From the NCBI GenBank assembly GCA_016771945.1, contig QZLF01000004.1, positions 62,001 to 126,000 on the forward strand: a stretch of DNA of 64,000 nucleotides, in the 5' to 3' direction. Shown here one piece after another: positions 1-64,000 of the stretch. The stretch comes from Candidatus Leucobacter sulfamidivorax. GTDB taxonomy: Bacteria; Actinomycetota; Actinomycetes; Actinomycetales; Microbacteriaceae. The position numbers and the translations under genes were made by a program. Positions within the stretch are counted from its first letter, which is position 1. Each line of letters starts with the position of its first letter. Under the pieces are notes generated by a model that saw only the letters and a program-made list of their open reading frames with translations, was not told the origin of the DNA and searched no databases.

Positions 1-62
1 GCGAGCCGGCCGAGTCGGACCGGCCGGGCGAGCCGGATCAGCCGGGCGACCCCGGCGAGTAG
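1..62 (+). CDS. C-terminal tail of an upstream gene (partial)
   Basis: The window opens inside an open frame that ends with TAG at 60-62. The last 19 residues are rich in Pro, Glu and Asp (ending PDQPGDPGE), a disordered tail that does not identify the protein. The stop lies one base before the GTG of hemW, so the two genes are probably co-transcribed. lepA often sits upstream of hemW in related genomes, but nothing here proves it. Confidence 0.5.
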   Translation, partial: EPAESDRPGEPDQPGDPGE

Positions 63-63
63 C

Positions 64-1319
64 GTGCCGAGCACCCCGCCCGAGGGCGAGCCGGCGCCGG
101 CGGACGGCCTGCTCCCGGCGAGCGCGGCCGAGGGCTCCGGGGAACGCGACTTCGGCGTCTACATCCACGTGCCCTACTGCCGCGTGCGCTGCGGCTACTG
201 CGACTTCAACACCTACACCGCGAGCGAGCTGGGCGGCGGCGCGAGCCAGGCGGGCTACGCCGCGCAGCTGCGGCGCGAGCTGGCCTTCGGCGCCGACGCG
301 CTGCGGCGCTCGGGAGCGGCGGATCGCGCGGCCTCGACCGTCTTCTTCGGCGGGGGCACGCCCACGCTGCTGCCGGCCTCCGACCTCGCGGCGATGCTGG
401 CCGGGGTGCGCGAGGAGTGGGGCATCGCCCCCGGCGCCGAGGTGACGACCGAGGCCAACCCCGACTCCGTCGACGCCCGCTATCTCCGCGAGCTCGCCGA
501 GGCCGGCTTCACCCGGGTCAGCTTCGGCATGCAGTCGGCCGTGCCGCACGTGCTCGCGACGCTCGACCGCACCCATGCGCCCGAGCGGGTGCCCCTCGTC
601 GTGCGCTGGGCGCGGGAGGCCGGGCTGCAGGTGAGCCTCGACCTCATCTACGGCACGCCGGGGGAGTCGCCGGGCGACTGGCAGCGCTCGCTCGACGCCG
701 CGCTCGCCTGCGAGCCCGATCACCTCTCGGCCTACGCGCTCATCGTCGAGCCGGGAACGAAGCTGGCCGCCAGGATCCGCCGCGGGGAGGTCGCCGAGCC
801 CGACGACGATCTGCACGCCGAGATGTACGAGGCCGCCGACGCCGCGCTCGCCGCCGCGGGCCTCGAATGGTACGAGATCAGCAACTGGTCGCGCTCGCTC
901 GAGACGCGGTCGCGGCACAACCTCGCCTACTGGCGCGGGGCCGACTGGTGGGGGGCGGGTCCGGGCGCGCACAGCCACGTCGGCGGGGTGCGGTGGTGGA
1001 ACGTGAAGCACCCCCGGGCCTATGCGGATCGCATCGAGGCCGGGGCCTCGCCCGCGCTCGCGCGCGAGGTGCTGAGCGCCGAGACCCGTCGCACCGAGCG
1101 GGTGCTGCTCGAGACCCGCATCGCGGAGGGGCTGCCGATCCCGGTACTCGCCCCCGAGGAGCGGCGGGCGATCCCGGCCTCATCGCCGACGGCCTCATCG
1201 ACGGGCGGCTCGCGATCGCCGGCCCCGCCGGCCCCGCCGGCTTCGGAGACGGGCGCGTCGTGCCCACCCTGCGCGGGCGCCTGCTGGCGGACACCGTGGT
1301 GCACCGCCTACTCTCCTGA
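64..1319 (+). CDS. hemW: HemW, radical SAM heme chaperone / coproporphyrinogen III oxidase-like; frameshifted near 1176
   Basis: Radical SAM protein of the HemW family, thought to bind heme and hand it to respiratory enzymes. The 4Fe-4S motif CxxxCxxC is seen at about residues 39-46 (CRVRCGYC), followed by the glycine-rich FFGGGTPTLL SAM motif and the TEANPD segment. The start is GTG 64, one base after the previous stop. The frame is broken at 1176-1177: the C-terminal sequence GLIADGLIDGRLAIAG continues in another frame and ends at 1319. Restoring one G to the GG at 1176-1177 joins the two parts without loss. The true end at 1319 overlaps the convergent glycosyltransferase by 12 bases. Without correction the frame would read on to 1404 as nonsense. 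Confidence 0.88.
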
Positions 1320-2468
1320 CGGCACCCTCCCCGGCGTCTGCCGCGTCAGCTGCGTCTGCTTCCCCGGCGCCAGCCTCCCCGGCGCCCGCTTCCTCGGCGC
1401 ATAGACGACGAGCGCGTGGAAGAGGAAGCGCACGAAGAACGCGACCGCGAGCGAGACGATCGCGGCGAGGACGGCCGGCCAGCGCCAGCTCTCGACCATG
1501 AAGGCGAGCAGCGGGATGCGCAGCGCGGCCTCGACGTTGTTGAACGCGAAGGAGGCCGCGAAGCGCACCCAGAACCGTGCGGCGCGCTCGCGCATGTCGC
1601 GGAACACGATCCACTCGAGCAGTGCGAAGTTGCCGATGATGGTGATCTCGGCGCCGGCGATAGCGGCCCAGATGTAGTCCACGCCGAGCGCCATGAGCAG
1701 CCACATGATCCCGACGTTCACGACGGCGCCGAAGAGGCCCACGAGGGCGAACAGGGACATCTTGCCGAAGCGCAGGCGCGCGAGGTGCGCGAGGAAGGTC
1801 GCCCCCTGGCGCAGGCTCGCCTTCGACGTGCCGTGCCGGCGCTCGCCGAACTCCATCGGCACCTCGGCGATCCCGAGGTCGCTGCGCACGAGGATCTCGA
1901 GCAGGATCTTGAAGCCCCGCGGCCTGAGGGCGGAGAGGTCGAGGCGTGCGCGGTCGACGAGGAAGAATCCGGTCATCGGGTCGGTGCAGCGCCACAGCCG
2001 GAGGGGGAACATGGCCCGGGTCAGCCAGGTCGCGCCCCGGGAGAGCGCGAAGCGCGCGGCGGTGCCGAGCCCCGCGGTCCCGCCGCCGCGGAGGTAGCGG
2101 GACGCGGCGATCACGTCGGCCCCGCCCTGCTCGTGCCGCTCGATGAGTTCGGGCAGCAGCTCGGGCGGGTGCTGCAGGTCGCCGTCCATGACGATGCACA
2201 CCTCGTGGCGCGCCTCCGCGAGCCCGCGCACGACCGCGCCGCCGAGGCCCCCGGTGTTGGCCTCGCGATGGATGACCCGGACCGGGATCCCGGCCTCGGC
2301 CGCGACCCGGGCGACCTCCTGCTCCGTGCCGTCCGTGCTGTCGTCGACGAAGAGGATCTCGGCCTCGCGCCCCTCGAGCGCGGCCTCGGCTCGGGCCACG
2401 AGCTCGGCCACGTCTCCGCGCTCGTTGAAGGTCGGCACGATCAGGGTGACGGGGACGGGGGGCGGCAC
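1308..2468 (-). CDS. GT2 polyprenol-phosphate sugar transferase with C-terminal GtrA membrane domain
   Basis: The N-terminal half is a dolichol-phosphate mannosyltransferase-like GT2 domain (LIVPTFNERGD start, VDDSTDGT, MDGDLQHPPE with the DxD metal site, GFKILLEIL). The C-terminal half is a GtrA domain with about four membrane segments. Such proteins load a sugar on a lipid carrier and are linked to cell-wall or membrane glycan decoration. I chose GTG 2468 because the GT2 fold begins four residues later. The open frame continues upstream, but only through a palindromic repeat element (2479-2644), so that extension is not credible. The gene is convergent with hemW and divergent from hrcA. The repeat sits 11 bases before the start and may supply or disrupt its promoter. 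Confidence 0.85.
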   Translation of the reverse strand: MPPPVPVTLIVPTFNERGDVAELVARAEAALEGREAEILFVDDSTDGTEQEVARVAAEAGIPVRVIHREANTGGLGGAVVRGLAEARHEVCIVMDGDLQHPPELLPELIERHEQGGADVIAASRYLRGGGTAGLGTAARFALSRGATWLTRAMFPLRLWRCTDPMTGFFLVDRARLDLSALRPRGFKILLEILVRSDLGIAEVPMEFGERRHGTSKASLRQGATFLAHLARLRFGKMSLFALVGLFGAVVNVGIMWLLMALGVDYIWAAIAGAEITIIGNFALLEWIVFRDMRERAARFWVRFAASFAFNNVEAALRIPLLAFMVESWRWPAVLAAIVSLAVAFFVRFLFHALVVYAPRKRAPGRLAPGKQTQLTRQTPGRVPSGE

Positions 2469-2478
2469 TCCACCGAGC

Positions 2479-2644
2479 CTAGGGTGTGTCTCCCGAATCC
2501 GCACGCGCTGCGGTGCCCGTGAGACCCGCGCTTGCCGCGTTGTCATCGTCGGCTTTGCCACCAGCAAAGCCTCCTCTTCCGCCTTGCAATCACGATTCTC
2601 ACGGGCATCCTCGCTTGCGCACGGATTCGGGAGACACACCCTAG
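2479..2644. mobile_element. 166-bp palindromic MITE-like element with CTAG ends
   Basis: The stretch begins CTAGGGTGTGTCTCCCGAAT and ends with its reverse complement, ATTCGGGAGACACACCCTAG. The symmetry continues inward with mismatches: TGCCCGTGAGA at about 2514 pairs with TCTCACGGGCA at about 2597, and there is a perfect central hairpin at 2551-2571 (GGCTTTGC / GCAAAGCC). The centre of the hairpin is the centre of the whole element. CTAG or the inner TA may be a target duplication, as made by some IS5-group elements. It encodes no protein and fits a non-autonomous miniature inverted-repeat element inserted between divergent genes. The transposase family is inference. Confidence 0.65.
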
Positions 2645-2694
2645 CCGGAGCGCGCCCAGCGGGGCTCAGCCTCGCGGGTCCGCGCTGCGTTAGA

Positions 2695-2721
2695 CTGGCA
2701 CTCGGAGCCGATGAGTGCCAG
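2695..2721 (+). promoter_or_regulatory. CIRCE operator (HrcA-binding) of hrcA-dnaJ
   Basis: The inverted repeat CTGGCACTC - 9 bases - GAGTGCCAG matches the CIRCE consensus TTAGCACTC-N9-GAGTGCTAA in its core and exact spacer length. A -10-like TAGACT (2691-2696) overlaps its left edge and the hrcA start lies 15 bases downstream. HrcA bound here should block transcription of its own operon, the usual autoregulated heat-shock control. Confidence 0.9.
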
Positions 2722-2736
2722 GCGGGAGGTTGCGCG

Positions 2737-3783
2737 GTGTCGACGGATCGGGTGAGCGAGCGCGGGCTCGAGGTGCTGCGCGCCATCGTGAGCGACTACG
2801 TGGCCTCGAACGAGCCCGTCGGCAGCAAGGCGATCGTCGAGCGGCACCGCTTCGGCGTGTCGGCGGCGACTATCCGCAACGACATGTCGCTGCTCGAGGA
2901 GGAGGAGCTCATCGTCGCGCCCCACACCTCCTCGGGGCGCGTGCCCACCGACAAGGGCTACCGGCTCTACGTCGACACGCTCGCGCGGGTGCGCCCGCTC
3001 TCGAGCGCCCAGCGCGTCGCCATCGAGCGATTCCTCGGCGAGTCGGCCGACCTCGACGACGTGCTCGCCCGCACCGTCCGGCTGCTCGCCCAGCTCACGA
3101 ACCAGGTGGCGGTGGTGCAGTACCCCTCCCTCGCCCGCACCCAGGTGCGCCACATCGAGCTCGTCGCCGTCGGCGAGGACCGGGTGCTGTGCGTGCTGAT
3201 CCTGGGCACCGGGGTCGTGGAGCAGCAGGTGGCGAGCCTGCCCGCGGCCCGCGTGACCGAGGCCTGGGTGCACGGGCTGCGCGACCGCCTGGCCGTCGAT
3301 GTCGTGGGCGCCGGGCTCGAGGACGCGGTGTCGCGGGTGCAGCACCTCAAGGACACCCTCGACGAGTGGGCCGCCGCGGGCGAGACCGCGCTGGTCGGCC
3401 GCGTGCTCGACGTGGTGCTCTCGCAGCTGCAGGCGAACCGCAGCGAGCGGATCACGATCGCCGGCACCGCCAACCTCTCGCGGCCGATGGACTTCGCGAG
3501 CAGCCTTCCGGCCGTGCTCGAGGCGATCGAGGAGCAGGTGACCATCCTGCGGCTCTTCGGCGAGCTCACGCGGGACGGCCGGGAGGTCTCGGCCTCGATC
3601 GGGCGGGAGAACGAGCCCTACGGCATCTCGGGCACCTCGGTCATCGCCTCCAGCTACGAGAGCGGCGGCAGCGCGCCGAGCGGCCTCGGCGTGCTGGGGC
3701 CGACGCGGATGGACTACGCCTCGAACATCGCCGCCGTGCGCGCGGTCGCGAGGTACCTGAGCGGGGTGCTCGGCGAGGAATAG
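2737..3783 (+). CDS. hrcA: HrcA heat-inducible transcription repressor
   Basis: 348 residues. The N-terminal winged helix reads [26 protein letters not shown]...[19 protein letters not shown] followed by the conserved [18 protein letters not shown]. This is the typical HrcA DNA-binding start, and the rest matches the GAF-like HrcA domain. GTG 2737 is chosen for its GGGAGG ribosome site at 2724-2729. HrcA binds CIRCE operators and one lies just upstream. dnaJ follows after 56 bases. Confidence 0.96.
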
Positions 3784-3839
3784 CCGCGGCACCGATCGAC
3801 TTATCCACGAGCAGAACGAAACGACGAGAGGCGGCCCGG

Positions 3840-4937
3840 GTGGCGGACCACTACGAGACACTCGGGGTGTCGCGCGATGCGACGCCCGATGAGATCAAGA
3901 AGGCGTACCGCCGGCTTGCGCGGGAGCTGCACCCCGATGTGAACCCCAGCGAGGAGGCCGCTGAGCGCTTCAAGGACGTCACCCACGCCTACGACGTGCT
4001 GAGCGATCCGAACGAGCGGCAGCGCTACGACCTGGGCGGCGGCCCGGGCGGGGCGGGCGGCTTCGGCGACATCTTCGAGACCTTCTTCGGCGGCTTCGGC
4101 GCCGGGCAGCGGGGTCCCCGCTCGCGCGCCGAGCGCGGCGACGACGCCATGATCCGCGTCGACGTCGAGCTGCGCGACGTGATCTTCGGCGCGCAGCGCG
4201 AGGTCACGATCAACACGGCGGTGCTCTGCGGCACGTGCCAGGGCTCGTGCTGCCAGCCCGGCACGACCCCGGTCGTGTGCGACATCTGCCGCGGCACGGG
4301 GCAGGTGCAGCGCCAGGTGCGCTCGCTCTTCGGCAACGTGGTCACGGCGCACCCCTGCGGCAGCTGCCAGGGCTACGGCAGCGTGATCGAGCATCCCTGC
4401 GTCGAGTGCGGCGGCAAGGGCCGGGTGCGCGAGCGGCGCACCCTGAACCTCGACATCCCCTCCGGCATCGATACCGGCACCCGGCTGCAGATGCGCGGCG
4501 GGGGAGAGGTGGGGCCGGCGGGCGGCCCGAACGGCGACCTCTTCATCGAGTTCCGGGTGATGCACCACGACGTGTTCAGCCGGGAGGACAACGACCTGCT
4601 GGCGACGCTGCGGGTGAGCATGACCGACGCGATCCTCGGCGCCGAGGCGACGATCGACTGCCTCGACGGCCCGGCCACGGTCGAGGTGCCCGCGGGCGCG
4701 CAGTCGGGCGACGTGATCGTCCTGCGCGGCCGCGGCATCCAGGGACTGCGCTCCACGATGCGCGGCGACCTGAAGGTCGCTGTGCAGGTGGCGACTCCGA
4801 CGAAGCTCTCGAACCGCGAGAAGGACCTGGTGCGCCAGATCGCCGCGCTGCGGAACGACGAGGCCCCCTCGCTCGGAGAGTTCCAGCAGGGCTTCTTCGG
4901 CAAGATCCGCGATCGCTTCTTCCGCGCCGGCTCCTGA
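3840..4937 (+). CDS. dnaJ: DnaJ co-chaperone
   Basis: 365 residues, the DnaJ paralogue that sits behind hrcA in actinobacteria. It has a J domain (residues 1-65, HPD in ELHPDVN), a Gly/Phe-rich linker, a four-repeat zinc-binding domain and two C-terminal substrate-binding domains. The repeats are [24 protein letters not shown] and CVECGGKG; in the first, the usual last Gly is Cys. It stimulates the DnaK ATPase and delivers unfolded clients. Start is GTG 3840. CIRCE/HrcA control is expected through read-through from hrcA. Confidence 0.95.
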
Positions 4938-4950
4938 TCGGAGGCCCGTC

Positions 4951-5724
4951 GTGGCGAACCTGTACTACCGCGAGGACCTGCCGGCCTCGGCCTTCGAGGT
5001 CGGCGCGACGGTCGAGGTGACCGGCGAGGAGGCCCGGCACGCGGTGCGCGTGGCGCGTCTGCGCGTCGGCGAGCGGATCATGGTGGGCGACGGCGCCGGT
5101 GCGATCGGCATCGGCGAGGTGACCGCGGCGGATCGGGACCGCTTCGCGGTCCGTCTGACCGAGGCGCGCAGGGATCCCGTTCCCGCCCGCCCGCTCGTCC
5201 TCGTGCAGGCGCTCGCCAAGGGCGACCGCGACGAGCGCGCGGTCGAGCAGGCGACGGAGTTCGGCGTGGATCTCGTCATGCCCTGGCAGGCGGCGCGCTC
5301 CGTGTCGCGCTGGGACGGCGCCGACAAGGCGGCCAGGGGCGCGAAGAAGTGGCGGCGCATCGCACGCGAGGCGTCGAAGCAGGCGCTGCGCTCGCGGGCG
5401 CCGGTCGTGACGCCCCCGGTCTCGCTCGACGAGGTGCGCGGGTTCGCCCGTGCCGGGGCCGAGGTGCTCGTGCTCCACCCCGCGGGTGCGGATGCGCTCA
5501 GCGACTACACGCCCTCGCCCGTCCGCTCGGACGCGGTCCCCGGCGATCCCGTCGGAGGAGTGCTCGTCGTCGTCGGGCCGGAGGGCGGCATCGACGACGC
5601 CGAGCTCGAGGCGCTCGCCGCCGCCGGAGCGCGCGTGCTGCGCCTCGGCGAGACCGTGCTGCGCACCTCGTCGGCCGGCCCCGCGGCCCTCGCGGTGCTC
5701 AACGTGGCGCTCGGAAGGTGGTAG
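4951..5724 (+). CDS. rsmE: RsmE, 16S rRNA (uracil1498-N3)-methyltransferase
   Basis: 257 residues. It shows the N-terminal PUA-like part (GEEARHAVRVARLRVGE), the middle QALAKGDRDERAVEQATEFGV segment and the C-terminal SPOUT knot (VVVGPEGGIDDAELEAL...LGETVLRTSSA). The family methylates U1498 of 16S rRNA using SAM. GTG 4951 lies 13 bases after dnaJ. In relatives a HIT gene follows directly; here a large unknown gene stands between. Confidence 0.95.
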   Translation: MANLYYREDLPASAFEVGATVEVTGEEARHAVRVARLRVGERIMVGDGAGAIGIGEVTAADRDRFAVRLTEARRDPVPARPLVLVQALAKGDRDERAVEQATEFGVDLVMPWQAARSVSRWDGADKAARGAKKWRRIAREASKQALRSRAPVVTPPVSLDEVRGFARAGAEVLVLHPAGADALSDYTPSPVRSDAVPGDPVGGVLVVVGPEGGIDDAELEALAAAGARVLRLGETVLRTSSAGPAALAVLNVALGRW

Positions 5725-5727
5725 GCG

Positions 5728-7740
5728 ATGTCGGACAAGACCGAGATGCTCAAGGTGCTGCGGAAGCTGCCCGACATCCTGTTCGTCGAGCCGAGCGCGC
5801 AGCTCGTCACGCAGGATGAGCTGCACGATCGGGCCCGCGAGCTCCTGCAGCAGCGGAGCCTGCCCGCCGACCACCCGTACGTCGGCTGGCACAGGCAGGC
5901 GAACGGCTTCGACGCCAAGGGCGGGCTGCGCTCCGTGCAGCGCATCTACTTCGGCGGAGACCACGAGATCGTCCGCCGGGCGCTCTCGGCGCTCGAGGAC
6001 GGCGGCTTCGCGGTGCTCGGGGGGAGGAGCTCCCAGGAGGCCTTCGCAGTGCGGCGCGATGCCCGACCGGAGGGGATTGGCGCAGAGGGAATCGACGCAG
6101 AGCAGCTCGAGGCGTGGCGCATACGGCTCGCGGTGCTCGGCGACGAGCTCCGGGCGCCGCTGCGCGAGGGCGAGGCCGCGCGTCTGCACGAGCTCGTGGC
6201 AGGGATTCCCGCGGCGCCGCCGCTGCGCGAGCTGCTCGTGCCGGCGCTCCGCGCGCTCCGGCTGCGCGACGAGCTGAGCGCCGCCGATCTCGAGACGGCC
6301 CTCGCGCCGGAGCAGCTGGCAGGGCTCGGCCAGGAGACCTCGCCGCTCGTCGTGCACGCGCTGCAGCACGGCCATCCGCTCGCTCGTAGCGCGGTCGCGG
6401 CACTCGCCGCCGACGGCAGGGCCGACGGGCCGATGCTGATGGCGTGGGGCGGTCCGGAGGCGCTCGAGGCCGCGCGCGCCCACGCGCTGCGGAACCCGCG
6501 GCACATCCCCCGGGAGTACCTTGCCCTGGTCTCGGCGAGCGGAGCCGACGCGGTGGCGGCGGGCGTCGCCCTCGCGGAGGAGATCCGGAACGACCATCCC
6601 GACGACGACGCCGTCGCCGATCAGGTGGTGATCGCGCTCGTCGAGCAGTTCGGCGGCGGCTCGGTCCGCGAGCGGCTGCAGCTGGTGCGCGATCCGCGTG
6701 TGCCGCTCCGGCTGCGGCTCCGCGCGGTCGAGAGCGGCTCGGGGCGGCCGTGCGACCCCGGGGAGCAGACCGCCTTCCAGACCCATCGCCCCGGCGTCGG
6801 AGTGACCGCGGACGAGCTGGCCGCCTGGCTCGATGCCACCGATGCGGTGCGCCGCGAATGCGGCCTGCCGCCGAGCCCGGGGTACGACATCTCGGACCGC
6901 AGAGCGCAGCAGCGGGCGGTCGAGCTGCGCGAGTTCATGCTCGCCCGCCACCGCGACGGCATGCTCACGGCGCTGCGCCGGGACGATCTCGATGAGCCCG
7001 CCCTCGCGGTGCTGCTCGAACTGCTCTACCCGGCGGGTCTGCTCTCCGCGGACGTGCTCGACCCGCTGACGGTCGACTGGCAGGAGCGCTTCTTCGTCGA
7101 GCCCGACACGTACACGCCCGCGCCCCCGGCCGTGGTCACGCTGGCCGTGGCCTGCTCCACCGCGGGGCACCCGAGGGCCCGCGAGATCGTGGACACCGTG
7201 GTGGGCGACACCCGCCGGTGGACGGAGCCGCTGCGCCTTCTCCTCACGGGCGGCCTGAACTGGGGGGCGGAGGCCGACCGGCGGGCGGCCGGCGAGCTGA
7301 TCGAGATCGCCCACAGCGGGAGCGCGAGGGTCGCCTCGGGCCGAGAGGCCCGGTTCGCGCTGAGCCTCGTCACCGCGAGGCTCCGCGGCATCGATCCGGT
7401 GCGCGCCGCGTGCCAGCTGTCGGCGGAGGCGCCGGGGTCGCCGCGGTACATCGCCCTCGGGTTCGCGGGCGCGGCCATCGCGCTCGCGGAGGGCGGCAGC
7501 GGGCTCCGGGCGCACTCCTTCGAAGAGCTGTCGCCGCGGGCGCTGAGGGCCGCCGTCGCCCTCGCGGAGGACGAGAGCCTGCCGCTCGCAGCGCGTCGCA
7601 ACCTCCTGTACCACGCTGCGCAGTCGAACCTGCTCGACCATCCGCTCGAGCGCGCCTACGCGACGCTCCCCGCGGACGAGGTCGCGGCGCTGCGGCAGAG
7701 GCTCGAGGCTCTGACGCTCGGCCCGCTGTCGGTAGACTGA
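5728..7740 (+). CDS. Large uncharacterised protein between rsmE and the HIT gene
   Basis: 670 residues, start ATG 5728 three bases after the rsmE stop, with normal codon use for the window. I do not recognise a family. There is no signal peptide, membrane segment or nucleotide-binding motif. The sequence is mostly Leu/Ala-rich amphipathic helix pairs, such as PLARSAVAALAADG and ALAVLLELLYPAG, which suggests an alpha-helical repeat scaffold. The first 90 residues (DELHDRARELL...VGWHRQANGFDAKGGLRSVQRIYFGGD) look like a separate domain. The stop overlaps the following gene, so it is part of the operon. Confidence 0.85.
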   Translation: MSDKTEMLKVLRKLPDILFVEPSAQLVTQDELHDRARELLQQRSLPADHPYVGWHRQANGFDAKGGLRSVQRIYFGGDHEIVRRALSALEDGGFAVLGGRSSQEAFAVRRDARPEGIGAEGIDAEQLEAWRIRLAVLGDELRAPLREGEAARLHELVAGIPAAPPLRELLVPALRALRLRDELSAADLETALAPEQLAGLGQETSPLVVHALQHGHPLARSAVAALAADGRADGPMLMAWGGPEALEAARAHALRNPRHIPREYLALVSASGADAVAAGVALAEEIRNDHPDDDAVADQVVIALVEQFGGGSVRERLQLVRDPRVPLRLRLRAVESGSGRPCDPGEQTAFQTHRPGVGVTADELAAWLDATDAVRRECGLPPSPGYDISDRRAQQRAVELREFMLARHRDGMLTALRRDDLDEPALAVLLELLYPAGLLSADVLDPLTVDWQERFFVEPDTYTPAPPAVVTLAVACSTAGHPRAREIVDTVVGDTRRWTEPLRLLLTGGLNWGAEADRRAAGELIEIAHSGSARVASGREARFALSLVTARLRGIDPVRAACQLSAEAPGSPRYIALGFAGAAIALAEGGSGLRAHSFEELSPRALRAAVALAEDESLPLAARRNLLYHAAQSNLLDHPLERAYATLPADEVAALRQRLEALTLGPLSVD

Positions 7741-7745
7741 TGCGC

Positions 7746-8087
7746 ATGGCAGCAGACACCATCTTCGGCAAGATCGTCGCGGGGGAGATCCCCGTGGAGA
7801 AGCTCGCCGAGACCGAGCGAGTGATCGCCTTCCCCGACATCGCGCCGCAGGCCCCCGTGCACATCCTCGTGATCCCGAAGACCACCGAGTACGCCGACGT
7901 CACCGAGCTCGCGGCAGGCGACCCCGGTCTGCTCGCGGAGATGGTGGAGGTCGCGAAGCGCCTCGCCGACGAGCACGCGGACGGGGACTACCGCCTCATC
8001 TTCAACAACGGCGCGAACGCCGGCCAGACGGTCTTCCACGTGCACGCGCACGTGCTCGCCGGGGGCCTCACGGAGGGCTCGCTCTAG
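7746..8087 (+). CDS. HIT-family (histidine triad) nucleotide-binding protein
   Basis: 113 residues with the HIT signature near the C-terminus (QTVFHVHAHVL; His-x-His-x-His) and the family start TIFGKIVAGEIP. HINT-type proteins hydrolyse nucleoside phosphoramidates and adenylated small molecules. ATG 7746 is preferred; an in-frame ATG at 7740 overlaps the preceding stop and would add two residues. Its own stop overlaps the phoH start by one base. Confidence 0.93.
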   Translation: MAADTIFGKIVAGEIPVEKLAETERVIAFPDIAPQAPVHILVIPKTTEYADVTELAAGDPGLLAEMVEVAKRLADEHADGDYRLIFNNGANAGQTVFHVHAHVLAGGLTEGSL

Positions 8088-9073
8088 TGCCGGAAGCCCA
8101 GCCGGAGCTCCGGCGCACCGTGCTGCTCACGGGCGTGGACCTCGCGCAGTTCCTCGGGCACCGGGACCAGCTGATCGCCGATCTCGAGCAGCAGCACCCC
8201 GACGTCGAGTTCCACGCGCGCGACCACGTGCTGACGCTCGCCGGCCCCGCCGAGGAGGTGCGCGCGGCCGAGCAGGTCGTGGCCGAGGTGCTCGAGGTGG
8301 CGCGGCGCAGCGGCGCGGTGAACCGGCACGACGTGCGCGAGGCCACCCGGATGGTCTCCCGCGGCGACGGCCCGACCGCGGCGCAGGTGCTGAGCGAGCC
8401 GATCCTCACCGTGCGCGGGCACGCGATCCGCGCGCAGACCCGCGGCCAGCGCGCCTACATCGACGGCATCGACGCGAACACGGTGACGTTCGGAATCGGC
8501 CCCGCCGGCACCGGCAAGACCTATCTCGCCATGGCGAAGGCCGTGCAGGCGCTGTCGCGGCGCGAGGTCGCGAAGATCATCCTCACCCGTCCGGCGGTGG
8601 AGGCGGGCGAGCGCCTCGGCTACCTGCCGGGCACGCTCGAGGACAAGATCGACCCCTACCTGCGGCCCCTCTTCGACGCCGTGGGCTCGATGATGGAGGC
8701 CGAGGCGGTGCCGAAGCTGCTCGCGAGCGGCACGATCGAGGTGGCCCCGCTCGCCTACATGCGCGGGCGCACGCTCAACGAGTCGTTCGTGATCCTCGAC
8801 GAGGCCCAGAACACCACGCCCGAGCAGATGAAGATGTTCCTCACCCGCCTCGGCTACGGGTCGAAGATGGTGGTGACGGGCGACATCACGCAGATGGACC
8901 TGCCGCAGGCTCAGAGCGGGCTGCGCGTCGTGAACCGCATCCTGCGCGGGGTAGAGGACATCCACTTCGCCGAGCTCACGGCCGACGACATCGTGCGGCA
9001 CAGCCTCGTCGGGCGGATCGTTGACGCGTACTCGGCGTACGAGGAGAAGAAGCACGCGGGGGAGAGCGCATGA
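8087..9073 (+). CDS. phoH: PhoH-like ATPase (YbeZ)
   Basis: 328 residues. An N-terminal KH-like part is followed by a PhoH ATPase with Walker A GPAGTGKT, the [17 protein letters not shown] motif, Walker [23 protein letters not shown] and [11 protein letters not shown]. PhoH/YbeZ works with the endonuclease YbeY in rRNA maturation and RNA quality control, and ybeY follows with a 4-base overlap. GTG 8087 lies inside the TAG of the HIT gene, showing tight coupling. Confidence 0.95.
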
Positions 9074-9531
9074 GCGTCGAGATCAATAACGAATCGGGCA
9101 TCGTCGCCGACGAGCCGGGGCTGCAGCGGCTCGCGGCCTTCGTGCTCGAGAGTCTGCACGTGCATCCGCAGACGGAGCTCGGGATCTCCCTCGTCGACGA
9201 GTCGGCGATCGAGCAGCTGCATCTGCAGTGGATGGACGAGCCCGGCCCCACCGACGTGCTGAGCTTCCCGATGGACGAGCTGCGTCCCGGCCGCGTCGAC
9301 CAGCAGACGCCGGCGGGGCTCCTCGGCGACGTCGTGATCTGCCCGCAGGTGGCCGAGCTGCAGGCCGAGGCCGCCGGGCACGACGCCGCGACCGAGATCC
9401 GCGTGCTGCTCGTGCACGGCATGCTGCACCTGCTCGGCTTCGACCACGCGGCGCCGGACGAGGAGGCCGAGATGTTCGGCCTGCAGCGGGACCTGCTGCT
9501 GGCGTTCTCGGCCCGAGAACGCGGACGATGA
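9070..9531 (+). CDS. ybeY: YbeY endoribonuclease (rRNA maturation factor)
   Basis: 153 residues ending with the metal site HGMLHLLGFDH, plus PTDVLSFPMDE upstream, both diagnostic of YbeY. It is a zinc-dependent single-strand RNase needed for 16S rRNA 3'-end processing and 70S quality control. ATG overlaps the phoH stop as ATGA, and its TGA overlaps the next ATG in the same way. Confidence 0.95.
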   Translation: MSVEINNESGIVADEPGLQRLAAFVLESLHVHPQTELGISLVDESAIEQLHLQWMDEPGPTDVLSFPMDELRPGRVDQQTPAGLLGDVVICPQVAELQAEAAGHDAATEIRVLLVHGMLHLLGFDHAAPDEEAEMFGLQRDLLLAFSARERGR

Positions 9532-10448
9532 GCTCGGATCAGCCCCCGCTCCCCGCGCTGCGGCGGATCACCGCCTCGGCCAAGCGCTTCGCCGGCCGCG
9601 TGGCGCTCGGCCGCGGCCGCCTCCGCGACGAGGAGCAGCTGCTCTCCATCGTCGATCAGGCCGCCGAGCAGGATCTGCTCGAGCAGGACGACCGGGACTA
9701 CATCCGCTCGATCGTGCAGTTCAGCGGCACGCTCGCCCGCGAGGTCATGGTGCCCCGCACCGACATGGTCACGGTCGACGCCGATCAGACGGTGCGCGAG
9801 ACCCTCGAGATGCTGCTCGCCTCCCGGCACTCGCGCGTGCCGGTGGTCGCGACCGGCGACGCCGACGACGTGGAGGGGGTCGCGTACCTGCGGGACGCGA
9901 GCGGCTTCGTGCTGCGCCGGCCCGAGGAGGCCGAGACCGCCCCGGTGACCCGGATCATGAAGCCCGCGCTCTTCGTGCCCGAGCTGCAGCGCGCCGACGA
10001 TCTGCTGCGCCAGATGCAGCGCGAGTCGAACCATCTGGCGCTCGTCGTCGACGAGTACGGCGGGATCTCGGGGCTCGTCACCCTGGAGGATCTCATCGAG
10101 GAGCTGCTCGGCGACATCAGCGACGAGCATGACCGGGAATCGCCCGAGGCGGTGCGGTCCGAGGACGGCACCTTCAGGATCAGCCCGCGGCTGCCCGTCG
10201 ATCGACTGGGCGAGCTCTTCGGCATCGAGCTCGAGGACGACGAGGTCGACAGCGTGGGCGGGCTCGTGGCGAAGCACCTCGGCCGGCTCGCCGAGCCGGG
10301 CGACGCGGTGACGGTCGCGGGCATCGAGCTCACGGCCCTCGAGACGGAGCGCCGCAGGCAGCGCCTCGTCAGCGTGGGCGCCCGCTGGGTCGGGGGAGAG
10401 GATCGCCCCGGAGCTGAACGGGGCGAAGAGGAGGAGGAGCATGGCTGA
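9528..10448 (+). CDS. CorC/HlyC-type CBS-domain protein without membrane domain
   Basis: 306 residues. A short basic N-terminus is followed by two CBS repeats (VMVPRTDMVTVDADQTV...; RIMKPALFVPE...LVVDEYGGISGLVTLEDLIEELLGDI) and the C-terminal CorC_HlyC domain. Related actinobacterial hemolysin-like proteins usually have an N-terminal DUF21/CNNM membrane domain. It is absent here, so the protein resembles the soluble E. coli CorC (YbeX), which is likewise encoded beside ybeZ and ybeY. The C-terminus is acidic. It may act with magnesium or cobalt transport or with ribosome maturation; the role is not settled. Confidence 0.88.
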   Translation: MSSDQPPLPALRRITASAKRFAGRVALGRGRLRDEEQLLSIVDQAAEQDLLEQDDRDYIRSIVQFSGTLAREVMVPRTDMVTVDADQTVRETLEMLLASRHSRVPVVATGDADDVEGVAYLRDASGFVLRRPEEAETAPVTRIMKPALFVPELQRADDLLRQMQRESNHLALVVDEYGGISGLVTLEDLIEELLGDISDEHDRESPEAVRSEDGTFRISPRLPVDRLGELFGIELEDDEVDSVGGLVAKHLGRLAEPGDAVTVAGIELTALETERRRQRLVSVGARWVGGEDRPGAERGEEEEEHG

Positions 10449-11319
10449 GCGCGAGTTCAGGGCGGGCTTCGTGTCGTTCGTCGGGCGCCCGAACGCGGGC
10501 AAGTCGACGCTCACGAACGCGCTCGTCGGCGAGAAGATCGCGATCACGAGCTCGAAGCCGCAGACGACGAGGCGCGCGATCCGCGGCATCGTGCACCGGC
10601 CCGACGGACAGCTGATCATCGTCGACACGCCCGGCATCCACCGCCCCCGCACCCTGCTCGGCGAGCGCCTCAACGCGCTCGTCGAGGCGACGCTCGGCGA
10701 TGTCGACGTGATCGGCCTCTGCGTGCCGGCGGACGAGAAGGTCGGCCCCGGCGACCGCTTCATCAACGAGCGCCTGAACGACTTCCCCCGAGCGAAGAAG
10801 GTCGCGATCCTGACGAAGGCCGACCGGGCGTCGAAGAGCGAGATCATCGAGCAGCTCACGCTGCTCGGCGCGCTGCGCGAGTGGGACGCGGTCATCCCGA
10901 TCTCCGCCGTCGTCGACGGCGAGAACGGCGCCGCGCAGCTCGACGAGCTGGCCCGGGTGCTGCTCGGGCTCATGCCGGTCTCGCCTCCGCTCTACGAGGC
11001 CGAGACCACGACCGACGAGAGCGAGGACGAGCGGATCGCCGAGCTCATCCGCGAGGCCGCGCTCGAGGGCGCCCGCGACGAGCTGTCGCATTCGCTCGCC
11101 GCCACCGTGGACGACCGCGAGGAGCGCGAGCCGGAGGCGGACGGGCGGCCAGGGCTGCTCGAGATCTTCGCCTCGATCTCGCGCCTGCGCGAGGTGGGGG
11201 AGCGCGCGCGGCGCGAGATCGAGGCGCTCCTCGGGCGCCGCGTCTACCTCTCGCTCCGGGTGAAGGTCGCCAAGGAGTGGCAGCGCGACCCGAAGGCGCT
11301 GGGCCGGCTCGGGTTCTGA
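10441..11319 (+). CDS. era: Era GTPase
   Basis: 292 residues. G1 GRPNAGKST, G3 DTPGIHRP and G4 TKAD are visible, and a C-terminal KH domain ends RRVYLSLRVKVAKEWQRDPKALGRLGF. Era binds the 3' end of 16S rRNA and checks 30S assembly, fitting the YbeZ-YbeY-Era operon. ATG 10441 overlaps the CorC gene by 8 bases. Confidence 0.96.
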   Translation: MAEREFRAGFVSFVGRPNAGKSTLTNALVGEKIAITSSKPQTTRRAIRGIVHRPDGQLIIVDTPGIHRPRTLLGERLNALVEATLGDVDVIGLCVPADEKVGPGDRFINERLNDFPRAKKVAILTKADRASKSEIIEQLTLLGALREWDAVIPISAVVDGENGAAQLDELARVLLGLMPVSPPLYEAETTTDESEDERIAELIREAALEGARDELSHSLAATVDDREEREPEADGRPGLLEIFASISRLREVGERARREIEALLGRRVYLSLRVKVAKEWQRDPKALGRLGF

Positions 11320-11391
11320 GCGCGGGCGTTTGTGAGTAGGCTCGGGTTCTGGCACGACCGCCCGATGAGATCGGGCTGAACAGGGGAGTTC

Positions 11392-11763
11392 ATGTACGAC
11401 ATCACGGATCAGGCGCAGTTCATCACCCTCTTCCAGACATACGGGGTCTTCGGGATCATCTGGTATGTCATCGTGGCGATCGCCCTGTGGCGCGTCTTCT
11501 CGAAGGCCGGCTACCCGGGCATCCTCGCGATCATCCCCATCGTCAATATCTTCATCCTCGTGAAGGTCGCCGGCTACTCGGCGTGGATGACGCTGCTCTA
11601 CCTCATCCCGATCGTGAACATCATCTTCTCGATCTTCGTCGCGATCCGCCTCGGTGAGCGCTTCGGCAAGGGCGGGGCGTTCTCGTTCTTCCTGCTCTGG
11701 CTCTTCTCCGTGATCGGCTACCTGATCATCGGCTTCGGGCAGGCGCAGTACCGGCGGCCGTAG
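11392..11763 (+). CDS. Small DUF5684-like integral membrane protein
   Basis: 123 residues with three or four hydrophobic segments: VFGIIWYVIVAIALW, PGILAIIPIVNIFILVKVAG, MTLLYLIPIVNIIFSIFVAI and FFLLWLFSVIGYLIIGFG. The repeated IPIVNI motif flanking short loops resembles the DUF5684 family, of unknown function. A GGGGAG ribosome site precedes ATG 11392. It stands alone between era and a convergent gene. Confidence 0.8.
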   Translation: MYDITDQAQFITLFQTYGVFGIIWYVIVAIALWRVFSKAGYPGILAIIPIVNIFILVKVAGYSAWMTLLYLIPIVNIIFSIFVAIRLGERFGKGGAFSFFLLWLFSVIGYLIIGFGQAQYRRP

Positions 11764-11765
11764 CG

Positions 11766-13577
11766 CTAGTGCCCGCCCGAGAAGCCCCCTCCGCCTCCGC
11801 CGCCCGCGAAGCCGCCGCCGGTCGAACCGCCGGCCCCGCTTGAGCTGTACGCGACCGCCGAGTTCAGCGAGCCGGTGAAGTGCGTGAGGGTCCCGCTCAG
11901 CCCGCCGAGGCCGTGCAGTGCGAGCGCCGGATACCAGAGGGGGACGGCCCCCGCCTCCTCGTAGCGCACCTCGATCACCCGCGACCACTCCTTCTCGAGG
12001 CCGAAGAGCATCGCGTAGGGCAGCAGCCGCTCGTAGACCCGGATCACGTCGACGCCGCCTTCGATCCCGCCGTCGGGCGCCCGCTCGGCGCCCGAGTACG
12101 ACTGGAGGGCGCGCAGCCGATCCGCCTCGGCGACGCGGATGAACTCCTTGACGCCGAGCAGCCGCGCCCGCGCGCGGGCTCCCTCGGGCGTGTGCATGCG
12201 CTGCTTCGAGAGGAGGCCGAGAGCGATCAGCAGCGCGACGATGCCGAGGATCATGCCGACGTACGGCAACGGCGAGGTGCGGCCGGAGGCGATGGCCAGC
12301 ACGAGCAGCACCGCGAGCACGGCCGTGAGCGCGAGCGCCAGCAGCGCGAGTGCGAGACCGAGCCGACTGCGGCGCTTCTCGAGGTAGCCGCGGGCGATCG
12401 CCTCCTCCCGCCCCTTGGCGCCGAGCCGCTTCATGCGCTGGCCGAACTCCTGATCGCGCTTCGGCAATCGGATCACCGCGCCCGCGGCGGCCTTCGAGCC
12501 GAACAGCTCGTCGAGGGAGCGGGCGTCGAGCGGGTCGCCGACGCGGGACGGGTCGAGGAGGCGCAGGGCGGGGTCCTCCTTCTTCCCGCCCGACTTCCCC
12601 TCCGTCGACTCGTCCTCCTCGATGCGCAGGGCCCCGCGGACGGCCAGGTGCACCACCTGCGCCGGTATCGCCCGCGACGAGGCGCCGACGAGCTCGGCCG
12701 CGACGAGCGGGGGCAGTTCGTCGGGCACCTCGTACTCGGCGATGATCGCGCCGGGGGCGCGCCTGCGCCGCAGCCGCGACGCCACCGTCGCCGCGATCCC
12801 CCCGAGCGCGGCGAGGAGCCCCGCGCCTCCGGCCGCGACCGGCAGCACGTCGAGGGCGAAGTTCGGCACGCGGGCGGGCGGCTGGGCGACCGAGCCGGGC
12901 TCGAGTCCGATGGCGACGGTGACCCCCTCCCGAGGCGCGAGCGGGAGCGGCGCGAGCTCGAAGGCGCCGTCCGCCCCCTCGAGCCGGCACTCGGCCTCGG
13001 AGTACGCCTCGCCGGAGTAGCAGCGGGCGTTGCCGTCGAGGCGATCCGCGAGCCCCTCGGCGAAGACGAACTCCGCGCTGAACGCGTCGACGGGCTGCAG
13101 ATGCTCGAAGTCGATCAGATCCCAGTAGAACTCGTCGGCCAGTCCGTCCTCGCGGGCGAGGATCGGATCGCTCAGGGTGTAGCCGATCACGTAGCCCTGC
13201 CGCCCGTGCACGTACTCGTCCCCGACGATCACGGCGATGAAGTCGTCGTCCTCCTCGATCTCGAAGGGGAGCGGTTCGCCGTGCTCGTCCGTGACGGTGA
13301 AGTCGCGCGGATCCGTCGAGGCGCCCTGGTAGTCGATGGGGATGCCGCGCACGATGCCCCGGCTCTGGTCGAAGTCGGGGAAGCGGGCGACCATGGTCTC
13401 GGTCACCTCCGCGACCGCGCGGCCCTCGTCGTCGACGCCGATCTCGTACGAGACGTGCCAGCTGTCGTAGGAGAAGTCCTGCGGATCGGCGCTCGGCTCG
13501 TCCGCCGAGCAGCCCGCGACCCCGAGGAGGGCCGCGGCCGCGATTCCGATGCCGAGTGCGCGCGCGATCCTTCGCAT
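11766..13577 (-). CDS. DUF2207 membrane lipoprotein with Gly-rich tail
   Basis: 603 residues. The N-terminal signal ends in the lipobox LLGVAGCS, so the mature protein is likely lipid-anchored outside. A DUF2207 extracellular beta domain (SYEIGVDDEGRAVAEVTETM...DFDQSRGIVRGIPIDY) is followed by a membrane helix near residue 235, a cytoplasmic segment, two further helices near residue 400, and a Gly/Ser-rich C-terminus (GGGFAGGGGGGGFSGGH) typical of the family. Function is unknown; homologues sit with wall or stress genes. It converges with the DUF5684-like gene only two bases away. Confidence 0.88.
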   Translation of the reverse strand: MRRIARALGIGIAAAALLGVAGCSADEPSADPQDFSYDSWHVSYEIGVDDEGRAVAEVTETMVARFPDFDQSRGIVRGIPIDYQGASTDPRDFTVTDEHGEPLPFEIEEDDDFIAVIVGDEYVHGRQGYVIGYTLSDPILAREDGLADEFYWDLIDFEHLQPVDAFSAEFVFAEGLADRLDGNARCYSGEAYSEAECRLEGADGAFELAPLPLAPREGVTVAIGLEPGSVAQPPARVPNFALDVLPVAAGGAGLLAALGGIAATVASRLRRRRAPGAIIAEYEVPDELPPLVAAELVGASSRAIPAQVVHLAVRGALRIEEDESTEGKSGGKKEDPALRLLDPSRVGDPLDARSLDELFGSKAAAGAVIRLPKRDQEFGQRMKRLGAKGREEAIARGYLEKRRSRLGLALALLALALTAVLAVLLVLAIASGRTSPLPYVGMILGIVALLIALGLLSKQRMHTPEGARARARLLGVKEFIRVAEADRLRALQSYSGAERAPDGGIEGGVDVIRVYERLLPYAMLFGLEKEWSRVIEVRYEEAGAVPLWYPALALHGLGGLSGTLTHFTGSLNSAVAYSSSGAGGSTGGGFAGGGGGGGFSGGH

Positions 13578-13630
13578 GCTGACAGGCTACCGAGCACCGC
13601 CGTCATCGTTCCAGCCCGTGGCGGGCGTGC

Positions 13631-13636
13631 TAAACT
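13631..13636 (+). promoter_or_regulatory. -10 box of the leuA transcript
   Basis: TAAACT lies seven bases before the GTG of the leucine leader peptide, so the transcript probably starts at or next to that GTG and the leader is translated without a ribosome site. No convincing -35 is visible. Confidence 0.5.
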
Positions 13637-13642
13637 GCACTC

Positions 13643-15585
<1,943 letters not shown>

Positions 15586-15592
15586 TGAAGCT

Positions 15593-16243
15593 GTGATTGC
15601 TTCTGTGCGCGGCCAGGTGCTGGCAGCCGGGTCCGGGTGGCTCGTCGTGGAGGTCGGCGGGGTCGGCCTGCGCGTCGAGGTGCCGGGCGGGCGGGTGTCG
15701 GCCCACCCCGGCGAGGAGGTCTCGCTGCACACCTCCCTCGTCGTGCGCGAGGACTCGCTGACCCTGTACGGTTTCGCGACGGCCGACGAGCTCGAGGTCT
15801 TCGGCATCCTGCTCGGCGTCTCGGGCGTTGGTCCGCGCAGCGCCCTCGGCGTGCTCACCGAGCTCACGCCGGCGCAGATCGCGCAGGCGGCGGCGCAGGA
15901 GGACGAGAAGCCCTTCCGCAGGGTGTCGGGCATCGGTCCGAAGACGGCGAAGCTCATCGCCGTGCAGCTGGCCGGCAAGCTCGACCCGCGCGTGTTCGTG
16001 GGTCCGGGCGACGCCGCGGGGGAGGAGCAGGCCGCCGCCGGCGATGCCGGATCCGCCGCCACCGTCGTCGCCGGTCTCGTCGGTCTCGGTTACACCGAGG
16101 CGCAGGCCGACGAGGCCGTGCGCAACGCGGTCGACGCCGGGGCCCCCGGGACGGAGGCCGGCCTGCTGCGCGCGGCGCTCGCCCTGCTGCAGGCCCCGCG
16201 GGCCGGCGCCCGCTCCGCCGCGGGTCGCGGAGCCGGGCGATGA
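15593..16243 (+). CDS. ruvA: RuvA Holliday junction-binding subunit
   Basis: 216 residues. It has an N-terminal OB fold ([10 protein letters not shown]...[14 protein letters not shown]), helix-hairpin-helix motifs ([35 protein letters not shown]) and a C-terminal RuvB-contacting domain. GTG 15593 lies seven bases after a TAGGGT -10-like box, so it may be leaderless. In most relatives ruvC precedes ruvA; here leuA does. Confidence 0.95.
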
Positions 16244-17238
16244 CGGGCGAGCTCTCGCCCCAGGTCACGCCGAACGAGCTGAGCTACGAGGGCGCCCTGC
16301 GACCCGGCTCACTCGAGGAGTTCGTGGGTCAGTCGAAGGTGCGCCGGCAGCTGCGACTGCTGCTCGACGCGGCGCAGATGCAGCAGCGGACCCCCGACCA
16401 CATCCTGCTCGCGGGGCCGCCGGGCCTCGGCAAGACGACCCTCTCGATGATCGTCGCGACCGAGCTCGACAAGCCCCTGCACCAGACCTCGGGCCCGGCG
16501 ATCCAGCACGCGGGCGACCTCGCGGCGGTGCTCTCGGCGCTCACGCCCGGCGAGGTGCTGTTCATCGACGAGATCCATCGCATGGCGCGGAGCGCCGAGG
16601 AGATGCTGTACCTCGCGATGGAGGACTTCAAGATCGACATCATGGTGGGCAAGGGCGCGGGCGCGACCTCGATCCCGCTCGAGCTCGCCCCCTTCACCCT
16701 CGTGGGCGCGACCACCCGCGCGGGCCTGCTGCCGAACCCGCTGCGCGACCGCTTCGGCTTCACGGCGCACCTCGAGTTCTACGACGAGGGCGAACTGGCC
16801 CAGGTGGTGCGCCGCGCCGCGGTGCTGCTCGGCTTCGCGGTCGCGGAGGAGGGGGTCCTGGAGATCGCGGGCCGCTCGCGCGGCACCCCGCGCATCGCCA
16901 ACCGCCTGCTCCGGCGGGTGCGCGACTACAGCCTCGTGCACGATATGCCGGGCGACGCCGAGACGGTGCACGCGGCGCTCGGCCTCTACGACGTGGACCG
17001 GCACGGACTCGACCGGCTCGACCGGGAAGTGCTGCGCGCCGTCGTCGAGCGCTTCGGCGGCGGCCCGGTGGGGCTCTCCACCCTCGCGGTGTCGGTGGGG
17101 GAGGAGGCCGAGACGATCGAGACGGTGGTCGAACCGTTCCTCGTGCGCGCCGGTCTCCTCACGCGGACCCCCCGCGGGCGGGTCGCCACCCGCCTCGGCT
17201 GGGAGCACACGGGTGTTCCCCTGCCCGATGCCCTATAG
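16240..17238 (+). CDS. ruvB: RuvB branch-migration ATPase
   Basis: 332 residues, a little shorter than usual. Walker [10 protein letters not shown], Walker [10 protein letters not shown], sensor [20 protein letters not shown] and the C-terminal winged helix ([21 protein letters not shown]) are all present. It overlaps ruvA by 4 bases (ATGA). Confidence 0.97.
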
Positions 17239-17297
17239 TCAATACGGTCGATCGCGCACGCTCGCGTGGTCGAAGTATGTCCGTGGAAGGGACCGTC

Positions 17298-17753
17298 GTG
17301 CAATTTGACCCGATCATGATCGTCATGCTGGCGCTCGTCGTGGTACTGATCTTCTTCATGTTCCGCAACGGCAAGAAGCGTCAGGCTGCGCAGCAGGAGA
17401 TGCAGAACAACATGCGTCCGGGGGCCGAGGTCATGCTGCAGTCGGGCATCTACGGGACCATCGAAGAGGTCGACGAGGCGGACAACCGCGTGACCGTGCG
17501 TAGCGGCACCTCCACCCTCGTGGTGCACCGCAACGCCGTGTCCCAGATCATCTCGGCCGCCGATTCGGTGGACGAGCCCGCGACCGAGCTGGCGCCGGAC
17601 GACGATCCGGCGTTCGGCGAGCGCGTCGCCGGTGCCGAGAGCACCGGCACGGACGGCACCGCCGCCGAGGCCGCCGACGATGCGGCGGGCGACTCCGCTG
17701 CCGGCGACGAGCCGAAGTCCGAGGGCGACGAGAGCGGAACCTCCAAGAGCTGA
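17298..17753 (+). CDS. yajC: YajC, Sec translocase accessory protein
   Basis: 151 residues. One N-terminal membrane helix (IMIVMLALVVVLIFFMFRNGKKRQ) is followed by the YajC domain (MRPGAEVMLQSGIYGTIEEVDEADNRVTV) and an acidic, Ala/Asp-rich disordered tail. GTG 17298 is preferred for its GGAAGGGA ribosome site at 17285-17292; ATG 17277 is in frame but lacks a site. YajC joins SecD and SecF, encoded next. Confidence 0.9.
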   Translation: MQFDPIMIVMLALVVVLIFFMFRNGKKRQAAQQEMQNNMRPGAEVMLQSGIYGTIEEVDEADNRVTVRSGTSTLVVHRNAVSQIISAADSVDEPATELAPDDDPAFGERVAGAESTGTDGTAAEAADDAAGDSAAGDEPKSEGDESGTSKS

Positions 17754-17829
17754 GCCCTTCCCGTTCCTGATCCGGATCGGGGACCCCGGATCCGGGACAC
17801 CGAAGTCACACACAGAAAGAAGTCGATTC

Positions 17830-19698
17830 GTGGCGTCCACCCCTCCTGCGGTCAGGCGAGCCAGGCGCTCGCTGATTGTCCTGCTGGTCATCATCGCGGC
17901 ACTGGTGGGCGTGATCTCCCTCGGCGTGTTCAGGGGAGAGGCGACCTGGACGCCGAAGCTCGCGCTCGACCTGCAGGGCGGCACGCAGATCATCCTCGCT
18001 CCCAAGCAGACCGACGGCCAGTCGGTGACGGGAGAGCAGCTGCAGCAGGCGGTGTCGATCATCCGCCAGCGCGTCGACGCCTCGGGCGTCTCCGAGGCCG
18101 AGATCACCACGCAGGGCAACCAGAACATCATCGTCTCGATCCCGGGGAAGGCCGACGAGGCCACGCTCGCGCGAATCGAGGCGTCGGCGAAGATGGACAT
18201 GCGCGCCGTGCTGCAGGTCGCCGCCGGGACCTCGGCCCCGCAGACCGAGACGGATGCCGCGGACGACACTGCCGCTGACGACACCGCTGCGGACGATGCC
18301 GCTGCCGACGGTACGGCTGCCGACGCCGAGGCTGCCGACTCCGGAGCCGCCGACGGTACCGACGCCGCTGCCGACGCGGACACGGCCGAGGGCGATCTCG
18401 GGCCCCGCGATCCCGACCCGCTTCCCACGAACCCGAGCGACACCGCCTGGCTCACCCCGGCGCTGCTCGACGAGTTCAACAACTACGTCTGCGGTCCCGA
18501 GGCGGCCCAGGAGGCCGGGCTCCAGCCCCTGGACCGACCGCTGGTGACCTGCGACGTCTCCATGACGCAGAAGTACATCCTCGCCCCGGCCGAGCAGTCG
18601 GCGAGCGGGGAGGTGCTCGGAGGCGAGTCGATCACCGACGCGGTCGCGCAGCAGCGCGCCACCTCCACCGGCGCATCCACCGGCGAGTGGGAGGTCGCCC
18701 TCCGGCTCGACAGCGAGGGAACCGAGCTCTTCGGGCAGATGAGCACCCGGCTCTACGGCGCGCAGAGCCCGTTGAACCAGTTCGCGTTCGTGCTCGACGG
18801 CAGCGTGCTCATCGCGCCCTCGATGAACGGGCAGATCCTCGACGGGCGTCCGGCGATCAGCGGCAACTACACGGTCGAGAGCGCCAAGCTGCTCGCCGAC
18901 CAGCTGAAGTTCGGCGCGCTGCCGATCGGCTTCACCGTGCAGAGCCAGGAGGACATCTCCGCGACGCTCGGCGCCAACCAGCTGCAGGCCGGCCTGCTGG
19001 CGGGCCTCATCGGCCTGCTGCTCGTCGTCATCTACTCGATCTTCCAGTACCGGGCGCTCGGCTCGGTCACGATCCTCTCGCTCGCGATCGCCGGCGTGCT
19101 GACCTATCTCCTGCTCACGCTGTTCTCGTGGCGGCAGGGCTACCGGCTCTCGCTCGCGGGCATCGCGGGCATCATCGTCGCGGTGGGCTTCACCGCCGAC
19201 TCGTTCATCGTCTACTTCGAACGCATCCGAGACGCCCTCCGCGACGGCTTCAGCATAGACAAGTCAGTCGAGCACGGCTGGAAGCGGGCGTTCCGCACGG
19301 TGCTCGCGTCGGACGGCATCAACTTCCTCGCCGCGCTGATCCTCTTCCTCTTCGCGGTGGGCAGCGTGCAGGGCTTCGCCTTCACCCTCGGCCTCACGAC
19401 GCTCGTCGACGTGCTCGTGGTCGCGCTCTTCACCCACCCGGTGGTCACACTGCTCGCGCGCACCCGCTTCTACCGCAACGGGCATCCCGCCTCGGGCCTC
19501 GACCCCGAGCGGCTGGGAGCGGTCTACCGGGGCCGGGCTCAGTTCCGCGCTCCGGTCATCGCGAAGAACGGCGCCGGCAAGAAGGCCCAGGCCAGCCACA
19601 AGGAGGCTCAGCGCAGGCAGACCATCGCCGAGCGCAAGGCCGCGGAAAGCGAGGGCACGCCCGTGCCGCGGTCCGCTTCGACCGGAAAGGAGAGCTGA
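17830..19698 (+). CDS. secD: SecD protein-export membrane protein
   Basis: 622 residues. A first membrane helix is followed by LDLQGGTQIIL, the large periplasmic P1 region, and the RND-type membrane bundle (QLQAGLLAGLIGLLLVVIYSI..., TADSFIVYFERIRD, LGLTTLVDVLVVALFTHPVV). With SecF it uses the proton-motive force to pull exported proteins forward. The periplasmic part carries a low-complexity Ala/Asp/Thr insert (about residues 139-197). The basic tail is cytoplasmic. GTG 17830 follows AGAAAGAAG. Confidence 0.95.
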   Translation: MASTPPAVRRARRSLIVLLVIIAALVGVISLGVFRGEATWTPKLALDLQGGTQIILAPKQTDGQSVTGEQLQQAVSIIRQRVDASGVSEAEITTQGNQNIIVSIPGKADEATLARIEASAKMDMRAVLQVAAGTSAPQTETDAADDTAADDTAADDAAADGTAADAEAADSGAADGTDAAADADTAEGDLGPRDPDPLPTNPSDTAWLTPALLDEFNNYVCGPEAAQEAGLQPLDRPLVTCDVSMTQKYILAPAEQSASGEVLGGESITDAVAQQRATSTGASTGEWEVALRLDSEGTELFGQMSTRLYGAQSPLNQFAFVLDGSVLIAPSMNGQILDGRPAISGNYTVESAKLLADQLKFGALPIGFTVQSQEDISATLGANQLQAGLLAGLIGLLLVVIYSIFQYRALGSVTILSLAIAGVLTYLLLTLFSWRQGYRLSLAGIAGIIVAVGFTADSFIVYFERIRDALRDGFSIDKSVEHGWKRAFRTVLASDGINFLAALILFLFAVGSVQGFAFTLGLTTLVDVLVVALFTHPVVTLLARTRFYRNGHPASGLDPERLGAVYRGRAQFRAPVIAKNGAGKKAQASHKEAQRRQTIAERKAAESEGTPVPRSASTGKES

Positions 19699-19699
19699 C

Positions 19700-20755
19700 A
19701 TGGCGCGTCGCTCATTCGCCGAGTTCGGCAACGCTCTCTACACCGGTGAGAAGTCCATCGACTTCATCGGCCGCCGGAAGACCTGGTATCTCATCGCGGC
19801 CGTGCTGATCCTCATCGCCATCGTCGGACCCCTGCTGCGCGGCGGCCTCACCTTCGGCATCGAGTTCACGGGCGGCAGCCAGTTCCAGGTCCACGTCGCC
19901 GACAGCGAGAGCCGTGACGAGCAGATCGCGATCGATGCGGTGAACGAGGTGCTCCCGGGCTCGGCGCCCAGGGTCTCCCTCGTCGGCCAGACCGATGTCC
20001 GCGTGCAGACCGAGCAGCTGGAGGACACCGAGTCGCGCGAGGTGCGCGCAGCGCTGGCCGATGCTTACGGGGTGAGCGAGGACGAGGTCACGGCCTCCTT
20101 CATCGGCGCCTCCTGGGGCCAGGACATCACGCGTCAGGCACTGCTCGGCCTCGTGGTCTTCATCGTCTTCGCCGCGCTCGTGATGGCGATCTACTTCCGC
20201 ACCTGGAAGATGTCGGTCGCGGCGCTCATCGCGCTGTTCCACGACCTCATCATCACCGCGGGCATCTACGGCCTCTCCGGCTTCGAGATCACGCCCGCTG
20301 CGATGATCGGCTTCCTCACCATCCTCGGCTACTCGCTCTACGACACCGTGGTGGTCTTCGACAAGATCCGCGAGAACACGGCGCCGGGCGAGCTCACCGA
20401 GCGGCGCACCTTCGCCGAAGCGGTCAACCTCGGCGTCAACCAGACGCTCGTGCGCTCGATCAACACCTCGGTGGTCGCCCTGCTCCCGGTCGCATCGATC
20501 CTCTTCATCGGGGCCTTCGTGCTCGGAGCCGGAACCCTGCGCGACATCGCCCTGGCGCTCTTCATCGGCATCCTCGTCGGGGCCTACTCGACGATCTTCA
20601 TCGCGGCTCCGGTCTACGCCCAGCTCCGGATCAACGAGCCGGCGATCAAGAAGCACGACGCCCGCGTGCTGAAGGCGCGCGAGCGCGAGGCGGCGAGCGG
20701 TGATGCCGACTCGGGCACGGCGGGCGAGCCGAGGGATGACGAAGCGGTAGTCTAG
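19700..20755 (+). CDS. secF: SecF protein-export membrane protein
   Basis: 351 residues. It shows GIEFTGGSQFQV after the first helix, the periplasmic domain, then the membrane bundle (ALVMAIYFRTWKMSVAALIALFHDLIITAGIYGLSGFEI, LGYSLYDTVVVFDKIREN, VNQTLVRSINTS). ATG 19700 lies one base after the secD stop, so the two are co-translated. Confidence 0.96.
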   Translation: MARRSFAEFGNALYTGEKSIDFIGRRKTWYLIAAVLILIAIVGPLLRGGLTFGIEFTGGSQFQVHVADSESRDEQIAIDAVNEVLPGSAPRVSLVGQTDVRVQTEQLEDTESREVRAALADAYGVSEDEVTASFIGASWGQDITRQALLGLVVFIVFAALVMAIYFRTWKMSVAALIALFHDLIITAGIYGLSGFEITPAAMIGFLTILGYSLYDTVVVFDKIRENTAPGELTERRTFAEAVNLGVNQTLVRSINTSVVALLPVASILFIGAFVLGAGTLRDIALALFIGILVGAYSTIFIAAPVYAQLRINEPAIKKHDARVLKAREREAASGDADSGTAGEPRDDEAVV

Positions 20756-20792
20756 CCTTCTGGTCCGTGTTCCGCTGGGACAGGAGGTGGAT

Positions 20793-23054
20793 GTGACGAA
20801 CAGCGATACCGGCACCGCCGGTGCCGTCTCACTCCGCCGCCTGGTGCCGCGGATCTTCTCCCGCGCGGGATCTCCCGGAGCGCTGGAGCAGCTGATCCGC
20901 ACCGTGCGCGCGAGCTATCCGCGCGCCGACCTCTCCGTGATCGAGCGCGCCTATCGGGTCGCCGAGCACGCGCACCGCGAGCAGCAGCGCAAGAGCGGCG
21001 AGCCCTACATCACCCATCCGCTGGCGGTCGCGCAGATCCTCGCCGATCTGGGGGTCGCGCCGGTCGTGATCGCCGCGGCGCTGCTGCACGACACGGTCGA
21101 GGACACGGACTACTCGCTGGATCAGCTCAGCGCCGAGTTCGGCGACGAGATCGCGATGCTCGTCGACGGCGTGACGAAGCTCGACAAGGTGAAGTACGGC
21201 GACTCGGCCCAGGCGGAGACCGTGCGCAAGATGGTCGTCGCGATGTCGAAGGACATCCGGGTGCTCGTCATCAAGCTCGCCGACCGCCTGCACAACGCGC
21301 GCACCTGGGGCTTCATGCCGCCCGAGAAGGCGAAGCAGAAGGCGCAGGAGACGATCGAGATCTACGCTCCGCTCGCGCACCGGCTCGGCATCCAGTCGAT
21401 GAAGACGGAGCTCGAGGATCTCTCCTTCGCCGTGCTGAAGCCGAAGCTGTACGCGGAGATCGAGAACCTGGTCAGCCAGCGCAATCCGCAGCGCGACGAG
21501 CTGGTGGGCGTGGTGATCAGCTCGATCGAGGAGGATCTGCGCGAGGCGAAGATCCGCGGCGAGGTCACCGGCCGGCCCAAGGAGCTCTATTCGATCTACC
21601 AGAAGATGATCGTCCGGGGCCGGGACTTTGACGACATCTACGACCTCGTCGGCATCCGGGTGCTCGTGCACTCGATCCGCGACTGCTACGCGGTGCTGGG
21701 CGCGGTGCACGCGCGGTGGACCCCGATCCCCGGGCGGTTCAAGGACTACATCGCGACGCCCAAGTTCAACCTGTACCAGTCCCTGCACACGACCGTGATC
21801 GGGCCCGACGGGCGGGCGGTCGAGATCCAGATCCGCACCTTCGAGATGCATCAGCGCGCCGAGTACGGCGTCGCCGCGCACTGGAAGTACAAGCAGGGGC
21901 AGCAGGGCCAGCCGGGCGGCGGCCCGTCCTCGAACGACATGGCCTGGCTTGCGCACATCAGCGATTGGCAGGCCGAGACCGAGGATCCGAGCGAGTTCCT
22001 CGACGCGCTGCGCTTCGAGATCGGTGCGAAGGAGGTCTACGTCTTCACCCCGAAGGGGCGGGTGATCGGGCTTCCGGCCGGCGGCACCACGATCGACTTC
22101 GCCTACGCGGTGCACACCGAGGTGGGGCACCACACCATGGGCGCCCGCGTCAACGGACGCCTCGTCCCGCTCGAGACCGAGCTCGTCAACGGCGACGTGG
22201 TGGAGATCTTCACCTCCAAGGATCCGAACGCCGGCCCGAACAAGGACTGGCTGCAGTTCGTCAAGAGCAAGCGGGCGCAGAACAAGATCCGCCAGTGGTT
22301 CACGAAGGAGCGGCGCGACGAGGCCGCGGAGCTCGGCAAGAACGAGCTGACCAAGGGCCTGCGGAAGCTGGGTCTGCCGCTGCACCGCATCATGAACTCC
22401 GAGGCCGTGCAGCAGGTCGCCCTGCAGCTGCGCTACCCCGATGTGGCCGGCCTCTTCGCCGGAATCGGCGAGGGGCACGTCTCGGCGCAGTCCGTCATCG
22501 AGAAGGTGACGGCCCTCGTCGACCGCGACGCCGTCAGCGCCGAGACGAGCGCGGCCGAGCTCCCGCTCGCAGCCCCGCTGCGGCAGGGCAAGCCGGGGTC
22601 GGGCAGCAGCGGCGTCATCGTGCCGGGTGCGGGCGATGTGCTCGTGAAGCTCGCCAAGTGCTGCACGCCGGTGCCGGGCGACGAGATCCGCGGCTTCATC
22701 ACCAAGGGGCAGGGCGTCTCGGTGCACCGCCTGGACTGCAAGAACTTCCTCGCGCTCGCGCAGCAGGAGGACCGCATCGTCGAGGTCGAATGGGCGCCGA
22801 CCGCGAAGAGCATCTTCCTCGTGCACATCCAGGTCGAGGCGCTCGACCGCTCGGGGCTGCTCTCCGACGTCACCCGCGCGCTCTCCGAGCACCACGTCAA
22901 CATCCTCTCCGCCTCCGTGCAGACCTCGAGCGCGCGGCTCGCGATCAGCCGCTTCCTGTTCGAGATGGCGAACGCGACCCACCTCGACCACGTGCTCAAC
23001 GCCGTGCGGCGCATCGATGGCGTCTACGACGCTTACCGCATCAACGGCGGCTGA
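20793..23054 (+). CDS. relA: Bifunctional (p)ppGpp synthetase/hydrolase (Rel)
   Basis: 753 residues. The HD hydrolase domain keeps the catalytic motif (LLHDTVEDT, about residue 99). The synthetase region has RGRDFDDIYDLVGIRVLV and the following KDYIATPK...YQSLHTTVIGP. TGS (VYVFTPKGRVIGLPAGGTTIDFAYAVHT) and C-terminal ACT (ALDRSGLLSDVTRAL) domains follow. It should both make and degrade the stringent-response alarmone. GTG 20793 is chosen because AGGAGG lies at 20782-20787; an earlier GTG at 20787 overlaps that site. Confidence 0.96.
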   Translation: MTNSDTGTAGAVSLRRLVPRIFSRAGSPGALEQLIRTVRASYPRADLSVIERAYRVAEHAHREQQRKSGEPYITHPLAVAQILADLGVAPVVIAAALLHDTVEDTDYSLDQLSAEFGDEIAMLVDGVTKLDKVKYGDSAQAETVRKMVVAMSKDIRVLVIKLADRLHNARTWGFMPPEKAKQKAQETIEIYAPLAHRLGIQSMKTELEDLSFAVLKPKLYAEIENLVSQRNPQRDELVGVVISSIEEDLREAKIRGEVTGRPKELYSIYQKMIVRGRDFDDIYDLVGIRVLVHSIRDCYAVLGAVHARWTPIPGRFKDYIATPKFNLYQSLHTTVIGPDGRAVEIQIRTFEMHQRAEYGVAAHWKYKQGQQGQPGGGPSSNDMAWLAHISDWQAETEDPSEFLDALRFEIGAKEVYVFTPKGRVIGLPAGGTTIDFAYAVHTEVGHHTMGARVNGRLVPLETELVNGDVVEIFTSKDPNAGPNKDWLQFVKSKRAQNKIRQWFTKERRDEAAELGKNELTKGLRKLGLPLHRIMNSEAVQQVALQLRYPDVAGLFAGIGEGHVSAQSVIEKVTALVDRDAVSAETSAAELPLAAPLRQGKPGSGSSGVIVPGAGDVLVKLAKCCTPVPGDEIRGFITKGQGVSVHRLDCKNFLALAQQEDRIVEVEWAPTAKSIFLVHIQVEALDRSGLLSDVTRALSEHHVNILSASVQTSSARLAISRFLFEMANATHLDHVLNAVRRIDGVYDAYRINGG

Positions 23055-23665
23055 CCGCGGCTGAGCGGCAGCCCGACGTCGCGGTACTGAAGGGCGGCCA
23101 GGCGGGCGCGGGCGAGCCTGCCGTAGGGGCGGCGATGCTGTTCGATGCGCCGCGAGACCGCCGCGCCCCCGCCCTCCACCGCGCGCAGCAGCAGACGGCA
23201 GGCCACGGTCTCGCGGAGGCCGAAGCCCGCGGGATCGTGCAGCAGGTCGAGCGCGGTGCGCACCGGAGTGGTCACGGCGAGGCCGCCGAAGTCCCGGCAC
23301 TCGGCCCAGGCTCCCCGCGACTCGTAGATGCGCAGCCCCGGATCCGCTGCGGTCGGGCGGCGGTGGCCCGGGCGCAGCGACACCTGCAGCGGGTCACCGG
23401 GCCTCCGCGCCGCTCCCCAGACCCAGGCAGCGGTGAGGTGGGTGGCGATGCGGCCGCCGCGCAGCCAGGAGGCGATCGCGGTCAGCCGCACCCGCGGCGT
23501 CTCGGGCCAGCCGAGGCCGCGCAGTCCGGGCCCGCAGGGCACGAGGGCGCCGCTCAGCCTCCAGGCCGAGCGCATCGCCTCGGGCCACAGGTCGTAGCGC
23601 GGCGGATCCGGCTGCACCATGCGCGGCAAAGGGGGATGCAGGGGGATCGGCTGGGCATCGGACAT
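23033..23665 (-). CDS. AbiEi-like (type IV antitoxin-related) protein
   Basis: 210 residues. The core RLTAIASWLRGGRIATHLTAAWVWGAA...GLRIYES...FGGLAVTTPVRTALDLL resembles the AbiEi antitoxin winged-helix plus C-terminal arrangement common in actinobacteria. No AbiEii nucleotidyltransferase toxin lies beside it, so a toxin-antitoxin role is not supported; many such solitary genes have no known function. It converges with relA and the coding ends overlap by 22 bases. Confidence 0.7.
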   Translation of the reverse strand: MSDAQPIPLHPPLPRMVQPDPPRYDLWPEAMRSAWRLSGALVPCGPGLRGLGWPETPRVRLTAIASWLRGGRIATHLTAAWVWGAARRPGDPLQVSLRPGHRRPTAADPGLRIYESRGAWAECRDFGGLAVTTPVRTALDLLHDPAGFGLRETVACRLLLRAVEGGGAAVSRRIEQHRRPYGRLARARLAALQYRDVGLPLSRGQPPLMR

Positions 23666-23769
23666 GCCTCCATCATCGCCGCGCCGGACGGTCCGCGATC
23701 CGTTTTCTCTCGAATTGTGGATAACTCGGCCGATTCGCAGCCGGCGGACGGCTGTGAGCGGCGAACGAC

Positions 23770-23789
23770 CCCGGGATCCGCGTCCCGGG
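23770..23789 (-). terminator. Hairpin after the DUF349 gene
   Basis: CCCGGGA and TCCCGGG pair across a six-base loop, 13 bases past the stop of the DUF349 gene on the minus strand. No T-run follows, so this is a possible terminator only. Confidence 0.35.
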
Positions 23790-23801
23790 CCCGGGCCCGG
23801 G

Positions 23802-25037
23802 TCAGTCGCCGAGCGCCGCCAGCCAGGACTGCTGGGTCGCGAGCTTCTCCTCGGCCTCGGCCTTCGCCTTGGGATCGCTCGCGGCCGCGATCTCGGCCGT
23901 GAGCTCGGCGATGGAGGCCTCGAGCTGCCCGCGCAGGCCCTCGCTGCGGGCCTTCGTCTCGGGGTTCGTGGCGCGCCAGTGCTCGTCCTCGAGCGACTTG
24001 ACGTGATCCTCGATCTTGCGCAGCCGGCCCTCGATCTCGCGCACCGAGTCGCGGGGCACGCGGCCGATCTCGTCCCACTTCAGCTGCAGCGCGGTCAGCT
24101 GCTTGCGGGCCGCGACCCGGTCCGTCACGGAGAGCAGCGACTCGTTCTCGGCGAGCAGCGCCTCCTTGGCCGAGAGGTTGCCGGCGTACTCCTCGTCCTG
24201 CTGCGCGATCTCGGCCGCCTTGGCCTGGTAGAGCACGTCGCCCGCGGCCTTGAAACGGGCCCAGAGCTGGTCGTCGATCTTGCGGCTCGCCCGGCCCGCG
24301 GCCTTCCACTCGTCGAGCAGCCCGCGGTACGCGGGGATGGCGTCCACGCCGCGGGGGGCGAGAGCCTCGGCCTGGGCGATCAGCCGCTCCTTGCGATGCT
24401 TCACGTCCTTGTTCGCGGCGTCGAGCTCGGCGAAGTGCGCCCGGCGCGCGGTGTCGAAGTTCTGGCGGGCGCTGCGGAAGCGCTTCCACAGGGCATCGGC
24501 CTGGGACTTCGGCACGTGGGCGCCCTCGCGCTGCACGCGCTGCCACTCGGTGAAGAGCTGCTCGAACGCCTGCCCGGTGTCCTTCCAGCGCGTCTGCGCG
24601 TGCGGCTGGGCCGCGAGGCGCTCGGCCTCGGCGACGATCCGCTCGCGCTCGGCCAGGGCCGCGGCCTTCGCCGCCTCGCGCTCGGCCTGCTGCTCCTTGG
24701 TGAACTCCTCGGCCTTGCCGCCGAGCTTCGCCACGCGCTCCCGCAGCGACGCGAGGTCGCCCACGGCGGCGGGCTCGACGAGCTGCTGCCGCAGCCGTTC
24801 GACCGCCTCGGCGACCTCGGCGCCCGCCGTGTGGCGGGCGATCCGCGCCTCGAGCAGGGTGACCTGGCCCTCGAGGTCGGCGAACTTGCGCTGGTAGTAG
24901 GCGAGCGCCTCCTCGGGGGTGCCGTCGGGGAACTGGCCGACCTCGCGCTCGCCGTCGCCGTCGCGCACGTACACCGTGCGGTTCTCGTCGACCCGGCCCC
25001 AGGGCAGTTCGTTCGTCGATTCGTTCACCGTGATCAC
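23802..25037 (-). CDS. DUF349 coiled-coil protein
   Basis: 411 residues, almost wholly charged helix. Repeated DUF349 units of about 75 residues are marked by W-K-x-x-G motifs (RWKDTGQAFEQLFTEWQRVQREG, LLDEWKAAGRASRKIDDQLWARFKAA, QLKWDEIGRVPRDSVREIEGRL). The role is unknown; homologues are cytoplasmic and widespread in actinobacteria beside relA. GTG 25037 was chosen; GTG 25028 three codons later is equally possible. Upstream frame to 25130 lacks family similarity. It is divergent from rarA. Confidence 0.88.
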   Translation of the reverse strand: MITVNESTNELPWGRVDENRTVYVRDGDGEREVGQFPDGTPEEALAYYQRKFADLEGQVTLLEARIARHTAGAEVAEAVERLRQQLVEPAAVGDLASLRERVAKLGGKAEEFTKEQQAEREAAKAAALAERERIVAEAERLAAQPHAQTRWKDTGQAFEQLFTEWQRVQREGAHVPKSQADALWKRFRSARQNFDTARRAHFAELDAANKDVKHRKERLIAQAEALAPRGVDAIPAYRGLLDEWKAAGRASRKIDDQLWARFKAAGDVLYQAKAAEIAQQDEEYAGNLSAKEALLAENESLLSVTDRVAARKQLTALQLKWDEIGRVPRDSVREIEGRLRKIEDHVKSLEDEHWRATNPETKARSEGLRGQLEASIAELTAEIAAASDPKAKAEAEEKLATQQSWLAALGD

Positions 25038-25170
25038 CCGTCGTTCAGTAGAGATGCCGGCAGCAGCGCCGACCATGCAGTGCCCCTCTACTCTAGTCGT
25101 TCGGACTTCGGCGGTCCCGGGCTCGATCATCGCATCCGTGGTTGTCGGAGGGTGGGGCTAGCATCGAGGC

Positions 25171-26505
25171 GTGGACACTCCCAGCATCTCGCAGACGGCG
25201 CCGCTCGCGGTGCGGATGCGCCCGCGCACGCTCGACGAGGTCGTGGGCCAGCAGCACCTGCTGCGCCCGGGCTCGCCGCTGCGCGTGCTGGCCGAGGCCG
25301 ACGAGAGCGCGGCCGGGGCGGTGTCCCTGATCCTGTGGGGTCCGCCGGGCACCGGCAAGACCACGCTCGCCCAGGCCATCGCCGCCTCGAGCGGGCGCCG
25401 CTTCGTCGAGCTCTCGGCGGTGACCGCTGGCATCAAGGACGTGCGCACCGTGATGGAGCGGGCGCTGAACGACCGCGACCTCTACGGCGTCTCGACCGTG
25501 CTCTTCCTCGACGAGATCCACCGCTTCACCAAGGCGCAGCAGGACGCGCTGCTGCCCGGCGTCGAGAACGGCTGGGTGACCCTCGTGGCGGCCACGACCG
25601 AGAACCCCTCGTTCTCGGTGATCAGCCCGCTGCTCTCGCGCTCGCTGCTGCTGACCCTCGAGCCGCTCACCGACGACGATCTCGTGGTGCTGCTGCGCCG
25701 CGCGGTGGAGGACCCGCGGGGCCTGAACGGCTCGGTCGAGCTGAGCGACGAGGGGCTCGCGGCCCTCGTGCAGCTCGCCTCGGGCGACGCGCGCCGCGCC
25801 CTCACCGGGCTCGAGGCCTCGGCGGCCTCCGCGCTCGCGGAGGGCGAAGGGGAGCGCGAGCAGGGCGAGCCGTCCGTCATCACGGCCGAGACCGTCTCGG
25901 CCTCCATCGACCGGGCGCTGCTGCGCTACGACCGGCAGGGCGACGAGCACTACGACGTGATCAGCGCGTTCATCAAGTCGATCCGCGGATCAGACCCCGA
26001 TGCCGCGATCCACTATCTGGCGCGCATGATCGAGGCGGGGGAGGACCCGCGCTTCATCGCGCGCCGGCTCATGGTGCACGCGGCCGAGGACATCGGGATG
26101 GCGGATCCGCAGGCGCTGCCCATCGCGGTCGCCGCGGCCGAGGCGACGCAGCTGATCGGCCTGCCCGAGGCGCGCATCCCGCTCGCTGAGGCCACGATCT
26201 ACCTCGCGACGGCGCCCAAGTCGAACGCCGTGATCACCGCGATCGACGCCGCGATCTCGGATGTGCGGGGGGGCGGCTTCGGGCGGGTGCCGATCCACCT
26301 GCGCGACGGCCACTACCCGGGGGCCAAGCGCCTCGGCCACGGCAAGGGCTACAAGTACCCGCACAACGATCCGCTGGGCGTCGTGCGCCAGCAGCACCTG
26401 CCCGACGAGCTCGCCGACCGCGTCTACTACCGGCCCGGCGAGCACGGCAACGAGCGCGCCGTCGCCGAGAGGCTCGAGAAGATCCGCCGGATCACTCGGG
26501 GGTAG
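25171..26505 (+). CDS. rarA: RarA (MgsA) replication-associated recombination ATPase
   Basis: 444 residues. It begins [21 protein letters not shown] and shows Walker [10 protein letters not shown], Walker [10 protein letters not shown] and sensor [16 protein letters not shown]. The C-terminal tetramerisation domain carries [40 protein letters not shown] and YKYPHNDP. It acts at stalled forks with SSB. GTG 25171 follows a TAGCAT -10-like box by 9 bases, so the mRNA may have almost no leader. Confidence 0.95.
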
Positions 26506-26954
26506 CCGAGTCGAGCAGAGCGGTCAGCCGAATGGGCGGGAGCAGGTGGCAGAGCCCGGTGCCCGCGATGAGAGGCGACCCGTGGAACGCCCATTGGCTT
26601 CAGCAGGGCGGGCACCGTGGCCGGCACTGCATATATGGCGCTTGGTGTCCCCGGCCCGAACGACACCTCCGTGACAAGTGAACAGCGCAGGGTAAGCTCT
26701 GATAAGCTATTCGCTGGCCAACGTCGCGTTTCCTGCTGGCTGCAGGGAGGCGCAAGACGGCAGTCGCCCTGTAGCCGGGTTTCTGCGATGGTCGTTCCCT
26801 TACCGGAGCACGGTTCCTCGCCGAGCGCCGGTGCGCCGGGTCGCGTGCGCTGTGCAGATCAGCGCGGACCCGGTATGACCGAGAGAACATCGGGCGGCAG
26901 CGCGGAGCGCTGCGATCCGCCCCAGCATGAGAACAGAAACCCGAAAGGACACAC
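26506..26954. other. 449-bp intergenic region before rpsD, no gene recognised
   Basis: No frame here has protein-like composition or similarity I recognise, and no tRNA or common structured RNA is visible. It includes an AT-richer patch (CATATATGG at about 26630) and a possible promoter at 26671-26698, which would give an rpsD leader of about 250 bases. A long structured leader would fit S4 autoregulation, but no S4-binding fold can be shown by eye. Confidence 0.5.
26671..26698 (+). promoter_or_regulatory. Possible rpsD promoter
   Basis: GTGACA (26671-26676) and TAAGCT (26693-26698) are separated by 16 bases, a reasonable actinobacterial sigma-A pair. A second TAAGCT follows at 26703. This is weak evidence from sequence only. 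Confidence 0.3.
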
Positions 26955-27584
26955 GTGTCGAAGACCACTCGCACCCGTGCCAAGGTGCGCCAGTCGCGCG
27001 CCCTGGGCATCCCGCTCACCCCGAAGGCCGCCCGCTACCTCGAGAAGCGCCCCTACGGCCCCGGCCAGCACGGTCGCACCAAGCGCAAGAGCGACAGCGA
27101 CTACGCCGTCCGCCTGCGCGAGAAGCAGCGTCTGCGGGCCCAGTACGGCATCCGCGAGAAGCAGCTCGTCATCGCGTTCAAGGAGGCCCGCCGCCAGGAC
27201 GGCCTGACCGGTGAGAACCTGGTCGAGCTGCTCGAGATGCGTCTCGACGCACTCGTGCTGCGCGCCGGCTTCGCGCGCACCACGGCGCAGGCCCGCCAGA
27301 TGGTCGTGCACCGCCACATCCTCGTCGACGGCAAGATCGTCGACCGCCCGTCGTTCCGCGTGAAGCCGGGCCAGCTCATCCACGTCAAGGCGCGCTCCGA
27401 GGGCACCGAGCCCTTCCAGGTCGCCGCGGCCGGCGGTCACGCCGACGTGCTGCCCCCGGTCCCGGGCTACCTCGAGGTCGAGCTCGACAAGCTGCAGGCC
27501 CGTCTCGTGCGCCGCCCGAAGCGCGCCGAGGTGCCCGTCACCTGCGACGTGCAGCTGGTCGTCGAGTACTACGCGGCTCGCTGA
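26955..27584 (+). CDS. rpsD: 30S ribosomal protein S4
   Basis: 209 residues with the S4 N-terminal domain and the S4 RNA-binding domain (EMRLDALVLRAGFARTTAQARQMVVHRHILVDGKIVDRPSFRVKPGQ). It begins SKTTRTRAKVRQSRALGIPLTPKAARYLEKRPYGPGQHG without the zinc-ligand cysteines, the C-minus form. GTG 26955 follows a GAAAGGA ribosome site. Confidence 0.97.
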   Translation: MSKTTRTRAKVRQSRALGIPLTPKAARYLEKRPYGPGQHGRTKRKSDSDYAVRLREKQRLRAQYGIREKQLVIAFKEARRQDGLTGENLVELLEMRLDALVLRAGFARTTAQARQMVVHRHILVDGKIVDRPSFRVKPGQLIHVKARSEGTEPFQVAAAGGHADVLPPVPGYLEVELDKLQARLVRRPKRAEVPVTCDVQLVVEYYAAR

Positions 27585-27604
27585 GCGAGGAACGCGCAGA
27601 GCGC

Positions 27605-27633
27605 AAGGGGCGTCGGTCGAACCGGCGCCCCTT
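27605..27633 (+). terminator. rpsD terminator hairpin
   Basis: AAGGGGCGTCGGT pairs with ACCGGCGCCCCTT through a CGA loop, 13 base pairs with one G-U, starting 21 bases after the rpsD stop. The stem ends in CTT followed by mixed sequence, so termination efficiency is uncertain, but the fold is strong. Confidence 0.75.
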
Positions 27634-27732
27634 CCGCGTTCCCGGGGCCTCTGCGTTCGCTCCGAATCCGGGAATGTGGGGCCGATAGACTTGGCGAATC
27701 CGGAAGAGCCGGAAGAGATTGTGAGAGAGAGC

Positions 27733-27957
27733 ATGCGCAAACTGGCTTGGCTCCTGGCGGGGGCCGCCCTCGGCTTCGTCGCCGCGCACTTCGTGAACCA
27801 GACCCCCGGCGGGCGTCGCTTCTTCGACCGCGTGAACCGCGGCGCGCGCGAGTTCGGCGATGCCGTGGTGGCGGGCTACCGCGAGGCCGAGCACGCCTCG
27901 GCGGAGGCACTCGACGACGTCGAGCGCCGCCTCGCCAAGCTGGAGGCCAAGAACTGA
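27733..27957 (+). CDS. Small single-pass membrane protein upstream of alaS
   Basis: 74 residues: one membrane helix (LAWLLAGAALGFVAAHFV) followed by a charged helical tail (RRFFDRVNRGAREFGDAVVAGYREAE). A small membrane protein at this place before alaS is common in actinobacteria; function is unknown. ATG 27733 has a GAGAGA ribosome site; an in-frame GTG at 27721 would add four residues. The alaS ATG begins 3 bases after the stop. Confidence 0.75.
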   Translation: MRKLAWLLAGAALGFVAAHFVNQTPGGRRFFDRVNRGAREFGDAVVAGYREAEHASAEALDDVERRLAKLEAKN

Positions 27958-27959
27958 CG

Positions 27960-30680
27960 ATGCAGACCGCAGAGATCCGCCGTCGCTGGCTCGACTTCTT
28001 CGAGAAGAAGGGGCACACCGTCGTCCCGTCGGCCTCCCTCGTCACCGACGACCCGAGCCTCATGTTCACCGTGGCGGGCATGGTGCCGTTCGTGCCGTAC
28101 CTCTCGGGCCTCGTGCCCGCGCCGTTCCCGCGCGCCACGAGCGTGCAGAAGTGCATCCGCACGAACGACATCGAGGAGGTCGGGAAGACCCCCCGCCACG
28201 GCACGTTCTTCCAGATGTGCGGCAACTTCTCCTTCGGCGACTACTTCAAGGAGGGCGCGATCAGCTTCGCGTGGGAGCTGCTGACGACCCCCGAGGCCGA
28301 GGGCGGGCTGGGCTTCGACGCGAAGGATCTCTGGGTCACCGTCTACGAGGACGACGACGAGGCGTTCGGGCTGTGGCTCGAGCACTCGACCCTGCCCGAG
28401 GAGCGCATCCAGCGCCTCGGCAAGGACACGAACTACTGGTCGACCGGCCAGCCCGGTCCCGCGGGCCCCTGCAGCGAGATCTTCTACGACATGGGTCCCG
28501 AGTACGGCATCGACGGGGGCCCCGCGACCGACGACGACCGCTACGTCGAGATCTGGAACCTCGTGTTCATGCAATACCAGATCACCGACGTGAAGTCGAA
28601 GACCGACTTCACGATCGTCGGCGAGCTGCCGAAGAAGAACATCGACACCGGCCTCGGCCTCGAACGCGTCGCCTTCATCAAGCAGGGCGTGCAGAACATG
28701 TACGAGATCGACCAGGTGCGCCCGGTGCTCGACCGCGCCGCCCTGCTCGCCGGCAAGACGTACGGGGCGGATCACGGCGACGACGTGCGCCTGCGCGTCA
28801 TCGCCGACCACGTGCGCAGCGGGCTCATGCTGATCTCCGATGGCGTTACGCCGAGCAACGAGGGACGCGGCTACATCCTGCGCCGCCTGCTGCGCCGGGT
28901 GACGCTCGCCATGCGCCTGCTCGGGGTCGACGGGCCGAGCTTCGCCGAGCTCTTCGAGGCCTCGCGCGACGCCATGGCCGACGCGTACCCGGAGGTCGCC
29001 GAGAACTACGACTTCATCTCCCGCATCGCCCTCGCCGAGGAGCGGGCGTTCTTGCGCACCCTCGCCTCGGGCATCGAGATCCTCGACGACGCGATCGGCG
29101 CCGCGAAGGGCAGCGGGGGCGTGGTGGTGGGAGACGGCGCACATGGTGCGCCGCCCATCAGCGGCGACGGCACCGATGGGTCGCCGCCCATCAGCGGCGA
29201 CACCGCCTTCCTGCTGCACGACACCAAGGGCTTCCCGATCGAGCTGACGCTCGAGATCGCCGAGGACGCCGGGCTCGCCGTCGACCGCGAGCGCTTCGCC
29301 GTGCTCATGCAGGAGCAGCGCGACCGGGCGAAGGCCGACGCCAAGGCGAAGAAGGGCCAGCGCGCCGACCTCTCGGTCTACACCGAGCTGCGCGGCCTCG
29401 GCGAGACCCGCTTCGTGGGCTACGACGAGCTGGCGCACGAGAGCCGCGTGCTCGGCATCGTCGTCGACGGAGAGGCGCGCCGCGAGGCGCACGAGGGCGA
29501 GATCGCCGAGCTGGTGCTGGCCGAGACCGCCCTCTGGGCCGAATCCGGCGGCCAGGACTCGGATCAGGGCGTCATCGTCGGCGACGGCTTCGAGGCCGAG
29601 GTGCTCGACGTGCAGAAGCCCGTGCCCGGCCTGATCGTGCACACGGTGAAGGTGAGGGTCGGCACGATCGGGGTCGACGCGCGCGCCGAGACCCGCGTCG
29701 ACGCGGACTACCGCCGGGGCGCCACGCAGGCGCACTCGGCGACCCACATCGTCCACGCCGCGCTGCGCGACGTGCTCGGCCCGAACGCGCACCAGGCCGG
29801 CTCCTACAACAAGGCCGGGTACATGCGCCTCGACTTCACGCACTCCGACGCGCTCTCGGCCGAGACCCGCAGCGAGATCGAGGAGATCTCGAACCTCGCG
29901 ATCCGCAGCGACTACGAGGTGGTCACCCGCGAGATGGGCCTCGACGAGGCGAAGGCGCTCGGCGCGATGGCGCTCTTCGGCGAGAAGTACGGCGACCGCG
30001 TGCGCGTCGTCGACATCGGCGGCCCGTGGTCGCGCGAGCTCTGCGCGGGCACCCACGTCGGCTCGAGCGCCGAGGTCGGCATGATCAGCCTCGTCAGCGA
30101 GAGCTCGGTGGGCTCGACGAACCGCCGCGTCGAATCGCTCGTCGGCATCGAGGCCTTCCGCAACTTCGCCGCCGAGCGCGCCATCGTGCAGCAGCTCACG
30201 AGCGATCTGAAGGTGCCCCGCATCGAGCTCGTGCAGCGCGTCGGCGAGCTCGCGACGCAGCTGAAGGCGGCCGAGAAGCGGATCGCCAGGCTCGAGGCCG
30301 CGAAGCTCGGCGAGCGGCTGCCCGAGCTGGTGGCCGGCGCGGAGCGGCTGGGGGATGTGACCGCGGTCATCGCCCCGCTCGGCTCCGTGGGCAGCGCCGA
30401 CGACATCCGCGGCCTGGTGCTGCAGGCGCGCGAGCGTCTGGGGTCCGAGCCCGGCGTCGTGGTGCTCGCGGGAGAGGCCGCCGGCAAGCCCGCGGTCATC
30501 GCCGCGACGAACCAGGGCGCGCGCGAGGCGGGAGTGAAGGCCGGCGCGCTCGCCAGGCTCGGCGCGCAGGTGCTGGGCGGCGGCGGGGGCGGCAAGGACG
30601 ACCTGGCGCAGGGCGGCGGATCCGATCCCGCGAAGATCGGCGAGGCGCTCGCCGAGATCCGGCGCAGCCTGGCAGGGTAG
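27960..30680 (+). CDS. alaS: Alanyl-tRNA synthetase
   Basis: 906 residues. The class II catalytic core (MFTVAGMVPFVPYL, RATSVQKCIRTNDIEEVG, HGTFFQMCGNFSFGDYFK), the editing domain with HSATHIVHAALRDVLG and its partner CAGTHVGSS, and a C-terminal DHHA1/C-Ala region are present. Ahead of DTAFLLHDTKGFPIEL an extra Gly/Pro-rich stretch holds two 11-residue repeats ending PPISGD (29136-29201). Charges tRNA-Ala and clears mischarged Ser and Gly. Confidence 0.96.
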   Translation: MQTAEIRRRWLDFFEKKGHTVVPSASLVTDDPSLMFTVAGMVPFVPYLSGLVPAPFPRATSVQKCIRTNDIEEVGKTPRHGTFFQMCGNFSFGDYFKEGAISFAWELLTTPEAEGGLGFDAKDLWVTVYEDDDEAFGLWLEHSTLPEERIQRLGKDTNYWSTGQPGPAGPCSEIFYDMGPEYGIDGGPATDDDRYVEIWNLVFMQYQITDVKSKTDFTIVGELPKKNIDTGLGLERVAFIKQGVQNMYEIDQVRPVLDRAALLAGKTYGADHGDDVRLRVIADHVRSGLMLISDGVTPSNEGRGYILRRLLRRVTLAMRLLGVDGPSFAELFEASRDAMADAYPEVAENYDFISRIALAEERAFLRTLASGIEILDDAIGAAKGSGGVVVGDGAHGAPPISGDGTDGSPPISGDTAFLLHDTKGFPIELTLEIAEDAGLAVDRERFAVLMQEQRDRAKADAKAKKGQRADLSVYTELRGLGETRFVGYDELAHESRVLGIVVDGEARREAHEGEIAELVLAETALWAESGGQDSDQGVIVGDGFEAEVLDVQKPVPGLIVHTVKVRVGTIGVDARAETRVDADYRRGATQAHSATHIVHAALRDVLGPNAHQAGSYNKAGYMRLDFTHSDALSAETRSEIEEISNLAIRSDYEVVTREMGLDEAKALGAMALFGEKYGDRVRVVDIGGPWSRELCAGTHVGSSAEVGMISLVSESSVGSTNRRVESLVGIEAFRNFAAERAIVQQLTSDLKVPRIELVQRVGELATQLKAAEKRIARLEAAKLGERLPELVAGAERLGDVTAVIAPLGSVGSADDIRGLVLQARERLGSEPGVVVLAGEAAGKPAVIAATNQGAREAGVKAGALARLGAQVLGGGGGGKDDLAQGGGSDPAKIGEALAEIRRSLAG
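29136..29201 (+). repeat. Two 33-bp in-frame repeats with hairpins inside alaS
   Basis: CGCCGCCCATCAGCGGCG occurs at 29149-29166 and again at 29182-29199, spaced exactly 33 bp (11 codons). Each copy is a self-complementary hairpin (CGCCGC / GCGGCG). The first is preceded by a perfect palindrome, GGCGCAC-ATG-GTGCGCC (29136-29152); its counterpart in the second unit is degraded. Encodes GAHGAPPISGD and GTDGSPPISGD. Confidence 0.8.
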
Positions 30681-30685
30681 CGAAG

Positions 30686-31165
30686 GTGCGCAGCGGAGTG
30701 CGGTTGGGGGTCGATGTGGGTCGCGCCCGCATCGGGATCGCCCGTTGCGACCCGCACGCCCTGCTGGCCACCCCGCTCGAGACCGTGCCGCGCGATGCGC
30801 GCGGCGGCGAGGACGTCGAGCGGATCCTGCGGCTCGCCGCCGAGGCCGAGGCGATGGAGCTGGTGGTCGGGCTGCCCATCGGGCTGAGCGGGCACCGCAC
30901 GCCCTCGACCGACGACGCCGAGGCCTTCGCCGAGCGGCTCGCCCGGGCCGGGGGCACGCCGGTGCGCCTCGTCGACGAACGGCTGAGCACCACGCAGGCG
31001 CAGGGGCAGCTGCGCGCGGCGGGGAAGAAGACGAAGCAGACGCGCGGCGTCATCGATCAGGCGGCCGCCGTCGTGATCCTGCAGCACGCGCTCGACAGCG
31101 AACGCTCCCGCGGCGAGGCTCCGGGGGTGCTGCTCGCGGGGGCGCAGACGGAAGGGAAGGCATGA
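30686..31165 (+). CDS. ruvX: RuvX/YqgF, RNase H-fold 16S rRNA-processing nuclease
   Basis: 159 residues. It begins with the RNase H-like GVDVGRARIGIARCDP and contains VVGLPIGLSG, RLVDERLSTTQAQ and the final acidic motif GVIDQAAAVVILQHALD. YqgF trims pre-16S rRNA and is a putative Holliday junction resolvase. GTG 30686 lies 5 bases after alaS. Confidence 0.93.
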   Translation: MRSGVRLGVDVGRARIGIARCDPHALLATPLETVPRDARGGEDVERILRLAAEAEAMELVVGLPIGLSGHRTPSTDDAEAFAERLARAGGTPVRLVDERLSTTQAQGQLRAAGKKTKQTRGVIDQAAAVVILQHALDSERSRGEAPGVLLAGAQTEGKA

Positions 31166-32391
31166 GTCCGAGACACGGGGACGACTCGCGCTACGACGTC
31201 GATGAGGGGGTCGACGAGCTGCACGAGCTGTTCGGGGGGCAGAGCGCGCAGCCCAGCCGCTCTGCGCAGAACGGCCGGCGGAGCCGCGACGAGCGGAAGC
31301 AGCGCGGCGGCGGGAAGGGGCGCAGGACCGGGGTCCGCGTGCTCGTCGTGCTGCTCGTGGTCGTGCTGCTGCTCGGCGGCCTCGCGGCCGTCGGCGTCAT
31401 GTTCTGGAACCAGTTCGGCGATCGCGTCTCGGAGGCGCTCGGCTGGACGACGAACGACTACGAGGGCGAGGGCCACGGCGAGACGATCATCACGATCACC
31501 GCGGGCGAGATCGGGGAGGACGTGGCGGTGAGCCTCGCGGAGGCCGGCGTGGTGAAGACCTCGCAGGCGTTCTACGAGCTGCTGCTCGCGCAGAACCCCC
31601 AGGTGGACTTCCAGCCCGGCACCTACCGGCTGCGGCTCGAGATGAGCTCGCAGGCGGCCCTCGACGCGCTGCGCGACCCGGCGAACCGCATGCAGCTCTC
31701 GGCGATGATCCCCGAGGGCAGGACCGTCGCCCAGACGCTCGAGATCGTCTCGGCGGGCGCCGAGATCCCCCTCGAGGACCTGCAGGCGGCCGCGGCGAAC
31801 CCGGCGGCGTTCGGCCTGCCCGAGGGCGTGACCTCGCTCGAGGGCTGGCTGTACCCCGCGACCTACGAGTTCGAGCCCGGCACGACGGCCGAGGCGGCGA
31901 TCGCGAAGATGGTCGGCTACCAGGTCGCGCTGCTCGACGAGCTGGGCGTGCCGGTGGAGGACCGCGAGCGCGTGCTCACGATCGCCTCGGTCGTGGAGCG
32001 CGAGGCCGGCCGGGCCGAGGACTTCGGGAAGGTCGCCACGGTCGTCTTCAACCGGCTCGACGCCGGGATGAAGTTGCAGATGGACTCCACCGCGCAGTAC
32101 GGCTTCGGTCAGCACGCCGACGGCACCGTCTGGTCGACCGACGAGGCGCTCGCCGACGACAACCCGTGGAACACCTACGTGCACGAGGGCCTGCCGATCG
32201 GCCCGATCGCGAACCCGGGGCGCGCGGCCATCGAGGCGACGCTGAACCCCACGCCCGGGGACTGGCTGTTCTTCGTCGCGGTGAACCTCGACACCGGCGA
32301 GTCGGTCTTCACGAGCACCAGCGCGGATCACAACGCCGCGGTCGCCCAGCTGAACGAGTGGTGCCTGGCGAATCCGGGCCGCGGCTGCTGA
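31162..32391 (+). CDS. mltG: MltG endolytic murein transglycosylase
   Basis: 409 residues. A cytoplasmic Arg/Lys-rich N-terminus (about 55 residues) is followed by one membrane helix (VRVLVVLLVVVLLLGGLAAVGVMFW), a LysM-like part and the YceG catalytic domain (EGWLYPATYEFEPGT, SVVEREAG with the catalytic Glu, NPWNTYVHEGLPIGPIANPG). It cuts nascent glycan strands and limits their length. The ATG overlaps ruvX (ATGA). Confidence 0.94.
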   Translation: MSPRHGDDSRYDVDEGVDELHELFGGQSAQPSRSAQNGRRSRDERKQRGGGKGRRTGVRVLVVLLVVVLLLGGLAAVGVMFWNQFGDRVSEALGWTTNDYEGEGHGETIITITAGEIGEDVAVSLAEAGVVKTSQAFYELLLAQNPQVDFQPGTYRLRLEMSSQAALDALRDPANRMQLSAMIPEGRTVAQTLEIVSAGAEIPLEDLQAAAANPAAFGLPEGVTSLEGWLYPATYEFEPGTTAEAAIAKMVGYQVALLDELGVPVEDRERVLTIASVVEREAGRAEDFGKVATVVFNRLDAGMKLQMDSTAQYGFGQHADGTVWSTDEALADDNPWNTYVHEGLPIGPIANPGRAAIEATLNPTPGDWLFFVAVNLDTGESVFTSTSADHNAAVAQLNEWCLANPGRGC

Positions 32392-33238
32392 TGGGGGACG
32401 GCGAGGCGGAGGCGGCCACCGAGCGCCTGGCGGTGCTCGGCTCGCCCATCGCGCACTCGAAGTCGCCGGCGATCCACGCCGCCGCCTATCGGGAGCTCGG
32501 TCTCGCCTGGAGCTACGGACGCGAGGAGCTGCGCGCCGACGAGCTCGAGGGCTTCCTCGCCGCCCACGCGCGCGGCTGGCGCGGCTTCTCGCTGACGATG
32601 CCGCTGAAGGAGGAGGCCCACCGGCTCGCGTCGATCCTCGACCCGGTCGCGGAGGAGAGCGGGGTCGTGAACACGCTCCTGCGCCTCGACAGCGAGGCGC
32701 AGCCCTGGGCGGGCTTCAACACGGATGTCGGCGGCCTCGCCGCCGCGATCCGCCGCGAGGGGCTCGACGCCGCGCGCACCATCGTGATCGGCTCGGGCGC
32801 GACCGCGGTCTCGGCCGTGCTCGCGGCGCGCGAGCTGGGGCGGATCGCATCGGCGTGCTCGCCCGGCGGATCGAGCCCGCGCGGGCCCTCGCCGATCGGT
32901 TCGGGACGGAGGCTGCGAGGATCGGCACGCCCGAGGCCGACGGGCTGGTCGCCGGCGCGACGCTCGTGATCTCGACCCTGCCGGGTCCGGCGGCGGGGGA
33001 GGTCGCGCTGCCGACGGCGCTCACCCGGATCCCGCTCTTCGACGTCGCCTACGATCCCTGGCCCTCGCCGCTCGCCGAGCGCTGGCGCGCGGCCGGCGGC
33101 GAGGCGCGCAGCGGCATCGGCATGCTGCTCGAGCAGGCGCTCCTGCAGCTGCGGATCTTCGTGAACGGCGATCCCGGCTTCCCGCTCGTGGGCGAGGAGC
33201 GGGTACTCGCGGCGATGCACGCGGCTGTGCCCCAGTAG
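32391..33238 (+). CDS. aroE: Shikimate dehydrogenase; frameshifted near 32840
   Basis: Reduces 3-dehydroshikimate with NADPH. The substrate-binding domain ([41 protein letters not shown]) and the start of the NADP fold ([20 protein letters not shown]) are in one frame. After the GGGG at 32837-32840 the rest ([20 protein letters not shown] ... [14 protein letters not shown]) continues in another frame and ends at 33238. Adding one G to that run gives an intact protein of about 282 residues. ATG 32391 overlaps the mltG stop by one base. Confidence 0.9.
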
Positions 33239-33248
33239 ACTGGAACTT

Positions 33249-34445
33249 ATGCTTCGTTGGCTCACGGCCGGGGAATCCCACGGCCCAGAACTCATCGCCG
33301 TGCTCGAAGGCCTGCCCGCGGGTGTGCCGCTCTCGCTCGACGCGGTGCGCGAGGATCTCGCGCGCCGCAAGCTCGGCTACGGCCGCGGCTCGCGCATGAA
33401 GTTCGAGCAGGACGAGCTGAACTTCTCGGGCGGAGTCGTGCAGGGGCGCAGCATCGGCGGACCCGTCGCGATCCGCATCGGCAACACCGAGTGGCCCAAG
33501 TGGGTCGAGGTGATGAACCCCGAGGCGACCGAGCTCTCGGAGAAGTCGCGCGGCCGCGGCGCCGCGCTCACCCGGCCCCGGCCGGGTCATGCCGACCTCA
33601 CGGGCATGCAGAAGTACGGCTTCGACGAGGCGCGCCCCGTGCTCGAGCGGGCGAGCGCCCGCGAGACGGCGGCCCGGGTCGCGCTCGGCGCCGTCGCCCG
33701 CGCCTTCCTGGCCGAGCTCGGGATCCGGCTCGTGAGCCACACCGTCTCGCTCGGCCCGGTCGAGGTGCCCGCGGGCTCCCCGCTGCCGCGGCCGGAGGAC
33801 GTGGCGGCGCTCGACGCCGATCCGCTGCGCTGCTTCGACGCCGCAACGAGTGAGCGCATGGTCGCCGAGGTCGACGAGACGAAGAAGACGGGCGACACGG
33901 TCGGCGGCGTCGTCGAGGTGCTCGCCTACGGGCTGCCGCCCGGACTCGGCTCGTACGTGCACTGGGACCGCCGCCTCGACTCGCGCCTCGCGGGCGCGCT
34001 CATGGGCATCCAGGCGATCAAGGCGGTCGAGGTCGGCGACGGCTTCGAGACGACGCGCAGGCGCGGATCCGCGGCCCACGACGAGCTGCACCTCGAGGGC
34101 GGCCGCATCGTGCGGGAGACCGACCGCGCCGGCGGCATCGAGGGCGGCATGACCACCGGCCAGGTGCTGCGCGTGCGCGCCGGCATGAAGCCCATCGCGA
34201 CCGTGCCGAACGCCCTCCCCACGATCGACACCGCCACCGGCGAGGAGGCGAAGGCGCACCACCAGCGCAGCGACGTCTCGGCGGTGCCCGCCGCGGGCGT
34301 GGTCGCCGAGGCGATGACGGCGCTCGTGCTCGCCGACGCGGTGACCGAGAAGTTCGGCGGCGACAGCGTCGCCGAGACCCGCCGCAACCTCGATGCCTAT
34401 CTCGCGACCATCCCCCCGACGCTCGAGACCCAGATCGAATCGTGA
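33249..34445 (+). CDS. aroC: Chorismate synthase
   Basis: 398 residues. It begins [25 protein letters not shown] and has [49 protein letters not shown] and the late [14 protein letters not shown]. It converts EPSP to chorismate with reduced FMN. A TAGACT -10-like box (33235-33240) overlaps the aroE stop eight bases before ATG 33249, so aroCKB may have its own start of transcription. Confidence 0.96.
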
Positions 34446-35128
34446 ACGGGGCAGAGCCGAGCGAGGGCGCAGCGGCGCCGCGCCCGGTGCCGAGCCCGCC
34501 GAAGCACCCGCTGACCCAGCCGATCCCGGTCGTGGCCGGCGACCGCGAGGCGAAGCCGGCGAGAGCCAAACGCCGACGGCCGCGCCGCCGCCGGCGCGGC
34601 ATGCCGCCGCGGGCCGTCGTGCTCGTGGGCCCCATGGCTGCGGGGAAGACCAGCCTCGGGCGCAATCTGGCCAAGGAGCTCGGCGTGCCCTTCGTCGACA
34701 CGGACGCGGTGTTCGTGCGCGCCCACGGCACCATCACCGATTTCTTCGCGAGCCGGGGCGAGGAGGAGTTCCGCCTCATCGAGGAGCGGATCATCGCAGA
34801 GGAGCTCGCGCGGCCGGGCACTCGCATCGTCGCGCTCGGCGGCGGCGCGGTGCTGAGCGCGCGCACCCGCGAGCTGCTGAGCGCCCACCCCGTGGTGCTG
34901 CTCATGACGACGCAGGAGGCCGTGCTGCGCACCGCGAACCTCGCGCGGCGCCCCCTGCTGCGCGACGACCCCGACGCATGGGGCCGCATCCTCGAAGCCC
35001 GTCGGCCCCTCTACGAGGAGGTCGCCGACATCACCTTCCGCACCGACCGCGCGAGCAAGGAGCAGCTCACTCGCCGCATCGCCGAATGGGTGCGGTCGGC
35101 CGGACGCAGGTACAAGGAGATGACATGA
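34442..35128 (+). CDS. aroK: Shikimate kinase with basic N-terminal extension
   Basis: 228 residues, about 55 longer than the usual enzyme at the N-terminus. The kinase begins [31 protein letters not shown] (P-loop GPMAAGKT) and contains the GGGAV shikimate site and RRPLL lid. The extension is Pro-rich then strongly basic ([17 protein letters not shown]). An internal ATG just before PPRAVVL (near 34601) could give a standard-length protein. GTG 34442 overlaps the aroC stop, favouring the long form. Confidence 0.9.
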
Positions 35129-36207
35129 ACGACGCCCCCACGCGGATCCGGGTCACCGGCGACGCCGCGAGCACCATCACGGTGGGCCGGGACCTCCTCG
35201 GCTCGGTGGCCGGGGCGCTCGGCGAGCGCGTGAACCAGGTGCTCATCGTGCACACCTCCACCGTGGGGCGCCTCGCCGAGCAGCTGCGCGCCGAGCTGCA
35301 GCAGCACTACTCGCAGGTGCTGCTCGCCGAGGTGCCCGACGCCGAGGCCGCCAAGCGCGTCGAGGTGGCGGCGTTCTGCTGGCAGATCATGGGGCAGGCC
35401 GACTTCACCCGCAGCGACGCGGTCGTCGGCCTGGGCGGGGGAGCGGTGACTGACCTCGCGGGCTTCGTCGCGGCCACCTGGCTGCGCGGCGTGCGGCTCG
35501 TGCAGATCCCGACCACCGTGCTCGGCATGGTCGACGCCGCGGTCGGCGGCAAGACCGGCATCAACACCGCCGAGGGCAAGAACCTCGTCGGCAGCTTCTA
35601 CGCGCCGCAGGAGGTGGTCTGCGACATAGACCTGCTCGCGACGCTGCCGAGGAACGAGATCCTCGCCGGCTTCGCCGAGGTCGCGAAGTACGGCTTCATC
35701 GCCGAGCCCGAGATCCTCGAGACCATCGAGCGCGACGTCGACACGGCCACCGACCCGGCCTCGCCCGAGTTCCGCCGACTCGTCGAGCTCTCGATCGGGG
35801 TGAAGGCCCGGGTCGTGAGCGAGGACTTCCGCGAGGGCGGGCTGCGCGAGATCCTGAACTACGGGCACACCCTCGGCCACGCCATCGAGCACGCCGAGCG
35901 CTACCAGTGGCGGCACGGCGTCGCGATCTCGATCGGCATGATGTACGCGGCCGAGCTCGGGCGCATGGCGGGGCAGCTCTCCGACGCGGCCGTGGAACGG
36001 CATCGCTCCGTGCTGGGCTCCCTCGGGCTGCCGCTGTCGTACCCCGCGGGGCGCTGGCCGGGGCTGCTCGCGACCATGCAGCGCGACAAGAAGGCCCGCG
36101 CCGGCATGCTGCGCTTCATCGTGCTCGACGACATCGCGAAGCCGCGCGTGCTCGCCGGGGTCGACGAGAGCGTGCTCCAGTTCGCCTATCAGGAAATTGC
36201 AGCTTGA
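35125..36207 (+). CDS. aroB: 3-dehydroquinate synthase
   Basis: 360 residues. NAD-binding GLGGGAVTDLAGFVAATWLRGV, the PTTVLGMVDAAVGGKTGIN loop, EVAKYGFI and the metal ligands in LNYGHTLGHAIEHAERYQWRHGVAI are present. It makes 3-dehydroquinate, the first ring of the shikimate route. It overlaps aroK by 4 bases. The last 11 codons exist a second time 100 bases downstream (36275-36307) with different synonymous codons; the functional copy uses A/T-ending codons unusual for this genome. Confidence 0.95.
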   Translation: MNDAPTRIRVTGDAASTITVGRDLLGSVAGALGERVNQVLIVHTSTVGRLAEQLRAELQQHYSQVLLAEVPDAEAAKRVEVAAFCWQIMGQADFTRSDAVVGLGGGAVTDLAGFVAATWLRGVRLVQIPTTVLGMVDAAVGGKTGINTAEGKNLVGSFYAPQEVVCDIDLLATLPRNEILAGFAEVAKYGFIAEPEILETIERDVDTATDPASPEFRRLVELSIGVKARVVSEDFREGGLREILNYGHTLGHAIEHAERYQWRHGVAISIGMMYAAELGRMAGQLSDAAVERHRSVLGSLGLPLSYPAGRWPGLLATMQRDKKARAGMLRFIVLDDIAKPRVLAGVDESVLQFAYQEIAA

Positions 36208-36307
36208 CCTGATGCCCGAGACGGGCATCAGCGCTGGCGTCGCGGCAAGGCCCAGAAATGGGCCTTGCTCCAAGCTCCAGCGCGCCTACCAGGAGATCGC
36301 GAGCTGA
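36175..36307 (+). repeat. Recoded duplication of the aroB 3' end around a two-hairpin insert
   Basis: The left copy (36175-36207) encodes LQFAYQEIAA-stop and the right copy (36275-36307) LQRAYQEIAS-stop, offset by exactly 100 bases. The shared residues differ almost only at third codon positions, with A/T in the left copy and G/C in the right. Between them are two perfect hairpins: TGATGCCCG-AGA-CGGGCATCA (36210-36230) and GCAAGGCCCA-GAAA-TGGGCCTTGC (36245-36268). The insert has no frame of its own. The hairpins may serve as a terminator between convergent genes; the duplication suggests insertion of a small element. Confidence 0.75.
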
Positions 36308-36636
36308 AGCCTCCTGCGCGCCGGGGACTCGCCCGTCACTGCGACATCGACAGCGGCCTCGGGCACGAGCAGCTCGCCGAGGCGGACGGAGCCGAGGGCC
36401 GGCAGCGCGCGGCGCAGCGCGTCGAGCGAGCGGACGAGCGCGACGGCCCCGGGAGCGCCGGCCCAGGGCGGGGCGCCCGCCGCGGTGCTCGCCGCCGCCT
36501 CGATCCGCGCGAGGATCCGGTGCTCTTCCTCGCTCCGGCTGTCATCATCGGCGAGCCAGTCCAATAGCTCGGCAAGGGTCCAATCGGGGTCTATTGGCCC
36601 GAAAAGAGGCCAATTCGGGAAATTTATATCGCTCAT
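36286..36636 (-). CDS. Small uncharacterised protein
   Basis: 116 residues from ATG 36636. The N-terminal region is acidic and aromatic (FPNWPLFGPIDPDWTLAELLDWLADDD). The middle is helical, and the end reads RRRLQLAISW. I recognise no family. It is divergent from the MocR gene with 19 bases between the starts. Its last codons lie in the displaced aroB 3' end, so before that insertion it overlapped aroB convergently by about 22 bases. Confidence 0.55.
   Translation of the reverse strand: MSDINFPNWPLFGPIDPDWTLAELLDWLADDDSRSEEEHRILARIEAAASTAAGAPPWAGAPGAVALVRSLDALRRALPALGSVRLGELLVPEAAVDVAVTGESPARRRLQLAISW
36593..36614. promoter_or_regulatory. Inverted repeat near the MocR start, possible operator
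   Basis: ATTGGCC - 8 bases - GGCCAAT, a perfect 7-bp inverted repeat 42 bases before the MocR ATG. Further ATTGG/CCAAT copies lie close by (about 36560, 36580, 36635 and 36676). MocR regulators bind repeated half-sites near their own promoter, so this is a candidate autoregulatory operator. It also falls inside the first codons of the small divergent gene. Confidence 0.4.
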
Positions 36637-36655
36637 TGGTCCAGAATTGCGGAGT

Positions 36656-38113
36656 ATGGAGCTGTCTGAAAGAGCCAATCACCGGCTGGTGGATCGAGGA
36701 TCGGACTCGGTCTCCGCGGACCGTCTCAGCGAGCGCCTCGGGCGCTGGTCCCAGGGCGAGGGCACGCTGGCCGACCGCCTCGCGCGCGCCGTCGCCGCGC
36801 TGATCAGCCGCGGCGAGCTGCGGCCGGGGGACCGCCTGCCCGCCGAGCGCACCCTGGCCGCGGCGATCTCGGTGTCACGGGGCTCCGTGGTGGCGGCCTA
36901 CGGCATCCTGGCCGACGACGGTCTCGTCGAACGGCGGCAGGGGAGCGGCACCAGGATCGCGGGCGCTGCGCTGCGCCTCGGCACCACCGGTGGCGCCGGT
37001 CGCGGCGAGGCGCTGTTCTCGGCGTCGCCCTCGTCGATCGACCTCCTCCGCAGCGTGCCGCGGATCCCCGAGCTCGCGGTGGAGATCGTCCGCGAGCACG
37101 CGCCGGCCCTCGACCCGCTGCTGCTGTCCGAGACCGACCCCGTCGGCCTGCCCATGCTGCGCGCGCGCATCGCCGCGCGGTTCGCCGCGGAGGGCACCCC
37201 CACGACCCCGGAGCAGATCATCGTCACGCACGGTGCGCAGGCTGCGCTGCACCTCGCCGTGGGCGAGCTCGTGAGCCCCGGCGACGTCGTGCTGACCGAG
37301 GAGGTGACCTGGCCCGGCCTCTTCGATGCGGTGCGGAGGAGGGGCGGGCGCGTGCACGGCCTGCCGATGGGGCCAGACGGTCTCGACATGGCGGCGCTGG
37401 AGGATGCCATCGCGCTGCTGCGCCCCGCGCTCGTCGCGGTCAACCCGCACCACCAGAACCCGACCGGCACGCGCATGCCCGCGGCGGCGCGCCTGCGGCT
37501 GGCGGAGCTCGCCGCGGAGTACGGGGTGCCGGTGCTCGAGGACCGCGTGCTGGCGCCGATCGCCTTCGACGGCGTCGTGCAGCCGTCGCTCGCCGCGCTG
37601 CGTCCGGACGCGCCCGTGCTCGTCGCCGAATCGGTCTCGAAGTGGGCCTGGGCGGGGCTCCGGGTCGGCTGGCTGCGCGCCGACCCGGTGCTCGTGCGCC
37701 GAATGCGCGCCAGCCGGCAGACGGTCGACCTCTTCACGAGCGTCCCGGCGCAGCTGCTCGCCCTCGACTTCCTGGATCGCGCCGAGCCGCTCCGGAAGCA
37801 GGTCATCGAGACGCACGCCGCTAGGCTGGAACTGCTGCGCGGCTGGCTCGCCGAGCACCTGCCCGACTGGGAGTACGCGACCCCGCGCGGCGGGCTGTCG
37901 CTCTGGGCGCGGCTTCCCGAGGGGTCGGCCGACGCGTTCATCCGGCTCGCGGCGAGCCGCGGCGTGGCCGTGGCGGGCAGCCGCGCGTTCTCCGTCTCCG
38001 CCTCAGAGGACGACAGGATCCGCATCCCCTTCACCGCGCCCGACGAGCTGCTGCACGAGGCGGTGGTGCGCCTCGGCGAGGCGTGGCGCGAGAGGCGCCT
38101 CACCACACGCTGA
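36656..38113 (+). CDS. MocR-type GntR regulator with aminotransferase domain
   Basis: 485 residues. The winged helix (ARAVAALISRGELRPGDRLPAERTLAAAISVSRGSVVAAYGILADDGLVERRQGSGT) is followed by a fold-type I PLP domain. NPHHQNPTGTRMP, the schiff-base Lys329 in SVSKWAWAGLRVGW and the closing Arg-binding region are visible. MocR proteins sense PLP or amino-compound derivatives and usually control adjacent genes; the partner here could be the divergent small gene. Confidence 0.92.
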   Translation: MELSERANHRLVDRGSDSVSADRLSERLGRWSQGEGTLADRLARAVAALISRGELRPGDRLPAERTLAAAISVSRGSVVAAYGILADDGLVERRQGSGTRIAGAALRLGTTGGAGRGEALFSASPSSIDLLRSVPRIPELAVEIVREHAPALDPLLLSETDPVGLPMLRARIAARFAAEGTPTTPEQIIVTHGAQAALHLAVGELVSPGDVVLTEEVTWPGLFDAVRRRGGRVHGLPMGPDGLDMAALEDAIALLRPALVAVNPHHQNPTGTRMPAAARLRLAELAAEYGVPVLEDRVLAPIAFDGVVQPSLAALRPDAPVLVAESVSKWAWAGLRVGWLRADPVLVRRMRASRQTVDLFTSVPAQLLALDFLDRAEPLRKQVIETHAARLELLRGWLAEHLPDWEYATPRGGLSLWARLPEGSADAFIRLAASRGVAVAGSRAFSVSASEDDRIRIPFTAPDELLHEAVVRLGEAWRERRLTTR

Positions 38114-38663
38114 GCGCGGGCTCCCGGGTCGAGGGCAGGCGCGTCGCGCGGCCCCACTCCAGGATCTCCTCGGGCACCTCGAACGCGGCCTCGTCGGCGC
38201 CGGTGCGCTCGATCAGCTCGGCGATCGGCACGACGCCGCCCGCCCGGCGCAGGATCCGCGCCCGCACGATCGCGCGAGCGTAGACCTCCTGGCGGCCGGA
38301 TGCCTCCGGGCGCACGAAGCGCTGCTCGACGTAGACGGCCTGCTCGTCGAAGCCCATGATGCGCGACTCGATCGCGAAGCCCATCCACGGGTTCAGCGAC
38401 TTGCGGTAGGAGATCGTCTGCGCGACGACCACGGGATACCAGGCCTCGCGCTTGAACACGCCCCAGACCCCCGTGCGCTGCATGAGGTCGAAGCGGGCCA
38501 CGTCCATGATGCTCAGGTACTTGCCGTTGTTCATGTGCAGCAGGATGTCGAGGTCGGTCGGCCAGACGCGGAACCGGGAGGTCGAGACCTCGTGCATCTC
38601 GAGCGGGGCGGCGCGGCCCGCGACGAAGCCGAGGTGCCAGAGGGTGCGGGGCAGCATGTGCAT
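38100..38663 (-). CDS. 4HBT-fold acyl-CoA thioesterase (THEM6-like)
   Basis: 187 residues. The hot-dog core VWPTDLDILLHMNNGKYLSIMDVARFDLMQRTG carries the D-x-x-x-H-M-N-N-x-x-Y motif. SYRKSLNPWMGFAIESRIMGFDEQAVYVEQRFVR follows. It is a probable acyl-CoA or acyl-acyl carrier thioesterase; the substrate is unknown. It converges with the MocR gene, overlapping it by 14 bases, and is divergent from the DyP gene. ATG 38657 is an alternative start. Confidence 0.85.
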   Translation of the reverse strand: MHMLPRTLWHLGFVAGRAAPLEMHEVSTSRFRVWPTDLDILLHMNNGKYLSIMDVARFDLMQRTGVWGVFKREAWYPVVVAQTISYRKSLNPWMGFAIESRIMGFDEQAVYVEQRFVRPEASGRQEVYARAIVRARILRRAGGVVPIAELIERTGADEAAFEVPEEILEWGRATRLPSTREPALSVW

Positions 38664-38717
38664 GACTGCAAGGATATGCGCCGACTACAGTGGAGGACGA
38701 CGAGAGGCGGCCGACGC

Positions 38718-39806
38718 ATGACCCTTCCCCAGATCCCGCAGCCGGTGGTGTCGCCGCTGACGCCCGCCGCGATCTTCCTCGTGATGACGGTCGATGCCGG
38801 GCACGAGGGCGATGCCCGCGAGGCGCTCGCCGAGGTCTCGAGCCTCGTGCGCGCGGTCGGCATGCGCTCCCTCGAGGACGGGCTCACCTGCGTCACCGGC
38901 ATCGGGGCGGAGTTCTGGGACCGCGCCTTCACCGGCCCCCGTCCCGCGGGGCTGCACCCCTTCCGCGAGCTGCGCGGCGCGACGCACACCGCGCCCGCCA
39001 CGCCCGGCGATCTGCTGTTCCACATCCGCGCGCAGCGGATGGACCTGTGCTTCGAGCTCGCGCAGCGGATCGGCTTCCGTCTGCGCGGCATCGCCCGCAT
39101 CGTCGACGAGGTGCACGGCTTCCGCTACTGGGACGCCCGCGACCTGCTCGGCTTCGTCGACGGCACCGAGAACCCCCAGGGCGCCCTGGCCGAGCACTTC
39201 GCGCTCACCGCGGCCGACTCCGAGCACCCCGCCTCGAGCACCGTGATCGTGCAGAAGTACTCGCACGACATGGACGGCTGGCACGGGCTCAGCGTCGAGG
39301 AGCAGGAGGCCGTGTTCGGGCGCACGAAGCTCTCCGACATGGAGATCCCCGACGAGGAGAAGGCGCCGAACTCGCATCTCGCCCTCAACGTGATCGAGGA
39401 CGAGGACGGCAACGAGCGCAAGATCCTGCGCGACAACATGCCCTTCGGCAGCGTCGCCGAGGGGCTCTTCGGCACCTACTTCATCGGCTACGCGGCCGAT
39501 GTGACGACGACCGAGACCATGCTCGAGAACATGTTCATCGGCGATCCGCCGGGCAACCACGACCGTGTGCTCGACTTCTCGACCGCCCTGACCGGCTCGC
39601 TCTTCTTCGTGCCGAGCCAGACTGCGCTGGACGATCCCGACAGCCTGGACGCCCCCGACGCGGCGACCGCCCCGGATGCGATGGATCCGGACGCGACCGA
39701 CCCGGAAGAGCAGGCCGGCGATCCGGATCCCCATTCGAGCCTCGGCATCGGCGCCCTGCGCGGCCGGCCGCAGTTGCGGGGCGACACCACCGCGAGCGTC
39801 TCCTGA
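38718..39806 (+). CDS. Dye-decolourising peroxidase with encapsulin-targeting C-terminus
   Basis: 362 residues. DyP heme peroxidase: the distal motif GFVDGTENP (Asp148) and the probable proximal His183 in KYSHDMDGWHGL are visible. After about residue 300 comes an acidic, Asp/Pro/Ala-rich linker and then SSLGIGALRGRPQ. That matches the encapsulin cargo-loading peptide (consensus SLGIGSLKG), followed by 10 more residues. The next gene encodes encapsulin 10 bases downstream, so the enzyme is packaged cargo. The native substrate is unknown. Confidence 0.95.
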   Translation: MTLPQIPQPVVSPLTPAAIFLVMTVDAGHEGDAREALAEVSSLVRAVGMRSLEDGLTCVTGIGAEFWDRAFTGPRPAGLHPFRELRGATHTAPATPGDLLFHIRAQRMDLCFELAQRIGFRLRGIARIVDEVHGFRYWDARDLLGFVDGTENPQGALAEHFALTAADSEHPASSTVIVQKYSHDMDGWHGLSVEEQEAVFGRTKLSDMEIPDEEKAPNSHLALNVIEDEDGNERKILRDNMPFGSVAEGLFGTYFIGYAADVTTTETMLENMFIGDPPGNHDRVLDFSTALTGSLFFVPSQTALDDPDSLDAPDAATAPDAMDPDATDPEEQAGDPDPHSSLGIGALRGRPQLRGDTTASVS

Positions 39807-39816
39807 GGAGGACACC

Positions 39817-40617
39817 ATGAAGAACAACCTGCACCGCCCCCTGGCCCCGATCTCCGACGCGGCGTGGAAGCAGATCGACGACGAGGCCCGCGACACCTTC
39901 GCGCTGCGCGCCGCCGGGCGCCGGGTGGTCGACGTGCCGCCCGCCGGAGGCCCCGCCCTCGGCTCGATCGACCTCGGCCACCTCGACGCGCCGAACGTCG
40001 ACGGAGGGGTCGAGCTGCGGCTCTTCCAGACCCAGCCGCTCGTGCGCGTGCGGGTGCCCTTCACCGTCTCCCGCCAGGACGTGGACGACGTCGAGCGCGG
40101 CGCCCTCGACCTCGGCTGGGACGAGGTGAACGACGCGGTCGCGAAGCTCGTGGACGTCGAGGATCGCGCGATCCTGCACGGCTGGCCCGAGGCCGGCATC
40201 GTCGGCCTCACCGGAGCCTCTCCGCACACCCCGGTGCAGATGCCCGCCGAGCTCGCGCAGATCGACGATGCCATCTCGGTCGCCTGCAACACGCTGCGCC
40301 TCGCCGACATCGAGGGGCCGTACGACCTGGTGCTGCCCCAGGCCCTCTACACGGCGGTCGCCGAGACGACGAACTACGGCCGGCCGGTCGTCGAGCACTT
40401 GCGGCAGCTGCTCTCGGGTGGCGAGGTGCTGTGGGCGCCCGCGGCGGAGTCCGCCCTCGTGGTCTCCCGCCGGGGCGGCGACGCGAGCCTCTACCTCGGG
40501 CGCGACGCCTCGATCGGGTACCTCAGCCACGACGCCGAGACCGTGACGCTCTACCTCGAGGAGTCCTTCACCGTGCGCGTGCACGAGCCCGACGCCGCGG
40601 TGGCGCTGCTGCGCTAG
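39817..40617 (+). CDS. Encapsulin shell protein (linocin M18 family)
   Basis: 266 residues, the HK97-fold shell protein. It begins MKNNLHRPLAPISDAAWKQIDDEA and contains VDVPPAGGPALGSIDLG, RVRVPFTVSRQDVDDVERGALDLGWD, and the C-terminal ASIGYLSHDAETVTLYLEESFTVRV. It assembles into a closed protein nanocompartment. A GAGGAGG-like site precedes ATG 39817. With the DyP gene upstream this is a complete cargo/shell pair, in the Brevibacterium linens style. Confidence 0.96.
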   Translation: MKNNLHRPLAPISDAAWKQIDDEARDTFALRAAGRRVVDVPPAGGPALGSIDLGHLDAPNVDGGVELRLFQTQPLVRVRVPFTVSRQDVDDVERGALDLGWDEVNDAVAKLVDVEDRAILHGWPEAGIVGLTGASPHTPVQMPAELAQIDDAISVACNTLRLADIEGPYDLVLPQALYTAVAETTNYGRPVVEHLRQLLSGGEVLWAPAAESALVVSRRGGDASLYLGRDASIGYLSHDAETVTLYLEESFTVRVHEPDAAVALLR

Positions 40618-40703
40618 CGCGCAGGCGGGCGGGATCGGCCGCGGTGTAGGATGGATCGGCGCGAAAACAGCGCTCGCACCTCGACAGAACCCGGAGCACC
40701 CGC

Positions 40704-41267
40704 ATGGCCACCTCGAACGACATCAAGAACGGCACCGTGATCAAGGAGGGCGGCCAGCTCTGGAGCGTGGTCGAGTTCCAGCACGTCAAGCCGGGCAAGG
40801 GCGGCGCCTTCGTCCGCACCAAGCAGAAGAACGTCGTCTCGGGCAAGATCATCGACAAGACCTACAACGCGGGCGCCAAGATCGAGACCGCCACGGTCGA
40901 CCGCCGCGACTACCAGTACCTGTACCAGGACGGCGTCGACTTCGTCTTCATGGACAAGAGCGACTACGACCAGCTCACCGTCTCGGGCACCGTCGTCGGC
41001 GACGCCTCGAAGTACATGCTCGAGAACCAGGACGTGCAGATCGGCCTGCACGAGGGCGAGCCGCTCTACCTCGAGCTGCCCGCGAGCGTCGTGCTCGAGA
41101 TCACCTACACCGAGCCGGGCCTGCAGGGCGACCGCTCGACCGGCGGCACCAAGCCCGCCACCGTCGAGACCGGCGCCGAGATCCAGGTGCCGCTCTTCCT
41201 CGAGACCGGCACGAAGGTCAAGGTCGACACCCGCACGGGTGACTACCTCGGCCGTGTCAACGACTGA
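40704..41267 (+). CDS. efp: Elongation factor P
   Basis: 187 residues with the three beta domains of EF-P. The tip loop reads [17 protein letters not shown]; its Lys is the site modified in some bacteria. The late signature [46 protein letters not shown] is intact. It relieves ribosome stalling at proline runs. A TAGGAT -10-like box lies at 40647-40652. Confidence 0.97.
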
Positions 41268-41273
41268 GCCCCG

Positions 41274-41690
41274 TTGTCCGCACGTACGAAGGCGCGCAAG
41301 CGCGCGCTCGACATGCTGTTCCAGGCCGATGTGCGCGGCGAGCCCCTCGCCGCGATCGTCGCCGCCGAGGCCGCGCGCGCGGCCGGTGAGCCCGATCGGC
41401 AGGCCAGCTGGCTCTACGCCCGCGAGATCGTCGACGGCGTCGCCGATCACCGCGAGGAGATCGACGAGCTGATCGCGAGCTACGCCCAGGGCTGGACCCT
41501 CGAGCGCATGCCCAACGTGGATCGCGCGGTGCTGCGCATCGCCTCCTGGGAGCTGCTGCACAACCCCGAGGTGCCGCCGGCCGTGGCGATCGACGAGGCG
41601 GTCGAGCTCGCGAAGGAGTACTCGACCGACGACTCGGGCCGCTTCGTGAACGGCGTGCTCGGCAAGATCGCGCAGCACGCGCGGGCCTGA
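41274..41690 (+). CDS. nusB: NusB transcription antitermination factor
   Basis: 138 residues: ARTKARKRALDMLFQADVRGE start, helical bundle, and conserved ERMPNVDRAVLRIASWELLHNPEVPPAVAIDEAVELAKEYSTDDSGRFVNGVLGKIA. It binds boxA with S10 for rRNA antitermination. The first usable start is TTG 41274, six bases after efp, without a clear ribosome site, so expression probably relies on coupling to efp. Confidence 0.93.
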   Translation: MSARTKARKRALDMLFQADVRGEPLAAIVAAEAARAAGEPDRQASWLYAREIVDGVADHREEIDELIASYAQGWTLERMPNVDRAVLRIASWELLHNPEVPPAVAIDEAVELAKEYSTDDSGRFVNGVLGKIAQHARA

Positions 41691-41853
41691 TCCGGCGCCG
41701 GCCTCACAGCGTTCTCGGGGCTGCGACCGCTAGCGTTCTCGCGGACACACCGACGCGGGTCGTGGCAGCACGCTCCCGCGCAGCTGCTGCGAGACGAGCG
41801 GTGCCGCAGATCGGGGGCCCGCGGCCCTCCCGTCACCTGGAGACGCGCTGGGC

Positions 41854-43530
41854 ATGGACAACGAGATACCGCTCGGACCGCGGACGAGGCTCTACCGGAT
41901 CTTCGAGATGCTGCCGGCGGCCGTGAGCTTCACGATGGTGCTGCTCGTCGTCGTGCTGCCACTCATCTCGCCGAGCCTCGCGGCCTGGTACGTGCTCGCG
42001 ATCGTGGCCGTCATGTTCGCGCGGGCGGTGCGCAGCGCGCTCGACCTCGCGCGCGGCTACCGGCGGTTGCGGGCCGCCTCCGAGGTCGACTGGGAGCTGC
42101 GCCTGCGGGAGCTCGAGGATCCGCTCGCCGCGCTCGCGGCGGGCCCCGCTCCGAGCGGGCTCTTCGAGGCGGCGCGGCACCGGAGGAATCTGGAGCGCCT
42201 CGCCGTGGCGGGCGAGGGTGAGGGCGAGGGCATCCTCCGCCCCAGCGAGGTGCTGAACGCGGTGATCGTCGCCGCGTACAACGAGTCGTACGAGGTCATC
42301 GCCCCGACCATGCGGGTGCTGGCGGAGAGCCGCACCGACACCGAACGGCTGCTGGTCCTCCTCGCCTACGAGGAGCGTGGCGGCCCCGAGATGGAGCGCA
42401 CCGCCCGCCGGCTGCAGCGCGAGTTCGGCGGGGCGTTCGGCGCCTTCGAGCTCGTGCGCCACCCGCGCGACCTGCCGGGGGAGATCGCGGGCAAGGGCGC
42501 GAACATCAGCTTCGCCGGCCGCGTGCTGCAGAACTGGGTCGCAGCGCGCGGCATCGATCCTGCGCGGGTGCTCGTCACCACCCTCGACTGCGACAACAAG
42601 CCCCACGCCGACTACTTCGCCTGCGCGAGCTACCACTTCGCCGTCGATCCCGACCGCATGCGCGCCTCGTTCCAGCCCGTCTCCCTCTTCCTGAACAACA
42701 TCTGGGACGCGCCGGCGCCCACGCGCGTCGTCGCCTCCGGCAACACCTTCTGGAACCTGACCTCCTCGGTGCGCCCGCTCACCCTCCGCAACTTCGCCTC
42801 GCACAGCCAGCCGCTCGACGCGCTGATCGAGATGGGCTTCTGGAGCACCCGCACGATCGTCGAGGACGGCCACCAGTACTGGCGCAGCTGGTTCCACTTC
42901 CGCGGCCGCTACCGGGTGGTCGGGATCCCCGTGCCCATCTCCCAGGACGCGGTGCTCACGGACACCTACGCCGGAACCCTCGTGGCGCAGTTCAAGCAGC
43001 TCAGCCGCTGGTCGTACGGCGCCTCCGACGTGCCCTACGTCGCGGTGCGCGTCTTCGGCCCCCACCGGCCCGCGCCCTTCTGGCCGAGCCTCTGGCGCCT
43101 GCTCTCCCTGCTCGAGGGGCACGTCACCCTCGCGAGCCTGTCGATCATCGTCGCCGTGGGCGGCTGGATGCCGATCATGCTCGCGGCGCACCACGCCCGC
43201 GGCGATCAGTTCGTGCAGAACCTGCCGTTCCTCGTGGGCACCACGCAGCAGATCGCGATGCTCGGCCTCGTCGTGTCGGTCGTGCTCGCCTGGCGCATCC
43301 TGCCCCCGCAGCCCGACCGCCACGGCCCGCTGCGGGGCCTCGGCATGCTCGCGCAGTGGCTGCTGTTCCCCTTCACGATCATCGGCTACAACGCGCTCAC
43401 CGCGCTCTACTCGCAGAGCAGGCTGCTGATCGGCTCCTACCGGGAGCGCTTCGACGTGACCGAGAAGTCCGCGGTCCCGCAGGAGGGCCCGCTGCGGCCC
43501 ACCCGCATCGAGGGCAACGAGATCCTCTGA
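41854..43530 (+). CDS. Membrane-bound family 2 glycosyltransferase-like protein
   Basis: 558 residues. Two N-terminal membrane helices (VSFTMVLLVVVLPLI; AWYVLAIVAVMFARAV) precede a cytoplasmic GT2-like domain. It has IVAAYNESYEVIAPTMRVL, a TTLDCDNKPHADY acidic motif, the later EDGHQYWRSW and a QxxRW-like QLSRWSYG, followed by three or four more helices. The arrangement resembles processive synthases, but no product can be assigned. It stands between nusB and a convergent lipoprotein gene, 163 bases after nusB. Confidence 0.82.
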   Translation: MDNEIPLGPRTRLYRIFEMLPAAVSFTMVLLVVVLPLISPSLAAWYVLAIVAVMFARAVRSALDLARGYRRLRAASEVDWELRLRELEDPLAALAAGPAPSGLFEAARHRRNLERLAVAGEGEGEGILRPSEVLNAVIVAAYNESYEVIAPTMRVLAESRTDTERLLVLLAYEERGGPEMERTARRLQREFGGAFGAFELVRHPRDLPGEIAGKGANISFAGRVLQNWVAARGIDPARVLVTTLDCDNKPHADYFACASYHFAVDPDRMRASFQPVSLFLNNIWDAPAPTRVVASGNTFWNLTSSVRPLTLRNFASHSQPLDALIEMGFWSTRTIVEDGHQYWRSWFHFRGRYRVVGIPVPISQDAVLTDTYAGTLVAQFKQLSRWSYGASDVPYVAVRVFGPHRPAPFWPSLWRLLSLLEGHVTLASLSIIVAVGGWMPIMLAAHHARGDQFVQNLPFLVGTTQQIAMLGLVVSVVLAWRILPPQPDRHGPLRGLGMLAQWLLFPFTIIGYNALTALYSQSRLLIGSYRERFDVTEKSAVPQEGPLRPTRIEGNEIL

Positions 43531-43561
43531 GACGGCTCGCGGGAGCGATCGCCCCGAGCGC

Positions 43562-44506
43562 TCAGGCCCCGACGCCCGGGAGATCCCGGCGGATCAGCAG
43601 CGCGAAGATGCGGTCGGCCGGGTCGCCGCCCGAGAGCTCGGCCCGCACGTGGCCGTCCGCGACCTCGAACTCCCGCTCCGGGAAGAGGTCCGCGTAGGGC
43701 TGCCCCGTGTACGGCGAGTCGCCGGCGAAGGCCTCCTCGAGATCCGCCGCGTCGCGATCGTCGCCCGCGAGGCAGTACACCGCGACCGGCGCTCCGTCGG
43801 CATCCGCGCGCACGCCGATGGCGACCCCGTCCGAGAACATGGCCGCGACGACGTCTCCGAGGCACGCGGCGAGCTCGCGGATCGGCTCCTCGTCGGAGGC
43901 GGGACCCCGGCCCGATTCCGCCCCGCGGCCCGCGAGCAGCACGTCCGAGCCGGCGGGGGAGATGTCCGCGACGGACACCGACAGCGGCTGCGCCATGTTC
44001 AGCTCGCTGCTGAGCACGGGATCGCCCTGCCAGCCCGCGGCCTCGGCGGCCTCCCGGATGGCGGTCTCGTCCTGCCCGCCGACGATCAGCGTCTTCACTC
44101 CGGGCGGCTGCGCGACGGCGATGGCGTAGTCCGCGGCGTCGGGGTCGATGCCGATCGTGTCCTCGAGCTGCAGCCAGTACGAGGCGATGCTGCTCATCCC
44201 CATCCCGCGCACGCCGCCCCAGGTCCCGGCGAAGCTCCCGCCGGAGAGCTCGCGCAGCGCCGCGGCATCGCCGAACTCGACGTATCCGTCCGTCGGGCCC
44301 GTGATCTCGCCGAGCGCGCGCAGCAGCAGCGTGTCGCCGTGCGGGGCCTCGGACGTCTCCCGAGGCGTCGTCGCAGGTGAGCTCGTCTCAGGATCGCGCT
44401 GCGCGTCCGGCCGCTCGGGGAGCATCGCGCAGCCGACAGTCGTCACCGCGAGGATTCCGGTCGCCGCTGCGGCGAGGAGCGTCCGTCCGATCGATCGAGT
44501 GCGCAT
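43562..44506 (-). CDS. Putative lipoprotein, function unknown
   Basis: 314 residues. The signal peptide ends in the lipobox VTTVGCA. A Pro/Thr/Ser-rich linker of about 30 residues follows, then a globular domain with no recognised family (GYVEFGDAAALRELSGG...YWLQLEDTIGIDPDAADYAIAVAQPPGVKTLIVGG). It is convergent with the glycosyltransferase-like gene, 31 bases apart, so both may act at the envelope. Confidence 0.8.
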   Translation of the reverse strand: MRTRSIGRTLLAAAATGILAVTTVGCAMLPERPDAQRDPETSSPATTPRETSEAPHGDTLLLRALGEITGPTDGYVEFGDAAALRELSGGSFAGTWGGVRGMGMSSIASYWLQLEDTIGIDPDAADYAIAVAQPPGVKTLIVGGQDETAIREAAEAAGWQGDPVLSSELNMAQPLSVSVADISPAGSDVLLAGRGAESGRGPASDEEPIRELAACLGDVVAAMFSDGVAIGVRADADGAPVAVYCLAGDDRDAADLEEAFAGDSPYTGQPYADLFPEREFEVADGHVRAELSGGDPADRIFALLIRRDLPGVGA

Positions 44507-44573
44507 ACCGAATCAGTGTATCCGCCCCGCTCGGCTCGGCTCCCGGGCCCTCTCGACGCCGGCCCTTCACCAT

Positions 44574-44633
44574 GCCGAAAGGACGATATTCGCGATGAAT
44601 CCCGGGAAGCACCGCGAATATCGTCCTTTCGGC
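44574..44633. repeat. 60-bp intergenic palindrome
   Basis: Two perfect 21-base arms (44574-44594 and 44613-44633) flank an 18-base loop containing CCCGGG. The left arm begins GCCGAAAGGACGATATTCGC. It is AT-richer than its surroundings and lies between a lipoprotein gene and the pyr operon. There is no T-run and both neighbours are transcribed away from it, so it is not an obvious terminator. It probably belongs to a dispersed palindromic repeat family. Confidence 0.75.
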
Positions 44634-44701
44634 GCAGTTCACCCCGGGCCCTCGGAAGCCTCCCGACTCTGCGGGCGGCGAGCAGAGGCCGGAGCGTGCG
44701 C

Positions 44702-44707
44702 TAGAAT
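44702..44707 (+). promoter_or_regulatory. -10 box of the pyr operon
   Basis: TAGAAT, a good actinobacterial -10, lies 66 bases before pyrR. The transcript would start near 44714 and place the PyrR-binding loop 20 bases into the leader. No clear -35 is visible. Confidence 0.5.
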
Positions 44708-44731
44708 GGAGAGGTTGCAGCTTTTCTTTAA

Positions 44732-46243
<1,512 letters not shown>

Positions 46244-46251
<8 letters not shown>

Positions 46252-47644
46252 CCCCGGCATCCTGATCCGCGGTGCGCGGATCGCAGCGGAACTCTCGGAG
46301 CGCGGCGTCGATCCGAGAACGGCCCCCGCAGTGGACCTGCGCATTTCGAACGGCGTCATCGCCGAGCGCGGGCAGGGGCTCGAGGCCCGCGACGGTGACC
46401 GCATCGTCGAGGCCGACGGCCTCATCGCCCTCACCGGGCTCGTGGATCTGCACACTCATCTGCGCGAGCCCGGCTTCGAGCAGAGCGAGACGGTGCTCAC
46501 CGGCACGCGGGCGGCGGCGGCGGGAGGGTTCACTACCGTCTTCGCGATGGCGAACACGATGCCGGTGCAGGACACGGCGGGCGTGGTCGAGCAGGTGCAG
46601 GCGCTCGGGGACGCCGCGGGCTATGCGACCGTGCGGCCCATCGGCGCCGTCACCGAGGACCTCGCCGGGGAGCGGCTGAGCGAGATCGGGGCGATGGCCG
46701 GGTCTCGCGCTGCGGTGCGGGTCTTCAGCGATGACGGCAAGTGCGTGCACGACGCGCTGCTCATGCGCCGCGCGCTCGAGTACGCGAAGAGCTTCGACGG
46801 CGTCGTCGCGCAGCACGCGCAGGACCCTCGGCTCACCGAGGGTTCTCAGATGAACGAGGGCGCGCTCTCGAGCGAGCTGGGTCTGAAGGGCTGGCCCGCC
46901 GTGGCGGAGGAGTCGATCATCGCCCGCGACGTGCTGCTGGCAGAGCACGTGGGCGCGCGGCTGCACATCTGCCACCTCTCGACGGCGGGATCGGTCGAGG
47001 TCGTGCGCTGGGCGAAGGCCCGCGGCGTCCAGGTGACCGCGGAGGTCACCCCGCACCACCTGCTGCTGACCGAGGAACTCGCCCGCGGGTACGACCCCCG
47101 CTACAAGGTGAACCCGCCGCTGCGCCGAGACATCGACGTGGCCGCCCTGCGCGCGGCGGTCGCCGAGGGCGTCATCGACATCATCGCGACCGACCACGCC
47201 CCGCACCCGCTCGAGGCCAAGGAGTGCGAGTGGGACGCGGCGGCCTTCGGCATGGTCGGCCTCGAGTCGGCGATCCCGATCGCGATCGAGGCGCTGGTGC
47301 AACCCGGTCACGTCTCCTGGGCCGAACTCGAGCGTCTGCTCTCGCATCGCCCGGCCGAGATCGGACGCCTGGGAGGCCACCCCGTCGCGCTCGAGCCCGG
47401 CCAGCCGGCCGACATCGCGCTCATCGACCCCGCGGGCCGCAGCGTCTTCGACCTCGGCCGTCTGTACGGCCGCAGCGTCAACTCGCCCTATCTCGGCATG
47501 GAGCTGCCCGGCCGCGTGCACAGCACGATCCGGCACGGATATCTCACCTTCGACGACGGGGTGCTCGTGGAGCCCGAGACGGTCCGCGCCGCCGCGGCCG
47601 CCGCCCGGGGGCGGGCGGAGGCGCAGGCAGGGGAGGCGCGATGA
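46244..47644 (+). CDS. pyrC: Dihydroorotase
   Basis: 466 residues. The amidohydrolase metal motif [16 protein letters not shown] opens the barrel. [30 protein letters not shown] and the late [16 protein letters not shown] supply further ligands. It closes the dihydroorotate ring. Its TGA overlaps the next ATG. Confidence 0.96.
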
Positions 47645-48207
47645 GCCGCCTGCTCTTCACCCTGATCTGGGTCACCGCGATCGCGCTCGTGCTCGCGGGG
47701 ATGTGGTGGGGCTGGCGCGCCCGCTCCCGCCGCGACGCCGAGGTGCTCGGGCAGGTGACGCCCCCCGTCGGCGAGATCCTCGAGGAGTTCCCCCGCGCCT
47801 ACTACGTCTCGACCACCCCGGTCGGCGAGCCGCTCGTCAGGGTCGCGGCTCCGGGTCTGCGCTACCGCGGGTACGCCGTGCTGACGGTCCGGGAGGACGG
47901 CGCGGTCGTGCAGGTGCGGGGCGAGCAGCCCGTCTACGTGGCGGCCTCGCAGCTGCGCGGCAGCGGCGCGGCCGGCCGACGCGTCGGCAAGGCGGTCGAG
48001 CCGGGCGGCCTCGCACTCATGGTCTGGGAGGCGGCCGGGCGCGAGCTCGAGTCGAGCTTCCGCTTCAAGGACGGCGCGGAGCAGCGGCGCTTCACCGATG
48101 TGATCGACCGGATCACGCCCGGGCAGCCCGAGGTCCCACCGGAACGGGCGGATCCCGCACCGACTCAGAACGATACTCAGCAGGACACCGAGGAAGGCAC
48201 ACGATGA
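47641..48207 (+). CDS. Conserved pyr-operon membrane protein
   Basis: 188 residues. One N-terminal helix ([21 protein letters not shown]) anchors a beta-rich domain ([47 protein letters not shown]) and a polar tail. Actinobacterial pyr operons regularly carry such a gene between pyrC and carA; its role is unknown. ATGA overlaps at both ends show it is co-translated with its neighbours. Confidence 0.85.
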
Positions 48208-49408
48208 CCATCACCGCTCCGCCCGCAGGCGCCGTTCCGCAGGGGCCCGCCGTGCTCGTGCTCGAGGACGGCGCCCGCTACGAGGGGCGCGCCTACGGCG
48301 CGACCGGCCGGACCCTCGGCGAGGTCGTGTTCTCCACCGGCATGACCGGCTACCAGGAGACGCTCACCGATCCCTCCTACGCCGGCCAGATCGTGCTCAT
48401 GACGGCCCCGCACATCGGCAACACCGGGGCCAACGACACCGACATGGAGTCGCGCAGGATCTGGGTCTCGGGCTTCGTCGTGCGCGATCCGGCGCGCCGC
48501 GTCTCGAACTTCCGCGCGGAGCGTTCGCTCGACGAGGACCTCGTCGCCGACGGCGTGGTGGGCATCTCGGGCGTCGACACGCGGGCGATCACGCGCCGCA
48601 TCCGCTCGGCGGGGGCGATGCGCGCCGGGGTGTTCTCGGGCGCCGACTTCGAGCTCTCCGAGGCGGATCAGCTCGAGCTCGTGCGGGGTCAGGAGCCCAT
48701 GGCGGGCAAGAACCTCTCGGGCGTGGTGACCACCCCCGAGCGCTACGAGGTCCCCGCCGCCGAGGGGGAGGAGCGGATCGGCAGGATCGCGGTGCTCGAC
48801 CTCGGGATCAAGCGGGCCACCGTGCAGTATCTGTCGCAGCACGGCTTCGACGTCGTCGTGCTCCCGTCGACCACGACGGCCGAGCAGATCCGCGCGCTCG
48901 AGCCGGACGCGCTCTTCTACTCGAACGGCCCCGGGGACCCCGCCGCCTCCGAGCAGCAGGTCGCGGTGCTGCGCGAGCTGCTGCGCGACGGCCTGCCGTA
49001 CTTCGGCATCTGCTTCGGCAACCAGCTGCTCGGCCGCGCGCTCGGCTTCGGCACCTACAAGCTGCCCTTCGGGCACCGCGGCATCAACCAGCCGGTGCTC
49101 GACAAGCGCACGGGACGCGTCGAGATCACCGCCCAGAACCACGGCTTCGCCGTGGACGCGCCCATCGAGGGCGAGCTCGAGGCCCCCGAGGGCTTCGGGC
49201 GGGTGCAGGTGAGCCACTACAGCCTCAACGACCAGGTGGTCGAGGGCCTCGAGTGCCTCGACATCCCGGCGTTCTCGGTGCAGTACCACCCCGAGGCGGC
49301 CGCGGGCCCGCACGATGCCTTCTACCTGTTCGACAGGTTTCGCCAGCTCGTGAAGAAACGCGCCTCGGCCTCGACAAGCTCGACCAGCGGCACGGAGGAG
49401 ACCCAGTA

Positions 49409-49409
<1 letters not shown>
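48204..49409 (+). CDS. carA: Carbamoyl-phosphate synthase small subunit
   Basis: 401 residues. The N-terminal CPSase small domain ([47 protein letters not shown]) is followed by the class I glutaminase domain with nucleophile Cys in [17 protein letters not shown] and the His/Glu pair in [15 protein letters not shown]. It releases ammonia from glutamine for CarB. The start has an AGGAAGG site; the stop TAA overlaps carB. Confidence 0.96.
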
Positions 49410-52704
<3,295 letters not shown>

Positions 52705-52708
<4 letters not shown>

Positions 52709-53607
52709 CGATCGCCTTCGGAGACCGGCTCGCCGCGGAGTTCGCGGCGGGCCGGCACCTCTGCGCCGGGATCGACCCCCACGCCGGCCTGCTCGCCGAG
52801 TGGGAGCTCGCCGACGACGCGGCGGGGGCCGAGCGGATGGGGCGCGACGTCGTCGCCGCCTCGGCGGGCGTCGCCGCCTGCGTGAAGCCCCAGATCGCGT
52901 TCTTCGAGCGCTTCGGCTCGGCGGGCCTCGCCGCCCTCGAGCGCGTGCTCGCCGACGCCCGCGACGCCGGCCTGATCGTGGTCGCCGACGTGAAGCGCGG
53001 CGACATCGGCACGAGCTTCGCGGCCTACGCCGAGGCCTGGCTCGCGCCCGGCTCGCCGCTCGAGAGCGACGCGATGACGGTCGTCGCGTATCAGGGCTTC
53101 GACAGCCTCGCGGGCGCGTTCGACCTCGTGCGCGCCCAGGGCAAGGGCCTCTTCGTGCTCGCGGCCACCTCGAACCCCGAGGCCCGCGAGGTGCAGCAGG
53201 CCGTGCGCGACGACGGCCGCACCGTCGCGGCGGCGATGGTCGCCGATGCGCAGCGCTTCAACGACGAGTCGCTCGCGGACGGCTCGGTTGGCAGCGGCTC
53301 CGTCGGCAGCGGCTCTGTGGGCAGCGGCTCCGTGGGCAGCGTCGGTGTCGTGCTCGGGGCGACCCTGCGGCTCGCCGAATACGGCATCGAGACCGGCGGT
53401 CTCGCGGTATCGGGCACCGCGCTCCCCGTGCTCGCCCCCGGCTTCGGCGCCCAGGGCGCCCGCATCGAGGACGCGCGGGCGATCTTCGGCGGCCTCGGCG
53501 CGGCGCTGCTCGCGAACGAGTCGCGCGGCATCCTCTCCGGCGGCCCGGCGGGTCTCGCCGGCCGGGTGCGGGCGCGGGCCGAAGCGGTGGCCGCGGCCCT
53601 CGCTTGA
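52705..53607 (+). CDS. pyrF: Orotidine-5'-phosphate decarboxylase (type 2) with repeat insert
   Basis: 300 residues. [36 protein letters not shown] and the catalytic [22 protein letters not shown] are present, matching the long type 2 enzyme. Just before the phosphate-site segment VGVVLGATL there is a tandem expansion of Gly-Ser-Val-Gly-Ser (about residues 193-212). Yields UMP. GTG 52705 overlaps the carB stop. Confidence 0.95.
53281..53340 (+). repeat. Four 15-bp tandem repeats inside pyrF
   Basis: Four consecutive 15-bp units of the form GGCTCCGTGGGCAGC, with one or two changes each, encode GSVGS four times. All changes are synonymous, so the reading frame and the amino acids are conserved. 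Confidence 0.9.
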
Positions 53608-53622
53608 ACTAGGCTGAGGGGG

Positions 53623-54549
53623 ATGAGCGAGCAGAAGCCCGCGTCCGAGCCCTCGCGGCTCGAGATGCCAGAGGTCGATCGCGCGGCGGCCAGCCGCGCC
53701 TCCGTGGCCGCCCGTCGAGCGCGCGCCGAGGTGAAGCGCCGCCTGCGCAGCGGCGAGCTCTCCCCGCTGCGGGTGCTGGTCGACGCGGAGGATCCGCTCG
53801 CCCCGGCCACCTCTCTGCGCGTGACCGAGTTCATGCAGACCTTCCCCGGCATCGGCGAGGTGGGGGCGCTGCGCCTGCTCGAACGGCTCGGCATCTCGCC
53901 GCGCAAGCGCCTCGGCGGCCTCGGCCGCTGGCAGCGCGTGCGGCTCGAGTCGTACGTGCACGAGCGGATCGGGGTCTCGGCCCGCACGGGCCGCCCCCCG
54001 CTCACCGTGCTCGCGGGGCCCACCGCCGTCGGCAAGGGCACCGTCGCGGGCTTCGTGCGCGAGAACTACCCGGAGGTGCACCTCTCGGTGTCGGCGACGA
54101 CCCGCGCGCCCCGTCCGGGCGAGCGCCACGGCGAGCACTACTACTTCGTCGACGACGAGCAGTTCGACCGCATGCTCGCGCGGGACGAGCTGCTCGAGTG
54201 GGCGACCGTGCACAACGCCTACCGCTACGGCACGCCGCGCGGGCCCGTGCTCGAGGCCGCCGACCGCGGCGACCACGTGCTGCTCGAGATCGATCTGCAG
54301 GGCGCGCGCCAGGTGCGGGCGAACATGCCGGACGCCCGCCTCGTGTTCCTCGCGCCTCCCAACTGGGACGAGCTCGTGCATCGTCTCGTCGGACGCGGCA
54401 CCGAGGGCGAGGAGGAGCGCGCGCGGCGCCTCGAGACCGCGCGGATCGAGCTCGCGGCCGCCGACGAGTTCGACGAGGTCATCGTGAACGACCGCGTGCC
54501 GCTCGCGGCCGCGCGGCTCGTCGAGCTGATGCGCGGCGATCCGAGCTGA
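53623..54549 (+). CDS. gmk: Fused mycobacterial-type integration host factor and guanylate kinase
   Basis: 308 residues. Residues 18-115 ([24 protein letters not shown]...[32 protein letters not shown]) are an mIHF-type DNA-binding module. From about residue 126 comes guanylate kinase with P-loop [31 protein letters not shown] and [27 protein letters not shown]. In mycobacteria these are two adjacent genes; here they are one frame without an internal stop. Gmk makes GDP from GMP. ATG 53623 lies 15 bases after pyrF. Confidence 0.93.
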
Positions 54550-54588
54550 TGCACGGCGATCCGTGCCGACACGGGGTAGCGTAGTGGG

Positions 54589-55581
54589 GTGATCCCGATA
54601 CTGCTGCCGGCGCTCGACCGCGTCGCCGCCTTCGCCGAGGCGAATGATCTCAGCGAGATCGTCTCGCTCGATCCCAAGCAGTTCTGGGGCATCCCGCTCG
54701 CCCTCATCGGCGCGGCGCTCATGTCCTTCGGCGCGCAGTACCAGTCGCGCGGCCTCAACAAGGTCGCGCGCATCACGGGGCGGAGCGCGGGCTCCGGTCT
54801 TTCGTTCCAGCACATCGTGCGGCTGTTGCGCCGCCCCTCGTGGGTGGTCGGCACGCTCTTCCTCGGCCTCGCCGTGGTGTTCCAGCTCGGCTCGCTCTCG
54901 CTCTCGCCGCTCATCGTCGTGCAGCCGATCGGGGTCGTCGCCCTCGTCATCACGGCGATCCTGAACTCCCGGATGACGAAGGTGCGCCTGCCGAAGCGCG
55001 CCACGGCCTCGCTCGCCATGTGCGTCACGGGCATCGTGGTCTTCGTGACCGTGGCCGCCTTCACGGCCGCGGACCGGCCGGTGACCGACCAGAAGCTCGT
55101 CATCATCCTGGTGCTCTTCGCGGTCGTGCTCGTGGCCGCGCTGCTGCTCTTCGTGCTCTTCCGGCACCGGGCCTTCGCGCTGCTCTACATCGTCGGCTCT
55201 GGCGTGCTCTACGGCTTCGTGGCGACCTTCGCGAAGACGGTGATCGGGCGGCTGCAGCAGGGCGAGTTCGACTGGCTCACCTGGCTCTGCGTCGCCGCCC
55301 TTCTCGCCGGCGCGCTGCTCGGCATGGTGTTCGTGCAGAACGCCTACTCCTCGGGCCCGCCCGATCTCGTCATCGCGGGCCTCACGGTGATCGATCCGCT
55401 CGTCGCGATCCTCATCGGCATCGTCGTGCTGCAGGAGGCGGCGGGGGCGCCGCTGTGGGCGACCATCACCTTCGTCATCACCGGGATCGTCGCGCTGATC
55501 GGCGTGTTCGGGCTCGCGAAGTTCCACCCGCAGACGGGCAAGTCGGCGCTCGAGGAGCCGGCGCCGCAGATCGCTCGCTGA
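54589..55581 (+). CDS. DMT/NIPA-like membrane transporter
   Basis: 330 residues with about nine hydrophobic segments. It includes FWGIPLALIGAALMSFGAQYQSRGLNK, VVGTLFLGLAVVFQLGSLSLSPLIVVQPIGVVALVITAILNSR and the late GPPDLVIAGLTVIDPLVAILIGIVVLQE, a drug/metabolite-transporter-like fold close to NIPA-type proteins. The substrate is unknown. GTG 54589 lies six bases after a TAGCGT -10-like box, suggesting a separate leaderless transcript. Confidence 0.85.
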   Translation: MIPILLPALDRVAAFAEANDLSEIVSLDPKQFWGIPLALIGAALMSFGAQYQSRGLNKVARITGRSAGSGLSFQHIVRLLRRPSWVVGTLFLGLAVVFQLGSLSLSPLIVVQPIGVVALVITAILNSRMTKVRLPKRATASLAMCVTGIVVFVTVAAFTAADRPVTDQKLVIILVLFAVVLVAALLLFVLFRHRAFALLYIVGSGVLYGFVATFAKTVIGRLQQGEFDWLTWLCVAALLAGALLGMVFVQNAYSSGPPDLVIAGLTVIDPLVAILIGIVVLQEAAGAPLWATITFVITGIVALIGVFGLAKFHPQTGKSALEEPAPQIAR

Positions 55582-55591
55582 TCCTTCCCCC

Positions 55592-56239
55592 TCAGCCGCG
55601 CGGTACGTTCCGCCCGGCTCGGTAGGCCGAGACCGTCGGATCTCCCGCGATCCAGAACCGCCAGGGGAAGGCCGGACCCCCGGCCTCGCCGCTCACTCCG
55701 ACGCGCGGGCCGCTGCTCATCTCGGCTGCCGGGCCCTGCGCCGCTTCGAAGCGGAACGGCGCCGCGAAGAGGTCGCGCCCGTCGTGCTCGGGGCGGGTGA
55801 TGCCGAGCGCCGCGGCGAGGTTGCCGGGTCCGCGTGCGAGCAGATGGGGGCGGATCGGCGTCGCGGATCCCTCTCCGCGATTCGAGGCCCGCCGCGCCTG
55901 CGCGAGCTCGGCCCCCTCGATCACCTCGCCCGCCCGCAGCAGCACCCCGGAGGCCGTGCCCTCCGGCGAGCACACGAGGTTCAGAGCGAAGTGCATGCCG
56001 TAGCTGAAGTAGACGTAGGCGTGGCCGGGCGGGCCGAACATGGACGCGTTGCGCTCGGTGCGGCGGTCGCGCGAGTGCGAGCCGGCGTCATAGGGGCCCG
56101 GGGTGCCGACGCCGTGATAGGCCTCGACCTCGGTGATGCGGATCGCGACCCGCCCGTCGTCCCCCTCGGCGGCGATCGTCGCCCCGAGCAGGTGCGGCGC
56201 GACCTCCAGGGCAGAGGGCAGGAAGAGTTCGCGGCTCAC
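55592..56239 (-). CDS. DNA-3-methyladenine glycosylase (AAG/MPG family)
   Basis: 215 residues. RITEVEAYHGVGTPGPYDAGSHSRDRRTERNASMFGPPGHAYVYFSYGMHFALNLVC carries the catalytic Glu and Tyr region of the AAG fold, and VLLRAGEVIEGAELA and HLLARGPGNLAAALGI follow. It excises alkylated purines for base-excision repair. GTG 56239 is preferred for a GGGAG site; ATG 56275 would add 12 atypical residues and overlap the divergent gene. Confidence 0.92.
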   Translation of the reverse strand: MSRELFLPSALEVAPHLLGATIAAEGDDGRVAIRITEVEAYHGVGTPGPYDAGSHSRDRRTERNASMFGPPGHAYVYFSYGMHFALNLVCSPEGTASGVLLRAGEVIEGAELAQARRASNRGEGSATPIRPHLLARGPGNLAAALGITRPEHDGRDLFAAPFRFEAAQGPAAEMSSGPRVGVSGEAGGPAFPWRFWIAGDPTVSAYRAGRNVPRG

Positions 56240-56273
56240 CCCACCATTCTCCCACCGGGTGTAGTGTGTCGCC

Positions 56274-56990
56274 ATGACCCGCCGAGCCGTCGCGATCAGG
56301 CACGTCGCCTTCGAGGATCTGGGCCTTCTCGCGCCGCTGCTGGCCGAGCGCGGCTATCGGGTGCGCTACCTCGATGCCGGGGTCGACGCCATCGCGCCGG
56401 AGGGGTCGATCGACGCGGAACTGCTGGTGGTGCTGGGCGGGCCCATCGGCGTCTACGAGGAGGCGGCGTACCCCTTCCTGCGCGACGAGCTGGCCGCGAT
56501 CGGCGCCCGCCTGCGGGCGGGGCGGCCGACGCTCGGCATCTGCCTCGGCGCCCAGCTCATGGCGCGGGCCCTCGGCGCGGAGGTGGGGCCGACCGGGGCG
56601 AAGGAGATCGGGTATGCGCCGGTGACCCTCACCGAGGAGGGGAGCCGCTCGGTGCTCGCGCCTCTCGCCGGGACGCCGGTGCTGCACTGGCACGGCGACG
56701 AGTTCGCGATCCCGCTCGGTGCGCAGCGGCTGGCCGAGACGCCGGGATTCCCGAACCAGGCGTTCTCGCTCGGCGCTCGCGTTCTCGGCCTGCAGTTCCA
56801 CATCGAGGCCGAGCCCCGCCGGCTCGAGCAGTGGCTGATCGGCCACGCGCACGAGCTCGCGACGGCCGGGATCGATCCGGGGCGCATCCGCGATGACGCC
56901 GCCCGCTTCGGCCTCGCCCTGGAGGCCGCCGCCCGCGAGGTGCTCGCCGATTGGCTGGACGGCATCGACCTCGGCGGCGAACACGAGTAG
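56274..56990 (+). CDS. Class I glutamine amidotransferase (GMP synthase-like domain)
   Basis: 238 residues. It has VVLGGPIGVYEEAAYPFLRDELA, the nucleophile elbow TLGICLGAQLMARALG, and the His/Glu pair in LGLQFHIEAEP. The stand-alone GATase resembles the GMP synthase N-terminal domain, but no synthetase partner is near. TAGTGT lies seven bases before the ATG, so it may be leaderless. It is divergent from the glycosylase gene. Confidence 0.88.
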   Translation: MTRRAVAIRHVAFEDLGLLAPLLAERGYRVRYLDAGVDAIAPEGSIDAELLVVLGGPIGVYEEAAYPFLRDELAAIGARLRAGRPTLGICLGAQLMARALGAEVGPTGAKEIGYAPVTLTEEGSRSVLAPLAGTPVLHWHGDEFAIPLGAQRLAETPGFPNQAFSLGARVLGLQFHIEAEPRRLEQWLIGHAHELATAGIDPGRIRDDAARFGLALEAAAREVLADWLDGIDLGGEHE

Positions 56991-56999
56991 CTTGAGAGG

Positions 57000-57401
57000 A
57001 TGAGAGCGGTTCCCGACGACATCCTCGACTACCAGGAGCGGCTGGATCCCGAGGCCCGGCCGATCTGCGATCTCCTCCTCGCGACGATCGAACGGGAGCT
57101 GCCGGACGCGGAGCGGAAGGTGTGGCACGCGCACCCGGTCTGGTTCTTCGAGGGCAATCCGGTGGTGGGGTACGACCGCCTGAAGGCCTCGGTCCGCCTG
57201 CTGTTCTGGAGCGGCCGGTCGTTCCGGGCGGCGGGCCTGAAGCCGGAGGGGAGCTTCCAGGCGGCCGAGGCGCGGTACACGGCGCCCGGACAGGTCGACG
57301 TCGAGCTGCTCGAGCGCTGGCTCTCCGAGGCGCGGGACATTCAGTGGAACTACCGGGACATCCGCAGGAACCGGGGCCTCGTGCCGCTCCGCGGACTGTA
57401 G
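57000..57401 (+). CDS. DUF1801-type protein
   Basis: 133 residues. LDYQERLDPEARPICDLLLATIERELPDAERKVWHAHPVWFFEGNPVVGYDRLKASVRLLFWSG is typical of the DUF1801/YdhG-like fold, which also resembles iron-binding frataxin-like proteins. Biological role unknown. It lies 9 bases after the amidotransferase and 17 before the GyrI-like gene, so probably in one operon. Confidence 0.82.
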   Translation: MRAVPDDILDYQERLDPEARPICDLLLATIERELPDAERKVWHAHPVWFFEGNPVVGYDRLKASVRLLFWSGRSFRAAGLKPEGSFQAAEARYTAPGQVDVELLERWLSEARDIQWNYRDIRRNRGLVPLRGL

Positions 57402-57418
57402 CGGCGGTTCGAGCGCTC

Positions 57419-58045
57419 ATGAGCGACAAGATCGATTTCAAGCAGGCGCTGGACGCCTACCGGGCGCCGCGCGGCGACTTCCGTATCGCCCGGATCCCCG
57501 CGATGCGATACCTGATGGTCGACGGCCACGGCGACCCGAACAGCGATCCCCGCTATGCCGAGGCGCTCGAGGCGCTCTACCCCGTCGCGTACAAGCTGAA
57601 GTTCCTGAGCAAGCGGGAGCTGGGGCGGGACTACGTCGTGCCGCCGCTCGAAGGGCTCTGGTGGGCGGAGGACATGGGGTCGTTCACGGTCTCGCGCGAC
57701 AAGTCGCGCTGGGACTGGACGATGATGCTCATGGTGCCCGAGTGGCTGTCGGACGGACAGGTCGAGGAGGCGGTCCTCCAGGTCCGTGCGAAGGGCGCGC
57801 CGGCGAGGCTCGACGAGGTCAGGCTCGACACGCTCGAGGAGGGTCTGTGCGTGCAGACGCTGCACCTCGGATCGTTCGACGACGAGGGCCCGGTGCTGGA
57901 ACGGCTGCACCACGAGTTCATTCCGGCCAACGGCTTGGTGCCGACCGGCAGGCATCACGAGGTCTACTTCAGCGACTTCCGCAGGACCGCGCCCGAGAAG
58001 CTGCGCACCCTGCTGCGGCAGCCGGTCGGGAGAGCCGAGGGCTGA
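57419..58045 (+). CDS. GyrI-like small-molecule-binding domain protein
   Basis: 208 residues. RIARIPAMRYLMVDGHGDPNSDPRYAEALEALYPVAYKLKF is the start of the stand-alone GyrI-like (SRPBCC-independent, AraC effector-like) fold, and GLWWAEDMGSFTVSRDKSRWDWTMMLMVPEW is its second half. Such proteins bind small organic molecules and some hydrolyse cyclopropanoids; no ligand can be assigned. Confidence 0.88.
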   Translation: MSDKIDFKQALDAYRAPRGDFRIARIPAMRYLMVDGHGDPNSDPRYAEALEALYPVAYKLKFLSKRELGRDYVVPPLEGLWWAEDMGSFTVSRDKSRWDWTMMLMVPEWLSDGQVEEAVLQVRAKGAPARLDEVRLDTLEEGLCVQTLHLGSFDDEGPVLERLHHEFIPANGLVPTGRHHEVYFSDFRRTAPEKLRTLLRQPVGRAEG

Positions 58046-58089
58046 TCTCGGGCACGCCCGGCCGGGGGTTGCACCGGCCGGTACTCAGC

Positions 58090-58115
58090 GTTACTATCTA
58101 CTGGTAGTCAGTAAC
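58090..58115. promoter_or_regulatory. Palindromic operator of the PadR-ABC operon
   Basis: A 26-bp palindrome with arms GTTACTATCTAC and GTAGTCAGTAAC; 10 of 12 positions pair around a TG centre. It lies 22 bases before the padR start in an AT-rich patch that stands out from its surroundings. PadR-type repressors bind such sites to control themselves and the adjacent transporter. Confidence 0.65.
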
Positions 58116-58137
58116 ACTGAATAGTTGAGGGAACGCC

Positions 58138-58473
58138 GTGGCCAAGCAGATGACGGAGATGCTCAAGGGCGTGCTGGAGGGCATCGTCCTGGCGATCCTG
58201 GCCTCCCGGCCCGCCTACGGGTACGAGATCACCGCGCGACTGCGCGACCAGGGCTTCTCCGACATCGCCGAGGGGACCATCTACGCCCTGCTCGTGCGCG
58301 TGGAGCAGCGCGGCCTGGTCGATGCCCGGAAGGTGCCCTCCGAGAAGGGCCCGCCGCGCAAGGTGTACTCGCTCAACGCGCAGGGGCGCGACTACCTGGA
58401 CGAGTTCTGGAGGACCTGGGGCTTCCTCTCGGAACGGCTGGAACGGCTCCACGAAGGGGAGGGGAAGGCATGA
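58138..58473 (+). CDS. PadR-family transcriptional regulator
   Basis: 111 residues. The PadR winged helix reads LEGIVLAILASRPAYGYEITARLRDQGFSDIAEGTIYALLVRVEQRGLVDARKVPSEKGPPRKVYSLNAQGRDYL. It likely represses the downstream DUF1048/ABC genes and releases on drug binding. GTG 58138 lies 22 bases after the palindrome; the stop overlaps the next ATG. Confidence 0.93.
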   Translation: MAKQMTEMLKGVLEGIVLAILASRPAYGYEITARLRDQGFSDIAEGTIYALLVRVEQRGLVDARKVPSEKGPPRKVYSLNAQGRDYLDEFWRTWGFLSERLERLHEGEGKA

Positions 58474-58844
58474 ACCTCATCGAGAAGGTCGTCGGCGACT
58501 TCGGCGACAAGCGGCGCTGGCGGGAGTACCAGGCGCGCATCAAAGCTCTTCCTGGGCCGTACCGGAAGTCGGTCGAGGCGCTGGAGCGATACTTCATGCA
58601 CTTCGGGATGATCGCGAAGGGGGACGTCCTGGTGGCGATGGCCGAGGATCTCGTCGAGCTGTTCGAGCAGGCCGCCGCGGACGGCACGCCGGTCCGCGCG
58701 GTCGTCGGGGAGGATCCGGTGGAGTTCGCCGAGGAGTTCCTGCGGAACTACGCGGGCGGCCAGTGGATCGACAAGGAGCGGCGACGGCTGCGGGACTCGA
58801 TCGGGCACGCAGCCGAGGATGCGCCGGAGAGCGACCCGCGATGA
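58470..58844 (+). CDS. DUF1048 protein
   Basis: 124 residues: IEKVVGDFGDKRRWREYQARIKALPGPYRKSVEALERYFMHFG, then a helical segment ending FAEEFLRNYAGGQWIDKERRRL. DUF1048 proteins are small helical proteins found between PadR regulators and ABC exporters in many actinobacteria and Firmicutes; function unknown. ATGA overlaps on both sides. Confidence 0.88.
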   Translation: MNLIEKVVGDFGDKRRWREYQARIKALPGPYRKSVEALERYFMHFGMIAKGDVLVAMAEDLVELFEQAAADGTPVRAVVGEDPVEFAEEFLRNYAGGQWIDKERRRLRDSIGHAAEDAPESDPR

Positions 58845-59629
58845 CGGCGCCGATGACAGCGCCGTCGCTCGCGATCGAGGTGCGGGGCCTCAAGAAGTCG
58901 TTCAAGGAGCTGCGCGTGCTGCGCGGCGTCGACTTCGACGTCGCGCGGGGGAGCGTGTTCGCCCTGCTCGGCTCGAACGGCGCGGGCAAGACCACGCTCG
59001 TGAAGATCCTCTCCACGCTGCTCAGGGCCGACGCCGGGAGCTGCCGGGTCGACGGCTTCGACATCGATGCTCATCCCGCGGAGGTGCGGGAGTCGATCAG
59101 CCTCACCGGGCAGTTCTCCGCCGTCGACGAGATGCTGACCGGCCGGGAGAACCTCGTGCTGATGGCGAGGCTCCGTCATCAGCGGGATCCCGGCGCGGTT
59201 GCCGACCGGCTGCTGGAGCGCTTCTCGCTCGCCGAAGCGGGCGGCCGGCGGGTCGGCACCTATTCGGGCGGCATGCGCCGTCGCCTGGACATTGCGATGA
59301 GCCTGATCGGCGATCCCGCGGTGATCTTCCTCGACGAGCCGACGACGGGTCTCGACCCGCAGGCGCGCATCGAGGTCTGGCGCGCCATCGCCGCCCTCGC
59401 CAGGGGCGGCGCGACGGTGCTGCTCACGACGCAGTACCTCGAGGAGGCCGAGCAGCTGGCCGATCGCATCGCGATCCTGCACGAGGGGCGGATCATCGCG
59501 AACGGCACCCTCGACGAGCTGCAGCGGCTGCTGCCGCCGGCGAAGGTCGAGTACGTCGAGAAGCAGCCGACGCTGGAGGAGGTCTTCCTCGCCGTCGTCG
59601 GCGACGGCGGTGAAAGGGGAGCGGCATGA
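58841..59629 (+). CDS. ABC transporter ATP-binding protein (drug-exporter type)
   Basis: 262 residues. Walker A GSNGAGKTT, Q-loop TGQFSAVDEMLTGREN, signature YSGGMRRRLDIAMSL, Walker B VIFLDEPTTGLDP and the TQYLEEAEQLADRIAILHEGRI segment place it in the DrrA-like daunorubicin/ABC-2 class, with a short C-terminal domain. It powers the permease encoded next; the substrate is unknown. Confidence 0.95.
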   Translation: MTAPMTAPSLAIEVRGLKKSFKELRVLRGVDFDVARGSVFALLGSNGAGKTTLVKILSTLLRADAGSCRVDGFDIDAHPAEVRESISLTGQFSAVDEMLTGRENLVLMARLRHQRDPGAVADRLLERFSLAEAGGRRVGTYSGGMRRRLDIAMSLIGDPAVIFLDEPTTGLDPQARIEVWRAIAALARGGATVLLTTQYLEEAEQLADRIAILHEGRIIANGTLDELQRLLPPAKVEYVEKQPTLEEVFLAVVGDGGERGAA

Positions 59630-60399
59630 CCGCGCATCCGCTCGGCGACACCGCCGTGCTCACGGGCCGGTCGCTGCGCCACATCCTGCGCAGCCCCGAC
59701 ACGATCGTCACGACCGCGCTCATGCCGATCGCGATGATGCTCATGTTCGTCTACGTCCTCGGCGGCGCGATCGACACGGGCGGGGGAGTCGGCGGGGGAT
59801 CCTACGTGAACTATCTCCTGCCCGGCATCCTGCTCATCACGGTCGCCTCGGGCATCGCCTACACCGCCTTCCGGCTGTTCACCGACATGAGGGGAGGGAT
59901 CGTCGAGCGCCTCCGGTCGATGCCGATCGCGCGGCCGGCCGTGCTGTGGGCGCACGTGCTGACCTCGCTCGTCGCGATCCTCGTCTCGCTCATGGTCGTG
60001 CTCGGCGTCGCGCTGCTCATGGGCTTCCGCTCGAGCGCCGGGATCCTCGCGTGGCTGGCGGTGGCCGGCATCCTGATCCTCTTCACGCTCGCGCTGACCT
60101 GGATCGCCGTGATCCCCGGTCTGACCGCGAAGTCGGTGGACGGGGCGAGCGCATTCTCGTACCCGCTGATCTTCCTGCCGTTTCTCAGCTCGGCGTTCGT
60201 GCCGACCGAGTCGATGCCGGGGCCGGTGCGCTGGTTCGCCGAGAACCAGCCCGTGACCGCCATCGTCGATACGATCCGGGGGCTCCTGGCGGGGCAGCCG
60301 ATCGGCGCCGAGATCTGGGTCGCCCTCGCCTGGTGCATCGGGATCCTCGCCGTCGCCTACCTCGTCGCGACCGCCGTCTATCGGCGCAGGGTCGGCTGA
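59626..60399 (+). CDS. ABC-2 type permease
   Basis: 257 residues with six hydrophobic segments: TALMPIAMMLMFVYVLGGAI, YLLPGILLITVASGIAYTAFRLF, LTSLVAILVSLMVVLGVALLMGF, LAVAGILILFTLALTWIAVIPG, FSYPLIFLPFLSSAFVP and LAWCIGILAVAYLVATAVY. This DrrB-like exporter half is translated in ATGA overlap with its ATPase. Confidence 0.93.
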   Translation: MTAHPLGDTAVLTGRSLRHILRSPDTIVTTALMPIAMMLMFVYVLGGAIDTGGGVGGGSYVNYLLPGILLITVASGIAYTAFRLFTDMRGGIVERLRSMPIARPAVLWAHVLTSLVAILVSLMVVLGVALLMGFRSSAGILAWLAVAGILILFTLALTWIAVIPGLTAKSVDGASAFSYPLIFLPFLSSAFVPTESMPGPVRWFAENQPVTAIVDTIRGLLAGQPIGAEIWVALAWCIGILAVAYLVATAVYRRRVG

Positions 60400-60418
60400 G
60401 ACGGGAGGGGAGAGGCGC

Positions 60419-61036
60419 TCAGCCCCGCCGTGTGAAGTTGCCGGTGAGGGGCGCGCCGTCGGCGCGGATCGAGAGGGAGTCGCCCACGCAGCCGACGATG
60501 ATCGGCGTGCTGCCGGCCGGATCGAAGATGAGCGGCGGCTCCAGCGTCGGATCGCTGACGGCGGGCTCGACCGTGTAGCTCCAGCCCGAGGTCGTGAAGC
60601 GGTTCTCGCCGTCGGAGTCCGGGATCCATTCGCCGAGGCCCGCCGCTTCGAAACTCGTGGCGATCGGCACGCCGTGCACCACCGCATCGGTCTGCATATC
60701 CCACCCCGCGCTGAAGGTCTCCTCCGTGAAGCTGAGCGTATGCGATCCGCCGAAGGCGATGGACTCGAGCGGGATGCCGAGCGAGGTGAGGTACTCCTGC
60801 GACTGCACGGCGTAGTCCGCGAGGTCGAGGGTCCACTCGCCGATCATGCAGGCGAGATCCTGGTTCACGGGTTCCTGCTCGGGGCTCGGCTCGCGCGGCT
60901 CCGGCGTGCCCTCCGCCGATTCCTCGCGCGGCTCCTGCTCGGGCCCGGACGGCGCGGCGCCGCCGCATCCCGCGAGCAGCGCGCCGATCGCGAGGGCGCC
61001 GATGAACGGGACGGCGATACGGCTCGGACGCGGCAT
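60419..61036 (-). CDS. Putative lipoprotein
   Basis: 205 residues. The signal peptide ends in the lipobox LLAGCGG. An acidic Pro/Glu linker (about residues 26-55) is followed by a domain starting DLACMIGEWTLDLADYAVQ, which reads like a lipocalin-like beta fold (TLSFTEETFSAGWDM, GWSYTVEPAV). No family is assigned. GAGGAGG precedes ATG 61036; it converges on the ABC permease gene. Confidence 0.8.
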   Translation of the reverse strand: MPRPSRIAVPFIGALAIGALLAGCGGAAPSGPEQEPREESAEGTPEPREPSPEQEPVNQDLACMIGEWTLDLADYAVQSQEYLTSLGIPLESIAFGGSHTLSFTEETFSAGWDMQTDAVVHGVPIATSFEAAGLGEWIPDSDGENRFTTSGWSYTVEPAVSDPTLEPPLIFDPAGSTPIIVGCVGDSLSIRADGAPLTGNFTRRG

Positions 61037-61101
61037 CGGATCCTCCTCGGGGTTCTGCCTCCACTCTAGATTCGGCGTCAGCTGCATGACATGGTGAATG
61101 G

Positions 61102-61983
61102 ATGACACGGCATCAAGATGACAGATCGTCCGGATCGCCCCGGGCGCCGCGATCCTTGGGCGACGAGTTCGCCGCGCTCTCCGGCGAGCGCTCGCCCGAG
61201 GCGGCGCTCGCGCGGGTGCTCGCGGACTGGGGCGCGAGGCTCCAGCGCGAGACGGGGCAGCTCGCCGAGCTCCTCGAAGCGGCTCCGGAGCTCTCGGCGG
61301 CCTGGCGGGCCTCGCACGAGAACGACGCCGTGGACTACACCATCGATCGCATCGGCGACGACGGGGCGGCGTGGTTCGCCTGGTGGGCCTATCTGCTCGA
61401 GCACGGACGGCGCCCGACCTATGCGATCGTCTCGAACCTCGACGCGCTCGGCGGCATGGACCTCGCCGCGCCGCATCATCTGGAGGGCCTCCTGGGCCGA
61501 GTCGGGCGCGGGGAGCTCTCGCTCCGGCTGATCGTCCCGGCGGAGGCGCGAGTCGGTCCCGCGGCAGAGCTCATGTCGATACTGCATCGGGCCGGTGTCG
61601 CGATCCGTGTCGGCGACGCCTCCGGCTGGTTCGCGGTGACGCCCGGTCGCGCCGCGCTGCTGCCCGCGGTCTGGGGCAGGGATCGCGATGTGGACGCCCT
61701 GATGCTGCACACGCCCAGCATCGTGGCGGCGCTCGAGCAGCTGTTCCTCGAGCGCTGGGAGGATGCCGGACCCTGGGCGGGCGACGAGGCCGCGAGCGAT
61801 CCTGCGATCGAGCTGCTGTGTCTCGGGCGCACCGATGCCCAGGTCGCCGACCAGCTCGGCATCTCCGTTCGCAGCGTGCGTCGCCGCGTCGCGGCCGAGA
61901 TGCAGCGCGTCGGCGCCGTCACGAGGACGCAGCTGGGCTTCAGGCTCGCCGAGGAGCGGTTCCCGCGCGGGGATCGCGGGTGA
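61102..61983 (+). CDS. LuxR-type helix-turn-helix regulator
   Basis: 293 residues. The C-terminal HTH reads AIELLCLGRTDAQVADQLGISVRSVRRRVAAEMQRVGAVTRTQLGFRLAEERF, typical of LuxR/FixJ output. The N-terminal part has a PLD-like TrmB/LuxR fold (AAWFAWWAYLLEHGRRPTYAIVSNLDALGG...LIVPAEARVGPAAELMSILHRAGVAIRVGDA). The signal is unknown; a possible target is the divergent lipoprotein gene or the desaturase. Confidence 0.85.
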   Translation: MTRHQDDRSSGSPRAPRSLGDEFAALSGERSPEAALARVLADWGARLQRETGQLAELLEAAPELSAAWRASHENDAVDYTIDRIGDDGAAWFAWWAYLLEHGRRPTYAIVSNLDALGGMDLAAPHHLEGLLGRVGRGELSLRLIVPAEARVGPAAELMSILHRAGVAIRVGDASGWFAVTPGRAALLPAVWGRDRDVDALMLHTPSIVAALEQLFLERWEDAGPWAGDEAASDPAIELLCLGRTDAQVADQLGISVRSVRRRVAAEMQRVGAVTRTQLGFRLAEERFPRGDRG

Positions 61984-62101
61984 TCGGCGACCGTCTCCCG
62001 GGATGTACAGCTTCCGGCATGGTGCGACCGATACGGTGGAGTCAGCGATCGGCTCCCGCCTTTGGCTCAGCCAGGGCTTTCCCTCAGTCCGACACAGAAC
62101 G

Positions 62102-63220
62102 GTGCCGACCATCGCAATCACGCATACCCCGAAGTTCGACGGGCTCGGTCCCCTCATGCCGACCAGAGCCAAGGCGGGGGACTTCCCTCCGATCGCGAAG
62201 GCGTACTCCCGGGTCTCGGAGGTCGTGCGCGAATCGGGCCTGCTGCGCCGCGCGCCGTGGTTCTACGCGATGGTCGGGGCCGGGATCGCCGCCTCGCTCG
62301 GAGGGGCCGTCACCGGGTTCATCCTGCTCGGCGACAGCTGGTTCCAGCTCCTCATCGCCGCGGCCCTCGCCATCGTCTTCACACAGATCGCGTTCCTCGC
62401 CCACGAGGCGGCGCATCGCCAGATCCTCTCCCTGGGGCCCGCCAACGATCGTCTCGCCCGTGTGCTCGCCGGAATCGTCGGGATGAGCTATTCCTGGTGG
62501 GATTCCAAGCACAGTCGCCACCACTCGAATCCGAACCGCGTCGGCAAGGATCCGGATATCGAGGTCGACACGATCTCCTTCATCGAGGAGGACGCGACGC
62601 TGGCGCGAGGTCTGCGCCGCGAGATCACGAAGCGGCAGGGATGGCTCTTCTTCCCCCTGCTCACGCTCGAGGGCCTGAATCTCCATTTCCACAGCCTCAA
62701 GTACCTGTTCAGCGCCGGATCGGTCAAGGGCCGGTGGACCGAGATCGGGATCATCGCGGCGCGTTTCTCGCTGCTGCTCATCCCGGTGTTCCTCCTGCTC
62801 CCGCTCGGCATGGCCTTCGCATTCGTTGGCGTGCAGCTCGCGGTGTTCGGCGTCTACATGGGCGCCTCGTTCGCTCCGAACCACAAGGGCATGCCGGTCA
62901 TCGCCCACGATGCGAAGCTCGACTTCTTCACCAAGCAGGTGCGCACCTCCCGCAACATCCGGGGCGGCTGGTGGGCGACCTGGCTCATGGGCGGGCTCAA
63001 CTATCAGGTCGAGCATCATCTCTTCCCCAGCATGTCCCGTCCGCATCTCGCGAAGACCCGTGAGATCGTGCGGGAATACTGCCGGACCCTGGACGTCCCC
63101 TACACGGAGACCTCGCTCTGGCGCTCCTACGCGATCGTCGTCGAGTACCTCAACCGGGTCGGGCTCGCCGCCCGCGACCCCTTCGAGTGCCCGATCACCG
63201 CCCAGTACAGGCGCGCCTGA
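62102..63220 (+). CDS. Membrane fatty-acid (acyl-CoA) desaturase
   Basis: 372 residues. Three histidine boxes are visible: HEAAH (about 101-105), HSRHH (137-141) and QVEHHLFP (305-306). They lie between paired membrane helices (AMVGAGIAASLGGAVTGFIL, QLLIAAALAIVFTQIAFL, FSLLLIPVFLLLPLGMAFAFVGVQLAVFGVYMG). It introduces double bonds into acyl chains, adjusting membrane fluidity. No strong ribosome site marks the start; GTG 62102 is chosen, with ATG 62004 or 62157 possible. A cold-shock gene follows. Confidence 0.88.
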   Translation: MPTIAITHTPKFDGLGPLMPTRAKAGDFPPIAKAYSRVSEVVRESGLLRRAPWFYAMVGAGIAASLGGAVTGFILLGDSWFQLLIAAALAIVFTQIAFLAHEAAHRQILSLGPANDRLARVLAGIVGMSYSWWDSKHSRHHSNPNRVGKDPDIEVDTISFIEEDATLARGLRREITKRQGWLFFPLLTLEGLNLHFHSLKYLFSAGSVKGRWTEIGIIAARFSLLLIPVFLLLPLGMAFAFVGVQLAVFGVYMGASFAPNHKGMPVIAHDAKLDFFTKQVRTSRNIRGGWWATWLMGGLNYQVEHHLFPSMSRPHLAKTREIVREYCRTLDVPYTETSLWRSYAIVVEYLNRVGLAARDPFECPITAQYRRA

Positions 63221-63325
63221 TCCTCCGGATCCCGTGTCTCGAACACCGCTCCAAGCCTCCGCGACGAACCTCGTCGCGGTTCAACAAGATCACAACGTGA
63301 TCCCAGACAATGAAGGAACGACGTC

Positions 63326-63529
63326 ATGGCCACAGGCACCGTCAAATGGTTCAACTCCGAAAAGGGCTTCGGCTTCATCGCCCCCGATGACGGATCCGCC
63401 GATCTGTTCGCGCACCACAGCGCGATCATGAGCAGCGGCTTCCGCAGCCTCGAAGAGAACCAGAGGGTTCAGTTCGACGCCGAGCGCGGCCCCAAGGGCA
63501 TGCAGGCGGCGAACATCACCGCTCTCTGA
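63326..63529 (+). CDS. Cold-shock protein (CspA family)
   Basis: 67 residues, complete. RNP1 KGFGFI and RNP2-like DLFAHHSAI are seen in the OB fold ([29 protein letters not shown]). It binds single-stranded RNA and DNA, melting structures at low temperature. It lies 105 bases after the desaturase with its own GAAGGA site. Confidence 0.96.
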
Positions 63530-63540
63530 GCGTTCTCTCG

Positions 63541-63575
63541 CGGAAGCGCGTCCGACGGTGTCGGGCGCGCTTCCG
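63541..63575 (+). terminator. Cold-shock gene terminator
   Basis: CGGAAGCGCGTCCGAC pairs with GTCGGGCGCGCTTCCG (one G-U) across a GGT loop, 16 base pairs, starting 11 bases after the csp stop. No long T-run follows. Confidence 0.7.
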
Positions 63576-63587
63576 CCGTTCACGGGC

Positions 63588-63615
63588 TGGTAGGGCATAC
63601 GGGATTCGAGCCCGC
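63588..63615 (-). other. tRNA 3'-end-like fragment
   Basis: Read on the minus strand this is a T-arm-like GCGGG-CTCGAAT-CCCGT followed by ATGCCCT-A-CCA, resembling the T-arm, acceptor strand, discriminator and CCA of a tRNA. No matching 5' acceptor strand (AGGGCAT) or anticodon arm is present upstream, so it is not a complete tRNA. Such 3' fragments are typical attachment scars of integrated elements. Confidence 0.35.
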
Positions 63616-63686
63616 GGCATCGTGCCCCTCCTCGGATGGACTGACGCTGTCGCGCATACCCCCGAAAACAGGTCAGTTCTTGCTGA

Positions 63687-63715
63687 ATAGTCACTGAGCG
63701 GTGTATGGTCACTAT
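63687..63715. promoter_or_regulatory. Possible operator of the CmtR-like gene
   Basis: ATAGT and ACTAT close a 29-bp stretch containing two copies of GTCACT (63690, 63709), ending at the start codon of the ArsR-type gene. ArsR/CmtR proteins bind near their own start; the pattern is suggestive only. Confidence 0.35.
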
Positions 63716-64000
63716 ATGCTGACCATTGCCTCTCGCGTCGACGTGATGAATCGCCTGGGCCGCGCGATGGCCGATCCGACCCGGTCGCGCATCCTGCTCT
63801 CCCTCCTCGGCGGACCCGGCTACCCGGCGAAACTCGCCCGAGACCTCGAACTGACCCGCACGAACGTTTCGAACCATCTCGCCTGCCTGCGCGGCTGCGG
63901 GATCGTGGTCGCCGAGCCGGAGGGCCGCCAGACTCGCTACGAGATCGCCGACCCCCATCTGGCCGCGGCCCTCACCGCACTGGTGGATGTGACGCTCGCC
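63716..64000 (+). CDS. cmtR: ArsR-family metal sensor of the CmtR type (cut by window end)
   Basis: 95 residues are visible without a stop. The winged helix (MNRLGRAMADPTRSRILLSLLGGPGYPAKLARDLELTRTNVSNHLACLRGCGIVVAEPEGRQTRYEIADPHLAAAL) closely follows the mycobacterial Cd(II)/Pb(II) sensor CmtR, including Cys57 and Cys61 in the LxCLRGCG motif. The third ligand, near residue 102, would lie beyond the window. Cys4 of the mycobacterial protein is Ile here. It usually controls an adjacent metal efflux pump. Confidence 0.88.
   Translation, partial: MLTIASRVDVMNRLGRAMADPTRSRILLSLLGGPGYPAKLARDLELTRTNVSNHLACLRGCGIVVAEPEGRQTRYEIADPHLAAALTALVDVTLA

Follow-up and report, generated by a model that had tools for sequence, protein, structure and literature searches.

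The 78 bp between two copies of the aroB 3′ end in the window (the whole 64,000-nt stretch of DNA analysed here) are one copy of an apparently undescribed family of ~78 bp elements with two hairpins and three helices in Microbacteriaceae; a literature search returned no description of such a two-hairpin element family. We consider it highly likely that the insert is a non-autonomous mobile element of this Microbacteriaceae-wide family, characterized by unusually long target duplications. Mobility itself we infer from dispersal, the same core in unrelated genes, a covarying structure, the flanking duplications, and recurrence at the same sites. A preliminary description of this locus had read the insert either as the scar of a larger integrative element or as a miniature element in its own right; covariation, dispersal, and covariance-model matches in family genomes bear out the second.

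The two ends of aroB

The aroB gene, encoding 3-dehydroquinate synthase, is complete on the forward strand at 35125..36207 (Pfam DHQ_synthase, 2.9e-44; DHQS_C, 4.8e-41). It stops inside the target copy in use, T1 (36186..36207, forward strand; 22 nt), which the repeat and codon comparison identify as a recoded gene end; the gene thus retains a working end, as the preliminary description stated. The displaced copy T2 (36286..36307, forward strand), with codons like those of relatives, represents the ancestral aroB end and is separated from T1 by 78 bp. The observation that the aroB end is present twice, exactly 100 bp apart, holds: a direct repeat (36174-36200 and 36274-36300) shows a spacing of exactly 100 bp and 81% identity. 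The preliminary description had placed the duplicated stretch at 36175-36207 and 36275-36307. The repeat is present, but the duplicated target is 22 nt and not 33, since GCTCCAGCGCGC at 36274-36285 is the element's 3′ end in most other copies. At unrelated targets, too, most copies of the aroB-insert subfamily end in GCTCCAGCGCGC; this end of the element is similar to the aroB codons CTC CAG, and the direct repeat therefore looks longer than it is. Judged by DNA alone, the aroB duplication is 19/30 identical, against a control maximum of 20 and below our threshold of at least 22/30, and at 22 nt it is shorter than all 31 duplications that pass this threshold. We accept it because the two copies share a peptide and T2 resembles relatives' aroB ends (21/22 positions match that of G071).

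We compared the aroB loci of 28 relatives (30 loci fetched, less the window and L197, which the motif missed). All 28 are without this insert, and the right-hand copy carries the ancestral codons; we did not find the reverse arrangement, with left-hand codons ancestral, that the preliminary description had named as evidence against itself. Five of the last six codons of the used end terminate in A or T, compared with 11 of 360 in aroB, whose GC3 is 0.969 over 360 codons, a switch to A/T endings that had been correctly noted from the outset. Among 311 ten-codon windows taken from codon 41 onward, only the last contains five A/T-ending codons; one window has four and one has three. At the positions of the used GAA, ATT, and TAT, relatives have GAG (27/28), ATC (27/28), and TAC (22/28). 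None of the 28 has the complete codon set of the used copy, with single codons appearing in six (TAT), one (GAA), one (ATT), and two (GCA), and the codons of T2 are those common among relatives. Unusual codons begin with CTC at 36175 (codon 351), which 0/28 relatives use. Counting against an unusual last window, its score for codon sharing with relatives (0.381) is only the fourth lowest, behind the windows at codons 99-101.

Recoding of the used copy as a general rule is contradicted by the 34 gene-end copies, aroB included, that a rough ORF rule assigns: their last 12 codons have a mean GC3 of 0.836, and the gene bodies one of 0.839. Mean GC3 for codons 20-60 from the end is 0.885, and the drop from there to 0.836 is small and stands without a control set. 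Strong recoding is confined to aroB and a few others, with aroB among the few clear outliers. At L212, an rlmC-like gene in the window's own genome, the target copies differ at several mostly synonymous sites with mixed polarity; both this gene and rlmH of G010 have two diverged copies, each protein-like. The aroB recoding could reflect either arrival of T1 from a donor of another species or selection against re-insertion at an intact T1 site.

On the reverse strand, a convergent ORF (36286..36678) has its final codons within T2. It had no match in our Pfam search; a homologue in G075 aligns with it over 89 aa (52%), and one in G064 over 99 aa (37%). The frame of the G064 homologue extends into the aroB end, and in G075 the aligned part stops ~0.9 kb from aroB. 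The proposal that insertion parted aroB from an overlapping convergent gene fits the one relative G064, making a former overlap plausible. Selection on the convergent gene, encoded partly in T2, may help hold T2 unchanged. As read from the sequence, the two frames face each other wobble to wobble, so most silent changes would be silent in both and the constraint on T2 would be weak.

Other repeats also lie near aroB in relatives. In G009 (G009:C1:2095555-2095626) and G033 (L044:1501-1659), oppositely oriented elements sit at the aroB stop codon, two of them in tandem in G033, with the aroB end in the T2 position and an outer stem seemingly built with the aroB end itself. A different palindrome, GCGCAAT(N)6ATTGCGCG, occurs shortly after the aroB stop in G003, G006, G024, G036, and G072 (L209, L202, L195, L199, and L181, respectively). 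The inverted repeat with CGAAACGACCCCGA units found 3′ of aroB in G015 and G070 (L201 and L206) is apparently unrelated to the two-hairpin family.

Fold and distribution of the element family

The element spans 36208..36285 on the forward strand (78 bp), ends in GCTCCAGCGCGC, and scores 90.4 bits with covariance model R1, which was built from eight copies including the aroB copy itself; its boundary is taken from the duplications of other copies. All structural features lie on the forward strand. Hairpin 1 (36210..36230), with a GAGAC-type loop and a variable stem, is identified by folding, loop scan, and covariation, and hairpin 2 (36244..36269), with a GAAA tetraloop, by inverted repeat, folding, and covariation. 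Around hairpin 2, folding and covariation define an outer stem S/S′ (36231..36283) that pairs GCGCTGG at 36231-36237 with CCAGCGC at 36277-36283. The preliminary description had recorded two perfect hairpins and nothing else between the copies. The two perfect inverted repeats are there, with 10-nt arms (36209-36231 and 36245-36268), but folding adds a third stem enclosing hairpin 2 (36231-36240 with 36274-36283). Of the checks suggested in that description, folding gave the insert an MFE of -53.3 kcal/mol (z -6.4), with 0/200 shuffles as low, and a covariance-model search recovered the family. Across nine loci and both strands, Rfam models gave no match at E≤1, that is, no known structured RNA family.

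In an alignment of 84 matches, which is fitted to the structure and contains a few antisense matches of palindromic copies, 90.5% of cells pair and 26 of 27 pairs show two-sided changes (367 such cells). None of 500 shuffles reaches any of these measures, and sliding the pair partners by 1-3 columns lowers pairing to 32-45%. The GRGAC and GAAA loops are conserved, and the stem sequences, S/S′ above all, vary between subfamilies. A U-G pair at columns 54-119 is common (47/63 cells), which hints at RNA. In one subfamily (L103, L116, L124, and L146), the C that follows GCGCTGG is replaced by G and, linked to this, CCAGCG by CCACCG; L134 has the first change only. In antisense insertions at the FKBP end (L037 and L045) and the guaA end (L041, L046, and L089; assigned by Pfam for L041 and by flank similarity for L046 and L089), S′ seems to be native gene-end sequence and S its inverted copy, the stem apparently having been fitted to the target.

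Hairpin 1 as a generic host terminator is disfavoured, as the window holds one GAGAC and no GGGAC hairpin with a stem of at least 7. At the same stem length, the 64-kb window contains one GAGAC-loop and one GAAA-loop hairpin, both in the aroB insert. Across 26 young copies, the 30-nt segment at +40 past the element has a mean folding energy of -8.6 kcal/mol, and the segment at +160 folds at least as well. An ordinary tandem duplication that later drifted, its terminator hairpins having formed in place, is almost certainly wrong as an account of the insert. The spacing of the aroB copies, at exactly 100 bp, speaks for it, but we found no terminator-like site with a T run between 36000 and 36700, and the interposed core recurs at unrelated genes, a dispersal that refutes this reading; the preliminary description had likewise argued that it fits poorly.

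A BLAST search against the window's own genome found a second copy of the core within the 5′ portion of a gene for chorismate mutase, and same-genus genomes contain six further good copies. At E≤0.01, R1 matches 20 of the 54 genomes from the same genus. Of the 199 genomes sampled from the family it matches 66, which belong to 39 of 85 genera; about two of the 199 are expected by chance, and some positives are single weak matches. The richest carrier genomes have at least 23 R1 matches among the matches scored. A broader model, R2, again matches 20/54 same-genus genomes at E≤0.001. In 396 sampled phylum genomes (E≤0.0001, 12 candidates per genome), R2 matches the window's own genome alone, a weak negative because only those 12 candidates were scored and the five other family members in this sample were also without a match. 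The copies analysed below are mostly the stronger R1 matches together with those of the window's genome, rather than a random sample.

Target-primed reverse transcription typically leaves duplications that are long and vary in length. We nevertheless regard as very unlikely both a retroelement using this route and a REP-type element mobilised by a RAYT (Y1) transposase, the latter suggested by the hairpin form and by a CGTC motif like that of the CGTC-REPs (PMC3733652). Y1_Tnp is present in 1/199 family genomes, not the window's own. RVT_1 is present in 35/199 and was not found in the element-rich genomes G085, G124, G150, G200, G204, G226, G247, and G256; it occurs together with the element in G087, G149, G159, G196, G201, and G224. 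Overall, the distribution of Y1_Tnp and RVT_1 makes RAYT and reverse transcriptase a poor fit as mobilisers.

Target sites and target duplications

Target genes include aroB, rlmH (SPOUT_MTase), guaA, gcvP, FKBP, RidA-like, aconitase, IclR-type, and acyl-CoA dehydrogenase genes, an SRP54-domain gene read as ftsY, and a phosphoribosyltransferase gene read as hpt; copies also adjoin or lie in the ends of tRNA-Ala, -Gly, and -Thr genes. A rough ORF rule places 34 of 119 distinct copies at gene ends and 36 at gene starts, with 49 assigned to neither. The duplication spans the gene boundary, so the gene beside T1 retains an intact end; an insertion deep inside a gene would presumably be lost and so go unseen. 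At the pheS start of G226 (L091:7541-7570), and possibly at the chorismate mutase start of the window's genome (L002:1528-1557), the 3′ half of the element gives an in-frame ATG and about nine codons (MAFAPSSSA / MGLAPSSST).

For each of 120 distinct copies, we sought the first 30 nt past the element in the upstream sequence, at a threshold of at least 22/30 identical. A flanking direct duplication is present in 31 of the 120 and in 0/373 mismatched controls; the other 89, the aroB copy included, have none at this threshold. Counting back from hairpin 1, the upstream copy begins at a distance of 29-60 nt in 25/31 and of 64-100 nt in 6/31 (median 45). When the eight duplications at tandem loci (L096, L225, L229, and L044) or, for two of them, in repetitive coding sequence (L130 and L102) are set aside, it starts 35-58 nt before hairpin 1 in 19/23. 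The 89 copies without a duplication, the six distant starts, and these eight duplications count against a mobile element. The element's 3′ end meets the start of the duplicated stretch within about six nt, the second copy lying upstream of hairpin 1. The target copy is preceded by C in only 18/31, and there is thus no clear target motif. In young copies the target copies are near identical (30/30 in L029, L221, and L217), and the copy thus usually derives from the target itself. The duplication test and the distance measurement covered 120 copies each, with L025 excluded for its short flank; identical copies were removed first, leaving 119 for gene position, 118-119 for flank folding, and 121 for site recurrence. 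In L026, L224, and L056, the displaced target copy bears a single hairpin resembling hairpin 1 but no other part of the element, and L096:3001-3313 holds a tandem array of four copies spaced ~81 bp apart.

These positions bear on the other proposal of the preliminary description. guaA, rlmH, and tRNA genes are integration sites of elements that use tyrosine or serine recombinases, and direct repeats at gene ends, including the tRNA-Gly end, would suit a scar or attL/attR remnant of a larger element of that kind. We consider this highly improbable, and it has found no support so far. The same 78-bp core is common to unrelated target genes, and second target copies, where visible, are nearby: in 120 copies, searched over 1-3 kb upstream for most (89 nt for L025), the convincing ones lie within ~110 nt of hairpin 1, and the far matches of L143 (15.4), L124 (15.0), and L098 (14.2) are only slightly above the highest control value, 14.0. 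Moreover, a search of 50,697 phage and 72,556 plasmid records with the element copy of G085 gave no match, and an exact 38-base core pattern has none in viral contigs. Carriage by phage, plasmid, or virus is disfavoured by these tests of one copy and one exact core pattern.

At several sites, the elements of different genomes sit at exactly the same nucleotide: rlmH (G009, G010, and G029), guaA (G063, G023, and G212), FKBP (G017 and G031), PIG-L (G075 and G064), and the tRNA-Gly end (G075 and G025). Occupancy agrees within about four nt at a RidA-like gene (G075, G068, and G025) and at the L029/L053 gene (G068 and G010). For L029/L053 and L218/L228, the target copies agree within a genome (29-30/30) and differ between genomes (20-22/30), pointing to separate insertions at one site or to homogenisation of the two copies. 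This comparison covered those two pairs and, within genomes, L217 and L221; L038, L225, L229, and L006/L040 were left out. Persistence at one site across genera could also mean that these are old structures, kept because useful.

That different species carry the element at a shared position of a conserved gene would also be expected of a homing element. On this reading a nuclease supplied in trans, possibly guided by RNA, would cut the uninterrupted gene at a single conserved site, and repair would bring in the element along with T1, the recoded gene end of the donor. The displaced native end T2 would remain behind the structured RNA in the manner of a guide, and recoding would make T1 immune. 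Such an element would fit the foreign codon use of T1 and relative-like T2 at aroB, the paired protein-like copies at L212 and in G010 rlmH, and the abutment of the element's 3′ end on T2. We judge it unlikely: recoding is not general across the 34 gene-end copies, and young copies have identical T1 and T2, an identity that a self-targeting guide would not tolerate. Similarly doubtful is a cut-and-rescue version, in which a gene-less 78-nt structured RNA and an enzyme in trans target one conserved housekeeping-gene site, the insertion carries a recoded, protein-preserving gene end with which the gene stays functional and is protected from further cutting, and each lineage homes to its own gene across species. 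The earlier idea that the element brought its own version of the gene end is accordingly possible at aroB, but is not the rule, as the 30/30 identity of young copies attests.

Proposed mechanism and relation to known systems

For the non-autonomous mobile element that we favour, a single strand of ~78 nt can form hairpin 1, with its GRGAC loop, and after it a long stem with interruptions that has the GAAA hairpin at its tip. A postulated enzyme acting in trans would recognise this folded strand, as RNA or single-stranded DNA, and would open the target with a stagger of ~45 nt, fill-in of which would yield the duplication. With the cut in the last or first codons, the duplication restores the end of the gene, so that insertion does almost no harm. 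T1 would keep an intact target site, so that re-insertion is possible (tandem copies exist) and protein-sparing changes in T1 would be favoured; such changes, or a T1 arriving with the element from another species, might produce the recoded aroB end. We found no gene-bearing or autonomous version in the loci examined, which cover 1-3 kb upstream for most of the 120 copies.

With this family, the Microbacteriaceae would gain a strongly structured miniature element that occurs across the family. It illustrates a route by which a parasite can enter essential genes without harm, by duplicating enough of the target to restore the gene end. Recurrence at one site across species, long duplications, and a missing enzyme together pose a testable question about the mechanism of insertion.

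Like MITEs, the elements are small, non-coding, dispersed, and flanked by direct repeats. MITE target duplications usually measure a few bp, whereas those found here are some tens of nt (an identical stretch of at least 22/30 nt), and hairpin 1 lies outside the inverted repeat S/S′. The loci examined contain no related insertion sequence or coding version for the S/S′ inverted repeats. Double-hairpin elements and GC clusters of fungal mitochondria consist of adjacent G+C-rich hairpins, are thought to be mobile, and lie near gene ends; they are organellar.

The CGTC-tagged REPs are single hairpins of 20-40 bp, with stems of 8-9 bp and a tag at one end, and the main text of their report lists five phyla, Actinobacteria not among them, and does not use the word "duplication" (PMC3733652). 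The present elements resemble them as small, dispersed palindromic repeats, also intragenic and without a dedicated transposase, and in having CGTC before the hairpin in the commonest subfamily; they differ in their 78-bp length, their two hairpins and enclosing stem, and their long flanking duplications (PMC3733652). The terminal GTAG or CGTC tag of REPs and REPINs was not found here, CGTC being internal and absent from several subfamilies. Rickettsia palindromic elements (RPE), as presented in PMC10969869, are in-frame inserts of ~150 bp fused into the protein. Both they and the elements described here are small palindromic elements in coding regions that leave the protein intact; unlike the in-frame fusion of RPE (PMC10969869), the insertion at aroB duplicates the gene end and restores it.
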